A DNA stretch of 49,121 nucleotides, from the NCBI GenBank assembly GCA_947643665.1, contig CANRWW010000020.1, positions 1-49,121 of the forward strand, read 5' to 3'. Position numbers and translations under genes: made by a program. Numbering within the stretch: the stretch's first letter is position 1; the number at the start of each line of letters is the position of its first letter. The DNA comes from an uncultured Porphyromonadaceae bacterium (lineage in GTDB: Bacteria; Bacteroidota; Bacteroidia; Bacteroidales; Muribaculaceae). The notes below the pieces were generated by a model. That model was not told where the DNA came from. It saw only the letters and a list, made by a program, of their open reading frames with translations, and did not search any database. This document shows positions 1-49,121 of the stretch, piece after piece.

Positions 1-149
1 CAGCTAAAAAGTTCATTTAATGCCCCTATTTTAACTAAATTTCACATATGGCAGCGCAAAGTACCAAATACACATTATTATATAATATTATAAAACCATA
101 ATATAAGTCATCAGGCAGCTTATATGGGAGCAAGTAGAAATTATTTTTT

Positions 150-157
150 TAACTTTG
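150..157 (+). promoter_or_regulatory. candidate -7 box for upp
   Basis: TAACTTTG matches the Bacteroidetes -7 consensus TAnnTTTG. No good TTTG lies 19-21 bp upstream, so only the -7 half is supported. Use of this box would give a leader of about 110 nt before the upp start. The rest of positions 1-272 is AT-rich and shows no gene. Confidence 0.4.
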
Positions 158-272
158 CATCGGAAAATCCATTCCATGCCAGACGGCATAAACGCAGATT
201 AAATTTCCAGAATCTGTGTTAGATTGAGACAAATAATTACTGGAATAATAAATCAAATACAACATAAAATTC

Positions 273-926
273 ATGCAGGTAATAAATTTCGCAGAGAACC
301 GCTCTCTCATAAACCAATATATGACAGAGTTGCGTGACACAAAAATACAAACCGACATGCTCCGATTCCGAAGAAACCTTGAAAGGATTGGAGAAATTAT
401 GGCATATGAGATAAGCAAGACCCTTGATTACGACATAATAGATACTGCCACTCCTTTAGCCACGGCCAAAAGCGAAATAATATCCACACCACTTGTACTC
501 GCCACCATATTCAGGGCAGGCGTACCTTTCCATCAGGGATTTCTGAACTATTTCGACCACGCAGAAAACGCCTTCGTTTCGGCATACCGCAAATACAAAG
601 AAAAAGAAAACTTCGACGTGTGCATAGAATATCTTGCTTCCCCCAGGCTTGAAGGAAAGACATTGATTCTAGCAGACCCAATGCTTGCCACAGGAGCTTC
701 CATGGAACTCAGCTACCGCGCATTGCTCACAAAGGGTGAACCGGCACACATACATGTAGCCTCTGTGATAGCTTCGAGACAGGCCGTTGACTACATTGAA
801 GCCCATTTCCCAAAAGACAAAACCACAATATGGATTGGCGCCATAGATCCTGAAATCAATTCACACTCCTATATAGTGCCAGGCCTGGGAGATGCTGGAG
901 ACCTCGCTTACGGCATAAAAGAATAA
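273..926 (+). CDS. upp: uracil phosphoribosyltransferase
   Basis: This 217-residue protein belongs to the type I phosphoribosyltransferases and is expected to make UMP from uracil and PRPP in the cytosol (pyrimidine salvage). The PRPP-binding loop appears as ADPMLATGAS near residue 138; the usual family form is DPMLATGGS. The uracil-binding C-terminus is recognisable as PGLGDAGDLAYG. Length is normal for the family (about 210 residues). The ATG at 273 gives the N-terminus expected for Bacteroidetes UPRT, with no export signal. The gene stands alone: the next gene on this strand begins about 370 bp later, so it is probably monocistronic. Confidence 0.93.
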   Translation: MQVINFAENRSLINQYMTELRDTKIQTDMLRFRRNLERIGEIMAYEISKTLDYDIIDTATPLATAKSEIISTPLVLATIFRAGVPFHQGFLNYFDHAENAFVSAYRKYKEKENFDVCIEYLASPRLEGKTLILADPMLATGASMELSYRALLTKGEPAHIHVASVIASRQAVDYIEAHFPKDKTTIWIGAIDPEINSHSYIVPGLGDAGDLAYGIKE

Positions 927-1295
927 GCGAACTGCGGTAATATCCTAACTGTTGCGAGAAAATCGGGCATTTCCCACACGCATCAACTGGGATATTTCAA
1001 TTCATACCGCCAAAACCGATCCTTACGATTCGCTACAAGGGTATGATTCAAGGAGTCGGAAAAAATCAGACACATCAAATTCCGTGTCGGTACAGGAGAA
1101 TGCCGCCATAATGATTCTTATGGCATGGGCTTGGAATTTAGGGCAAAATGAATTGCCTGAAGCAATTAGCCCGCCACAGCCATATCCGGTAACACACCAG
1201 AGAAACGATCGTGGTATCCTCCACTAATAAATTATTTACAACAATAAGACCTGCTTATAAAACAAATCGCTCTCCGTTACGCTTATATAAGTATT
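927..1295. other. intergenic gap between upp and malic enzyme
   Basis: No convincing gene was found in this 369 bp. A 91-codon open frame (952-1227, TTG start) has no recognisable motif and low-complexity composition, so it is not called. A small inverted repeat, AATTGC/GCAATT with a 5-nt spacer, lies at 1151-1167 but lacks a following T-run. No clear TAnnTTTG box was seen for the downstream gene. Confidence 0.5.
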
Positions 1296-2651
1296 ATGGA
1301 AGATTTATTAAAGAAAATGGCGCTTGCATACCACCGTGATCCGCGCCCCGGAAAAATAGAAGTTATCCCTACAAAACCATATTCTTCACCTGCCGACCTC
1401 GCTCTAGCATATTCCCCAGGAGTGGCGTACCCTTGCCTTGAAATAAAAGATGATAAAAATAAGGTCTGGGAATACACAAACAAAGGCAATCTGGTCGCAG
1501 TCATATCAAACGGAACCGCCGTACTTGGCCTTGGAGATATCGGCGCATCTGCTGGAAAGCCCGTAATGGAAGGTAAAGCCCTTTTATTCAAAATATTCGC
1601 CGGTCTGGATTGCTACGATATCGAGATCAACGAAAAAGACCCTAAAAAATTTGTTGAAATCGTAAAATCACTCTCACCGACATTCGGGGGAATAAACCTT
1701 GAGGACATAAAAGCCCCGGAATGTTTCGAAATAGAAACGGAGCTCAAACGCCAATGCGACATTCCGGTAATGCATGACGACCAGCACGGAACCGCCATCA
1801 TATCCGGTGCGGCATTGATAAACGCGGCCGACATACAAGGCAAAAAGCTGGAAGATCTAAAGGTTGTGGTCAATGGTGCCGGTGCCGCAGCCATATCCTG
1901 CACACGCCTATACACAGCATTGGGAGTAAAACGCGAAAACATCGTCATGTGTGATTCCAAAGGAGTGATACGCTCTGACAGGGCCGGACTTTCGGAACAG
2001 AAACTGGAATTTGCCACCACAAGAGACATACATTCGCTCCAGGAAGCTATGGTAAACGCAGACCTGTTTCTGGGACTTTCCGTACGCGATGTGCTCACAG
2101 CCGACATGATACGGTCTATGGCTCCGAATCCGATCGTATTCGCACTTGCCAACCCCGATCCTGAAATAGCATATGATATAGCGATGGAATCACGGCCTGA
2201 CCTTATTTTTGCAACCGGACGCTCCGACTACCCCAACCAGATAAACAATGTACTCGGCTTCCCATACATATTCCGTGGTGCGCTTGACTGCGGGGCATCC
2301 GCAATCAACGAGCCAATGAAGCTGGCAGCCGCGCATGCCATCGCCAAACTAACCCGCGAGCCTGTGCCACAGAAAGTCAAAGACGCATATGGCAATCCGG
2401 ACATGGCATTCGGCAAAAATTACATATTGCCGAAACCCATGGACAACCGATTGATACTCACCATTCCGCCAGCCGTAGCCCGTGCCGCTATGGACTCCGG
2501 TGTAAGCCGTCGTCCCATAACAGACTGGGAAAAATATGCCGGGCATCTAGCAAACCTGGGTGGCCAGTGCAGCGACGGCATATGCTATTCCCAGCTCCTC
2601 AATTCACGGGAAACGCTGAAACAGGTAGCAAAACGCCTCGGGTACAAGTAA
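1296..2651 (+). CDS. malic enzyme, stand-alone form without phosphotransacetylase domain
   Basis: Oxidative decarboxylation of malate to pyruvate with NAD(P) as acceptor is the expected activity. The N-terminal malic domain shows YSPGVAYPC near residue 40, [17 protein letters not shown] near 90 and the metal site [12 protein letters not shown] near 135. The conserved [15 protein letters not shown] and the Rossmann loop VVNGAGAAA follow. Bacteroides usually carry a MaeB-type fusion of about 760 residues with a C-terminal phosphotransacetylase (PTA) domain. Here the protein stops at 451 residues, about 45 residues after the PITDW motif, and no PTA-like coding follows before the convergent LD-carboxypeptidase gene 18 bp away. 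It therefore looks like a complete single-domain enzyme. NADP versus NAD preference cannot be read from the sequence. Confidence 0.9.
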
Positions 2652-2669
2652 TCCCCCAAAACCGCAATC

Positions 2670-3608
2670 CTATTTCCAATCATAGCGGAGGCCTGCCAAA
2701 CTGTCACCGACAGCAAGGGTGGCCTCCGCTCCCAATATCAGCGGGCAATTATTCTCAATATGCCCTGAGGGGATGCCATAAGCACGAGGGAAACTGTATC
2801 CTCCCAAAAAACGATCTATCATAGTCTCCATATCGGGATGGTCCACAGATGGACGATAATCTGTGAAAGCTCCAACCATCAGACCTGCGATATTGTCAAA
2901 AACGCCACGCAACTTCAACTGCCACAGAATCCTCTCCACCTTATATATCGGCTCTGCAATATCCTCAATAAACAGAATGTCTCCCTTTCCGACTGGATCG
3001 AACGGCGTTCCTACCAGTCCTCCAAGCACTGCAAGATTCCCCCCCACGACCCTGCCCGCGCATATACCAGGAACATTATACGCATGCCCTTTAAAGCCAT
3101 AATTCAACACCTCCCCATCTTCTCCCGACAGTATCCCCATCTCACGGGCATAATATCCGAAACCGGCGCCACGCCCTATATACTTTGCCATGGCTCCGTG
3201 CAACCCCGCGACGCCCTTGCGCATCCACAGGCAATGCAAAGCCGTTATGTCACTGAAACCAACAAGCCACTTCCTGAAGCATCCAGAGGGCAGCTTGTCA
3301 AGGTTTTCCAACAGATGTACACAACCGTATCCACCTCGCGAACAGATTATGGCACGTATACTGTCATCCTCCAACGCCGCTTTCATATCGGCAAACCTGT
3401 CTTCTGCACTTGCGCTGAACGACCCGCATCCCCCCTTGGCATGGGGCATAACCACCGGGTCATACCCCTCTTTCCCAAGCATTTCAACAGCATGGTCAAT
3501 CAGCTCGGGCGCAATTTTTGACGCCGGCGACACTATCGCTATCCGGTCCCCCGGTTTCAATGCCGTAGGCATGGCCGCCGGGAGATTTCTATTCATCAGA
3601 CCTTCCAT
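2670..3608 (-). CDS. muramoyltetrapeptide LD-carboxypeptidase (peptidase S66)
   Basis: S66 serine peptidases release the terminal D-Ala from murein tetrapeptides during cell-wall recycling in the cytosol. The catalytic set is visible: Ser119 in VGFSDITALH, Glu215 in FIEDIAEP and His283 in PSGHIENNCP. The spacing is close to the characterised Pseudomonas enzyme. The 312-residue length is normal and there is no export signal. Met1 is used here, but Met5 is an equally good start. The gene begins 4 nt after the stop of the radical SAM gene, so the two are almost certainly co-transcribed. It converges on the malic enzyme gene with only 18 bp between stops. Confidence 0.9.
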   Translation of the reverse strand: MEGLMNRNLPAAMPTALKPGDRIAIVSPASKIAPELIDHAVEMLGKEGYDPVVMPHAKGGCGSFSASAEDRFADMKAALEDDSIRAIICSRGGYGCVHLLENLDKLPSGCFRKWLVGFSDITALHCLWMRKGVAGLHGAMAKYIGRGAGFGYYAREMGILSGEDGEVLNYGFKGHAYNVPGICAGRVVGGNLAVLGGLVGTPFDPVGKGDILFIEDIAEPIYKVERILWQLKLRGVFDNIAGLMVGAFTDYRPSVDHPDMETMIDRFLGGYSFPRAYGIPSGHIENNCPLILGAEATLAVGDSLAGLRYDWK

Positions 3609-3612
3609 AAAT

Positions 3613-4392
3613 TCAATTTACCTGTATCTTGATTCCGGTAGCCTCATGTATCCGCTCCCCTATTCCGGCCAGTTCCTCCGCCTCAATCTTGACGAGCCCC
3701 TTTGCCGGAGTAGGGCGGTCAAGCGAATAAATCATTATCTCGCGCGGTTTTATGACCTTGTATGCCTCTATGAGTGCGGCAATCTCCTCTTCTACGGTAT
3801 TGTCAATAACTTGCCCGCCATACTCCCCGCGAAACATCATAGTCTGTATTATAGCCTGCCCCTCAAAACGCTTAAGCTGTCCTATGACTGAGGCTGCAGA
3901 AAAATCCGGAGAATTAGGACGGTCTATAACACGTATGGTGCCGTCAACAGCCGAGTCAAGTTTCAATATATTGTTGTCAACGCGAAGAAGCGCCCGGCAC
4001 ACATCCTCACGTCCGATCCTTGTGGAATTGGACAACACACTCACTTTCGTTTCAGGGAAATACATGTCGCGTAGCCTTAGCGTATCATCTACAACCGACT
4101 CAAAATCAGGATGCATCGTAGGTTCCCCGTTACCAGAAAAAGTAATCACATCCAATACGCTTCCGGCGTCTCTCATCTCTTTGAGTTTGGCCTCCAGAAG
4201 AGAGCGCACACTGTCGCGCGACGGCAAACCGGCGCGGCCTGCCCCCTGCGCGTTGAATCCGGCCTCGCAATACAGGCAGTCAAAGGTACACACTTTACCG
4301 TCGGCAGGCGAAAGATTCACACCAAGCGATGTGCCGAGACGGCGCGAATGTATAGGTCCGAAAATTGTAGAATGGAAAAGAATAGTCTGCAT
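3613..4392 (-). CDS. radical SAM protein (COG0731-like)
   Basis: A 259-residue protein with the iron-sulfur motif CTFDCLYC (CxxxCxxC) near residues 34-41, directly after GVNLSPADGKV. The SAM-binding region reads TFSGNGEPTMHPDF around residues 104-117, typical of small radical SAM enzymes resembling the catalytic half of wyosine enzymes. The later segment PREIMIYSLDRPTPAKGL is conserved in this bacterial group. The substrate is unknown and no accessory binding domain is visible. It lies immediately upstream of the LD-carboxypeptidase gene and is probably in the same transcript. That pairing does not by itself indicate a role in peptidoglycan. Confidence 0.8.
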   Translation of the reverse strand: MQTILFHSTIFGPIHSRRLGTSLGVNLSPADGKVCTFDCLYCEAGFNAQGAGRAGLPSRDSVRSLLEAKLKEMRDAGSVLDVITFSGNGEPTMHPDFESVVDDTLRLRDMYFPETKVSVLSNSTRIGREDVCRALLRVDNNILKLDSAVDGTIRVIDRPNSPDFSAASVIGQLKRFEGQAIIQTMMFRGEYGGQVIDNTVEEEIAALIEAYKVIKPREIMIYSLDRPTPAKGLVKIEAEELAGIGERIHEATGIKIQVN

Positions 4393-4410
4393 AAATTATT
4401 TGAAAAACTG

Positions 4411-4458
4411 GAGCCGGTCTCCTGCAGGAAACCGGCCTCCTGCAGGAAACCGGCCTCC
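4411..4458 (-). terminator. frr terminator with tandemly duplicated stem
   Basis: An 18-bp unit (CTCCTGCAGGAAACCGGC) occurs twice in tandem at 4419-4436 and 4437-4454, and GCCGGT sits just before it at 4413-4418. Either copy of ACCGGC can pair with GCCGGT, so two alternative hairpins are possible. On the minus strand the structure is followed by CAGTTTTTCA, consistent with intrinsic termination downstream of frr (stop at 4555) and ahead of the radical SAM gene. Confidence 0.55.
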
Positions 4459-4554
4459 TATATTAATTCTCTATTAAAAATCAAACGACATCTGTAGCTT
4501 ATGGAATCTTGCACGCTACTTGTCAGCCAATTTCACAAACCAGAGAGCTATGTG

Positions 4555-5115
4555 TTACACTGTGAGTATCTCCTTTTCCTTAGCTGCAAACAGATCGTCT
4601 ATCTTCTTCAGATATTTGTCATGCAACTTCTGGGCTGAGGCCTCGGCATCTTTTTCCACATCCTCCGGCATACCCTGCTTGACAGCTTTCTTAAGCCCCT
4701 CTATAGCATCGCGGCGGGCATTGCGCACGCTCACTTTTGCCTGTTCCGCCTCTGCTTTGGACTGCTTTACAAGCATCTTGCGGCGCTCTTCCGTAAGCGG
4801 TGGTATGGACAAACGTATAACTTCCCCGTTGTTCTCAGGAGTAATGCCAAGTTCTGAGTTGATAATCGCTTTCTCAATTTCCTTGAACATCGCTTTTTCC
4901 CATGGCGTGATAGCGATAGTGCGGGCATCGGGAACAGAGATATTGGCTACGTTCGAAATAGGGGCAGCAGAGCCATAATAGCTCACACGTATTCCGTCAA
5001 GGATTCTGGGATTAGCCTTGCCTGCACGTATATGCGCAAGCGATTCGTCAAGATAGGCAACAGCCATCTCCATTTTCTCCTCGGCGGGGTCAAGATAAGT
5101 CTTAGGATCTGTCAT
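4555..5115 (-). CDS. frr: ribosome recycling factor
   Basis: Ribosome recycling factor, 186 residues, splits post-termination ribosomes together with EF-G. The family pattern is clear: an N-terminal helix with [21 protein letters not shown], then [40 protein letters not shown], and the C-terminal helical hairpin with SVRNARRDA. The open frame extends upstream to 5154. Met at 5115 is preferred because [15 protein letters not shown] matches the usual RRF N-terminus and avoids overlap with pyrH. With that start, 28 nt separate it from the pyrH stop, the common pyrH-frr arrangement. Confidence 0.96.
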
Positions 5116-5143
5116 TGTATATTTAGTTTTATAATTTTCCCGG

Positions 5144-5854
5144 TCAATAAACAAGTGTGCCTATAGAATCGCCGTCAAGCACTTTGGCAAGATTGCCTAC
5201 TGTATCCATATCAAACACGATGATAGGCAACTTATTTTCTTTACAAAGAGCCGTGGCCGTGAGATCCATGACTTTCAGACCACGGTTATATACCTCGTCA
5301 TAAGTGATCTCATTGAATTTCGTGGCAGTTGGATCTTTTTCCGGATCAGCGGTATACACTCCGTCAACACGCGTGCCCTTCAGCATCACATCAGCTTCTA
5401 CCTCTACACCACGCAAGGCTGCTCCCGTATCGGTTGTGAAAAACGGGCACCCGGTACCACCTGAAAGTATGGCCACCTCACCATTTTCCATGGCCTCTAT
5501 GGCGTGCCATTTACTGTAATATTCACCTATAGGATACATATTGATGGCTGTGAAAACCTTGGCTTTCTGCCCTATCGCCGTGAGGGCAGAACTCAGTGCA
5601 AGCGAATTGATAACCGTTGCAAGCATACCCATCTGGTCACCTTTCACACGGTCGAAGCCTTTTGCAGCACCTTGCATGCCACGGAAAATATTTCCTCCAC
5701 CTATGACTATCGCAACCTGGGTTCCACCCTGCACTGCAGCTTTTACCTGCTCGGCATACTGGCTCAGGCGCACAGTATCTATACCATACCCTTGCGAACC
5801 CATCAGCGACTCACCGCTCAGTTTCAAAAGCACTCTCTTATATTTCGTTCTCAT
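5144..5854 (-). CDS. pyrH: UMP kinase
   Basis: Hexameric UMP kinase of the amino-acid-kinase fold, 236 residues, phosphorylates UMP to UDP in de novo pyrimidine synthesis. Visible motifs are KLSGESLMG at the N-terminus, [10 protein letters not shown] near residue 52, [11 protein letters not shown] near residue 74 and [16 protein letters not shown] near residue 130. [17 protein letters not shown], typical of the family, follows. Length is standard. It is the first gene of the pyrH-frr operon and is served by a good promoter about 50 bp upstream. Confidence 0.97.
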
Positions 5855-5904
5855 CTGTCCTTGTTGTTCTTAGGTTTAATGGAGCACAACTCCATTTTAT
5901 TTCA

Positions 5905-5938
5905 CAAATATAGCGCTATTTTTCTCACCCTGCAAAAA
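5905..5938 (-). promoter_or_regulatory. pyrH-frr promoter
   Basis: On the minus strand, the -7 box TATATTTG (5905-5912) is preceded at 20 bp by a -33 box TTTTTG (5933-5938). This is a full match to the Bacteroidetes sigma-ABfr pattern. It lies about 50 bp before the pyrH start codon. Confidence 0.7.
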
Positions 5939-6109
5939 TTCAGAAAAAATTGCATAACTTTACAACACAGATCAATTTATAAGTTGCCGATAAAAAATTA
6001 ATACACCGGTATACCGGCTCAAAAGAAGCAAGCCGGGTTATTCTATTTTTTAACAGCACCATCAGGACATACATGGAACCGTTCCAACGGATCTTTAGAA
6101 AATCTCCAT

Positions 6110-7453
6110 ATGAAAGAACTGAAATGCCCGCATTGCCAACATGTGTTCAGCGTTGACGAAGACATATTTGAATCACTGGCCAACCAGGTACGCAACACCG
6201 CCTTCCAGGAGGAACTTGACCGACGTACTGCCGAAAACCGCAAATTAATACAAGCTGAAGCCGCGTCACAGTCAACACTGCAGGAAAACCGCTTCCGGCA
6301 ACAACTCAGCCAACGCGACATACAACTCGCCGAAAGCAACGCAAAAATAGAAGCGCTAAACAACCGTATTGACTCAGCCGTAAAAAACCGGGAACTTGAA
6401 ATGGCGGCAGACATTGCCCGCCGCGATGCAGAGATTGCCAGGCTGAAAGCCGAACTGTCAAACACCGACGACCGCCGCCGCATGGCACTGCTTGAAGAAC
6501 GCCAGAAAGCATCGGAAGAGATACGGAAAAAAGACAACGAAATAGCCCGCATCACGAACGAAGTGGCAACCGTGCGCTCCGAAGCCATGCTCCGGGAAGC
6601 GAGTTTGCGCGAACGCCACGAAGCCATTATTCGCGAAAAAGACGCCGCAATAGAACTTTACCGCGACATGAAAGCACGCATGAGCACAAAGATGATCGGA
6701 GAGTCGCTTGAGATACATTGCGCCAATGAATTCAACCGCATACGCGCCACGGCATATCCCAATGCCTTCTTTGACAAGGACAACGACGCATCAGGAGGCT
6801 CAAAAGGAGACTTCATATTCCGCGACTATATAGACGGCGTGGAATATATCTCCATAATGTTCGAGATGAAAAACGAAGCCGATGAAACAGCGACCAAACA
6901 CCGTAACAGCGACTTCCTCAAAAAACTTGACCAGGATCGTACCACAAAAAAATGCGAATACGCGGTATTGGTATCCCTCCTCGAACCAAACAGCGACCTT
7001 TACAATGACGGAATAGTTGACGTGTCGCACATCCACGACAAAATGTTTGTAGTAAGGCCACAGTTCTTCATCCCGATAATCGCCCTGCTCACCAAAGCCT
7101 CCCGCCAAGCAGCGCAATACAAGGCAGAGCTTGAGACAGCCCGCCGCCAAAGCATTGATATCACCAATTTTGAAGAAAAACTCGCCAAATTCCGTGAAGG
7201 CTTCGGATATAACTACATGCAGGCATCAAAAAAATTCAACGACGCCATCAAAGCCATAGACAATTCCATATCACAACTCCAGAAAGTGCGCGACTCCCTT
7301 GTCGGATCTGAAAACAACCTCCGGCTTGCCAACGACAAAGTGGAAGCCCTTACCATCCGCAAACTCACCCACGGCAACCCCACAATGAAACAGAAATTCA
7401 AGGACGCACGGCAGTCTTCCGCCCCCTCACACGACGAAGACAGCGGCCTATGA
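6110..7453 (+). CDS. DUF2130 protein with zinc-knuckle N-terminus and PD-(D/E)XK-like core
   Basis: A 447-residue cytosolic protein of the DUF2130 family. The N-terminus has a CPHC pair (Cys6, Cys9), possibly half of a zinc ribbon. Residues about 25-185 are highly charged and heptad-like, consistent with a long coiled coil. The conserved DUF2130 block follows: [18 protein letters not shown], then [12 protein letters not shown] with Asp234, then MFEMKNE with Glu252-x-Lys254. The D-(x17)-ExK order resembles the PD-(D/E)XK nuclease core, which is an inference. A second helical, coiled-coil-prone region (about 330-430) closes the protein. The biological role is not established. Its last 6 nt overlap the end of the convergent pentapeptide-like gene. 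A weak TAACTTTA box lies at 5955-5962. Confidence 0.8.
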
Positions 7454-8593
7454 GTTATTCCTCACTTTATTGGCCAGAATAAAACCTAGAAAACCGACAA
7501 TCAGAAGCCCCAATGCCGAATGAGTGCTTGATGAGAAAAAGCTCCCGACCTTCTCGGCAAAGGATTCCTGTGGCCCCAATGAATTATTAAGGCTTCGGGC
7601 ATACGCCTCGACAGCATCCATTTCGGGCACATGCAGATGCAAATACAAGCCGCCGATAAAAGCCAATAACAGAAAAAGAGCGAGAACTTTCCACCATTGG
7701 TAACCATATCCCAGGCTCCAGATGCCGATATGCTTCAGATAATTCATCGCATGGCGCATCTTTACCCCGCATGAATTGGCACGTGACATTTCAATCAGAT
7801 GATATTTCATGCGCCGGTCGCAAAAGCGTTTATATGCGATGTTGGAATCCCTATTATACCCCTTGCCCGCATATGTGCCACTTAAAGCCTGATATACCGA
7901 AGCTCCCTCAAGCGCCAATGAACTCAACGTTTCAAGACGGTTGCTTTCATTAAAAACCACCCTATGCTTACTGCTGCCATAAGGGCAACAGGGATTATGT
8001 ATCCTCCCGCTTGTCTTCTCTATCATGAACTTATACATCTCACAATCATCCTGTATCAGATTATCAATATTCTCTATTTTCAGGCAATTATGCTCAAAAA
8101 CAAGAGTTGACAAACTGCAATAGCGGAAGATGCTCCCGAGCAAAGTGGTTGTTCCCGTGAAAGCACACATATAAAAATCTCCGATTTCGATCCTGCACCC
8201 AGATAAAAAGCAATTGTGAAGAACTGAATAACGAAAATCAGCGATTCTTATACAGGCATTCCTAAAACGGCAGAAATACAGTTCACTGAAAAAGAAATCC
8301 ACTTCCTCAATAATATTGTCCTGCCCGGCTTTTATATATCTGTCAAAATTACATCTGTCCAGTATCGCTGCCGAAAGTGACACTTTATGCATCCGCGCAC
8401 CTACAAAAGAAACATTAAATATCCTCTTTTTATTTTCGCACAACGGATCATACCGCGAAAAGGATATGTTCCTCAACTCATAGCCCTCAAAACTCAGGCC
8501 ACTTGTATCACATTCAGACAAATCCAAATTCTCAAGCATCTTATCGCCTGCCTGCTCGCATGCAAGCATCAGAGCCAGCAAATCCTCGCGCAA
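7448..8593 (-). CDS. pentapeptide-repeat-like protein with two C-terminal membrane helices
   Basis: A 381-residue protein without an N-terminal signal. Residues about 20-190 contain degenerate A/C(D/N)(L/F)xx-type repeats (for example [41 protein letters not shown]) that would form a short right-handed beta-helix. The C-terminal third contains two membrane segments, about residues 300-320 ([20 protein letters not shown]) and 360-378 ([18 protein letters not shown]). The protein is thus a cytosolic repeat domain anchored at its C-terminus. It has many Cys residues (about 15). Function is unknown. The gene ends inside the DUF2130 gene on the opposite strand. A TATTTTTG box (8627-8634, minus) lies 34 bp before the start, but without a clear -33 box. 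Confidence 0.65.
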
Positions 8594-8625
8594 ATCAATT
8601 TTTCTTGTGTATGATCAATCATAAA

Positions 8626-9402
8626 TCAAAAATATCTGGTGATACGGTAAATGGTAAAACGGGAGCGTAGCAGTTCCTCATACTCAGGATCGGCACCGGC
8701 AGCGAAAAGCACCGTTGACAGCACTTCTCCCTCGGCACCACTGCGGGAGGCAACCTCCACACGGCCAGGAGACATGACAAGCCCCCCCGTTATGGGGTTA
8801 ACGATCTGGCAGGGACGCCCGGGAGGATTGCCCGAAGTGGTGAGGCACCCGTCGTTGAGCTTTACAGGCACATCCCCGATGGCCATTATGGAACTGTTTC
8901 CCATATTCACCACTGCATCGGATATGCCCTTTTTGCCAAGCAATACGCGGATACGATCCAGGGCAAAACCTTTTATAAACCCTGAAAGATTCAACCTTAA
9001 AGCATCGCTCTCCCTCCATATCTCCCCGTCAGGTTCAATATGCATGGTGTCAAGCATATGCGGCGTATGACCCGGCGATCCTGCCGAAACATCAAAAAAT
9101 CCCTGTGTCAGCGCATGATAGCGCCGGCACAGGGATAACATCTCATAAAGGCAGTCACCAGCAAGCATACGTTCACCAGGCATCAGACCATTAAACCGCG
9201 ACAACTCACTGTCAGGATCAAAGCAATTGCCTGCGGTCTCTATCCTTTCTATAAGACCGCGCATTTCCCCTGATACCGCCAGGAGCGCGTCTGCATCCTG
9301 GACAGCACTTTTAAGCAATATGTCAACCCGTGTATGCATGGCTTCAAACCATACATACACGGCTGTCCCATCAGAGGGGAGCTGCCTTATGATGTGAGGC
9401 AT
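8626..9402 (-). CDS. divergent ApbE-like FAD:protein FMN transferase
   Basis: The 258-residue protein follows the ApbE layout: DPDSELSRFN near residue 62, LNLSGFIKGFALDR near 136 (canonical LGGIAKGYAVD), VNMGNSSIMAIG near 166, TTSGN near 188, and IVNPITGG near 201. Family members covalently attach FMN to Thr of target flavoproteins. Two catalytic-region changes stand out. The usual HIIDP/HIVNP histidine is Gln here (CQIVNP). The Mg-binding Asp of the ADALSTA motif is Glu (GEVLSTVLFAAG). No signal peptide or lipobox is evident, whereas ApbE is normally periplasmic. It starts 51 nt after the DUF1080 gene and may be the last gene of that operon. Activity is uncertain. Confidence 0.72.
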   Translation of the reverse strand: MPHIIRQLPSDGTAVYVWFEAMHTRVDILLKSAVQDADALLAVSGEMRGLIERIETAGNCFDPDSELSRFNGLMPGERMLAGDCLYEMLSLCRRYHALTQGFFDVSAGSPGHTPHMLDTMHIEPDGEIWRESDALRLNLSGFIKGFALDRIRVLLGKKGISDAVVNMGNSSIMAIGDVPVKLNDGCLTTSGNPPGRPCQIVNPITGGLVMSPGRVEVASRSGAEGEVLSTVLFAAGADPEYEELLRSRFTIYRITRYF

Positions 9403-9453
9403 CAGTCTGTGTATGTGTCTTTGCCTTAAGGTGCGGCTGGATCAGGCACAACC

Positions 9454-10836
9454 TTAACGGCGGCCGCGCGGTCTCCTTTCACGCGGTGCCCTATCAGGCA
9501 ATTCTTTTATTTTCACATTTTTGAACCATACTTCGTCTCCATGGTCCTGCAGCAATATGTTGCCTTCGGAGCGGTTGCCGAAATTTGGCCAGTCACGGTA
9601 TTTACTATAAGCGACAAGAGCATTGAACATCTGGTTATTACGATTATACTCAAGGAGTTTCTCTCCGTTTAGCCAATGTTCCACATGATTGCCTCTTACA
9701 ATCACAACTGCGGTATTGAAGCCATTTATATCGAACGGCTTATCCTCCGGAGCAGGGATCAGGTCGTACAACGAACCGAGTTTGCGGTTGCCTTTAACTC
9801 CCAGCTTGGCATCCGGATGGCGCAAGTCGTCAAGTATCTGGAATTCACAGCCAATGGCAGAACCCTCACCCTTGTTAAGACCGGGATCCACGAAATATTT
9901 GATGCCGCTGTTGGCTCCCTCGGTGATTTTGAAATCCACCGAAAGAATAAAATTCTTATACTTCTCGGTAGTCACTATATCACCTCCGTTGGTAGACTCG
10001 CCACCATCTGAAGGCATCACTTTGAGGATTCCATCCTCTATTACCCAACCTTTTGTCGGGAAAGCGTCTAGTTTGGCGCCGCGCCATCCCTCGCTGTCCT
10101 TGCCGTTGAAAAGCAGCTTCCATCCGTCGGCTATTTCCGCTGGTGAAAGCGTGTTGGGAATGGCATTGACTTCTGGAGCGGCCGAAGGGGTTACATATTT
10201 GTCCACATCTTCCGTGCAGATGCGTATGTCGCGCCACGCCACTTTTTTACCCTCATGGGCTGGATCGCCGATAGCATGGACCTGCAAGGCGATGAAACCT
10301 TCCGGTGTCATGTCGTCCCACAGATTGGCGCACGGCACACCATTGATCCATGTGGAAATGCGGTTGCCTACAGCCTCCACACGGGCTTTGTTCCACTGTC
10401 CATGCTTAAGGGCGCTTTTGGCTTTAGGATTCTTGGCAAGCGGATAAAGCCAACCACGGCGAGCCTCGTCATAAATGCCTCCTGACCATGCGCGTTCCGA
10501 CGGATCTATCTCAAACTGGTAGCCGTGCACACGACCCTTCTTATAGTCTTTTTTGCTTTCGCTACGGAGCTGAACACCGGAATTAAGTCCTTCATCCACC
10601 TTGAAATCAAATTCAAGAATGAAATCGCCATATTTATTTTTAGTAGACAGGAAAGTATTGGGAGTATTCATTTTCGAGATGCCGACAATGGCACCATCCT
10701 CTACCTTGTATTCGGCATTGCCGTTGAGCTTCTTCCAGCCGTTCAGGTTTTTCCCATTGAAAAGCGGCTGCCAGTTCTGTGCCGACACTACGGCGGCACA
10801 GAGCATGCACAGCAACACTATACAGTTTTTCTTCAT
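9454..10836 (-). CDS. secreted protein with two DUF1080 (3-keto-disaccharide hydrolase) domains
   Basis: A signal peptide ([20 protein letters not shown]) precedes two concanavalin-like DUF1080 domains, about residues 22-215 and 228-450. Both begin with the hallmark phrase ([18 protein letters not shown] and [15 protein letters not shown]) and repeat [20 protein letters not shown] / [20 protein letters not shown]. The family contains 3-keto-glycoside hydrolases or lyases that act on sugars first oxidised at C3. The last ten residues are very Arg-rich ([12 protein letters not shown]). It sits 51 nt downstream of the second oxidoreductase gene. This supports a shared pathway in which the oxidoreductases make the 3-keto sugar and this protein cleaves it. 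Confidence 0.85.
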
Positions 10837-10887
10837 TGCAATTCTTTATCGGTGGTTTATATTATTCAAGTAACTGCTTATCGGCCG

Positions 10888-12318
10888 TCACACCATTTTG
10901 TAGAAATCCTCCCAACCTTTACGCGGGGGCATGCCGGAAAGCAGGGCATTGGCAAACGCATTGTTCGTAAACTGCTTGGTACGCGGGTCAAAGAACAGGC
11001 GTGTATTGAGGCGCTGCGCTATAACACCGAGGCAGAAAACCTGGCTGAGCACACCGTTGATTTCAAACGGAGAGCGTGTTTTTTCCTGCCCCATACAGGC
11101 GCGCAAGAAATTCTGATAATGGTTTGACGGGCTTTGAGGCACTTCCGGCAATTTCGATTCCATGTCAAGTGCCTTCTGCGACGGGATCATCTTCAATGTG
11201 CTGCCATGGCTGCCACCTTTGAAAGTAAGGTCACGTCCATAGATAATCCTTCCGGGATTGAGCTGGGAAACGGGAGTGTCGCCCTGGTTTGTGGCCGGAA
11301 CGTCAGGATTGTATTCAGAAGCGCCATAATTGGCCGGAAGCGGCGGGAGGTTGTCTATTCCGTCGTACCATGTTATATCGCAAGGCGGCATGCCGTTGCG
11401 GGCGGGGAAACGGAACAGGATAGTCGAAGAATAAGGGAAGAAATAGCTGTTATGCCCCTTTGCATACTTCATGTCCACTTCATAAGGCAGTCCGAGTTCA
11501 AGAAACTCATGTGCCGTATCAATGAGGTGCGCGCCCCAGTCGCCGAGCGCACCCATGCCATAATCGTACCAGCAGCGCCAGTTGCCCTGATGATACTTGT
11601 CAGAGAAACCATGGTATGCGCATGGTCCGGTCCATGTATCCCAGTCTATGTCTGCCGGGATAGTTTCGAAACCAGGCATGTGCAGCATCTTTTCATCATA
11701 CCCGTGCCAACGGCGGGGATTGTTCATATGCGCGGTTATGGCCGTGACATCACTGATGATACCTGCATCTTTCCATGCCTTGAACTGGAAATAATTGCCT
11801 TCGGAATGTCCCTGGTTGCCTACCTGGGTGACCACGTGCGGATTCCTGCGTGCCATCTCCATCATCATCTCCCCTTCAAGGAAGGTGCGGCACATAGGCT
11901 TTTCCAGATATATGTGTTTGCCGTTTGCCATTGCAAGCATGGCGATCGGGAAGTGCATATGGTCGGGCACCGAGGCACATACCGCATCAAAATCGCCGGA
12001 CGCCTTTTCAAACATCTCGCGGAAATCACGGAAACGCTTGGCCTTCGGATACATCCCCATGACCTTGCGGGTATGGGCGGCACCCATATCTATATCGCAC
12101 AGCACGGTCACATTGACCATACCTGTACGGGCGAACTCATCTATATTCTGCTCGCCCCGGTTGCCGATGCCGATATAAGCTATACGCACTTTGTCTTTCT
12201 TTGCCGAAGCCCACTGCCCGGATGTAAGCGGGGTTGCCATAGCGCCCCCCATTCCGCCGAGAGCCACGCTCACGGCCGACATTCCCATTGTCTTGAGGAA
12301 ATTTCTTCTGCTTGTCAT
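10888..12318 (-). CDS. Tat-exported Gfo/Idh/MocA family oxidoreductase (second of operon)
   Basis: This 476-residue protein starts with a twin-arginine signal (SRRNFLKTMGMSAVSVALGG), so it should be exported folded with its NAD(P) cofactor. The Rossmann segment RIAYIGIGNRGEQNIDEF follows at about residue 45. The catalytic-region EKPM motif reads HIYLEKPMCRTFLEG near residue 139, with Lys as in active family members. The C-terminal half has family-typical AHLIDTAHEFL. The probable reaction is oxidation or reduction at C3 of a glycoside, as in bacterial 3-keto-glycoside operons. The start lies 15 nt after the small membrane protein gene, and the DUF1080 gene follows. Confidence 0.85.
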   Translation of the reverse strand: MTSRRNFLKTMGMSAVSVALGGMGGAMATPLTSGQWASAKKDKVRIAYIGIGNRGEQNIDEFARTGMVNVTVLCDIDMGAAHTRKVMGMYPKAKRFRDFREMFEKASGDFDAVCASVPDHMHFPIAMLAMANGKHIYLEKPMCRTFLEGEMMMEMARRNPHVVTQVGNQGHSEGNYFQFKAWKDAGIISDVTAITAHMNNPRRWHGYDEKMLHMPGFETIPADIDWDTWTGPCAYHGFSDKYHQGNWRCWYDYGMGALGDWGAHLIDTAHEFLELGLPYEVDMKYAKGHNSYFFPYSSTILFRFPARNGMPPCDITWYDGIDNLPPLPANYGASEYNPDVPATNQGDTPVSQLNPGRIIYGRDLTFKGGSHGSTLKMIPSQKALDMESKLPEVPQSPSNHYQNFLRACMGQEKTRSPFEINGVLSQVFCLGVIAQRLNTRLFFDPRTKQFTNNAFANALLSGMPPRKGWEDFYKMV

Positions 12319-12333
12319 ATTTGGTCTTGAGGA

Positions 12334-12579
12334 TTAGTTTTTCACTTCTGTATGTGCCTTCTTTTTCAGCATATTGTAAAGCAGGCGCGGTATCAGTGTC
12401 AGGGCATATATGAAAAGCGTGAACAAGAGAACGTAAAAAAACGACGTAAACATCTCGGTCATAGGCGATCCATAATACAATATAGCCCCGAGGTTAAATA
12501 GATTGGCAATCACAAACGAGCCGAGCAAATACCACAGCTCCTTTTTCTGGCGACGGCCGGTAAGCACTATATCTTTCAT
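12334..12579 (-). CDS. small two-helix membrane protein in oxidoreductase/DUF1080 operon
   Basis: An 81-residue protein with two predicted membrane helices, about residues 17-36 (LLGSFVIANLFNLGAILYYG) and 44-67 (FTSFFYVLLFTLFIYALTLIPRLLY), flanked by Lys/Arg-rich ends. It is translationally coupled to the first oxidoreductase by an ATGA overlap (12576-12579). It lies 15 nt before the second. Such tight packing argues for a real gene and a shared role. It could be a membrane anchor or assembly partner for the exported oxidoreductases, or a minor transporter subunit. No family function is recognised. Confidence 0.75.
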   Translation of the reverse strand: MKDIVLTGRRQKKELWYLLGSFVIANLFNLGAILYYGSPMTEMFTSFFYVLLFTLFIYALTLIPRLLYNMLKKKAHTEVKN

Positions 12580-13883
12580 GCGGGCGAATCAGTGGCAGGG
12601 TTAATTTTTTTTGTGCCGTAAGGGGCATAATCTATCTTATATTCTTCCGGAAAAACAAGCATCTGGCCTGTCTCTATGGCCTTGTGCCCCCATAAACAGA
12701 GCAGGCTGGCGTAATAACCCTCCTCGGCGATACGTTCAGGCTGTTTCCCTGTTATCACAGCTTCAACGAAGGCATCCACCAGCAACGATGTGCCGTCGGT
12801 CTTGGGGCGCTCACCAAGTATAAATTCACCTTTATTGACGTTTGCCGTCTCTGGTGCCCAGCTCGTTCCGGCGAAAGGTATCTCTTCAAACAGCGCATTT
12901 TCCCACGAATTGACCATTTGCAGGAACGCAGGGGCAGGAGCCACCTCTTCGAAATAATATTTACCGCTCTCAGGCTCAACAGTGCCGAGGTTGCCCATTA
13001 TCTTCTCTTCCAGGCCGTAGAATTTATTTGAGATCACAGAACCGTAGGTAAGCGACTCACCTGTATCATAGCCGTAGATACAATGTACGTTATCGTGGAC
13101 TTCACGGCCATCTTTCCAGAACGTGATGCCGCCATGCCCCATCACACGGTCAGGAAGTTTGCCAAGCGCCCATGTGCCAATCTGCAACTGGTGGCAACCG
13201 AGTTCCGACATGAGTCCGCGGGATGAATCGCCGTACAGACGCCAGTTGATGAATTTCTCCAGGGAGGGATCCGGAACTTCACGGCGCCAGTCGCCGTTAC
13301 GGTTCCAGTATGCATCTACAGCAGAAATTTTACCGAAAGTCCCCCTATGCACCAGATCCATCACCTTGATATACCGTGGGTCGAAAAGACGCTGCTGCCC
13401 TGTAAAGAACAGCTTGCCGGAAGACATATGGCGGTTATACATGTTGAAACACTCCTCCATCGTATAGCCAATTGTCTTCTCGCAGTACACATGTTTCCCT
13501 GCATCGAAAGCGTCCATCACTATGCCGTAATGTGTATTAAGCGGCGTGGCCACTATCACACCGTCCACTTCAGGATCTGCCAGCAGACGACGGTAGTCTT
13601 TATAAACTTTTGCTTTAGGAGCTATTTTCAAGGCACCGTCAATGGACGGCTGGTATATATCGGCAATAGCCACTATATCGGCTTTGGGATTCTGCGCGAG
13701 GAACCCCATCAGAAATTGTCCACGTGAGCCAGGACCGATAATGCCAATGCGGCATCGGTCCCTGGCCGTATGATTCACTTCAGAAAATGCGGAGAGCCAG
13801 GGACTGGTGGCTGCGAGTATGCCCGCGCCCGCCACCCCGAGAGTTTTCAGGAATTCCCTTCTCCCAAGATTGGTTTCTTTCAT
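12576..13883 (-). CDS. Tat-exported Gfo/Idh/MocA family oxidoreductase (first of operon)
   Basis: The open frame reaches 13979, but Met at 13883 is chosen because it places a twin-arginine signal (LGRREFLKTLGVAGAG) at the N-terminus and leaves a short leader after the promoter. The resulting protein has 435 residues. The Rossmann motif is RIGIIGPGSRGQFLMGF. The catalytic phrase VYCEKTIGYTMEECF replaces the usual EKP with EKT while keeping the Lys. The later SELGCHQLQIGTWAL matches the G-D/E-x-G-x-H-x2-D/Q region of the family. Secreted family members of this kind oxidise glycosides at C3. It is the first gene of an operon of four to five genes. Confidence 0.85.
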   Translation of the reverse strand: MKETNLGRREFLKTLGVAGAGILAATSPWLSAFSEVNHTARDRCRIGIIGPGSRGQFLMGFLAQNPKADIVAIADIYQPSIDGALKIAPKAKVYKDYRRLLADPEVDGVIVATPLNTHYGIVMDAFDAGKHVYCEKTIGYTMEECFNMYNRHMSSGKLFFTGQQRLFDPRYIKVMDLVHRGTFGKISAVDAYWNRNGDWRREVPDPSLEKFINWRLYGDSSRGLMSELGCHQLQIGTWALGKLPDRVMGHGGITFWKDGREVHDNVHCIYGYDTGESLTYGSVISNKFYGLEEKIMGNLGTVEPESGKYYFEEVAPAPAFLQMVNSWENALFEEIPFAGTSWAPETANVNKGEFILGERPKTDGTSLLVDAFVEAVITGKQPERIAEEGYYASLLCLWGHKAIETGQMLVFPEEYKIDYAPYGTKKINPATDSPA

Positions 13884-13903
13884 GGTTATGAGTAATATGC
13901 CTA

Positions 13904-13935
13904 CAAAGTTAGTAATCTTTTGTTTAAAACCAAAA
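13904..13935 (-). promoter_or_regulatory. promoter of the oxidoreductase/DUF1080 operon
   Basis: On the minus strand, TAACTTTG (13904-13911) is the -7 box and TTTTG (13931-13935) the -33 box, 19 bp apart. Transcription would begin about 20 nt before the ATG at 13883, which supports that start over the longer frame. The -33 box lies inside the T-run of the upstream terminator. Confidence 0.75.
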
Positions 13936-13987
13936 GAAAAAATTTGCCGCGGTATCACACAATCAATCACGTGCGACACCGCGGCAA
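13931..13987 (-). terminator. intrinsic terminator of the OmpA-domain gene
   Basis: Arms TTGCCGCGGT (13944-13953) and ACCGCGGCAA (13978-13987) pair perfectly. On minus-strand RNA the stem extends inward to about 17 bp with two G-U pairs, around a 10-nt loop. It is followed by a T-rich run (TTTTTTCTTTTG). It lies 23 bp after the OmpA-domain stop codon (14010). Confidence 0.75.
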
Positions 13988-14009
13988 CATAACCTAGCTT
14001 ACAACCCGA

Positions 14010-14684
14010 TCACCCTCCGACATGGATTTCAGCCCGCCGGTTGAGGGACGGTGTGGAATATGCATGCGTAGGTCCTAGGCCGCGGGTCTTGACATGGCTT
14101 CTATCCACACCATGCGCAACCAGATAGTCACCCACTTTTTTTGCCCTCTCTTCGCTAAGGCGTTGATTATAGGACGCACGGCCACTCTCATCAGTATATG
14201 CTGTAACAGTCACATCCGCTCCTGAACGTTTTGCAACGGAAGCCACCTTGTTTAAATCCGTATCCTCCTTTATTTCAGAACCGTTCAGCGGGAATAAATA
14301 CACTACATCCTCAATCTCGCCCACTGCATCTGCTGAAACAGATGAGTCTGCATATGTATCCGACGGGGCTTCTGTAACCTCCACCACCTCCAGATATGTC
14401 TCATCCTGATTTGTGGCAGCCGCTGCAGAGCCTCCATTACGATCCGCCAGCAGGCAATTGCTGCCGGTCTTCCCTTTTGGAGCGAAAAAATAAATGGCTC
14501 CTACCATAATCACAGCCGCTATCGCAGCCAATGCCGCCCATCCGAACGAACCGGCACCATGCATTTTTGCCGCCGGCGATATTTTTCTATATCCGGCCGA
14601 CCGGCAGTTTTCTTCATGCCGGCCCAATCTCAAAGGTTCCTGATGTTCAGGAAGCCTGTTCTGAAAATCTTGTCTGGTTCCCAT
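14010..14684 (-). CDS. single-pass membrane protein with C-terminal OmpA peptidoglycan-binding domain
   Basis: This 224-residue protein has a hydrophilic N-terminus of about 48 residues with no signal peptide. One membrane helix follows, about residues 49-66 (AALAAIAAVIMVGAIYFF). An acidic, Thr/Ser-rich linker comes next, then an OmpA_C domain from about residue 130. Domain signatures are VVYLFPLNGSEI, TVTAYTDESGRASYNQRLSEERA and KTRGLGPTHAYSTPSLNRRAEIHV. These correspond to the diaminopimelate-contacting D and R residues of OmpA. It probably tethers the inner membrane to peptidoglycan; no partner gene is adjacent. It has its own strong terminator. Confidence 0.78.
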   Translation of the reverse strand: MGTRQDFQNRLPEHQEPLRLGRHEENCRSAGYRKISPAAKMHGAGSFGWAALAAIAAVIMVGAIYFFAPKGKTGSNCLLADRNGGSAAAATNQDETYLEVVEVTEAPSDTYADSSVSADAVGEIEDVVYLFPLNGSEIKEDTDLNKVASVAKRSGADVTVTAYTDESGRASYNQRLSEERAKKVGDYLVAHGVDRSHVKTRGLGPTHAYSTPSLNRRAEIHVGG

Positions 14685-14802
14685 AATCTATAGTTTTATC
14701 GTTATTATTAAAGAAAAGGCTAAAAGCCATTTATCTTAAATAACAGCATAATGCGCCGGCAATCTCTTTAATCAATGTTAATTAACCTCTTCAAAAAGAA
14801 TA

Positions 14803-14850
14803 ATTAACAGGACAGGCACACCCCGGTGGGGGTGTGCCTGTCCTGTTAAT
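14803..14850 (-). terminator. terminator of the FKBP operon, perfect 22-bp stem
   Basis: The arms at 14803-14824 and 14829-14850 are perfectly complementary over 22 bp with a 4-nt loop (GGTG). On the minus strand the stem begins 14 nt past the last FKBP stop codon and is followed by TTATTCTTTTTGA. The other intrinsic stems in this window are about 10-17 bp, so this one is unusually long. Confidence 0.75.
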
Positions 14851-14864
14851 GTACCGTATATATC

Positions 14865-15773
14865 TTATTTTTTGGGAGCTTCAATGTCAAGCACCTCAAT
14901 GTCAAACACGAGAGTTGCATTCGGTCCGATCTGGCTTCCAGCACCCTTTACTCCGTAAGCGAGCGATGCCGGGATTACGGCAACCATCTTGCCACCCTTT
15001 CCGAGCATGCAGAGAGCCTCTCTGAAACCTGGCACGAACTGGCCCGCATTCATAGCTGAAGCATGTCCTACATTGCTGTCAAACTCAGTGCCATCAACGA
15101 GTTTTCCTGTATATTGTACGACTACGCGGTCAGCGGGAACCACCTTAGGCTCGGTGCCGGGATTCTCAATCTTGTAAACCAGGCCGCTGGCAGCTTTCTG
15201 ATATCCTTCGCTGACCATTTTCTCGCAATAAGCCTCACCTTCGGCAAGATTCTTTTTAGCGTCTTCCGACTCGGCAAGAGCTTCTTCGCGTTTCTTTTCA
15301 GCACGCTGTGACAATTCACGCATCACATCCTGGTACTGGTTATAGTAAGCGCCCATATCGGCTACGCTGTCCTGCTCATACACTTTTTTGAAAGCTGCAT
15401 ATACGGCGTCTTTAGAAATAGGTATGCCAGCTTCCTGATTGATACCGATGATCGGATTTACAAGCTGGAGACCCATCTGAAGACCCTGATAGTATGCCAT
15501 GTCGGTGGTATCGGCATCCAGCACCTCTTTAAGACCTTTGAGGAAAGCTGCTTTTGAGAATTTTTTAGCCATCTCAGGCTGCATTTCTTTCAGACGCTCA
15601 TAGTCTGAAGCGGAGCGTGCAGCTGCAAATTCACCGATAATGGTAGATGCTGAATCTGCCAGCGCCTTGTCCTCAGCGCTTACACTGGCATTAGAAGAAG
15701 TTCCATTGCCACAGGAGCTAAACCCTGCAACCATCACAGCTGCAGCGCCAAAAGCTAAAATCAATTTTTTCAT
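14865..15773 (-). CDS. FKBP-type peptidyl-prolyl isomerase, lipoprotein (third of operon)
   Basis: The frame opens at 15782, but Met at 15773 gives a cleaner lipoprotein signal (MKKLILAFGAAAVMVAGFSSCGN) with Cys about residue 21. The mature 302-residue precursor would be an anchored periplasmic or surface protein. An FKBP_N helical dimerisation region (about 35-185) precedes the FKBP domain (about 205-300), with VVQYTGKLVDGTEFDS, GFREALCMLGKGGK and GSQIGPNATLVFDIEVLDI. It probably catalyses proline isomerisation and acts as a chaperone for exported proteins. The gene lies 75 nt after the second FKBP gene and before the operon terminator. Confidence 0.88.
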   Translation of the reverse strand: MKKLILAFGAAAVMVAGFSSCGNGTSSNASVSAEDKALADSASTIIGEFAAARSASDYERLKEMQPEMAKKFSKAAFLKGLKEVLDADTTDMAYYQGLQMGLQLVNPIIGINQEAGIPISKDAVYAAFKKVYEQDSVADMGAYYNQYQDVMRELSQRAEKKREEALAESEDAKKNLAEGEAYCEKMVSEGYQKAASGLVYKIENPGTEPKVVPADRVVVQYTGKLVDGTEFDSNVGHASAMNAGQFVPGFREALCMLGKGGKMVAVIPASLAYGVKGAGSQIGPNATLVFDIEVLDIEAPKK

Positions 15774-15848
15774 ATCAAGCAAAATTTGTTTAGTTGTTCA
15801 GTTTTTGATATTTTCTAGTTTAATTACAGATAAAGAGGCACAACAGAA

Positions 15849-16724
15849 TCATTCACCCTTTATGACATCCAGCAGTTTTACTGTGAAGTCAAGTGCCGCA
15901 CCGGGAGGTATCACTCCGGCTGCGCCCCTGTCGCCATATCCTATATACGAAGGGATGAATATCCTGTATTCCCCTCCCGGTTTCATCATCTTAAGTCCTT
16001 CACTGAAACCTTTCACAAGACCGTGCAACGGAAATTCTATCGGACGTGAAGTCTCGTCAAAAACAGTACCGTCAGCGAGACGCCCGGTATAGGTCACCCT
16101 CACTTTATCAGCATCACCTGGAGAATCTCCCTCACCCTCTGTTATTATTTCAAACAACAGCCCAGATGGGGTCACAGAGACACCGGCACGGCTTCTTTGC
16201 GCATCCAGAAACTCTTGCTGCGACTCAGGACTGACACCTTCAATCTCATCACCGGCAGGCCGCATGCGCTCAACTACCGTGCGCAGAAATTCATCGGCGC
16301 TTTTCACATCAAACCCCATTGCAGATCCACGCAAGGCTGCTCCAAGGTTGTTGCAAAACTCGGAAGAAGTAAACGGAAAGCCCATCGCCTGCATGGCCTC
16401 AACCCTGTCTATAAGGGCAAAACCGCTGCGCACGCCGAAAAAACAAGGAGCATCCTCATTCTTGATTTCAAAGGCATGCCCAACACCCTTGACAAATTCA
16501 TATACAGCGGCAGTGTCCCCCGGAAACTGTTTTTCAAGCTCCGGACGCAGGTACTCTGCCATTACCGTGGCAAAAGCCGCCGCACACGAATCAGCAGGCA
16601 CCTGTGCCTGGGACTGAGCCGGCTGTGCAGATGTCAAAGCTGTATCGTTATTATCCCGGCCATGCATACCGCATATGGCCGACACGCCTAAAAAAGCCGG
16701 TAAAAATGCCCTTTTGAGAATCAT
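15849..16724 (-). CDS. FKBP-type peptidyl-prolyl isomerase, exported (second of operon)
   Basis: This 291-residue protein has a hydrophobic N-terminus (MILKRAFLPAFLGVSAICG) that should direct export. The Cys at 18 could be a weak lipobox (SAIC), so lipoprotein versus simple signal is unresolved. A helical N-terminal region follows. The FKBP domain occupies about residues 190-290, with VRVTYTGRLADGTVFDE, GFSEGLKMMKPGGEYRIFIP and GVIPPGAALDFTVKLLDV. Its start codon overlaps the stop of the first FKBP gene by ATGA (16721-16724), so the two are translationally coupled. Confidence 0.85.
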   Translation of the reverse strand: MILKRAFLPAFLGVSAICGMHGRDNNDTALTSAQPAQSQAQVPADSCAAAFATVMAEYLRPELEKQFPGDTAAVYEFVKGVGHAFEIKNEDAPCFFGVRSGFALIDRVEAMQAMGFPFTSSEFCNNLGAALRGSAMGFDVKSADEFLRTVVERMRPAGDEIEGVSPESQQEFLDAQRSRAGVSVTPSGLLFEIITEGEGDSPGDADKVRVTYTGRLADGTVFDETSRPIEFPLHGLVKGFSEGLKMMKPGGEYRIFIPSYIGYGDRGAAGVIPPGAALDFTVKLLDVIKGE

Positions 16725-17359
16725 TTACCGATCACTTTCAAAAGTTCCACGTCGAATACCAAAGTGGCATTGGGACCGATAGGGCTGCCGGGAGCGCCAT
16801 TCGGGCCATAAGCCAGATTCGACGGGATAAACAGGCGCCATTTCGAGCCTGCTTTCATCAGCTGGAGAGCCTCAACCCATCCCGGGATCACCTGTGTGAC
16901 ACCAAAAGTAGCAGGTACACCCCTGTCTACTGACGAATCGAACACAGTGCCGTCAATGAGTTTGCCCGTATAATGTACCTCAACCTGGTCGGTAGCCTCA
17001 GGCATCGGGCCGTCTCCCTCGGTAATTACCTCATATTGCAGGCCGCTGGGAAGGGTGTTCACCCCTGCCCGTTTGCCGTTTTCAGAAAGATATTTTTCTC
17101 CAAGCTCAAGATTCTGCTTCCCAAGCTCCTCCGCTGCCGCACGCTGCTTCTTCTCAAGCTCGGTAAAATAAGCCTGTATTTCAGCCTTGGCTTCGTCATA
17201 GGTCATTTTGGGCTGATTGCCATAGAACACTGCGGCAACGCCATCGGCAAAATCCTGCACGTTGATCTCATTGATACCTGACGCACGGAAATTGTTGCCC
17301 ATGCTAAGTCCCAACGCATAACTTATGCGGTCAAGACCCTTGTTTTCGTTGTTTTCCAT
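16721..17359 (-). CDS. FKBP-type peptidyl-prolyl isomerase, cytosolic form (first of operon)
   Basis: Unlike its two downstream paralogues, this 212-residue protein has no signal peptide. It starts directly in the FKBP_N domain (GLDRISYALGLSMGNNFRAS). A helical linker of about residues 50-95 leads to the FKBP domain (about 105-212), with VEVHYTGKLIDGTVFDS, PGWVEALQLMKAGSKWRLFIP and GSPIGPNATLVFDVELL. The active-site Trp, typical of FKBPs, is present here (PGWVEAL) but is Phe in both exported copies. It is the first gene of the operon, with a -7 box 113 bp upstream. Confidence 0.9.
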   Translation of the reverse strand: MENNENKGLDRISYALGLSMGNNFRASGINEINVQDFADGVAAVFYGNQPKMTYDEAKAEIQAYFTELEKKQRAAAEELGKQNLELGEKYLSENGKRAGVNTLPSGLQYEVITEGDGPMPEATDQVEVHYTGKLIDGTVFDSSVDRGVPATFGVTQVIPGWVEALQLMKAGSKWRLFIPSNLAYGPNGAPGSPIGPNATLVFDVELLKVIGK

Positions 17360-17471
17360 AAATTGAGGAAAATATTTTTTTTAATTGTCTGTCAGACGGT
17401 TAAATCTAAAAAAGAGAACCTTCCACCAACGGCCGGATATCCCTTTCAAAAGGAAACACACAACCAACTGA

Positions 17472-17479
17472 CAAAGTTA
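17472..17479 (-). promoter_or_regulatory. candidate -7 box for the FKBP operon
   Basis: TAACTTTG on the minus strand matches TAnnTTTG. The expected -33 position lacks TTTG. It would give a leader of about 105 nt ahead of 17359. Confidence 0.5.
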
Positions 17480-17553
17480 GCCAAATTCCCACGTCTCCGT
17501 TAAATAATTTATCAAAAAAAACTTAAATCGCCCCCTGCTCCCATATTTCGCGA

Positions 17554-17572
17554 TAGCATAAATCTTATGCTA
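17554..17572. promoter_or_regulatory. inverted repeat upstream of MATE gene, candidate operator
   Basis: TAGCATAA-ATC-TTATGCTA is a perfect 8-bp inverted repeat with a 3-nt spacer. It ends 13 bp before the MATE -7 box, where a bound regulator would contact or block RNA polymerase. Confidence 0.4.
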
Positions 17573-17585
17573 ATTATTTTTTTGC

Positions 17586-17593
17586 TATTTTTG
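17586..17593 (+). promoter_or_regulatory. candidate -7 box for MATE gene
   Basis: TATTTTTG fits TAnnTTTG, 35 bp before the MATE start. No TTTG occurs at the usual -33 spacing, which is compatible with an activator- or repressor-controlled promoter. Confidence 0.5.
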
Positions 17594-17628
17594 CATAATA
17601 CAACCTTGCATATTCATCAGTTACATTT

Positions 17629-19014
17629 ATGGGCGCAAATACACTACCCGACACATCCGAAAACCTACGCGAACTATCTGCGATGCCTATAGGGCGCCTA
17701 CTATGGAAATACTCGCTCCCGGCTGTGGTTGGAATGCTTGTAATGCAACTATATAATATCGTGGACCGGATATTCATCGGACAGGTAATAGGCCCTGAGG
17801 CTATCGCCGGGCTCGCCATAACATTTCCGGTAATGAACATCGCCACGGCGCTCGGAGTGCTGGTTGGAGCCGGGGCGTCGGCAAGGATAAGCATACACCT
17901 CGGGCAACGCGATTACGACGGGGCAGCCCGTGTGTTAGGCACTTCGTTGTTGCTGACGCTCGGCATAGGCATTGTATACATAGGAGCGTTCGCCTGGGGC
18001 ATGGACACCGTGCTTGGATGGTTCGGGGCAAACGAAGTCACACTCCCCTACGCACGCGACTTCATGCTGTACATACTTCCGGGACTGCTGCTCACCAACC
18101 TCACCTTCTCTTTCAACAACATAATGCGGGCATCCGGCTACCCCGTAAAAGCCATGGTAACCATGTTCATCGGAGCAGGGCTGAATATCATACTTGCCCC
18201 GCTTTTCATCTACGTGTTCCGCTGGGGAATAAAAGGAGCCGCCATCGCCACAGACATTGCCATGGCAATATGCATGATATTCGTAATGGCACATTTTTTC
18301 AAAGCCAAGCATGGACCGGTCACCTTTCGAAGCGGCATTTTCAGCCTTGACTGGAAAATCATATGGAACATCATCGGCATAGGCGCCGCGCCATGCATAG
18401 TGAATGTGGCATCCTGCCTTATCAATATTGTCATAAACCGCTCGCTCCTGCAATATGGCGGCGTGGAAGCCATTGCCGCCTCAGGCATTTTCGTGACATA
18501 CACAGCCATGCTGTGTTGCATAATCCTCGGCATATGCCAGGGGATGCAACCGATAGCAGGATTCAACTACGGGCATGGCGCCCCTGACCGCGTGCTTTCG
18601 GTGTACCGTCTAGCTGTGATAGCGGGCACTGCCATCAGTGCCATAGGATGGGTAGGAGCACAGTTCTGCCCGGAAATAATAGCCCGTGCATTTGTGGCAG
18701 ACCAGGAACTTGTAAAATTCACAGCCCATTCCCTGAGCACGGGCATGACGGTATTCTTTGTCGTAGGTTTCCAGATCGTATCCACCACTTATTTCCAGAG
18801 CATCGGAAAAATCGGACTGTCAATTTTCCTCAGCCTCACACGGCAGGTAGTTTTTTTCATACCTCTTCTGCTATGGTTACCGGGACGGATGGGACTGGAT
18901 GGTGTCTGGAGCACTTTCTACATTTCCGACATACTTGCCACCGTGGTCACCGCCCTTCTGATGTTGTACGCAATACCGCGTCTACGCTCCATTCGCCCCG
19001 CATCAGCCTCATAA
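17629..19014 (+). CDS. MATE family efflux transporter
   Basis: A 461-residue polytopic inner-membrane protein with about 12 helices in two homologous halves. It is expected to export cationic drugs or metabolites in exchange for Na+ or H+. The N-terminal MATE signature is visible as MPIGRLLWKYSLPAVVGMLVMQLYNIVDRIFIGQ (split by helix 1), then GPEAIAGLAITFPVMNI. The second half begins near residue 245 (WNIIGIGAAPCIVNVASCLINIVINRSL) and contains GICQGMQPIAGFNYGHG. It is transcribed divergently from the FKBP operon. A palindrome upstream suggests local regulation, though no regulator gene is adjacent. The substrate cannot be inferred. Confidence 0.92.
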   Translation: MGANTLPDTSENLRELSAMPIGRLLWKYSLPAVVGMLVMQLYNIVDRIFIGQVIGPEAIAGLAITFPVMNIATALGVLVGAGASARISIHLGQRDYDGAARVLGTSLLLTLGIGIVYIGAFAWGMDTVLGWFGANEVTLPYARDFMLYILPGLLLTNLTFSFNNIMRASGYPVKAMVTMFIGAGLNIILAPLFIYVFRWGIKGAAIATDIAMAICMIFVMAHFFKAKHGPVTFRSGIFSLDWKIIWNIIGIGAAPCIVNVASCLINIVINRSLLQYGGVEAIAASGIFVTYTAMLCCIILGICQGMQPIAGFNYGHGAPDRVLSVYRLAVIAGTAISAIGWVGAQFCPEIIARAFVADQELVKFTAHSLSTGMTVFFVVGFQIVSTTYFQSIGKIGLSIFLSLTRQVVFFIPLLLWLPGRMGLDGVWSTFYISDILATVVTALLMLYAIPRLRSIRPASAS

Positions 19015-19055
19015 CACACCTCATAACACCACCCCCTTTATCACACAAAACCGTT

Positions 19056-19083
19056 AGTGCGGCGCGTAAAAACGCGCCGCACT
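19056..19083 (+). terminator. hairpin downstream of MATE gene
   Basis: AGTGCGGCGCGT (19056-19067) pairs perfectly with ACGCGCCGCACT (19072-19083) around AAAA, 41 nt after the MATE stop. There is no clear T-run afterwards, so it may terminate weakly or mainly protect the transcript end. A second 10-bp inverted repeat, GATGGTTGTC/GACAACCATC (19148-19174), lies between it and the next gene. Confidence 0.5.
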
Positions 19084-19282
19084 CCCTCCATATGCATATT
19101 TTCCGGAATAACTCAAACTTTTCAGCCCAAGCTATGTTTCTTTTTTAGATGGTTGTCACGGCCAGACAACCATCACGGCTTTACTTACCTGATTCTAATT
19201 AACGTTAACGGCAGACGCCAATTATCAACGAGGGATATTTCAACGCCTGTCAATTGGAAAACTATTTATTTACTTTACTACA

Positions 19283-20107
19283 ATGAGACTTACAACAAAA
19301 AACTCCCTGCGCAACATGCTCGCAGGTGCGATCGCCGTAACATTCTATGCATCTGCACCAGCACAAGCCCCTCTCAATCCCAACGACATCAAAGACCACC
19401 GCACCGAGCCGGAACTGTTCTTCCTTCAGGAGGGCGATTGCCCAAATAGCCTCACAATACTGCCTGGTCCTCCTGATGGCGGCTCAATACTTTTCCTTTA
19501 TGACCAGGCGCGGTACAACTGGGGCAAACTCCAAAGAAAAACCGCACGTGGCGAACAGGCGGCACAAGACGCACGCGTCACAGGCGACGGTCTTCCCAAA
19601 GCCTATTCCGAGTCGTTCGGAGTGGAAATAAACGAAGAGAACACACCTGAGATACTGAAACTGATAGTGGGGATGCGCGAGGATGCAGGCGATCTAGGGA
19701 CGCGCGAAGCCAAACGATATTACGACCGCACGCGGCCTTTCATATTCTATGAAGAGGACACATGCAACCCCGAACAACAGGCCGAACTTTCAGGCAACGG
19801 TTCATATCCATCGGGACACAGTTCGCTCGGATGGGCTACGGCACTGGTACTGGCTGAAATAAACCCCGAACGCCAAAATGAAATACTGAAGCGCGGATAT
19901 GAGATGGGAGAAAGCCGTGTTATATGCGGATACCATTTCCAGAGCGACGTTGACGCCGGACGGATCACCGGAGCCACAACAGTGGCACGACTGCATGCGG
20001 ATCCCGGATTCAACAAGCAACTGGCAAAAGCAAAAGCGGAATTCAAACGTCTCAAAAAAGAAGGGAAAGTTGCAAAAGGCACGCCGACTCCCACACCTAC
20101 GGAATAA
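19283..20107 (+). CDS. class A nonspecific acid phosphatase (PAP2 superfamily)
   Basis: A secreted 274-residue protein (signal peptide about residues 1-28, ending SAPAQA) that should hydrolyse phosphomonoesters in the periplasm. All three PAP2 motifs are present: K144-x6-R151-P152 (KRYYDRTRP), PSGHSS with His179, and SRVICGYHFQSD with Arg212, His218 and Asp222. This matches PhoN/PhoC-type enzymes. The C-terminus is a low-complexity tail (KGTPTPTPTE). The porin gene starts 56 bp later on the same strand, so the pair probably forms a unit for phosphate or phosphoester acquisition. Confidence 0.9.
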   Translation: MRLTTKNSLRNMLAGAIAVTFYASAPAQAPLNPNDIKDHRTEPELFFLQEGDCPNSLTILPGPPDGGSILFLYDQARYNWGKLQRKTARGEQAAQDARVTGDGLPKAYSESFGVEINEENTPEILKLIVGMREDAGDLGTREAKRYYDRTRPFIFYEEDTCNPEQQAELSGNGSYPSGHSSLGWATALVLAEINPERQNEILKRGYEMGESRVICGYHFQSDVDAGRITGATTVARLHADPGFNKQLAKAKAEFKRLKKEGKVAKGTPTPTPTE

Positions 20108-20163
20108 CAATTGCCGCACAACCGCTCAAAGATTAATAACAACAATCTTAATTGACAACCATC

Positions 20164-21318
20164 ATGAAGCCATTATATCTCAGCATAGTGGCGGCAACCG
20201 TCGCACTCTCTGCCGCCGCACAGGATACCGGCGACAAATTCACCATCAAACCCACAGGACGCATACTCGCCGATGGCGCAATATACCTCCCCGGAAATGA
20301 AAAAGACGGATTTGTCAGCGGCGTTGCCATTCCTGATGTCAGAGTCGGTGTAAAAGCCGGCTACGGCAACTGGAAAGCAAAAATCGACCTTGGATTCGCA
20401 TATGCGAAAGTAAACATGAAAGACATTTATGTGGAATACGACTTCAACGAGTCAAATCTTCTACGCGGAGGCTACTTCGTACAGCAGTTCGGTCTTAATT
20501 CCGTAACAAGCTCTTCCATGAAAGAAACAGAGGAGGAGGCCACAAGCAACGAGTTTTTCAACGCCAATCCACGTTCTCTCGGCATAATGTACCAGTTCCA
20601 GAAAGGCCGGTATTTCGCCGCGGCAAGTGCCTTCGTAGAAGGTGAGGCCATAAAACGGAACGCCTCTGAAATGGGGAAACAGGGCTTCGGATTCCAGACT
20701 CGCCTCGTATGGCGCCCATTCCACGAAGCGGGTAAATTTGCCCATATAGGTTGCTCATTCAACTATGCCACCCCTACATACAGCACCAAAGAAGGGGAAA
20801 ACCACAGCAGCTACCATTTCTCTTCCAATTTCCCGTCGCGTGTCTCCAAAGTATGCTTGCTTGATGCCGATATAACCCAGGCAAAAGACCAGTTCAAGAT
20901 GTCGCCTGAATTACTTCTCGGCAAAGGTCGCGTGGCTCTTGAAGCGCAGTATTATTACATGAACATATGGCGCAAAAGCGGTTTCGGCAATTACCATGCC
21001 CAAGGCGCATACGGCATCCTCCGCGGCATCCTGAAAGGGAGCGACTATGCTTATTCCGATAGCGAATGCGGTATAGCCACTCCGGCTCCGGGGTCTCTTG
21101 AGATGGCTGTAATGTATAATTATACCAACGCCAACGACACGTCTGCCGGAATTTTCGGAGGCATCTCACATGACGCATCATGCACTTTCAACTATTATAT
21201 AAACAAGTACATGATAGCACGCCTCCGTTACAGTTATACTACCGTACGCGATCGCGCGTTATCCCCCTCTGACCGCCATGTAAATATAATCCAAGCCCGC
21301 TTCCAGGTGATATTCTAA
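20164..21318 (+). CDS. outer-membrane porin (phosphate-selective porin O/P-like)
   Basis: Met at 20164 gives a signal peptide (MKPLYLSIVAATVALSAAAQ) and a 384-residue precursor. The frame opens 12 nt earlier. The mature part is a run of alternating-residue beta strands ending in a Phe-terminated strand (IIQARFQVIF), as expected for an outer-membrane barrel. Features such as KIDLGFAYAKVNMKDIYVEYDFNESNLLRGGYFVQQFGLNS resemble the OprO/OprP group, where early strands carry basic residues. It follows a periplasmic acid phosphatase gene, suggesting uptake of the released phosphate or entry of the substrate. Porin selectivity is inferred, not shown. Confidence 0.78.
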   Translation: MKPLYLSIVAATVALSAAAQDTGDKFTIKPTGRILADGAIYLPGNEKDGFVSGVAIPDVRVGVKAGYGNWKAKIDLGFAYAKVNMKDIYVEYDFNESNLLRGGYFVQQFGLNSVTSSSMKETEEEATSNEFFNANPRSLGIMYQFQKGRYFAAASAFVEGEAIKRNASEMGKQGFGFQTRLVWRPFHEAGKFAHIGCSFNYATPTYSTKEGENHSSYHFSSNFPSRVSKVCLLDADITQAKDQFKMSPELLLGKGRVALEAQYYYMNIWRKSGFGNYHAQGAYGILRGILKGSDYAYSDSECGIATPAPGSLEMAVMYNYTNANDTSAGIFGGISHDASCTFNYYINKYMIARLRYSYTTVRDRALSPSDRHVNIIQARFQVIF

Positions 21319-21352
21319 ACCATACAGTGCCCTCTTGCCCGGATACGAAAAA

Positions 21353-21387
21353 GCGGCATGTCAAACCCAAGAATTTTGACATGCCGC
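21353..21387. terminator. bidirectional hairpin between porin and LRR genes
   Basis: GCGGCATGTCAAA (21353-21365) pairs with TTTGACATGCCGC (21375-21387) across a 9-nt loop. It lies between the converging stops of the porin and leucine-rich-repeat genes and can serve both. Confidence 0.65.
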
Positions 21388-21444
21388 CTTATCTTGTCCG
21401 GATGGCAGCAGGCTATATCACAGCCGCCAAAGGGCAGATACCCG

Positions 21445-24400
21445 TTATCTTACAGCAACCTTTTTTGTACCTACGATATATATGCCGGACGGAAGACCTG
21501 CTGTCGCTTCCGCAGGCAATACCTGGGAGCGGATCTTGACTCCGGCGACAGTATAAACATCCACAGGAACAGCAGTATCCTCTCCGTCAACAACTACATT
21601 CTCCACACCTGCCTGGTCTACGTTTACGGCATTTGTGTAAAGGGTAAGGTTCGGATACATAGGATTGGTCATAAGACAGCGAACAGTATCATCAAACGTA
21701 CTGTGGAATGATGTCACGCCGTTATTGACAGAAAATTCCGGATTGTCACCGGTGCCGTCAAGCATCTCACCGATTATAATGTCATTTTCGGCATCATAGC
21801 TGATTTCACCGAGATACCAGTCAAACTTGGTGGGCATACCTTCAACAGTCGCCTGTGAAGAAAGATCCACCTTCCCATCCATACATTCTATATTGACTTC
21901 TGCCTGATTGTTATATGTAAAATATGTCAGGGAGGGGAAATATGCCTGTCTGGGCAAGGTAGCAAAATCAAAGCAATTGCCCTGGACAGCCAAAGCCACC
22001 AACCGACGTGACACTGAGGTGAGGTTGATAGTGCTGAAGTTGTTATTAGACAGTACGAGCTGGCTTATTTTTGTCGCCTTGGTCAAATCTATATCTGAAA
22101 GTTCATTTCCTGCTGCTGACAGACACCACATGGACGGATTGTCCAAAGTAATTTCGGAAAGTTTGTTATTGTCTATATAAAGTGCCTGAAGAGCGGGTAT
22201 CCTGGATGCATCAAACGCAGTGTATGCATTGTTGCTTATATTCAGAGTATGAAGGTTTCCAAACTCGCTAAAATCCTTGCTGGAAAATTTATTATCCGTA
22301 AGGTTTAATTCCGCAATCGGTGCGTCTGCCGGAAAAACAATGTTCTCCTCGTCAATGCCGCACCCTCCGATAGAAAGCGCCGTCAAAGCAGTCAGCGGCG
22401 AAAGATCCAGATTCTCCATCGGCGTATCATAAACAGAGAATACGGTTATGTCAGAGGCATCCTCATATGTATATACTTTCACATCAGCACCTGCATAATA
22501 CTGCTGGTTGGGATAAGGAATATATGTGTTTGCCGACACCGGATACTGCTTGTATTCGCTACCATCCCCGCGCCAATCAATATAAAGTGCGGTGGTCTTG
22601 TTACCGCGCAATATCACCTCAGCGCCATTACCGGAAGAAGTTGTGGTAAACGATGCCACGACCTTCGTGGGAGCGGCAGTAACCGTAGTTTCGGTGGTGC
22701 GATATACGTTGGCTCCTGTAAGCTCAGGAAAAGCGGGGTTTGTCATCTCACAATAGACTTTTCCTACCGCAGTGTCAAGGAACCGGGTGGCACCGTCAAC
22801 ACAATCAACCTCTTTGCCCTGGATCAGAGGAGTGCCGTCAGAAGATTTTTTCCAGACAAAAGCCGTTCCCTTCCCTTCTATGACACGATTTTGCTCAGAT
22901 AAGTTTATTGCTGGTGCGAATGCCATAAGTTCAAAATCCTTTTGCGGAGCATAGATGTAGGTTTCAGCATCCAGGCCAGGAAGATATGGCAAAGTGGCAA
23001 GTGTAAGCGCATTATTGGTCACATCCAGTTTTTGAATCTTGGGCATGTTGACTGTAGTGACTGAAGTGAAGTTGTTGTATGACAGATCTATCGTAACGGC
23101 ATTCCCAAAATACGAAAGGTCTGCATCCTCACCAAACAGATTATGGCTGAGGTTAAGATGCTCGATATTGTCATAATTCTTCAATGACATACCGGAAAGC
23201 TGGTTCCATGAGAGATCCAGAGTGCGAAGCGAGCCTGGAGCGACTATATCAAATGTCGCGATAGCATTCCGCGAAGCATACAGGTTCTTAAGGGCGAACT
23301 TCTCATAATTGCCGTAAATACCAGACAGGTCCAGCTCCTCCAGCCTATTGCCTGAGAGATTTATATCTGTAAGGCAGCGGTTATATCTCAGATCCACCAA
23401 TGGGAGGGCGCAACCGTTTATGGTCAGAGTGCGCAATTCTGTGGCACGGGTCAGGTCAACGGATGATATGACAGGCATATCCACTATCTCAAGAGCCGTC
23501 ATTACCGAATTTTCAGGCATCAGCACTTTTACAGCAGACTCCCCGATGCCAGCAGGAAGCGAGACTGTCACATTGTTCTGTGCGGGCGATGTTATGGATG
23601 TGGCGCTGAAAGTCTGTAGTGCCCCATCGTTTACCTGCACATAAAACTCACGCGGGCTATCATCGCTGGCATGGTCCACACCGACCTTGAACGAGAATGT
23701 GCCACGACCGGAAACATTCATTACCGCCACATTACTGGGTCGGCCCATATCCGCATGGCTTTTCACCTTGAACATACCGGACTGCAACGTATACATCTCA
23801 AATGCCGAGTTGGCAAACTCAATAAAAACCGAATCGGAAGGCACCTCGTTGAAGGTCACTTTGCCATCCTCATATGAATAAACAGACTTGTCAAGCTCCA
23901 CCTTCTCACCATCATAAGGCGAGCCGAACACCCGCACTGAGGTCTGTGTGTTCGGACGCAATACATCCGACGAAAAATCAACAGGCGTGCCTACCTCATA
24001 ACTGCGGTCGCATGGCAGAGGTGAACGGAAATAGTAATATTCTCCCCAGTTGGGATCAGCATCCGGCAAGGTGGCAAATGTAAAATTGTTGTTCGCTATA
24101 TCTACCAGATACAGATTCGGATTCTTGCTCAGATCTATTTCCGAGACATTGTTGTCGCGTATGTTCAGATGAGTCAGATATCTGTTCGCAGTCACATCTA
24201 TTGACGACAGATTGTTGCCTGAGACATTGAGAATCGTAAGATTCGGATTCTTGCTCACATCTATGGCATCTATTTTTACATCTGTGTTGATGGATCCTGA
24301 TACATGTTGGGCAAATAGATGCTGCAGATTGGTATTCTTGCTTACATCTATGGAACGAATGCGGCTTTCAGAGATATTCAATCTCATAAGTTTAGAGTTC

Positions 24401-25125
24401 TTGCTCACATCAAGTGTCTCCACATTGGTAAGTTCGAGAGACAGCACCTGCAGATCGGGACATCCGGATGGGTCGGCCTTATAAAGGCCGAAATTATGGT
24501 ACCCGTCGAAAGTGACCAGTCCCGGATAATCACTCAGATTGAACGACTGGTCCATATAATCGATTATGTCAAGCTCCAGTATGGCAAGACCGGGGTGGTT
24601 GGAGCCTACTTTCAGCGGTGTTTCGGCTGTAAAGGGATTGTCCGACAAATATACGGCATAGAGTTTTTCAAATGGAGACAGGTCCAGCCGTTTCAGCTCA
24701 TTGTGCTGTAAATTTATTATCTCCAGATTTTCGATCTGCTCAATATCTACCCAGTCAAGATAGCAACCCTCGCAGTTTATATAATCGATTTTCGAAGGAT
24801 CACCATATATCTTTACCAGACCATCCTCGCTTACGCAGCATTGTATTGCTGTGCCGACAAGAGACTGGGATTCATTATCAAAAACCGCAGGGGAAATTTC
24901 GGCTTCAACCATTCCGAAACCGCAATCCACATCGAAATAATCGGTCTCTGTACTACCGAGCACAATATGAAAGCTATTCGAAGCGCCATAGGTATCGTAG
25001 ATGTTGGTTTTAAGCGTGATAATCGGCTTATCTGCACCGTTCTGTGCCATGGCATCGGAGGGAGCGCCCCACATGGCAACGGACATGAGAACACCTGCTG
25101 TCAATTTCTGAAACATGTTGTTCAT
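21445..25125 (-). CDS. secreted leucine-rich-repeat protein with T9SS-like C-terminal tail
   Basis: A 1226-residue precursor with a signal peptide (to about residue 28, PSDAMAQ). Leucine-rich repeats of about 21-24 residues occur in three blocks: about 115-345 (units such as IDVSKNTNLQHLFAQ and LDVSKNSKLMRLNIS), about 550-715 and about 900-1060. Each block closes with a similar ATLP phrase, then a beta-sandwich-like spacer, implying internal triplication. The C-terminus (VDVYTVAGVKIRSQV...GLPSGIYIVGTKKVAVR) resembles Por/type IX sorting tails, so cell-surface attachment or release is likely. The start lies 62 nt after the subtilase stop, so they are probably one transcript. The ligand is unknown. 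Confidence 0.85.
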   Translation of the reverse strand: MNNMFQKLTAGVLMSVAMWGAPSDAMAQNGADKPIITLKTNIYDTYGASNSFHIVLGSTETDYFDVDCGFGMVEAEISPAVFDNESQSLVGTAIQCCVSEDGLVKIYGDPSKIDYINCEGCYLDWVDIEQIENLEIINLQHNELKRLDLSPFEKLYAVYLSDNPFTAETPLKVGSNHPGLAILELDIIDYMDQSFNLSDYPGLVTFDGYHNFGLYKADPSGCPDLQVLSLELTNVETLDVSKNSKLMRLNISESRIRSIDVSKNTNLQHLFAQHVSGSINTDVKIDAIDVSKNPNLTILNVSGNNLSSIDVTANRYLTHLNIRDNNVSEIDLSKNPNLYLVDIANNNFTFATLPDADPNWGEYYYFRSPLPCDRSYEVGTPVDFSSDVLRPNTQTSVRVFGSPYDGEKVELDKSVYSYEDGKVTFNEVPSDSVFIEFANSAFEMYTLQSGMFKVKSHADMGRPSNVAVMNVSGRGTFSFKVGVDHASDDSPREFYVQVNDGALQTFSATSITSPAQNNVTVSLPAGIGESAVKVLMPENSVMTALEIVDMPVISSVDLTRATELRTLTINGCALPLVDLRYNRCLTDINLSGNRLEELDLSGIYGNYEKFALKNLYASRNAIATFDIVAPGSLRTLDLSWNQLSGMSLKNYDNIEHLNLSHNLFGEDADLSYFGNAVTIDLSYNNFTSVTTVNMPKIQKLDVTNNALTLATLPYLPGLDAETYIYAPQKDFELMAFAPAINLSEQNRVIEGKGTAFVWKKSSDGTPLIQGKEVDCVDGATRFLDTAVGKVYCEMTNPAFPELTGANVYRTTETTVTAAPTKVVASFTTTSSGNGAEVILRGNKTTALYIDWRGDGSEYKQYPVSANTYIPYPNQQYYAGADVKVYTYEDASDITVFSVYDTPMENLDLSPLTALTALSIGGCGIDEENIVFPADAPIAELNLTDNKFSSKDFSEFGNLHTLNISNNAYTAFDASRIPALQALYIDNNKLSEITLDNPSMWCLSAAGNELSDIDLTKATKISQLVLSNNNFSTINLTSVSRRLVALAVQGNCFDFATLPRQAYFPSLTYFTYNNQAEVNIECMDGKVDLSSQATVEGMPTKFDWYLGEISYDAENDIIIGEMLDGTGDNPEFSVNNGVTSFHSTFDDTVRCLMTNPMYPNLTLYTNAVNVDQAGVENVVVDGEDTAVPVDVYTVAGVKIRSQVLPAEATAGLPSGIYIVGTKKVAVR

Positions 25126-25187
25126 TTTTATATGAAAGGTTTATTATGTTTTACTTATGGATTTAATGTAATCCGAAATGTCGCCTG

Positions 25188-27608
25188 TCATTTCACGGTC
25201 ACTTTCTGGGAATGGCCGTTGGCAGAAAGGATATACACACCCGCTGGAAGACTTGAGGCATCAAGTACCAGTTCATCGCCCGGGGCAGACGCTGTAAGCA
25301 TGCGGCAACCGCTGACGGATGTAAGGGTCGCCTCTACCGAATCCGCCTGACCGACAAATACATTAAATCGGTTGTCACCAGCCTTGGTCACCATCATACG
25401 GTCGTTGTGGCCGTCGGCTCCCACCCCCTCTATTCCAGCCTGGCGGATCACCTCCTTAAGCCCGGCAAGGGCATTGAATTTTCCAGCGCCCCATTGCACC
25501 GGATCACCGGCTTCCACATATTCATCGCATACTGCGGTACGCGCTATTATATCTTTCGCCTCATGCACCGTAAGGGTAGGGTCAGCCTCAAGCCACAAGG
25601 CTATGTTGCCTGCCACAAACGGAGTTGACATCGAAGTGCCCACCTCCTGCTTCCAATAATGCGCACCACCTTTGCTATCGGTGGCACGTGCGGAATTGAG
25701 GTATTCATAATATTCGCGGCGCATCTCCTCTGTGAGTTTCACCCCGTTTTCAGCGGCAAGCCGGTCTGTCACATATTCCAGATACGGTGTGCTGATGGAA
25801 GATATTATGGCTGCTCCTGGAGCGCAGACATCCGGAAGGTTACGGCCGTCTGCCAAAGTGCCGAATGAAGAAAATTCGCTCGCATATCCGGGACGGAATC
25901 CATCGCCAGGATATGAAGGGCGCCCGCCATCAAGCGTATTCCATTCCTGGCGCGTGTTATAGGAGCCCACACTGATTATGTTATGTCCCACGGCCATATC
26001 TGATATTGTGCCGTTGCGGGATCCGTCGGTAAAACCCTCCACTCCATAGTTATCAAAACTTGTGGTAAGGGCATCCGTATAAAAATCATACCTGTGCCCC
26101 GAAGCGCCGGTCACCTCTATACCGATCAGCAATTCAGCGTCACGGTAATTGCCGTCTTTATCCAGGTAATTGTTTTCTTTGTCCAAAAGGTCAATTCCTA
26201 TTGTACAATAATACCTGTTGGTTGCAGGATCAAGAGCCCGTCCTACAGCCACATAACCGTCAAAAGACTGTGCGAAAGGGGTGTTGGCCGGTGCTACGAC
26301 ATCGCCTGCGGCGACATTGGAATTGGCAGCCGTCCAATAATAGGTCATATTGCCATTCTCACCGGTAGCCGGCATTTCATAAGCTACACGGTAGCCACGG
26401 CTCTTGCGATATACAACCACACGCAATGAAAACTCCGTATCATCATCTCCATACACTCCGATCTGCCCATAGCGCCATGTATTCATAGTTTCTGCCGTGG
26501 TTCCATCAGGCGTATACTGGTAGACACGCGGATGAATGAATGTCTTGATCGTCCTGTCGTCATCTGCCAGGGTCTTGTTCAAAGCATTTTTCGAGTCGCC
26601 TTCATTACCGGCAGAAACACATATTATCGCCTCCTGGCCTACCCTGTCGAGAAAATCAGACATTACAGATTTCGGGTCATGCGGCCCCACGTTGGAACCG
26701 AGAGACAGGTTATATACCATAGGCATATTTTTGTAAATACGCCCGTAGCTGTACATGTAGTCAATGCCATAAGCGATGCATACATCTGTAAGCAATCCGC
26801 ATGACACAACAATATCAGACTCAGTAGCCACACCGTAATATGGATTGGCAACTCTCTTGATTATCGAATTGCCTGTCTGGGAAAGGCCTTCAGACACTTC
26901 CACCTCACCTTTGTATGCGCCCGCCATTATGCCAAGCGTATGGGTGGCATGGTATGCCGACGGTTCGTCTGTGGTAAAATCAGTTATGGGACGGGCATCC
27001 AACACATCAGAGCCGTAATATACCGGAGCGACCTCAGTGCCTATAGCGTTGTAGCGCATCAGAGAAAGATACTTTATGCGGTTCACACCATCCGGATCAA
27101 GGAAATTAACGTGATTGGGATCTATCCCCTGATCCACAATACCTGCTATCACACCCTTTCCGGTGTATGCCTTGGGGAGCCCTTCACCACCCGAATGCAT
27201 CACATCCGTGCCGGAGGCTTCACGTGCCAGATCCATCGTGGCCTGCACAGGACGCTGGAACTGTATCAGTTGCACACAATCCAAAGCAGCAAACTCTTCG
27301 GCACGGTCATAGGGGATCTCCGCTATAGCCACTTGCCCGCGCACGCTCATGACATCAACGCCTTCAGCCACAAGGTCATCAGCCGTATATCCGTCTGCAA
27401 TCCGCACAAAAGCAAGAGTTGATTCACGTCCGGCAAGAGCTGCGGTCTTTGAAAAAGATCTGGCACGCACGCCAGACGGCACAGATATCTCCGGGCTACG
27501 CATATGTTTACGGGTGCGCAGCTCAATTTTGCTCTGCAGATCAAGCACGCCGGCATCAGCGGCCAAAAACGGCAGAGCCATAAGCAATGTCGTGTAAAAT
27601 TTCCTCAT
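25188..27608 (-). CDS. secreted subtilisin-family (S8) serine protease with T9SS-like tail
   Basis: An 806-residue precursor with a short signal peptide (MRKFYTTLLMALPFLAADAG) and a propeptide-like region to about residue 130. The catalytic triad is readable: Asp159 (GIVDQGID), His223 (HATHTLGIMAG) and Ser661 (GTSMSTPFVAG). A large insert lies between His and Ser, as in many Bacteroidetes surface subtilases. The final 80 residues form a beta domain ending in LPAGVYILSANGHSQKVTVK, similar to type IX sorting domains. It is the first gene of an operon with the LRR protein, which could be its partner or substrate. A promoter sits about 340 bp upstream, leaving a long leader. Confidence 0.92.
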   Translation of the reverse strand: MRKFYTTLLMALPFLAADAGVLDLQSKIELRTRKHMRSPEISVPSGVRARSFSKTAALAGRESTLAFVRIADGYTADDLVAEGVDVMSVRGQVAIAEIPYDRAEEFAALDCVQLIQFQRPVQATMDLAREASGTDVMHSGGEGLPKAYTGKGVIAGIVDQGIDPNHVNFLDPDGVNRIKYLSLMRYNAIGTEVAPVYYGSDVLDARPITDFTTDEPSAYHATHTLGIMAGAYKGEVEVSEGLSQTGNSIIKRVANPYYGVATESDIVVSCGLLTDVCIAYGIDYMYSYGRIYKNMPMVYNLSLGSNVGPHDPKSVMSDFLDRVGQEAIICVSAGNEGDSKNALNKTLADDDRTIKTFIHPRVYQYTPDGTTAETMNTWRYGQIGVYGDDDTEFSLRVVVYRKSRGYRVAYEMPATGENGNMTYYWTAANSNVAAGDVVAPANTPFAQSFDGYVAVGRALDPATNRYYCTIGIDLLDKENNYLDKDGNYRDAELLIGIEVTGASGHRYDFYTDALTTSFDNYGVEGFTDGSRNGTISDMAVGHNIISVGSYNTRQEWNTLDGGRPSYPGDGFRPGYASEFSSFGTLADGRNLPDVCAPGAAIISSISTPYLEYVTDRLAAENGVKLTEEMRREYYEYLNSARATDSKGGAHYWKQEVGTSMSTPFVAGNIALWLEADPTLTVHEAKDIIARTAVCDEYVEAGDPVQWGAGKFNALAGLKEVIRQAGIEGVGADGHNDRMMVTKAGDNRFNVFVGQADSVEATLTSVSGCRMLTASAPGDELVLDASSLPAGVYILSANGHSQKVTVK

Positions 27609-28138
27609 GTTGATTGATACACTATTATTTATATAGCAAATTGTCCAAAACCAGTTTTAACATCGGTGATTATTCCAATCAATACCGATATTATTTTCAA
27701 GCATTCCGATCTCCTTGCCGTACATGTATCATGTTCAGCACCATGTATGAAGCAAAAAGACTTTTAAAGTTCCTCCAGCATAAATTGTTAAAATAATTTC
27801 AACCGGTTACCCACAAACTTATAGTTTATTTATGCAAACGGATAGTAACAATTGGGAAAACCAAAAAATGCATAAAAACTGCATATACGACTGTATATTT
27901 ATCGAATATTTAACATCAACCCTATATTCACCAGCAAAATCGCAACAAAGATAGACCATTTTCTACAAACTGACAAACTTTTTGCATCATTAGCCATTTA
28001 ATCACACAATAAACCTGCGGCTATTCATCAACATAGGCTTTATGGAGCATTAACGGATATTTTTTTAAACATATGAACTATTACCGTGCCTCAATACGTT
28101 ATAGAGATGTTATATAAACTTAAAATACCAAAACAGCA
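27609..28138. other. divergent intergenic region upstream of the subtilase
   Basis: A 530-bp AT-rich stretch between the subtilase (minus) and the small outer-membrane protein (plus). It carries one strong minus-strand promoter at 27946-27977. Positions 27609-27940 would then be a long 5' leader without an obvious open frame or strong hairpin. A 60-codon frame at 27614-27796 has no motif and is not called. No plus-strand TAnnTTTG box was found for the gene at 28139. Confidence 0.5.
27946..27977 (-). promoter_or_regulatory. promoter of the subtilase-LRR operon
   Basis: On the minus strand, TATCTTTG (27946-27953) is the -7 box and TTTG (27974-27977) the -33 box, with 20 bp between. It predicts a leader of about 330 nt before the start at 27608. 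Confidence 0.65.
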
Positions 28139-28666
28139 ATGAAAAAATTTTTATTTATGCTCACGGTAATGATCGGTATAGCTACCGGCGCATCTGCCCA
28201 GAAGACCGATCTGTCATTAAGCTACGGCGGATACACACAGATGGATGCCACTGATTGCCACGACGGATGGCATCATGTGAACAATGCCTGGGGAGCACTC
28301 AACGTAGGCGTCAATTTCCAGGTGGCACGCAATTTCTACATCGGACCAAGTTATACATTCTCATCATGCACCGCAGGCAGGGGACCGGAACATTCATCCA
28401 TAGCATACCATGCCATAATGCTCAACGGCCGATACAACTATTGGAGAAACAGCATCGTCACATTATACGGCCATTTGGGTCTGGGCGCCGAAATCTCACA
28501 TATGATGCCACATCATGGCGACAGCTATAACCAGACTTATTTCGCCTATCAGTTTTCTCCGCTCGGAGCACAGGTAGGGCTTTCGCGCTCATGGACAATT
28601 TTCGGCGAACTCGGTTTCGGAGCGCAAGGACTGGTACAGGTAGGCTTCCGCCTGAACCTTCTATAA
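28139..28666 (+). CDS. small outer-membrane beta-barrel protein
   Basis: A 175-residue precursor with a clear signal peptide (MKKFLFMLTVMIGIATGASAQ). The mature part (about 154 residues) shows amphipathic strand pairs, for example LNVGVNFQVARNFYIGPSYTF, IMLNGRYNYWRNSIVTLYGHLGLGAEI and GLVQVGFRLNLL at the C-terminus. The size and alternation suit an eight-stranded OmpX/OmpW-like barrel. It contains many His residues (about ten), including a DGWHHVNN stretch and MMPHHGDS, which is unusual but not proof of metal binding. It lies 64 bp before the thioesterase gene, which has its own promoter. Function is unknown. Confidence 0.72.
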   Translation: MKKFLFMLTVMIGIATGASAQKTDLSLSYGGYTQMDATDCHDGWHHVNNAWGALNVGVNFQVARNFYIGPSYTFSSCTAGRGPEHSSIAYHAIMLNGRYNYWRNSIVTLYGHLGLGAEISHMMPHHGDSYNQTYFAYQFSPLGAQVGLSRSWTIFGELGFGAQGLVQVGFRLNLL

Positions 28667-28695
28667 CAGCCTGGGCGAGGGCACATCTGCACCGA

Positions 28696-28726
28696 TTGCA
28701 AAAAATACCGGAGTTGACTAACTTTG
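28696..28726 (+). promoter_or_regulatory. promoter of the thioesterase gene, predicting a near-leaderless mRNA
   Basis: ATTG (28695-28698) and TAACTTTG (28719-28726) are 20 bp apart and match the -33/-7 pattern. The ATG of the thioesterase is at 28731, only 4 bp after the -7 box, so transcription would start at or next to the A of the start codon. Confidence 0.6.
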
Positions 28727-28730
28727 CAGC

Positions 28731-29486
28731 ATGGACAAGATTTTTGAACGCACATACTTCCTCACCCCTGCGGAATGTAATCCGCAGGGGCGTATGCCTA
28801 TAACCCTCCTGATCAACCGTCTGATAGAGGTAGCCACATTGCACGCCAACGAAATCGGTATAGGATACACATACCTGGTCACACGCAATGAGACATGGGT
28901 ACTCTCGCGGGTAGGAGTGGAGATGGACCGCTATCCTGCTGTAAATGAGCAATACACCGTGCGCACATGGATGTCCGGCATAAACCGCCTGTTTTCCGAC
29001 CGCGATTTTGAAATCCTTGACGGCAACGGCACCACAATCGGATGGGCACGTACCGTATGGGCTGTACTGAATACCGAAAACCGTCAAGCTGCCGACATGT
29101 CGCACATGTACCATATACGTGGACTCTTTCCAGACGACAAGACATGCAAAGCAGCGCAGTTGGCACGGCTGCGTCCACTCACCAACTATGAGACAATAGA
29201 TTACCGATTCACCTATTGCGACATCGACTTCAACCGCCATGTCAACTCATCGCGTTATATAGAGCTGTTGCTCAATTGCCGCAGCCTTGATTTCCACGAC
29301 CATAACCGCCTTACCCGTTTCGAGATAAACTATTTGCATGAGGCGTATTACAACGAACATGTGGAAGTGCGCCTGTCATCTATGCCGCCTTCCGATGAAT
29401 TTCAGGCGACCGACGTCACATTAGCAGAGCTGGTAAATGCAGACAGGACATTATGCCGGGCACTTCTGGGATATTCACCCAGGTGA
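28731..29486 (+). CDS. acyl-ACP thioesterase
   Basis: A 251-residue cytosolic double-hotdog protein that should release free fatty acids from acyl carrier protein. The N-terminal hotdog begins with the strand FERTYFLTPAECNPQGRMPITLLINRLIEVATLHANEIG. WVLSRVGVEMDRYPAVNEQYTVRTW is the family-typical central strand and W-rich turn. The second hotdog has the catalytic signature DFNRHVNSSRY with Asn168 and His170, matching the D-x-N-x-H-V-N-N-x-x-Y motif of plant FatA/FatB. Length is normal for Bacteroidetes members. A hairpin follows the gene, and its promoter abuts the start codon. Confidence 0.9.
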   Translation: MDKIFERTYFLTPAECNPQGRMPITLLINRLIEVATLHANEIGIGYTYLVTRNETWVLSRVGVEMDRYPAVNEQYTVRTWMSGINRLFSDRDFEILDGNGTTIGWARTVWAVLNTENRQAADMSHMYHIRGLFPDDKTCKAAQLARLRPLTNYETIDYRFTYCDIDFNRHVNSSRYIELLLNCRSLDFHDHNRLTRFEINYLHEAYYNEHVEVRLSSMPPSDEFQATDVTLAELVNADRTLCRALLGYSPR

Positions 29487-29524
29487 TTTGGATGCCGGGA
29501 TCTTTACATAAGACAATCACCCAC

Positions 29525-29558
29525 ACAAGGGATGTGTCAATTTTGACACATCCCTTGT
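29525..29558 (+). terminator. terminator after thioesterase gene
   Basis: ACAAGGGATGTGTCAA (29525-29540) and TTGACACATCCCTTGT (29543-29558) are perfectly complementary with only TT between, 38 nt after the stop codon. The innermost pairs would open to form the loop. No strong T-run follows. Confidence 0.65.
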
Positions 29559-29603
29559 ATGTATCAGTATGTGAGTGAGCCGCTCACTTTTAACTTTTAT
29601 TTC

Positions 29604-29634
29604 TTGTCAATTGTCACAATAAATCTTATATTTG
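29604..29634 (+). promoter_or_regulatory. promoter of the 1488-residue surface protein gene
   Basis: TTG (29604-29606) and TATATTTG (29627-29634) are 20 bp apart, matching the Bacteroidetes -33/-7 arrangement. The predicted leader is about 110 nt. Confidence 0.65.
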
Positions 29635-29748
29635 CAGAAAATGATTAGTCCATCAGCTTTAATATTCTAAAAGCCAAAGGTCAATAAGAACAATCCACCA
29701 AGCATTCACAGATAAACTCATTAATATTTATCACAAATCATCCTTGTA

Positions 29749-32700
29749 ATGAGAAAATTATTTACATTAGCGGGGGGGGTAATTGTCATATGTAGCGCCA
29801 TCAGCGCCACTGCCGCCCCTCTGACCCAAAAGCCTCTTGCGGAGCTTTTAGGATTGAGGACCACATCCTCCTCAAACACGGCTTTCGCTTCAGGCACAGC
29901 AATTGCTCCTGCCGCCAAAGTCCCTTCGGGACGTGCAGCAGGGCTTGCAGAGGCTACAGGGGTAACCATCAACGCCAGTGTGGTATATCCGAACAACGCC
30001 CAAGGCATGTGGAGCTACAGCACCACGGAATGGAACCCTACACGCCTGTCTATCGACCCGGAAATACTTGCCACAGGAGGTGGCCTGGAGGCAAATGGTA
30101 AATATTATGTAAACCGCTACCGCGAGGTAATGGGATTTGAGGAGATTGCGACCCTTAATTATCTCACATCCACCTGGAAAATATATGACGGCCCATACAA
30201 CGGGAACATTGATTATGTAGCCACCACAATGGCATACAACCCACTGCGCGACGAGGCTTACGGGTGCTTTATCAATGCAGAGCGCAACGGATACAACTTC
30301 GTGCGGTGGAATTACGACCGTTTTCTTCCCTCCGCAACCATATGCGCACTGGAGCGTCCCTGGAGCGGATGTGCATTCTCGTCAAACGGCACCCTCTATG
30401 CCATTGAGCGCAACGGCGACCTTTACAGCGTTGACATAAAGACCGGCGCAATGACACTTATCGGGAGCACCGGCGTGGAATCCACATATATAGGCGACGC
30501 CACAATTGATCCTGCGACCGACACGATGTACTGGTGTGCGACAACCGATACAAATTACGGCCTCTACAGCGTGGACATAACCACCGCAAAAGCCACCAAG
30601 ATATATGACCTTATCAACGAGGAACAGCTCTGCGGCATGTACATTCCCGTAACTGCGGAAGAACCGGCAGAAGGGGCACCGGCAAAAATTTCATCTGTCA
30701 GCACTTCCTTCTCAGGGACATCGCTAAACGGTAAGATCAGCTTCTATTCACCACGTCTCACCATAGGGAACACCGTTCTTCCTGCGGAAGAGAACATCAC
30801 TTACACAGTAAAAGCCAACGGGAAAGAGATTGCCACAGGTGAATGCCTACCCAACAAACGCGTGGAAGTACCTGTGGAAATGATAGAGGTTGACAACTAC
30901 TATTTCACCGTGACCACTTCCAATGCCGAAGGTACGTCGCCCGTGACCGGTGCGCATAAATTCGTAGGTCCTGACTCTCCAAAGGCACCAAGTTCGTTCC
31001 AGACCACGATCTCCGGCAACACCGTGACATTGCAATGGTCATCGCCATCCTCTACCGGAATCAACGGGGGCAATGTAAACTATTCCTCCGCCACATACAC
31101 CGTGGTACGTTATCCCGACATGAAAACCATCGTGGAAAACGCGACCGACCGCAAGACCACAGACGAGCTTCCATCCCCGGAAACACGCACCGATTATTAC
31201 TACGTGCTTTCCACCACAGTGGAAGGCCTGGCCGCACCAGATGTGAAATCAACTGTCATAGCACTCGGTCCCATCACACCGCCGTTCACAGGGGAGTTCA
31301 CCGGCAGCACCTCAATTGCGGGATGGACGATCATTGACGCCAATGAGGACAACACAAAGTGGACATACAGCAATTACGACAAAGCCCTCCAGCTCTACGG
31401 GTCAAAAGGATTCAACGACTGGGCTATCACACCTGCGGTCAAAGTCAAAGCCGGCACGGCATATCCTTTCACAATTGATGTAAAGACATCCAGCTATGCC
31501 GAAGAGACATTTGAGGTAAAATGGGGTACAGCACCCACACCTGAGGCAATGACCAATACCCTTGTTGAAGCTGCGACACTTAAATCAACCACCGCGACAC
31601 GCCTTACCGGCGAGATCGCCCCTGAAGAGACCGGCACGATATACATCGGCATACATGGTATGACAGAGGGTAAATCCAATACACTCAACATACTCGGATT
31701 CTCCATTGAGTCCGGCATCATGGCCAAGGCTCCCGCGGCATGCGACAACTTCAAAGCAGAATCGCCGGTTGACGGCACACGCGAAGTAACCGTAACTTTC
31801 AACGCCCCCTCAACAGACATTTCCGGCGCGCCACTCGAAGGTGAAAGCGCCACCACCAAAATCGAAATCCTACGAGACGGCACAGTCATCGCCACACTCA
31901 CCGAGGGTATCTCCGGAGGAGACAAAGTTGAATATACCGACAGGGCAGAAAACCTCACGCTTGGCACACACCTGTACTCGGCAGTGGCATACAACAAGTA
32001 TGGCGACGGCACAATTGCAGAAATGGAAGTGCTTGTAGGTGCCCGCAAACCAGTGGCTCCCGAATCAGCCAAATTCATTGAAGAGGACAACAGCGGCAAA
32101 GTGACAATCTCATGGGACGCAGTGACCACCGATGTGAACGGCAACACCATCAAACCAGAGGCTGTGACATACCGTGTGATTGACCGTCAGATGAACACCA
32201 TTGCCGATAAACTCACCGGCACATCATTCACATATGACGCCGTACCTGAGGGTGAACAAGCCTTCTGCCAGTTCGCCGTATACGCAATCACAGCAGGCGG
32301 CGAATCCGACAAGATGGCCGCGACAGACTACAAGCCCGTGGGAACCCCTTATGCCACACCATGGTCGGAGTCATTCAAAGACCGCCAGATAAGTTCGATA
32401 TTCGGATACAACTATATCAAGGGAAATGAGCCCTGGCAGTTCACCAACCAGCACGACTGGGGCATCACATCACAGGATGAAGACAACGGTTTCGCATACT
32501 TCGAATGCTGGGGCAACGACCTGACCGCCCTCGTGACCGGTAAAATTGACCTCGAAGGGCTCAACAACCCATCATTCACATACTACACCTACAATTATTC
32601 CAGCTCCTCGGCCGTATACAGCAATGCTATCGAAATCCAGGCAGACAACGGAGACGGACGCGGATTTGTTCCCGTGCAGTCCAACGTGGTAGCCGAGACC

Positions 32701-34215
32701 GGCCCTACCAACCAGTGGAACAAGGTAGTAGTTCCACTTACCGACTTCGAAGGACAAAGCGTCATCTTCCGCATCATGCCGAAAGATCCCGCGCTGGCAA
32801 TCTACACCATTGACAACCTGCGTGTAAGCAGCTATGTGGAATACAACCTTACCGCCACACGCATCACAGCGCCGGCAGTAGCCGATGTCGACAAGCCTTT
32901 TGAAGTAGGAGTATCCGTGACCAATACGGGCGAGAATGCCGTGCGCAACTATACACTGGAGCTATGGAACGGGGATAACCTCGTTGACTTCAAGGAATGC
33001 GGTCGGATTGAGCCCAACCAGACTGTCGTAACCACATTCGAACCGACGGTAACCATAACCGACGGTGAATATGCCGGGTTCCGTGCGACAATCGTTTGCG
33101 GCGATGACCAGATCGAAAACGACAACGATACTGAAACCGCAAACGTGGGAATCATAGCGCCTATAGTGCCTGTGGCTGGAAACCTCAGCGCCGTGTGCAA
33201 CGAAGAAGGTGTAAACCTTACATGGACAGCACCCGATCTAAGCAAGGCCGCACCGGCAGCCTACACCGAGACATTTGAAAATGCCGAAAGCTGGAGCAAT
33301 ATCACAGAAGGATGGAAATTCATTGACATGGACAAGGCGCCTGTCGGTGGCATCCAGACCGCAGGCTTCCCATGCACCGGCTTGCAATCATGGTTCGTGG
33401 TTGACAGCCAGTGGGCAGGATTCGGCGAAAACGGCAATGAACGCTGGGTAGGACACTCAGGCAACAAATACATCGCCTCGGAGTATGTGGAACGTGGCGG
33501 TTCCAGCGTGCAAAGCGACGACTGGGCAATATCACCACGTCTCTACGGCGGCACACAAGCCCTCGGTTTCTATGCAAAGAGCTTCGACCCGCAATACCTT
33601 GAAACATTCGAGGTGCTTGCATCAGAAGGCACCACTTCCACCGAAGATTTCAAAACAATAGCCACTGTAACAGACGTGCCGAATGCCTGGACACAGTACC
33701 GGTTCAAGCTGCCCGAAGGCACGAAATACGCTGCCATACGCAGCCGTTCCACAAACAAATTCTTCCTCTTCATTGACGATATAACCTTCGTACCCGCAGA
33801 GGGCGCACCCGCACAACTCAGCATCAAGGGATACAACATATATCGCAACGGAGTGAAGATCAACGACGCCCTCGTCACAGAGACAGCATTCACCGACGCC
33901 AACGTTGTTGACGGACGCCAATACACCTATTTCGTAACAGCAGTATATGAAAACGGCGAATCACGCCCGTCAGACATGTTTGACATCCTCATGTCGGGCA
34001 TCAGTGGCATATCCGCCGGCAACGGCATCTCCATCAGCGCCTCCACAGGCAAAGTGACAATAACAGGCCTTGCCGAAGGATTTGTCACCGTAACCTCAGC
34101 AGACGGCCGCATCGTGGCCCGCGAGGAAGCCGCTCCTACAGTGCAAATCGACCTCACTCCAGGCGTATACATCGTAAATGCCGGAACCAGCGTAGCCAAA
34201 GTGGCAGTAAGATAA
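29749..34215 (+). CDS. large secreted adhesin-like protein (FN3-like and choice-of-anchor-J-like modules, T9SS-like tail)
   Basis: A 1488-residue precursor with a signal peptide (MRKLFTLAGGVIVICSAISATAA). Residues about 80-300 look like a beta-propeller (repeats such as GTLYAIERNGDLYSVDIKTGAMTLIG). FN3-like beta sandwiches follow, with APSSFQTTISGNTVTLQWSSPS and APESAKFIEEDNSGKVTISW. Three jelly-roll/choice-of-anchor-J-like modules start near residues 514, 868 and 1172; the phrases FNDWAITPAV and SDDWAISPRL mark two of them. A sorting domain like those of type IX substrates closes the protein (VQIDLTPGVYIVNAGTSVAKVAVR). Eight consecutive G (29772-29779) lie in the signal-peptide codons, a possible slippage site. 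The target is unknown. Confidence 0.85.
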   Translation: MRKLFTLAGGVIVICSAISATAAPLTQKPLAELLGLRTTSSSNTAFASGTAIAPAAKVPSGRAAGLAEATGVTINASVVYPNNAQGMWSYSTTEWNPTRLSIDPEILATGGGLEANGKYYVNRYREVMGFEEIATLNYLTSTWKIYDGPYNGNIDYVATTMAYNPLRDEAYGCFINAERNGYNFVRWNYDRFLPSATICALERPWSGCAFSSNGTLYAIERNGDLYSVDIKTGAMTLIGSTGVESTYIGDATIDPATDTMYWCATTDTNYGLYSVDITTAKATKIYDLINEEQLCGMYIPVTAEEPAEGAPAKISSVSTSFSGTSLNGKISFYSPRLTIGNTVLPAEENITYTVKANGKEIATGECLPNKRVEVPVEMIEVDNYYFTVTTSNAEGTSPVTGAHKFVGPDSPKAPSSFQTTISGNTVTLQWSSPSSTGINGGNVNYSSATYTVVRYPDMKTIVENATDRKTTDELPSPETRTDYYYVLSTTVEGLAAPDVKSTVIALGPITPPFTGEFTGSTSIAGWTIIDANEDNTKWTYSNYDKALQLYGSKGFNDWAITPAVKVKAGTAYPFTIDVKTSSYAEETFEVKWGTAPTPEAMTNTLVEAATLKSTTATRLTGEIAPEETGTIYIGIHGMTEGKSNTLNILGFSIESGIMAKAPAACDNFKAESPVDGTREVTVTFNAPSTDISGAPLEGESATTKIEILRDGTVIATLTEGISGGDKVEYTDRAENLTLGTHLYSAVAYNKYGDGTIAEMEVLVGARKPVAPESAKFIEEDNSGKVTISWDAVTTDVNGNTIKPEAVTYRVIDRQMNTIADKLTGTSFTYDAVPEGEQAFCQFAVYAITAGGESDKMAATDYKPVGTPYATPWSESFKDRQISSIFGYNYIKGNEPWQFTNQHDWGITSQDEDNGFAYFECWGNDLTALVTGKIDLEGLNNPSFTYYTYNYSSSSAVYSNAIEIQADNGDGRGFVPVQSNVVAETGPTNQWNKVVVPLTDFEGQSVIFRIMPKDPALAIYTIDNLRVSSYVEYNLTATRITAPAVADVDKPFEVGVSVTNTGENAVRNYTLELWNGDNLVDFKECGRIEPNQTVVTTFEPTVTITDGEYAGFRATIVCGDDQIENDNDTETANVGIIAPIVPVAGNLSAVCNEEGVNLTWTAPDLSKAAPAAYTETFENAESWSNITEGWKFIDMDKAPVGGIQTAGFPCTGLQSWFVVDSQWAGFGENGNERWVGHSGNKYIASEYVERGGSSVQSDDWAISPRLYGGTQALGFYAKSFDPQYLETFEVLASEGTTSTEDFKTIATVTDVPNAWTQYRFKLPEGTKYAAIRSRSTNKFFLFIDDITFVPAEGAPAQLSIKGYNIYRNGVKINDALVTETAFTDANVVDGRQYTYFVTAVYENGESRPSDMFDILMSGISGISAGNGISISASTGKVTITGLAEGFVTVTSADGRIVAREEAAPTVQIDLTPGVYIVNAGTSVAKVAVR
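29772..29779 (+). repeat. eight-G homopolymer in signal-peptide codons
   Basis: Eight consecutive G span the codons GCG GGG GGG GTA (Ala-Gly-Gly-Val, residues 8-11) of the surface protein. Loss or gain of one G would shift the frame close to the start and abolish the product, as in contingency loci. Confidence 0.7.
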
Positions 34216-34253
34216 CAGATTGATCCATAGAACCAGTAAGGTTCCAACTTCAT

Positions 34254-34292
34254 AACATGGCGATGTGTCATATTCCGGCACATCGCCATGTT
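34254..34292 (+). terminator. terminator after the large surface protein gene
   Basis: AACATGGCGATGTG (34254-34267) pairs with CACATCGCCATGTT (34279-34292), a 14-bp perfect stem with an 11-nt loop. It is followed by CTTTTCCT and begins 39 nt after the stop codon. Confidence 0.75.
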
Positions 34293-34396
34293 CTTTTCCT
34301 GGATGAAAAAGAGCCATACCCGTTACCGGCAACACAGCGATCCGTCCGGCATTACGTCCGGCATTATACCCCGTTTTAACCTTATAACGGCAAGGA

Positions 34397-34429
34397 TTTC
34401 GCGTATTCACAAAAAAATAGTTAACTTTG
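34397..34429 (+). promoter_or_regulatory. promoter of the inositol-lipid operon
   Basis: TAACTTTG (34422-34429) is a consensus -7 box. TTTC (34397-34400), 21 bp upstream, is an imperfect -33. The predicted leader to the ATP-grasp gene is about 40 nt. Confidence 0.55.
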
Positions 34430-34476
34430 TCGGTTGGAAACGGTGTTGGGACAAATTTTGATTTAACCTACAGACC

Positions 34477-35334
34477 ATGGCGACAACGCAGATTGCAGCC
34501 ATAATGCGCGCGGGGGCATTTTCCCCCAATCATATAGGCAATGACGCCACGATAATGAATACCGTGGCCGAGCAATTGCGCAAACGCGGATGCGAGGTCA
34601 ATATCTACAGCGAGGAGCAATTTGCCACCGGAGCAGCAAAAGAGCCGGTGATAATAAACATGTGCCGCGAAAAACGCTCCACAGACCTCCTGCAACGGCT
34701 TGAGGATGAAGGACGCCTGATCATAAATTCCGGCTACGGCATTGAGAATTGCATCCGTGAAAGACAGGCACGCATCCTGCTGGGCAGCAACATCCCATAT
34801 CCGGAGAGCATCGTGGTGGATACCGACGAAGTCGTGAAGCAACGGCTTATACGCATGGGCATGCAACAATGCTGGATAAAACGCGGCGATTACCATGCGC
34901 AGCATGCAGAAGATGTCAGCTACGTACGTTCCGCGCATGAGGCACAAGACGTGCTTCAGGAATATTTCCTGCGCGGATTCAAACGGGCTGTGATATCGCG
35001 CCACCTTCCCGGACAGCTGGTAAAATTCTACGGAGTGGAAGGCACCCCGTTTTTCCACTGGTTCCGTCCTTTCGATCCCGAAGACACGAAAATGCAGAAA
35101 GAGGAGCACCGGCGCACCGAAGAACAGCTGAAAAGCATATGCAGGAAGGCTGCCCGCGAGCTCAACATAATGGTCTACGGAGGGGAATGTATCCAGGGAG
35201 CAGACGGCTCACTTTCCATAATAGACTTCAATGACTGGCCTAGTTTCTCCGCATGCCGCACAGAAGCCGCAGCCAGCATAGCCAAGGCTGTAATATCGGC
35301 AGTAAAAGAACAAAACAACCCCGGAAAGAAATGA
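34477..35334 (+). CDS. ATP-grasp fold protein of the inositol-lipid cluster
   Basis: A 285-residue cytosolic protein without a signal. The architecture fits ATP-grasp enzymes: an N-terminal Rossmann-like region (about 1-100), a possible ATP-binding Lys in CWIKRGDYHAQ near residue 130, and a central strand set with VISRHLPGQLVKFYGVEG. The C-terminal Mg site is GSLSIIDFNDWPSFSAC near residue 255; the D-x-N pair is comparable to DxN/ExN in RimK, glutathione synthase and inositol phosphate kinases of the ITPK type. The product could be a ligase adding an amino acid or a kinase acting on inositol phosphate; the sequence does not decide. Its stop overlaps the GtrA gene start by ATGA (35331-35334). 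Confidence 0.7.
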   Translation: MATTQIAAIMRAGAFSPNHIGNDATIMNTVAEQLRKRGCEVNIYSEEQFATGAAKEPVIINMCREKRSTDLLQRLEDEGRLIINSGYGIENCIRERQARILLGSNIPYPESIVVDTDEVVKQRLIRMGMQQCWIKRGDYHAQHAEDVSYVRSAHEAQDVLQEYFLRGFKRAVISRHLPGQLVKFYGVEGTPFFHWFRPFDPEDTKMQKEEHRRTEEQLKSICRKAARELNIMVYGGECIQGADGSLSIIDFNDWPSFSACRTEAAASIAKAVISAVKEQNNPGKK

Positions 35335-35975
35335 ACGCCATACAAGAAAACAACACAGCAAAAGGTACAGCCGGGAAAAACAACAATCGTAGCCTTACGC
35401 GACGTGTCGCAGACAAATTCATGACCGGCGCCGGAATATTCACATTCCTGCGATCGTCTGTAGCCTCACAGATAGCCTCATGGATAGACATGGGTGTCTG
35501 CTTCATATTCTACGCATGGGTTTTCATGCCGCTAGGCAAAGATCCGCTTCGCTCCTTCCTGGCCACTGCCATAGGATTGGTGGTGGGAGGAGTAGTGAAC
35601 TGCTGCATCAACTACAAGTTCACCTTCAGGGCAGAGCATTGCTCGGTAAAGGCTGTTGCAGTCAAATATTTCCTGATCTGGGGAGGCAGTTTCCTGCTGA
35701 ACCTCGTGGGAACCACAGCGCTTGACCATCTGCTGCAACATGCTGGATGGCTTGAACATATCGGCTTCAAAGCCGACGGCATATTCGTATTTGCACGTCT
35801 CGCAGTCTCGCTCATCGTATCACTTGCATGGAACTTTCTGCTACAGAAAAATTTCGTATATGTATACACCCGTTTCGATCCTTTTGCGATAAAATTCATA
35901 GACTTTATCACACCACATAGAAAGAAACTGAAAAAGAGCAATACCAGACAATCAAAAGCAGACAAAACCCACTAA
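35331..35975 (+). CDS. GtrA-like four-helix membrane protein
   Basis: The frame opens at 35253, but Met at 35331 is chosen because it creates an ATGA overlap with the ATP-grasp stop, giving 214 residues. A hydrophilic N-terminus (about 40 residues) leads into the GtrA domain with four membrane helices between about residues 45 and 185 (for example FLATAIGLVVGGVVNCCINYKFTF, a GtrA hallmark). A Lys-rich cytosolic tail follows. GtrA proteins are thought to help move polyprenyl-linked sugars or lipid intermediates across the membrane. In this operon it is a candidate flippase or partner for inositol-containing lipids. The next gene starts 4 nt after its stop. Confidence 0.8.
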   Translation: MNAIQENNTAKGTAGKNNNRSLTRRVADKFMTGAGIFTFLRSSVASQIASWIDMGVCFIFYAWVFMPLGKDPLRSFLATAIGLVVGGVVNCCINYKFTFRAEHCSVKAVAVKYFLIWGGSFLLNLVGTTALDHLLQHAGWLEHIGFKADGIFVFARLAVSLIVSLAWNFLLQKNFVYVYTRFDPFAIKFIDFITPHRKKLKKSNTRQSKADKTH

Positions 35976-35979
35976 AAAA

Positions 35980-36663
35980 ATGATAAAGAACAACTATAAG
36001 AAAGAACGCGACGGCCTGCAACAAGGCATTTACGCCATAATAAACCCGTTTGTAAAACTTCTGATCCGTATTGGGATTACCCCTAATATGGTCACCACCA
36101 TCGGACTGCTAGGCAACGTCGCAGCCGCAGCAATCATAGCATACGCCGGATATGAAGCCCAACTCACCGGAAATCCGCGCTTCGACCTTATCACATGGGG
36201 AGGCGCCATAACAATCATATTCTCCCTGTTTGACATGCTTGACGGACAAGTTGCGAGGCTGGGCAACATGACAAGCCGGTTCGGCGCATTGTATGACTCG
36301 GTACTTGACCGCTACTGCGAGCTGTTCACCCTAGGGGCACTCAGCTATTATCTTATAATGAATCATTGGATAATAGGCGCATTGGTGGCTTTTCTGGCAC
36401 TGGTAGGATCCATTATGGTAAGCTATGTGCGCGCACGCGCCGAAGGTGTAGGCCTTGAATGCAAAGTCGGATTCATGCAAAGGCCGGAGCGTGTGGTAGT
36501 GACAGCCATAGGGTGTCTGGCCTGCGGCATCACAGGCGTTGTCTCTCCCAACACACCAAATACGGCTTTCACAATACTTGTCATCGCCATGGCAATAATA
36601 GCCCTCTTTGCAAACCTCACTGCATTTGCACGTATAGACGTATGCCGCAAAGGACTTAAATAA
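35980..36663 (+). CDS. CDP-alcohol phosphatidyltransferase, likely phosphatidylinositol-phosphate synthase
   Basis: A 227-residue integral membrane enzyme with the full family signature D85-x2-D88-G89-x2-A92-R93-x8-G102-x3-D106-x3-D110. It would transfer a phosphatidyl group from CDP-diacylglycerol to an alcohol. About six membrane helices surround the motif. The substrate is inferred from context: myo-inositol-1-phosphate synthase and an Aur1-like enzyme are in the same cluster, so inositol phosphate (giving PI-phosphate) or inositol is most likely. Phosphatidylglycerol-phosphate or phosphatidylserine synthesis is the main alternative. It is translated directly after GtrA. Confidence 0.88.
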   Translation: MIKNNYKKERDGLQQGIYAIINPFVKLLIRIGITPNMVTTIGLLGNVAAAAIIAYAGYEAQLTGNPRFDLITWGGAITIIFSLFDMLDGQVARLGNMTSRFGALYDSVLDRYCELFTLGALSYYLIMNHWIIGALVAFLALVGSIMVSYVRARAEGVGLECKVGFMQRPERVVVTAIGCLACGITGVVSPNTPNTAFTILVIAMAIIALFANLTAFARIDVCRKGLK

Positions 36664-36736
36664 GCCGGTCAATTTATTTACGTATTAATGTCGTTGACCA
36701 GCTTGATTATCAAATAACAACCACAAATTATTTCAA

Positions 36737-37666
36737 GTGCCTACACGCAAAGAATCACTGACATTGGTGTGCGTCCTTGCCATATGGCTGTCTGTAACAG
36801 CCCTGTGCGTGGGATTCCGTCCTGAGCATTTATGGATCTCGCTATTCCTGGCCATACTGTTTTTCAGCACACCGACAACCAGGCGGCTCGTAGTGGCTCT
36901 TTTGCCATTTATAATTTTCGGGATATCTTATGACTGGATGAACATCGTGCACAACTATGATGTCAATCCCGTAGATATAGAGGGAATATACCAAGCCGAG
37001 AAATCACTGTTCGGGATAACGGCCTCCGACGGCAGCATCCTCACCCCCAATGAATTTTTCCGCCTCAACAGGATCCCCTGGATGGACATAGCAGGAGGAT
37101 TCTTCTATCTCTGCTGGGTGCCGGTGCCTATCCTGTTCGGGCTTTACCTTTATTTCGGCGGCAATGTAAAGCCATACCTGCATTTCGCCATAGTGTTTCT
37201 TTTCGTAAACCTCATAGGATTTGCCGGATATTACATCCACCCGGCCGCCCCACCATGGTATGTCGCAAAATACGGATTTGATTTCATACTGGGCACACCT
37301 GGCGACGTTGCCGGTCTTGGCGCTTTTGATGAAGCAACCGGCCTTGGCATTTTCAACGGCCTGTATGGCCGCAACTCCAATGTATTTGCAGCAGTGCCCT
37401 CACTGCATTCCGCATATACACTGGTCGCTTTCATATACTCCATCCGTTCGCGGTCGCCATGGTGGATGACAACCTTGTTGGGAATCATCACGCTTGGCAT
37501 ATGGTTCACCGCCGTATATACATCGCACCATTATATAATAGACGTAACACTCGGAATAGCTTGCGCCCTTATCGGATATCTTGTTTTTGAGTATATCATA
37601 ATGCGCATTCCTGTTTTTTCCAAATTTATGTGCCGTTATGAAAAATATGTCAGCAATAATAGCTGA
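36737..37666 (+). CDS. Aur1-like PAP2-family membrane enzyme, likely inositol phosphoceramide synthase
   Basis: A 309-residue protein with a GTG start (no ATG occurs before helix 3) and about six membrane helices. It carries the lumen-side HPAAPPWY motif (168-175) and the PAP2 triad-like residues: His224 in VPSLHSAY, and His265 and Asp269 in SHHYIIDV. This H...H-x3-D arrangement is that of fungal Aur1 inositol phosphoceramide synthases rather than soluble phosphatases. The likely reaction moves phosphoinositol from phosphatidylinositol to a ceramide-type acceptor. It could also act as a lipid phosphatase. It follows the CDP-alcohol transferase by 73 bp and precedes MIPS. Confidence 0.8.
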   Translation: MPTRKESLTLVCVLAIWLSVTALCVGFRPEHLWISLFLAILFFSTPTTRRLVVALLPFIIFGISYDWMNIVHNYDVNPVDIEGIYQAEKSLFGITASDGSILTPNEFFRLNRIPWMDIAGGFFYLCWVPVPILFGLYLYFGGNVKPYLHFAIVFLFVNLIGFAGYYIHPAAPPWYVAKYGFDFILGTPGDVAGLGAFDEATGLGIFNGLYGRNSNVFAAVPSLHSAYTLVAFIYSIRSRSPWWMTTLLGIITLGIWFTAVYTSHHYIIDVTLGIACALIGYLVFEYIIMRIPVFSKFMCRYEKYVSNNS

Positions 37667-37744
37667 CATTAACAAAACGCGGGCAAGCTCAATTTTCTTT
37701 TATTAACAAACAAGCTTGTCAAAGACCGCTTATTTAACATTTGT

Positions 37745-37777
37745 TTTGTAAATAGCCGCTTTTTTAGCTCATATTTG
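37745..37777 (+). promoter_or_regulatory. candidate promoter of the MIPS gene
   Basis: TTTG (37745-37748) and CATATTTG (37770-37777, one mismatch to TAnnTTTG) are 21 bp apart. Confidence 0.45.
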
Positions 37778-37809
37778 CAAAAAAGCACAAATTTTACCAC
37801 TGAAAAAAT

Positions 37810-37823
37810 TTTGCAATTGCAAA
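37810..37823. promoter_or_regulatory. 14-bp perfect palindrome upstream of MIPS
   Basis: TTTGCAATTGCAAA is its own reverse complement. It lies shortly downstream of the candidate promoter, a typical position for a repressor site. No second copy was noticed in this window. Confidence 0.4.
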
Positions 37824-38004
37824 CTTATATGTACTTTTACATGATTTTTTCAGAGAAAGCCCTGAAAACATCTTTTCACAAACCATAACCGCCGGACAGT
37901 TGCATGGCATTTTCCGGCGTTATCTCATGCAAGGCAAATGGAAAATCCGCAATGCAGGGATCAAAAAGCCAGAAACACAAAATATTAAAACATATAACAA
38001 CAAA

Positions 38005-39339
38005 ATGAGTAACGTAAAGAAAGCCGAAGGCAAACTCGGCGTAATGGTTGTTGGTCTGGGTGCTGTCACCACCACCTTCATGACCGGCGTTTTAATGACC
38101 CGCAAAGGACTTGCAAAGCCCGTTGGTTCCATGACCCAATACGACAAAATCCGTGTTGGTGAAGGTGCCGACAAAAAATACCTCAAATACAACGAAATCG
38201 TACCCATCGCCGACCTCAACGACATCGTGTTCGGAGCATGGGACGTATATCCTGCAAACGCATACGAATCTACTATCCACGCAGAAGTTCTCAAAGAGAA
38301 AGACGTAAACCCTGTGAAGGATGAACTTGAAGCCATCAAGCCCCTGAAAGCCGCTTTCGACCACAACTATGCGAAACGTCTTGACGGCGACAACATCATG
38401 GTCGGCAAAACACGCTGGGAGATGGTAGAACAACTGCGTGAGGATATCCGCAACTTCAAGAAAGAAAACGGAGTAGACCGCGTGGTAGTTCTGTGGGCAG
38501 CTTCAACAGAAGTTTATGTTCCCGTAAATGAAGAGGTACACTACAAACTTGCAGACCTTGAAGCTGCTATGAAAGCAGACGACAAGGAAAACATCGCACC
38601 TTCCATGTGCTACGCTTATGCCGCACTTACAGAAGGATGCCCCTTCATCATGGGCGCACCCAACACAACGGTAGACATACCTGCCATGTGGGAGCTCGCC
38701 GAAAAGACCAAAATGCCCATTGCAGGCAAGGACTTCAAGACAGGCCAGACCCTCGTCAAATCAGGATTCGCTCCTATCATCGGCACACGCTGCCTCGGTC
38801 TGAACGGATGGTTCTCAACAAACATCCTCGGCAACCGCGACGGTCTCGTACTTGACGAACCCGCAAACTTCCGCACAAAAGAAGTATCAAAACTCTCTAC
38901 ACTTGAGTCTATTCTTGTTCCCGAAGACCAGCCCGACCTCTACGGAGTAAACTGCGGCGGCGAAGGCAACGAGCACAACGGCTATTACCACAAAGTACGC
39001 ATCAACTACTATCCCCCGCGCAACGACAACAAAGAGGGATGGGACAACATTGATATATTCGGATGGATGGGTTACCCCATGCAGATCAAGATCAACTTCC
39101 TCTGCCGCGACTCAATCCTCGCAGCACCCCTCTGCCTTGACCTCGTGCTCCTCAGCGACCTCGCCGCACGTTGCGGACGTTATGGCATACAGCGCTTCCT
39201 GAGCTTCTTCCTCAAGAGCCCCATGCACGACTATACAAAAGACGAGGTGCCCGTAAACCACCTCTTCCAGCAATACGTAATGCTGAAAAACGCCATCCGC
39301 GAGATGGGCGGCTATCATGCAGACGAGCCGATTGACTGA
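38005..39339 (+). CDS. myo-inositol-1-phosphate synthase
   Basis: This cytosolic NAD-dependent enzyme converts glucose-6-phosphate to myo-inositol-1-phosphate. The frame opens at 37900, but Met at 38005 (MSNVKKAEGKLGVMVVG) gives a normal start and 444 residues. Evidence is the NAD loop VVGLGAVTTTFMTG at residues 15-28 and LWAASTEVYVPV near residue 168. The core GKDFKTGQTLVKSGFAPII with catalytic-region lysines lies near residue 241, and LNGWFSTNILGNRDG and CLDLVLLSDLAAR follow. The bacterial/archaeal-type MIPS length fits. It supplies inositol phosphate for the lipid genes just upstream and ends before a strong terminator. Confidence 0.93.
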   Translation: MSNVKKAEGKLGVMVVGLGAVTTTFMTGVLMTRKGLAKPVGSMTQYDKIRVGEGADKKYLKYNEIVPIADLNDIVFGAWDVYPANAYESTIHAEVLKEKDVNPVKDELEAIKPLKAAFDHNYAKRLDGDNIMVGKTRWEMVEQLREDIRNFKKENGVDRVVVLWAASTEVYVPVNEEVHYKLADLEAAMKADDKENIAPSMCYAYAALTEGCPFIMGAPNTTVDIPAMWELAEKTKMPIAGKDFKTGQTLVKSGFAPIIGTRCLGLNGWFSTNILGNRDGLVLDEPANFRTKEVSKLSTLESILVPEDQPDLYGVNCGGEGNEHNGYYHKVRINYYPPRNDNKEGWDNIDIFGWMGYPMQIKINFLCRDSILAAPLCLDLVLLSDLAARCGRYGIQRFLSFFLKSPMHDYTKDEVPVNHLFQQYVMLKNAIREMGGYHADEPID

Positions 39340-39455
39340 TGCCCCGTGTAGCGCAAGATCGCGCACGGCAAACAGCATTATAAAGGCTTAGCCCATTCGC
39401 CAAAGGCGATCCGATACCGAACATTTTGAATTGTTGTACATAGCATTTTGTTTGG

Positions 39456-39487
39456 AAAGCCGGAAGATTGTGAAATCTTCCGGCTTT
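39456..39487. terminator. terminator of MIPS, shared with the AraC-type gene
   Basis: AAAGCCGGAAGATT (39456-39469) and AATCTTCCGGCTTT (39474-39487) form a perfect 14-bp stem with a GTGA loop, between two converging genes. The A- and T-ended arms let it work in both directions. Confidence 0.75.
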
Positions 39488-39620
39488 ACTCATATACTAC
39501 GGGCCACAATTTTCAGATTAACAGAAAGTGGGGGAGGAACATGCCGGCACACAGCGACAATCCATCGCCAGCTATCACAATCACGCATACCGCGCAACGG
39601 ACTGAGAGGTACATTTCGTC

Positions 39621-40766
39621 TCAGAAACGCGGACCGTTTTCCTGCTGGTAAGTCCTTGGAGTGAGACCGGTAAATTCGGTAAATTTAGTATGGAAATTAC
39701 TTCTGTCATTGAAACCTACAAGCTCATAAAGGCAACTTACTTGCAAACCAGGAGTAGAACGGATAAGACGTTCGGCTTCCTCAAGCCTCAACCGCATGCG
39801 CCAACTTCGAAAAGTCGTGTTATGAACCTGCTGGAAATAAGTAATAAACTCGTTACGCGACACTCCCATTCGTTCAGCCAGCTGTTCAGTGGTAACATCG
39901 CTCTCTATGAAACCCCTCTGTTCTACCCACCTTTGCAACGCATCTTCCAGTTTATCGTAATGGGAAGCGATAGAAACACCGGAACAATCTGATCCGCACG
40001 AGACAACAGGGCCACACCCTTGAATGCCACCATCTGGCATCATCGCCTTAACCGGTTCGCCGACAATCTTTATGATGTAATCCCCTTTTATACGGTAACC
40101 TATCATTGTCACACATACCCAGGTATAATACACCGTATACAGCACGACAAGAGCCGTATATAACCATGACGACATAGGCAATACGAATATTACCAGCATT
40201 ACGGCTCCTATAATCAAAGCACTGCAGAATATATGCAATACAGGACGCAGACGCAGCGAGGCTTCTTCATCGTCATAATTGACGTACAACGCACTTTCCG
40301 TCTGTTTATAGAAACGCCTGAAACGCCCGGCATAATACCTTACCTGAAATATAAAGAAGCATATATAAAGCCCGTAACTGTAATAATACAACGTAGGGAA
40401 ATAACACTGCACGACTATCAACTGGGCGGCAAGCAACATGATAAGTACGATCTGTATCACTATCCGACGCATAGTCACCTCAAGAGGCGCCACGAGGGTT
40501 GTTGCCGTAGCTGCCAACAGAAGAGCCTGAAAACTTGTATCCCATATCACAACGGTTTTCTGCCATATGGCATCAGTGCATTCCGCCATGAGATAACTTA
40601 CCAGCGCAAGGGCACTAAAAGTAGCAACCATAAACCAACGCGAAATAGACCACCGCAACCATCTCCGTGAACGAGGCGTCGGCAAACCTGCCAGGACAAC
40701 CGCCAGTGTGACCAGAATCGCAGTGGACACGTATGAGATCAAGATTTGATGGTGGCAGACGATCAT
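39621..40766 (-). CDS. membrane-embedded AraC-family transcriptional regulator
   Basis: A 381-residue protein whose first 225 residues form six to seven membrane helices (for example ISYVSTAILVTLAVVLAGL, IVIQIVLIMLLAAQLIVVQC, LYTALVVLYTVYYTWVCVTMI). A Cys/Gly-rich linker (GCGPVVSCGSDCSG) and a C-terminal AraC/XylS DNA-binding domain (about 280-378) follow. The domain has both helix-turn-helix units: TTEQLAERMGVSRNEFITYF, and VSCLYELVGFNDRSNFHTKF followed by GLTPRTYQQ. DNA binding would occur at the membrane surface with the helices acting as sensor. The gene is convergent with MIPS and divergent from the DUF2851 gene. Its target is not evident; the inositol-lipid genes are the nearest candidates. 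Confidence 0.85.
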   Translation of the reverse strand: MIVCHHQILISYVSTAILVTLAVVLAGLPTPRSRRWLRWSISRWFMVATFSALALVSYLMAECTDAIWQKTVVIWDTSFQALLLAATATTLVAPLEVTMRRIVIQIVLIMLLAAQLIVVQCYFPTLYYYSYGLYICFFIFQVRYYAGRFRRFYKQTESALYVNYDDEEASLRLRPVLHIFCSALIIGAVMLVIFVLPMSSWLYTALVVLYTVYYTWVCVTMIGYRIKGDYIIKIVGEPVKAMMPDGGIQGCGPVVSCGSDCSGVSIASHYDKLEDALQRWVEQRGFIESDVTTEQLAERMGVSRNEFITYFQQVHNTTFRSWRMRLRLEEAERLIRSTPGLQVSCLYELVGFNDRSNFHTKFTEFTGLTPRTYQQENGPRF

Positions 40767-41180
40767 ATCGGTTTATCTGGTTACTTTTACAAAAGGATCG
40801 GCCAATTAGATATAAGGCAGAACTGTTATTATTAGGTTTTAAAGGAATATCAGAATATCATGCGGATGACATAAGCGCAACATTATATGCTATGGCGACG
40901 ACCCCATAAAAATATATAAAGCATCATCGGGCACATCGGCACATAGCGACAAACGCATAAATATCAATGGTTGCAAAATTAAAGAAAAAGCAACGACAAG
41001 ACGTTGTTGATGCTGTTGTTTTTCGTGTTGTTTTTATAAATATCTCCACAAAAAGCCACTTGTCATGGTAGATTCCAATTTTTTAATTAATTTTGGTAGA
41101 CGTATCAAATCATTGCGTGTTCCCAATAACCGCAAAGTACCGCCGCACTTCATGCGGCATACACACCTTAAATCTATGAC
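40767..41180. other. divergent promoter region between AraC-type regulator and DUF2851 gene
   Basis: No gene is seen in this 414 bp. A minus-strand TAATTTTG box (40974-40981) could serve the regulator with a leader of about 200 nt. A plus-strand TAATTTTG box (41088-41095) could serve DUF2851. Neither has a well-spaced -33. A CAACG/CGTTG inverted repeat (40991-41006) followed by TTGTT-rich sequence lies between them. Confidence 0.4.
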
Positions 41181-42467
41181 ATGGAGAAGTTGATGCAATT
41201 TGTCTGGCAGCACGGTTTCGGCATAAGGCCGGGTATGACAACCGTGGACGGGCGGCGTCTGAACATCATCAGCCAAGGAAAGCTGAACACCGATGCCGGA
41301 CCCGACTTCTTCAATGCGACAATCAGTATTGACGGACAGACATGGGTAGGAAATATCGAAATCCATGTCAAAGCGTCAGACTGGTATAGGCACCGCCATG
41401 ACATAGATAAAGCTTACGACTCCGTAATACTCCATTTAGTGCAGGAAAACGATATGGAAGTGAGACGCGGCGACGGTTCAGTCATACCGCAAGCCATACT
41501 CAGATGCACACCAGAAGCAGCCAGAAGATGCAACACCCTTTTGCTTGATGCCACACGCAGCCTGCCTTGCAGAGAGACCATTGCGTCAACCCCACATATA
41601 TACATCACTGACTGGATCACCGCCCTTGCAATGGAAAGGCTCTACCGCAAAAGCGAGAGAATACTGCAATTGGTAAAAGATACTGCAGGCCACTGGGAGG
41701 GAGCGGCTTTCATCACTCTGGCACGTGGTCTTGGCTTCGGCCTTAACAGCGACCCGTTCGAGCAGCTTGCCAAAAACATGCCATTGCAATTCCTGAACAA
41801 ACATTCCGACGAACTTTTAGCCATAGAGGCATTGCTCTTCGGACCAGCCGGCCTGATACCCGCACCAGAACCATCGGAAGATCCCTATGTCACGCGGTTG
41901 AGACAAGAATTTCTGTTCATGTCGCATAAATTCCAAGTCAGGGAACAGCAAGTCATATGGAAAATGTCACGCACAAGACCACAAAACTTCCCTCACCGGC
42001 GTATCGCACTGCTTGCCGAGCTTGTCCACAGAGGATTCTATCTGGTAAGAGAAATATGCGACTGCAACTCAATTGAACAATTGCGCAAAATTTTCAATGT
42101 AGAACTGCAAGGCTTCTGGGCCACTCATTTTACATTCAGAGAAAGCGCACCGGCATGCCGCGCAACCGCATTGAGCCGCGATTCCATAGACACATTGCTT
42201 ATAAATGTGGCAATACCTCTGCTGCACGCACGTCATATGACTCTACAGAATTTCAGCGGCATGGAACAAACCGTGGAACTATTGCAGAATCTGACAGCAG
42301 AAAACAACTCCATAACAAGGCTTTTCAATACTGCCGGACTAAAATGCCTTGACGCATTCACCTCCCAGGCCCTGATAGAATTACGGCGCGAGTATTGCGA
42401 GAAAAGCAAGTGCATCTACTGCCGGTTCGGGCACCGCATGCTTTCAGCAGAAATCGCCAAGCCATGA
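41181..42467 (+). CDS. DUF2851 family protein
   Basis: A 428-residue soluble protein typical of Bacteroidetes DUF2851. It begins with the characteristic MQFVWQHGFG and G(R/K)L..DAGPDFFNATISIDGQTWVGNIEIHVKASDWYRH near residues 30-75. HDIDKAYDSVILHLVQEND and the Cys-rich C-terminal CEKSKCIYCRFGHRML follow. The spacing of Cys near the C-terminus (C-x4-C-x2-C) suggests metal or iron-sulfur binding. The family is annotated as unknown; the D...E-x-H core in the N-terminal half suggests a nuclease-like fold, which is speculative. It is convergent with folK, 33 bp between the stops. Confidence 0.82.
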   Translation: MEKLMQFVWQHGFGIRPGMTTVDGRRLNIISQGKLNTDAGPDFFNATISIDGQTWVGNIEIHVKASDWYRHRHDIDKAYDSVILHLVQENDMEVRRGDGSVIPQAILRCTPEAARRCNTLLLDATRSLPCRETIASTPHIYITDWITALAMERLYRKSERILQLVKDTAGHWEGAAFITLARGLGFGLNSDPFEQLAKNMPLQFLNKHSDELLAIEALLFGPAGLIPAPEPSEDPYVTRLRQEFLFMSHKFQVREQQVIWKMSRTRPQNFPHRRIALLAELVHRGFYLVREICDCNSIEQLRKIFNVELQGFWATHFTFRESAPACRATALSRDSIDTLLINVAIPLLHARHMTLQNFSGMEQTVELLQNLTAENNSITRLFNTAGLKCLDAFTSQALIELRREYCEKSKCIYCRFGHRMLSAEIAKP

Positions 42468-42500
42468 AACAAGCGCTCCAGCAGCAATAATCCACCAACT

Positions 42501-42977
42501 TTAACCGCCGTTCAAACAGGCAAGCATCTCTGCGGCTGTCAAGCCCGACACCGGATGGCGCCAACAAGGCGAAAGCTCCACAATTGGAAGCAACACAAAT
42601 TCCCTCATATGCATTCGCGGATGTGGCAGGGTCAGTTCCGGCATTTCAACTATTGCATCGTCATAATATATCAGGTCTATATCTATAAACCTGTCGGCAT
42701 ATTCCCCGGCCGGCCCCCTGTGACCGGCCGCACAGATACCGTTCTGGACCGATATCAACTCCCTGAACAGCTCCTCCGGTCCGCAATCCACCGACAACTC
42801 CAATCCCACATTGAGAAATCCGTGTGCGCTTTCAAACCCCCATGGTTCGCTCTTGATAAATCCGGAACACCTCAAATCCGCCACAACAGATAAAAGAGAA
42901 ATCCCGGAGATAGCCCGCTCAAGCAAAGCGTGGCTGTCTCCGAGATTAGAACCTATATTTACATGCGCCGTAGCCAA
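42501..42977 (-). CDS. folK: 2-amino-4-hydroxy-6-hydroxymethyldihydropteridine diphosphokinase
   Basis: HPPK transfers pyrophosphate from ATP to the pterin alcohol in folate synthesis. Signatures are VNIGSNLGD at the N-terminus, SEPWGF near the pterin pocket, RFIDIDLIYYDD with the Mg-binding Asp pair, and LPHPRMHMREFVLLPIVEL. The open frame reaches an ATG at 43046 inside infB. The TTG at 42977 is preferred because it gives MATAHVNIGSNLGD, the usual N-terminus, and 158 residues, with 37 nt after the infB stop. It is likely the last gene of the rimP-nusA-infB operon. Confidence 0.9.
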   Translation of the reverse strand: MATAHVNIGSNLGDSHALLERAISGISLLSVVADLRCSGFIKSEPWGFESAHGFLNVGLELSVDCGPEELFRELISVQNGICAAGHRGPAGEYADRFIDIDLIYYDDAIVEMPELTLPHPRMHMREFVLLPIVELSPCWRHPVSGLTAAEMLACLNGG

Positions 42978-43014
42978 TTGCCTATAGCGTATTGCAATAT
43001 TTACATTTACCGGA

Positions 43015-45957
43015 TCATAGGGTACGCGACACCTCAATCTCCTCAAAACCTTCTATGAGGTCTCCTGCCTGGATGTCATTGTAACCCTGGATGGAAAGAC
43101 CACATTCCAATCCGGCTACCACCTCTTTGGCATCATCCTTGAAGCGTTTCAGCGAACCAAGTTCACCAGTATAGCGCACGATACCTTCACGGATAAGACG
43201 CACTTTATTGGTACGCTTAATCTTGCCCTCGCGTACGAGAGCGCCGGCAATAGTACCCACCTTGGAAATCTTGTATGTTTCAAGAACCTCTGCCGTACCG
43301 GTAATCTCCTCACGCACTTCCGGCGCGAGCATGCCTGCCATAGCGTCTTTCACCTCTTCTATTGCCTGATAGATCACGGAATAGAGGCGTATTTCCACAC
43401 CTTCGCGCTCTGCCTCGCGGCGTGCCGCCTGGGACGGGCGCACCTGGAAACCAATAATAATGGCATCTGAAGCAGCTGCAAGGGTAACGTCGCTTTCCGA
43501 AATCTCGCCGACAGCCTTGTGAAGCACATTGACCTGCACTTCCGGCGTGGAGAGCTTGATAAGCGAGTCGCTGAGAGCTTCAATGGAGCCGTCAACGTCA
43601 CCTTTGACAATGATATTGAGTTCCTGGAATGATCCGAGTGCCTGACGGCGTGCAATGTCATCAAGGGTAAGGCGCTTGGAAGTGCGCATCCCCAGCTCGC
43701 GCTGCAACTGCTGGCGCTTGTTTGCGATCTCGCGTGCTTCCTGCTCCGAGTCAAGCACATTGAACGTATCACCCGCAGTGGGAGCGCCGTCTAGACCGAG
43801 GATCAATGTAGGTTCGGCGGGACCGGCCTCTTTGATACGCTGGTTACGCTCGTTGAACATCGCCTTGATCTTGCCATAGTGCGTACCTGCCAGGATTATA
43901 TCACCTTGACGGAGTGTACCGTTCTGCACAAGCACAGTAGCCACATACCCGCGGCCTTTGTCAAGGGACGACTCTATGATCGATCCGGTGGCATTTCGGT
44001 TAGGATTAGCCTTGAGGTCAAGCATCTCTGCTTCCAGAAGCACTTTTTCAAGAAGTTCCTCCACTCCAAGACCTTTCTTCGCGGAAATATCCTGAGACTG
44101 GTATTTGCCGCCCCATTCCTCTACAAGATAATTCATGGCTGCCAGCTGCTCCTTGATCTTGTCGGGATTTGCGGCCGGTTTGTCAATTTTGTTGATGGCG
44201 AACACGATCGGGACTCCTGCTGCACTCGCATGGTTGATTGCCTCAACCGTCTGAGGCATCACATCGTCGTCAGCGGCCACGATTATGATACAGAGGTCGG
44301 TAACTTTTGCTCCACGTGCACGCATTGCGGTAAATGCCTCATGACCCGGGGTGTCAAGGAATGTGATATGGCGTCCGTCTGCCAGTTTCACATTGTAGGC
44401 GCCGATATGCTGCGTAATACCGCCGGCTTCTCCGGCAATCACATTTGCCTTGCGTATATAGTCAAGAAGAGATGTTTTGCCATGGTCCACATGACCCATC
44501 ACAGTCACAATCGGCGGACGGGAAAGCAGGTCATCCTCGCGGTCTTCTTCCTGTTGTATTGCTTCAACCACTTCAGCAGATACGAATTCAGTCTTGAAAC
44601 CGAACTCCTCAGCCACAATATTGATGGTCTCCGCATCCAGACGCTGATTGATGGACACCATCACTCCGAGGTTCATGCAAGTGCCGATAACCTTGTTGAT
44701 AGGCACATCCATCATGGAAGCGAGGTCATTGGCGGTCACAAACTCAGTAAGTTTAAGGGTCTTGCTTTCTGCTGCTTCCAATTCAGCCAATTCGCGTTCA
44801 CGCTCGGCATTTGCCTCACGTTTTTCCTTACGCCATTTCACGCCACGCTTCTGTCCCTTTGCAGTGAGGCGCGCCAGCACCTCTTTTACCTGCTTCTGTA
44901 CATCCTCTTCATTAACCTCGGTATGTACAGGGGCATTGCCACGACGGTTGCGGTCTTTGTTGCCTCGTTCACGACGTTCGCCGCCACGACCGCCACCGTT
45001 GTTGCCGTTACCATTGCCGCCACCCTGCTGGTTAGCGCTCTTTTCAATATCTATTTTTTCTTTCCCGCCGATGCGTTTACGCTTTTTGCGGTCGCCATCG
45101 GAACCGGAGCCACCTGCACCCCCGGCATTGGCTTTGGCGATGCGCTCGTTACGGCGCTCCTCCTTGCTCTTTTTCTTAGGACGTGTGCTCTGGTTTATCG
45201 TGGACAAATCTATTTTCCCGACTACATTTATTGTGGGACGATCCTGGGGAAGAGCGAGTGTGAAAATCTCCTCCTCCTTCTTTTTCACTTCTTCAGCAGG
45301 TGCTGCTACCGGAGCGGCAGCCGGCGCCGCCTTGTCCACCGGAGCAGGCTGTTCGTTTTTATGCTTCTGAACCTTGGGGTGCGATACATCGCGGGTGGGG
45401 ACAGAAGGTTTTTCCGATACAGGAGCTTGTGCTACAGATTTCACAGGCTCCGGCTTAACGACTTCCGCAGGCTTCACTTCCTCTTTGGGAGCGATTGGCT
45501 GGGGAGCCGGTTTGGGGCTATCCTCCACAACCGCAGGTTTTTCTACTGCCGGAGCCGCCACAGGAGCAACCTCCGGTCCGGTCATGGCGGGAGGAGCTGG
45601 AGCCTTTGCTGGTTCCTGCGCCGCAGGCTGTGGCCTTACGGGATTCCCGTGACGGTCCAGCTCTATCTTACCCAATATTTTAGGCCGGTTGATCTGTGTC
45701 TCGACCTTGATTTCCTCGGATGCCCGCGGAGTGGATGGCTTGGTCTTGACACTGCGGGTACTGGAAAACTCCTGCGACTTACTTTTCAGATCCTTATCGC
45801 TTTTGAATTCCTTTACCAACAGATCGGCAACCTCCTGCTCTATACGGGCGTTTGGATTGTCGTCTACAGTGATGTTCTTACCTCGCAGAAATTCCACCAC
45901 TGTGGGAAGCGCCACATTGAGGTCTCTTGCTACTTTACTTATTTTGATTCTCGCCAT
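43015..45957 (-). CDS. infB: translation initiation factor IF-2
   Basis: A 980-residue GTPase that brings initiator tRNA to the 30S subunit. The N-terminus ([27 protein letters not shown]) is the IF2_N fold. A long Pro/Ala/Lys- and Gly/Asn-rich linker (about 60-380, including [15 protein letters not shown]) is typical of Bacteroidetes IF-2. The G domain starts near residue 484 with [14 protein letters not shown], then [15 protein letters not shown] and NKIDKP. Domains II-IV follow, with [16 protein letters not shown] and [18 protein letters not shown]. It is in the rimP-nusA-infB operon, 85 bp after nusA. Confidence 0.97.
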
Positions 45958-46042
45958 GAAATGGTTTTAATATTATCTTTGAGATTGTGGATAGAGAAGT
46001 GAGATGCCGCGGAATCGGGATAACCGTAACTGAGGGAAAGTA

Positions 46043-47392
46043 TCATACATTCTCCTCTTCCTCGTCAGCCGCAGCATTTATTGCGGGATCAGAAGAGGCG
46101 GGGCTGTCATTTTCGGCAGGTGCAGCAGTGTCATTGTCATCCTCGAACTCGGCACGCAGGATCGCGATCACTTCGTCAACAGTCTGCTCCTCAAGGTCGG
46201 CCTTGTTTATAAGGTCCTCACGAGGGGTGTTAAGCACACTCTTGGCTGTCACGCATCCCATATCTTTGAGAGCGTCAATGATCCATTCCTCGATCTCATC
46301 CTTAAATTCATCAAGGTAGATATCCTCCTCATATGTCTCGTCAGTATCGCGATATACATCAATGACATATCCGGTAAGCATGGATGCCAGTTTGATATTA
46401 AGGCCGCCTTTGCCGATCGCAAGCGACACCTGGTCAGGTTTCAGGAACACTTCCGCTTTCTTCTCCTCCTCATCTATGCGAATGGAGGATATGCGGGCTG
46501 GAGAAAGCGCACGCTGGATGAACAGCGTAGGGTTGTTCGTGAAATTGATCACATCAATATTCTCGTTGCGCAGTTCGCGTACGATGCCATGGATACGGCT
46601 GCCTTTCACACCGACACAAGCACCCACCGGATCAATTCGGTCATCATAGCTTTCCACAGCTATTTTAGCACGCTCACCCGGTATACGCGCCACAGCACGG
46701 ATGCTTATGAGGCCTTCGTTGATTTCCGGCACTTCAAGCTCGAAAAGGCGGCGCAAGAAGTTCTCGTTCGTGCGCGACACAGTGATCTTAGGATTGTTAT
46801 TGGCATTGTCCACATTGGCAATAACCGCACGCACGGTCTCACCTTTACGGAAGAAATCGCCGGGGATAGCCTGGTTCTTAGGCAGAAGCAACTCATTTTT
46901 GTCGTCATCAAGCAGGAGTGTCTCACGCGACCAGGTCTGATATACCTCACCGGTCACAAGTTCACCTTCCAGATCCTTGAACTTGGCATATATCGCCTCT
47001 TTCTGCAGTTCCAGTATCTTTGACTGGAGTGTCTGGCGCAATGTCAGAATCGCACGGCGGCCGAAATCAGCAAATATGATCTCCTTGGTATGTTCCTCAC
47101 CTATCTCCACTTCGGGATCGTCATCCGCGCGGGCATCGGTGAGTGAAATCTGCAAGTTGGGATTCTCCACCTCGCCGTCGGGCACGACCACAAGGTTCTG
47201 GAATATCTGCACGTCTCCCTTGTCAGGATTCATAATCACGTCGAGGTTTTCATCTGTGCCGAACATCTTTGCAAGCACATTGCGGAACGACTCCTCGAGC
47301 ACGCTGATCATGGTGGTCTTGTCGATATTTTTCAGTTCTTTGAATATGGCGAACTGCTCCACCATATTCGGAGTTTCCTCTTTTTTAGCCAT
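46043..47392 (-). CDS. nusA: transcription termination/antitermination factor NusA
   Basis: A 449-residue RNA-polymerase-binding protein. The N-terminal domain (1-125) is followed by an S1 domain with EGELVTGEVYQTWSRETLLLD near residue 133. Two KH domains follow, with RIPGERAKIAVESYDDRIDPVGACVGVKGSRI (the GVKGSRI loop) and PDQVSLAIGKGGLNIKLAS (the GKGGLN loop). The C-terminal tail is acidic (EDDNDTAAPAENDSPASSDPAINAAADEEEE) and there is no long AR repeat region, as usual outside proteobacteria. It lies 57 bp after rimP and controls pausing and termination of the same transcript type. Confidence 0.97.
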   Translation of the reverse strand: MAKKEETPNMVEQFAIFKELKNIDKTTMISVLEESFRNVLAKMFGTDENLDVIMNPDKGDVQIFQNLVVVPDGEVENPNLQISLTDARADDDPEVEIGEEHTKEIIFADFGRRAILTLRQTLQSKILELQKEAIYAKFKDLEGELVTGEVYQTWSRETLLLDDDKNELLLPKNQAIPGDFFRKGETVRAVIANVDNANNNPKITVSRTNENFLRRLFELEVPEINEGLISIRAVARIPGERAKIAVESYDDRIDPVGACVGVKGSRIHGIVRELRNENIDVINFTNNPTLFIQRALSPARISSIRIDEEEKKAEVFLKPDQVSLAIGKGGLNIKLASMLTGYVIDVYRDTDETYEEDIYLDEFKDEIEEWIIDALKDMGCVTAKSVLNTPREDLINKADLEEQTVDEVIAILRAEFEDDNDTAAPAENDSPASSDPAINAAADEEEENV

Positions 47393-47449
47393 GGGTATAA
47401 ATGGTAGTTGTTATTATCAGTTTCAGTATGGAGGGAGAGGCACTGTATT

Positions 47450-47917
47450 TTATTTGAAAGAGATAAGATATCTCACCTGCTTTACGCCGGTAAAGGGAAG
47501 TGTTTCCGATTGCATGACCACCGTAGGACGCTTCGCACCTGGTTCCTTATATTTCACGGGGTATTCGAACGTAAAATCATCGTCCCCGACGGCTTTAAGC
47601 ACCGCCTGGAGCTTGCGCCCGTCACAAGTAAGCATCTCTATGTCGTTGCCGATATTTTTCAGATACTGGCCACGCACTTTGAATGGCGCGGTCAAACCTG
47701 CCGAGCCGACCTCTAGTTCGTAATCTTCCACATCACGGTCGAAGTCTTTTTCAATAGCGCGGGTCACCGAAGCGCACGTATCAATATCTATGCTCCCCAT
47801 GGAATCAAGCTCCACCACTATATTGTTTTGAGCCGAAATCCTGATATCCACAATAAAAAGATCGGTGCCGGCGATGGCTTTTTCCACCGACTGCTTCAGC
47901 AACTCTTTGTCTATCAT
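47450..47917 (-). CDS. rimP: ribosome maturation factor RimP
   Basis: A 155-residue protein needed for assembly of the 30S subunit. The N-terminal alpha/beta domain shows the NIVVELDSMGSIDIDTCASVTRAIEKDF pattern and DYELEVGSAGLTAPFKVRGQYLKNIG, the hallmark SPG-like turn (here SAG). The C-terminal SH3-like domain closes with GDDDFTFEYPVKYKEPG. It is the first gene of the rimP-nusA-infB(-folK) operon, with a well-formed promoter about 95 bp upstream. Confidence 0.93.
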   Translation of the reverse strand: MIDKELLKQSVEKAIAGTDLFIVDIRISAQNNIVVELDSMGSIDIDTCASVTRAIEKDFDRDVEDYELEVGSAGLTAPFKVRGQYLKNIGNDIEMLTCDGRKLQAVLKAVGDDDFTFEYPVKYKEPGAKRPTVVMQSETLPFTGVKQVRYLISFK

Positions 47918-48284
47918 TCCGTGATATATTGTTAATTTGCGCCAAAGCGCAGGATGAGTCTACATAACAAATGGAGGAAGCCTTTCAGCCTCCTCCGATA
48001 ACTTCCTTGCAAATTTACGGTTTTATTCCCATTCCTGCAACCTATTTGCCCCGTCGGGAGGTATTATTTCGAATTGAAGCCTGTAATTTTAACACTTAGA
48101 ACTGAATAATTATATTAATTTAACTATCCACTACTAAATCAGCCTATTTCCAACATGTCCATAATGCGGCATACAGACAGCCTTTTGATAAAATCAAACA
48201 TCGCCATATGCTCAACGAGATAATGGTAGGGATGATTGGGAGCTTAAGAAAAGACAAACAAGGAATCCGCCCATGGCATTCATG
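47918..48284. other. upstream region of the rimP operon
   Basis: A 367-bp gap. It contains the rimP promoter (48010-48040). A possible leader hairpin, GGAGG...CCTCC near 47973-47995, lies between the promoter and the start codon. Positions 48050-48284 are AT-rich and hold nothing recognisable. Confidence 0.5.
48010..48040 (-). promoter_or_regulatory. promoter of the rimP-nusA-infB operon
   Basis: On the minus strand, TAAATTTG (48010-48017) is the -7 box and TTG (48038-48040) the -33 box, 20 bp apart. The predicted leader is about 90 nt. Confidence 0.65.
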
Positions 48285-48827
48285 TTATTTCAAATGCCTG
48301 TTCAACAAATCGCATATTTCTTTCCCCTTCATTGTCAGATTAACAACAGGGATATTTTCTATTGCACCGGTCTCATTGAAATTATATTTCATCAATCCCT
48401 GCTTAAAACCGGAAGACTCCTCAAACTTATGTATCAATGGGGAGGCCTTATAATCCACGGCTATCATTTTGAGAGAAGAACCATTGACAAACCGGAACTT
48501 TCCCACATCTGCAAAATTGATGCTGTAATACCACCCTTTGCGCTGCTCGTATAATTCAAGCCTGTCTTCATAGATTACCAAAAGTGGAATGTGGCGGATC
48601 CTGTTATGGATCGTAATGGCTGCGATAAACAATCCGCCACCACCGAAGAAAATGATATTCAACCAGCCGCCCAACATTTTCTTTACCAGACCACAATCAT
48701 CATCACGGATAATCATATATCCGACCACGGCAAAAGCCAGACATAGGGCAACCAAAAGCATATTCTTCCACAGGCTTTGGTAAATCCTTATTTCTGCTTC
48801 ATTCGTTCTCTTATCAGCCGGTTTCAT
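48285..48827 (-). CDS. small membrane protein resembling the STM3941 group
   Basis: A 180-residue protein with two membrane helices, about residues 23-42 (NMLLVALCLAFAVVGYMIIR) and 53-74 (GWLNIIFFGGGGLFIAAITI). A C-terminal PH-like soluble domain follows, starting PLLVIYEDRLELYEQRKGWYYSINFADVGKFRF. The phrase I/VYEDRLELY...INFADV is what STM3941/YcxB-like proteins show at the start of their PH-like domain; this is a loose resemblance. Function is unknown. It lies alone between the rimP operon and a degenerate SMR gene. Confidence 0.6.
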   Translation of the reverse strand: MKPADKRTNEAEIRIYQSLWKNMLLVALCLAFAVVGYMIIRDDDCGLVKKMLGGWLNIIFFGGGGLFIAAITIHNRIRHIPLLVIYEDRLELYEQRKGWYYSINFADVGKFRFVNGSSLKMIAVDYKASPLIHKFEESSGFKQGLMKYNFNETGAIENIPVVNLTMKGKEICDLLNRHLK

Positions 48828-48865
48828 ATTTATCTATTTATTTTGTACAACAAATTACTAATATT

Positions 48866-48967
48866 TAAGAATTTAAGCAAGACAAGGAGCTCAGACACAG
48901 TTCGGCGGGTGGCACTGCCATCCCCCCGCAAAGCGAGGCCTTCAACGGATTTTGCCCGTTCGGGGCA
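48866..48967 (-). repeat. structured repeat-like element truncating the SMR gene
   Basis: About 100 bp with two internal dyads: TGCCC/GGGCA (48953-48967) and GGGTGGCA/TGCCA-TCCC (about 48907-48925). Read on the minus strand in the SMR frame it gives RGDGSATRRTVSE and a Leu/Lys-rich end. From memory, very similar peptides recur in spurious small ORFs of Bacteroidales genomes, consistent with a dispersed palindromic element. No second copy is present in this window, so repetition cannot be shown here. Confidence 0.5.
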
Positions 48968-49021
48968 ATAGGCGAAACCAACCTCACAGAAGCCGGCAGC
49001 AATTAGAATTATCCAATCCAT
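48965..49021 (-). pseudogene. 5' remnant of an SMR (EmrE/SugE-like) multidrug transporter gene
   Basis: From the ATG at 49021, 19 codons (MDWIILIAAGFCEVGFAYC) match the first helix of small multidrug resistance transporters, including the active-site Glu in CEVGFA. After Cys19 the sequence changes to a hydrophilic, Arg-rich frame (PERAKS...) belonging to the repeat-like element. None of the remaining three helices is found before the next gene at 48827. The gene is therefore truncated. Full-length family members are about 105-110 residues. A reading frame remains open to 48830 but would not encode a transporter. Confidence 0.65.
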
Positions 49022-49108
49022 AACTGAATCCGGACCTGTTTGAAGGCTGCAAGAATTCTCAGTGACTCGGCGCATAGTAATAAACCTGTGTTTGTGTGAT
49101 AAAAAACT

Positions 49109-49116
49109 TACCTTTG
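49109..49116 (+). promoter_or_regulatory. candidate -7 box for a gene beyond the window
   Basis: TACCTTTG on the plus strand fits TAnnTTTG, 5 bp before the end of the window. It would serve a gene to the right. The -33 region (CTGTGTTTG) is not at the ideal spacing. Confidence 0.35.
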
Positions 49117-49121
49117 CAGAC

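What the first reader, a model, noticed from the sequence alone, without database searches (positions are those of the whole stretch)
34397..39487. Five-gene inositol-lipid cluster with two unexplained members
Seen: MIPS, a CDP-alcohol phosphatidyltransferase with a complete motif and an Aur1-like PAP2 enzyme lie on one strand behind one promoter, together with an ATP-grasp and a GtrA protein. Known: gut Bacteroidetes make phosphatidylinositol and inositol phosphoceramide from a comparable locus. Inferred: this organism makes inositol lipids and may decorate or flip them using the two extra proteins. No separate phosphatidylinositol-phosphate phosphatase is visible here, so either the PAP2 enzyme does both steps or a phosphatase is encoded elsewhere.
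Basis: partly seen in the sequence, partly recalled or inferred. Interest (0 to 1): 0.75.

Follow-up and report, generated by a model that had tools for sequence, protein, structure and literature searches.

The report
Inositol-lipid operon with unexplained ATP-grasp enzyme
A gut bacterium carries the known gene set for making inositol lipids, with one of the enzymes encoded elsewhere in the genome, plus an unstudied ATP-using enzyme that sits beside inositol-lipid genes in many related bacteria and may be a kinase that feeds inositol into them.

Summary
Five same-strand genes (34477-39339) encode an ATP-grasp protein, GtrA, a PI-phosphate synthase (complete motif), an Aur1-type PAP2 protein and MIPS. 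This is the published B. thetaiotaomicron-type inositol-lipid locus (BT_1522-1526). GtrA is BT_1524's counterpart, not a new member. The missing PIP phosphatase is encoded elsewhere: the genome's one PgpA lies on another contig, and PgpA and PIP synthase co-occur (20 of 61 genomes each, 19 shared; both mismatches are incomplete genomes). PAP2 need not do both steps.

The parts
34422..34429 (+). TAACTTTG, a Bacteroidota -7-like box upstream of the operon
   Evidence: Only exact TAnnTTTG in 34216-34480; the consensus is recalled; no -33 TTTG seen by eye
34477..35334 (+). ATP-grasp protein (285 aa) of an uncharacterised family linked to inositol-lipid loci; proposed inositol kinase
35331..35975 (+). 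GtrA-family membrane protein, counterpart of BT_1524 (35.7% identical over 157 aligned columns to the GtrA of the BT-type locus L214)
   Evidence: start inferred from the ATGA overlap
35980..36663 (+). PI-phosphate synthase (BT_1523 type)
36737..37666 (+). PI-dihydroceramide (IPC) synthase, Aur1-like PAP2 (BT_1522 type), GTG start
38005..39339 (+). myo-inositol-3-phosphate synthase (BT_1526 type)

Best explanation
The locus is a B. thetaiotaomicron-type inositol-lipid operon. MIPS turns glucose-6-phosphate into Ins3P. The CDP-alcohol enzyme joins Ins3P to CDP-diacylglycerol, giving PIP. A PgpA-type phosphatase encoded elsewhere (contig C63) removes the ring phosphate, giving PI. GtrA probably helps move PI across the membrane, and the Aur1-like PAP2 enzyme transfers phosphoinositol to dihydroceramide. 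(Shown here: gene content and family membership. Inferred: activities, from B. thetaiotaomicron.) The ATP-grasp protein is most likely an ITPK-like kinase acting on the soluble inositol pool. The version I favour is that it phosphorylates free inositol, so that external inositol can enter either published route to PI: the PIP synthase, or the cytidylyltransferase plus CDP-alcohol enzyme. (Inferred.) My probabilities: BT-type locus with the phosphatase elsewhere, about 0.9; ATP-grasp protein is a kinase of a soluble inositol compound, about 0.45, of which free inositol about 0.25 and Ins3P about 0.2 (the first rival). The confidence below is for the kinase part.
For: Locus families; SPT. Phosphatase elsewhere: PgpA in 20 of 61 genomes (own plus 60 relatives), PIP synthase in 20 of 61, 19 shared; exceptions G009 (80% complete) and G011 (71% complete; PIP synthase cut by the contig end in L008) (Fisher p 1.3e-13, not corrected for kinship). 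None of the 61 has two PgpA at E 0.001. Kinase reading: (i) profile A5 (18 diverse members) against solved structures: best hit Arabidopsis ITPK4 E 2.9e-6; 6 of 11 listed rows are ITPKs, four of them human ITPK1 entries at 0.005; K-F-Y and D-x-N-x-x-P-S-F shared with ITPK4. Profile A1: best hit Entamoeba ITPK 2.4e-5; 5 of 8 rows ITPK, four of them at 0.55-0.6, i.e. not significant. (ii) K183 is present in all rows of A1 (15), A2 (64) and A5 (18); D250 in 13, 62 and 18 of them; no row has the E of the aligned ligases PsnB and ArgX. (iii) 39 of 40 carriers have a PI-synthesis gene. (iv) The cytidylyltransferase lies in the same fetched region in 38 of 39 order-level regions and 61 of 80 named loci; fused in four genomes, and in a fifth to cytidylyltransferase plus CDP-alcohol enzyme. 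(v) 15 of 40 carriers lack that route; dN/dS 0.018 and 0.022. (vi) MIPS not found in two 99%-complete carriers, G296 and G353. (vii) B. thetaiotaomicron, whose published locus has no such gene, uses hardly any external inositol for lipids.
Confidence: 0.45

Rival explanations
1. The ATP-grasp protein phosphorylates the MIPS product Ins3P to an inositol bisphosphate. In the 'alternative' route the cytidylyltransferase activates this, the CDP-alcohol enzyme makes PIP and the HAD enzyme removes the phosphate.
For: Ins3P is an ITPK1 substrate (review statement); fusions of ATP-grasp with cytidylyltransferase and CDP-alcohol enzyme; it gives HAD a phosphatase role like PgpA, and Heaver report a CDP-alcohol/HAD fusion in P. 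veroralis.
Against: It gives no use for the protein in genomes with only the PIP-synthase route, where it is kept, and cannot start in genomes where MIPS was not found.
Confidence: 0.2
2. The ATP-grasp protein is a ligase that attaches an amino acid or other carboxylate to the inositol headgroup or its precursor (decoration), as RimK, LysX or PsnB act on their acceptors.
For: Nearest folds are RimK and LysX/ArgX; NCBIfam RimK-family hits in 16 of 18 members; PsnB close in sequence; in 8 of 12 distant regions the locus also has aminotransferase-like and inositol-dehydrogenase-like genes that could supply an amino group.
Against: K183 and, in nearly all rows, D250 match the aligned ITPKs rather than PsnB; no aminotransferase lies in the window's five-gene locus; fusion to the cytidylyltransferase favours the soluble phosphate stage.
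Confidence: 0.22
3. The ATP-grasp protein is a lipid kinase that phosphorylates PI or IPC (a bacterial phosphoinositide kinase).
For: It occurs with both routes, whose common products would be PI and PI-dihydroceramide.
Against: Fused to a soluble cytidylyltransferase in five genomes; it would oppose the PIP phosphatase encoded in the same genome.
Confidence: 0.1
4. No PIP phosphatase exists and the PAP2 enzyme performs both steps.
For: No phosphatase gene other than PAP2 lies between 34477 and 39339.
Against: An unlinked PgpA, 49.7% identical over 151 aa to the one inside the BT-type locus L214, is present, and PgpA co-occurs with the PIP synthase.
Confidence: 0.04

Closest known systems
B. 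thetaiotaomicron inositol-lipid locus BT_1522-BT_1526 (Heaver 2022, PMC9246714; Sartorio 2022, PMC8791184)
   Same: IPC/PI-DHC synthase, PIP synthase, GtrA and MIPS together; PgpA-type phosphatase in the same genome
   Different: PgpA is on another contig here; an ATP-grasp gene heads the operon
Alternative inositol-lipid cluster of B. vulgatus/Prevotella (NTP transferase, CDP-alcohol phosphatidyltransferase, HAD; Heaver 2022)
   Same: The ATP-grasp homologue lies between NTP transferase and CDP-alcohol enzyme in such clusters of P. distasonis, B. finegoldii and P. nigrescens and in many of the loci
   Different: The window genome lacks that NTP transferase and CDP-alcohol enzyme at E 1e-15
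ITPK, inositol tris/tetrakisphosphate kinases (ATP-grasp)
   Same: Best sequence-profile hits, D-x-N and (ITPK4) K-F-Y motifs, ATP-grasp fold
   Different: 12-16% identity in the structural alignments; bacterial, tied to lipid loci; activity unknown
RimK / LysX / PsnB ATP-grasp ligases
   Same: Closest fold by Z (RimK, LysX), weak NCBIfam hits
   Different: No E in the D/E-x-N motif in any aligned row; context of inositol lipids

Membership tests
BT-type inositol-lipid locus | MIPS present and clustered | tested here: met
BT-type inositol-lipid locus | PIP synthase with D-x2-DG-x2-AR...G-x3-D-x3-D | tested here: met
   Motif; NF052561 277 bits, under the curated cut-off of 350; only 1 of 61 genomes (G055) passes that cut-off
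BT-type inositol-lipid locus | PI-DHC/IPC synthase (BT_1522 type) | tested here: met
   NF052609 492.8 bits, cut-off 480; AUR1 4.8e-18
BT-type inositol-lipid locus | PgpA-type PIP phosphatase inside the cluster (BT_1525) | tested here: not met
   Own genome: one PgpA over the cut-off, on contig C63, not in the window contig C20
BT-type inositol-lipid locus | production of PI and PI-dihydroceramide | not testable with these tools
   needs lipidomics
Alternative (CDP-inositol) cluster | NTP transferase and its CDP-alcohol enzyme | tested here: not met
   Not found in the own genome at E 1e-15
ITPK family | ATP-grasp fold with D-x-N metal motif | tested here: met
   Fold. Motif in the window protein; D in 62 of 64 rows of A2
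ITPK family | significant match to the Pfam ITPK domain Ins134_P3_kin | tested here: inconclusive
   2 of 18 members, best E 0.0048; no such hit for the window protein
ITPK family | inositol-phosphate kinase activity | not testable with these tools
   needs enzyme assay
RimK-type ligases | curated NCBIfam score | tested here: not met
   rimK_fam 23.8 bits, cut-off 143.4; MptN 36.6, cut-off 350

The most novel reading that the evidence does not exclude
A widespread, unstudied bacterial family of ITPK-like ATP-grasp inositol kinases supplies inositol phosphate for membrane lipids in Bacteroidota. It is the missing kinase step of a Kennedy-type route to PI and doubles as a salvage entry for the PIP route. 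The two routes, published as alternatives, are combined in single loci in a number of Muribaculaceae.
Probability: 0.4. Interest if true: 0.75.

Novelty: new variant of a known kind. Interest (0 to 1): 0.55.

Why it matters
Inositol lipids of gut Bacteroidota affect capsule expression, peptide resistance and fitness in mice in the published work (abstract). The enzyme functions of the second, Prevotella-type route are unconfirmed. A conserved kinase candidate, fused to the cytidylyltransferase in some genomes, gives a direct biochemical handle on that route. If it is an inositol kinase it would also explain how some gut bacteria could use dietary inositol for lipids. Loci that hold both routes show that they are not simply exclusive alternatives.

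Tried and rejected
PAP2 doing both steps: rejected in favour of the unlinked PgpA. MIPS-less genomes: one search found no NAD_binding_5 match in G022, G205, G231, G278, G296, G300, G353. G205 was dropped because its locus holds a divergent MIPS. G015 and G031 show only MIPS fragments and no PF01658 match; I count them as having MIPS in broken assemblies. G022 (85% complete) and G231, G278, G300 (86-93%) are weak cases and are not used. Structure as arbiter between kinase and ligase: no clear decision, slightly nearer RimK. Pfam scans of the family: no consistent family. Full invariance of D250, which I first assumed from A5, did not hold in A1 and A2. Literature: the listings of searches showed no paper on this ATP-grasp family; the main texts of Heaver 2022 and Sartorio 2022 have no occurrence of 'ATP-grasp'; their figures and supplements could not be searched. 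Structure of the PAP2 protein: queue full; replaced by the sequence profile against AUR1.

Papers: PMC9246714, sections 4, 6, 8, 10, 37, 41 and passages; PMC8791184, PMC10191378, PMC12482443, PMC8024741, passages only; others only as search listings.
Full report
What is there. Gene order on the + strand is ATP-grasp (34477-35334), GtrA (35331-35975), PIP synthase (35980-36663), IPC synthase (36737-37666), MIPS (38005-39339). The first two overlap as ATGA, the next gaps are 4 and 73 nt, and 338 nt precede MIPS. Pfam or NCBIfam name four of the five. The CDP-alcohol enzyme scores 277.4 bits with the BT_1523 PIP-synthase model (cut-off 350) against 28.6 for PgsA and 20.5 for PssA, and carries the full motif. 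The PAP2 protein passes the cut-off for phosphoinositol dihydroceramide synthase (492.8 over 480) and its family profile matches solved AUR1 at 4.8e-18. MIPS matches 7nwr, an inositol-3-phosphate synthase. A serine palmitoyltransferase is encoded on contig C30.

Known background. Heaver 2022 (sections read) assigned BT_1522 (PI-DHC synthase), BT_1523 (PIP synthase), BT_1524 (GtrA, no lipid change by TLC), BT_1525 (PgpA-like PIP phosphatase) and BT_1526 (MIPS), and described a second cluster (NTP transferase, CDP-alcohol enzyme, HAD) whose enzyme functions are not confirmed. Sartorio 2022 (passages) found less IPC and more PI in a BT1524 mutant and could not delete BT1525, which Heaver did delete. 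The GtrA protein of the window is therefore a known member; a role in bringing PI to the IPC synthase is an inference from Sartorio, not a result here.

The missing phosphatase. The own genome has one PgpA over the cut-off, on contig C63 (a second match at E 0.285 is below it). The ORF next to it (L002:749-1837) looks by eye like an endonuclease/exonuclease/phosphatase-family protein; no call named it. Among 61 genomes (own plus 60 relatives) PgpA occurs in 20 and the PIP synthase in 20, with 19 shared. The two mismatches are an 80%-complete genome (G009) and a 71%-complete genome (G011) whose PIP-synthase gene is cut by the contig end (L008). The 22 genomes with the alternative CDP-alcohol enzyme but no PIP synthase have no PgpA. 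In the ten genomes of the window's genus that hold ATP-grasp, PIP synthase and PgpA, PgpA lies on another contig or, in G004, about 135 kb away; these are draft assemblies, but the window shows 34 kb before and nearly 10 kb after the cluster. The window's PgpA is 49.7% identical (151 aa) to the one inside the BT-type locus of G055. I conclude that it is most likely the PIP phosphatase.

Distribution of the ATP-grasp protein. It is in 40 of 61 genomes, 53 of 393 of the order and 15 of 392 of the phylum sample, four of these in the order. Of the 40, 39 have the PIP synthase or the alternative CDP-alcohol enzyme; the fortieth is G011. Three genomes have one of those enzymes without it: G003, G048 (a weak CDP-alcohol match) and G055. 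I fetched regions for 39 of the 53 order-level carriers: the NTP transferase lies in the region in 38 and the CDP-alcohol enzyme in 36. It is not always the next gene (L181 and L211 have it several kb away), and the one region without it (L213) ends at the contig end. In the 80 named loci the counts are 61 and 73. In 12 regions from all 11 carriers outside the order both are present in 12 of 12. Five order-level genomes have it fused: four to the NTP transferase (G059, G142, G231, G358; the last three in one genus) and one (G205) as NTP transferase-ATP-grasp-CDP-alcohol enzyme, 820 aa.

Two routes in one locus. Four of the 61 genomes have both enzymes. A full merged example is L042: NTP transferase, ATP-grasp, PgpA, GtrA, PIP synthase, PAP2, CDP-alcohol enzyme, HAD, MIPS. 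The window's type looks like a reduced form of such a merged locus (inference): the NTP transferase and CDP-alcohol enzyme are not found genome-wide, PgpA is elsewhere, and the ATP-grasp gene is kept under strong purifying selection (dN/dS 0.018 against L005 and 0.022 against L006; L037 gives the same figure because its gene is identical to L006; dS is high, so approximate).

What the ATP-grasp protein is. AlphaFold gives a confident full ATP-grasp fold (pLDDT 87.0, pTM 0.85). Foldseek ranks D-Ala-type ligases, PsnB, DcsG and RimK in its top 50. VIA-align gives RimK 20.7, LysX 19.7, synapsin 19.3, ITPK1 18.6 and PPIP5K2 18.5, each over about 240-253 residues at 3-4 A: superfamily-level similarity, slightly nearer RimK. 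Sequence profiles lean the other way: best hits Entamoeba ITPK (2.4e-5) and Arabidopsis ITPK4 (2.9e-6), with PsnB close (4.7e-6) and RimK lower (0.049). The metal motif is D-x-N as in the aligned ITPKs in 62 of 64 rows of A2; the exceptions seen in A1 and A2 carry Ser (L017, L033, L045) or His (L113), none carries E as in PsnB and ArgX. NCBIfam points to RimK at scores far under its cut-offs. I read this as kinase more likely than ligase, not proven.

Mechanism. A protein that occurs with both routes, is fused to the enzyme that would use inositol phosphate, survives without the CDP-inositol route, and is found in two 99%-complete genomes where MIPS was not detected (G296, G353) fits best with a kinase that makes inositol phosphate from free inositol. 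B. thetaiotaomicron, whose published locus lacks it, uses almost no external inositol. Against this, known ITPKs are said not to take free inositol but do take Ins3P (a review's statement), and 70 of 77 carriers searched have MIPS. Hence the split probabilities.

Novelty. The operon is a new variant of a known locus. The ATP-grasp family and the merged loci did not appear in the listings of searches of the open-licence library; subscription papers, figures and supplements were not searchable. After the required check I mended counts and wording (adjacency, D250, fold, naming of the neighbour ORF); confidence in the kinase part went from 0.47 to 0.45 because of the D250 exceptions.

Noticed in passing
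L227-L233, L235, L237, L238 (families f131 and f149, outside the order): In these ten distant regions the alternative cluster also holds MlaE/MlaF/MlaD-like lipid-transport genes in 8 (not L228, L235) and, in 8 (not L228, L231), a class-III aminotransferase and a Gfo/Idh/MocA enzyme nearest to inositol 2-dehydrogenase; four (L227, L229, L237, L238) have two tandem ATP-grasp genes. This suggests an aminoinositol lipid with its own transport system. Profiles were run on the L232 set and the L229 aminotransferase only; the others are by position and resemblance of sequence starts.
   Followed up: partly
L176:11107-12285 (G205): A divergent MIPS (matches PF01658, not the other MIPS domain at the thresholds used) follows the fused NTP transferase-ATP-grasp-CDP-alcohol gene, LPG-synthase-TM and HAD; no MIPS of the usual Bacteroidales type was found in this genome.
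   Followed up: partly
L188, L189, L191, L192: A second CDP-alcohol-enzyme-like gene lies a few kb from the inositol cluster; in L189, L191 and L192 with its own NTP-transferase match, in L188 with a nucleotidyltransferase-like ORF (by eye), and without a second ATP-grasp gene; perhaps another headgroup.
   Followed up: no
L113:2565-5892: ATP-grasp gene and MIPS separated only by an acyltransferase-like ORF (named by eye), with neither PI-synthesis enzyme in the locus; this ATP-grasp copy has His at the D250 position.
   Followed up: no
L017, L033, L045: ATP-grasp copies with Ser in place of the metal-motif Asp; all three lie in loci with PIP synthase and PgpA.
   Followed up: partly
L040:15265: A homologue of the ORF that neighbours PgpA in the window's genome lies about 2 kb after PAP2 in this relative's inositol locus, without PgpA beside it.
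   Followed up: no
L193: LPG-synthase-TM and HAD matches in one 572-aa ORF.
   Followed up: no
window 39621-40766 (-): AraC-type regulator (HTH_18 at the C-terminus) downstream of MIPS on the other strand; link to the operon unknown.
   Followed up: no
window 29749-34215 (+): Large 1488-aa protein with choice-of-anchor-J domain matches ending 261 nt before the operon.
   Followed up: no
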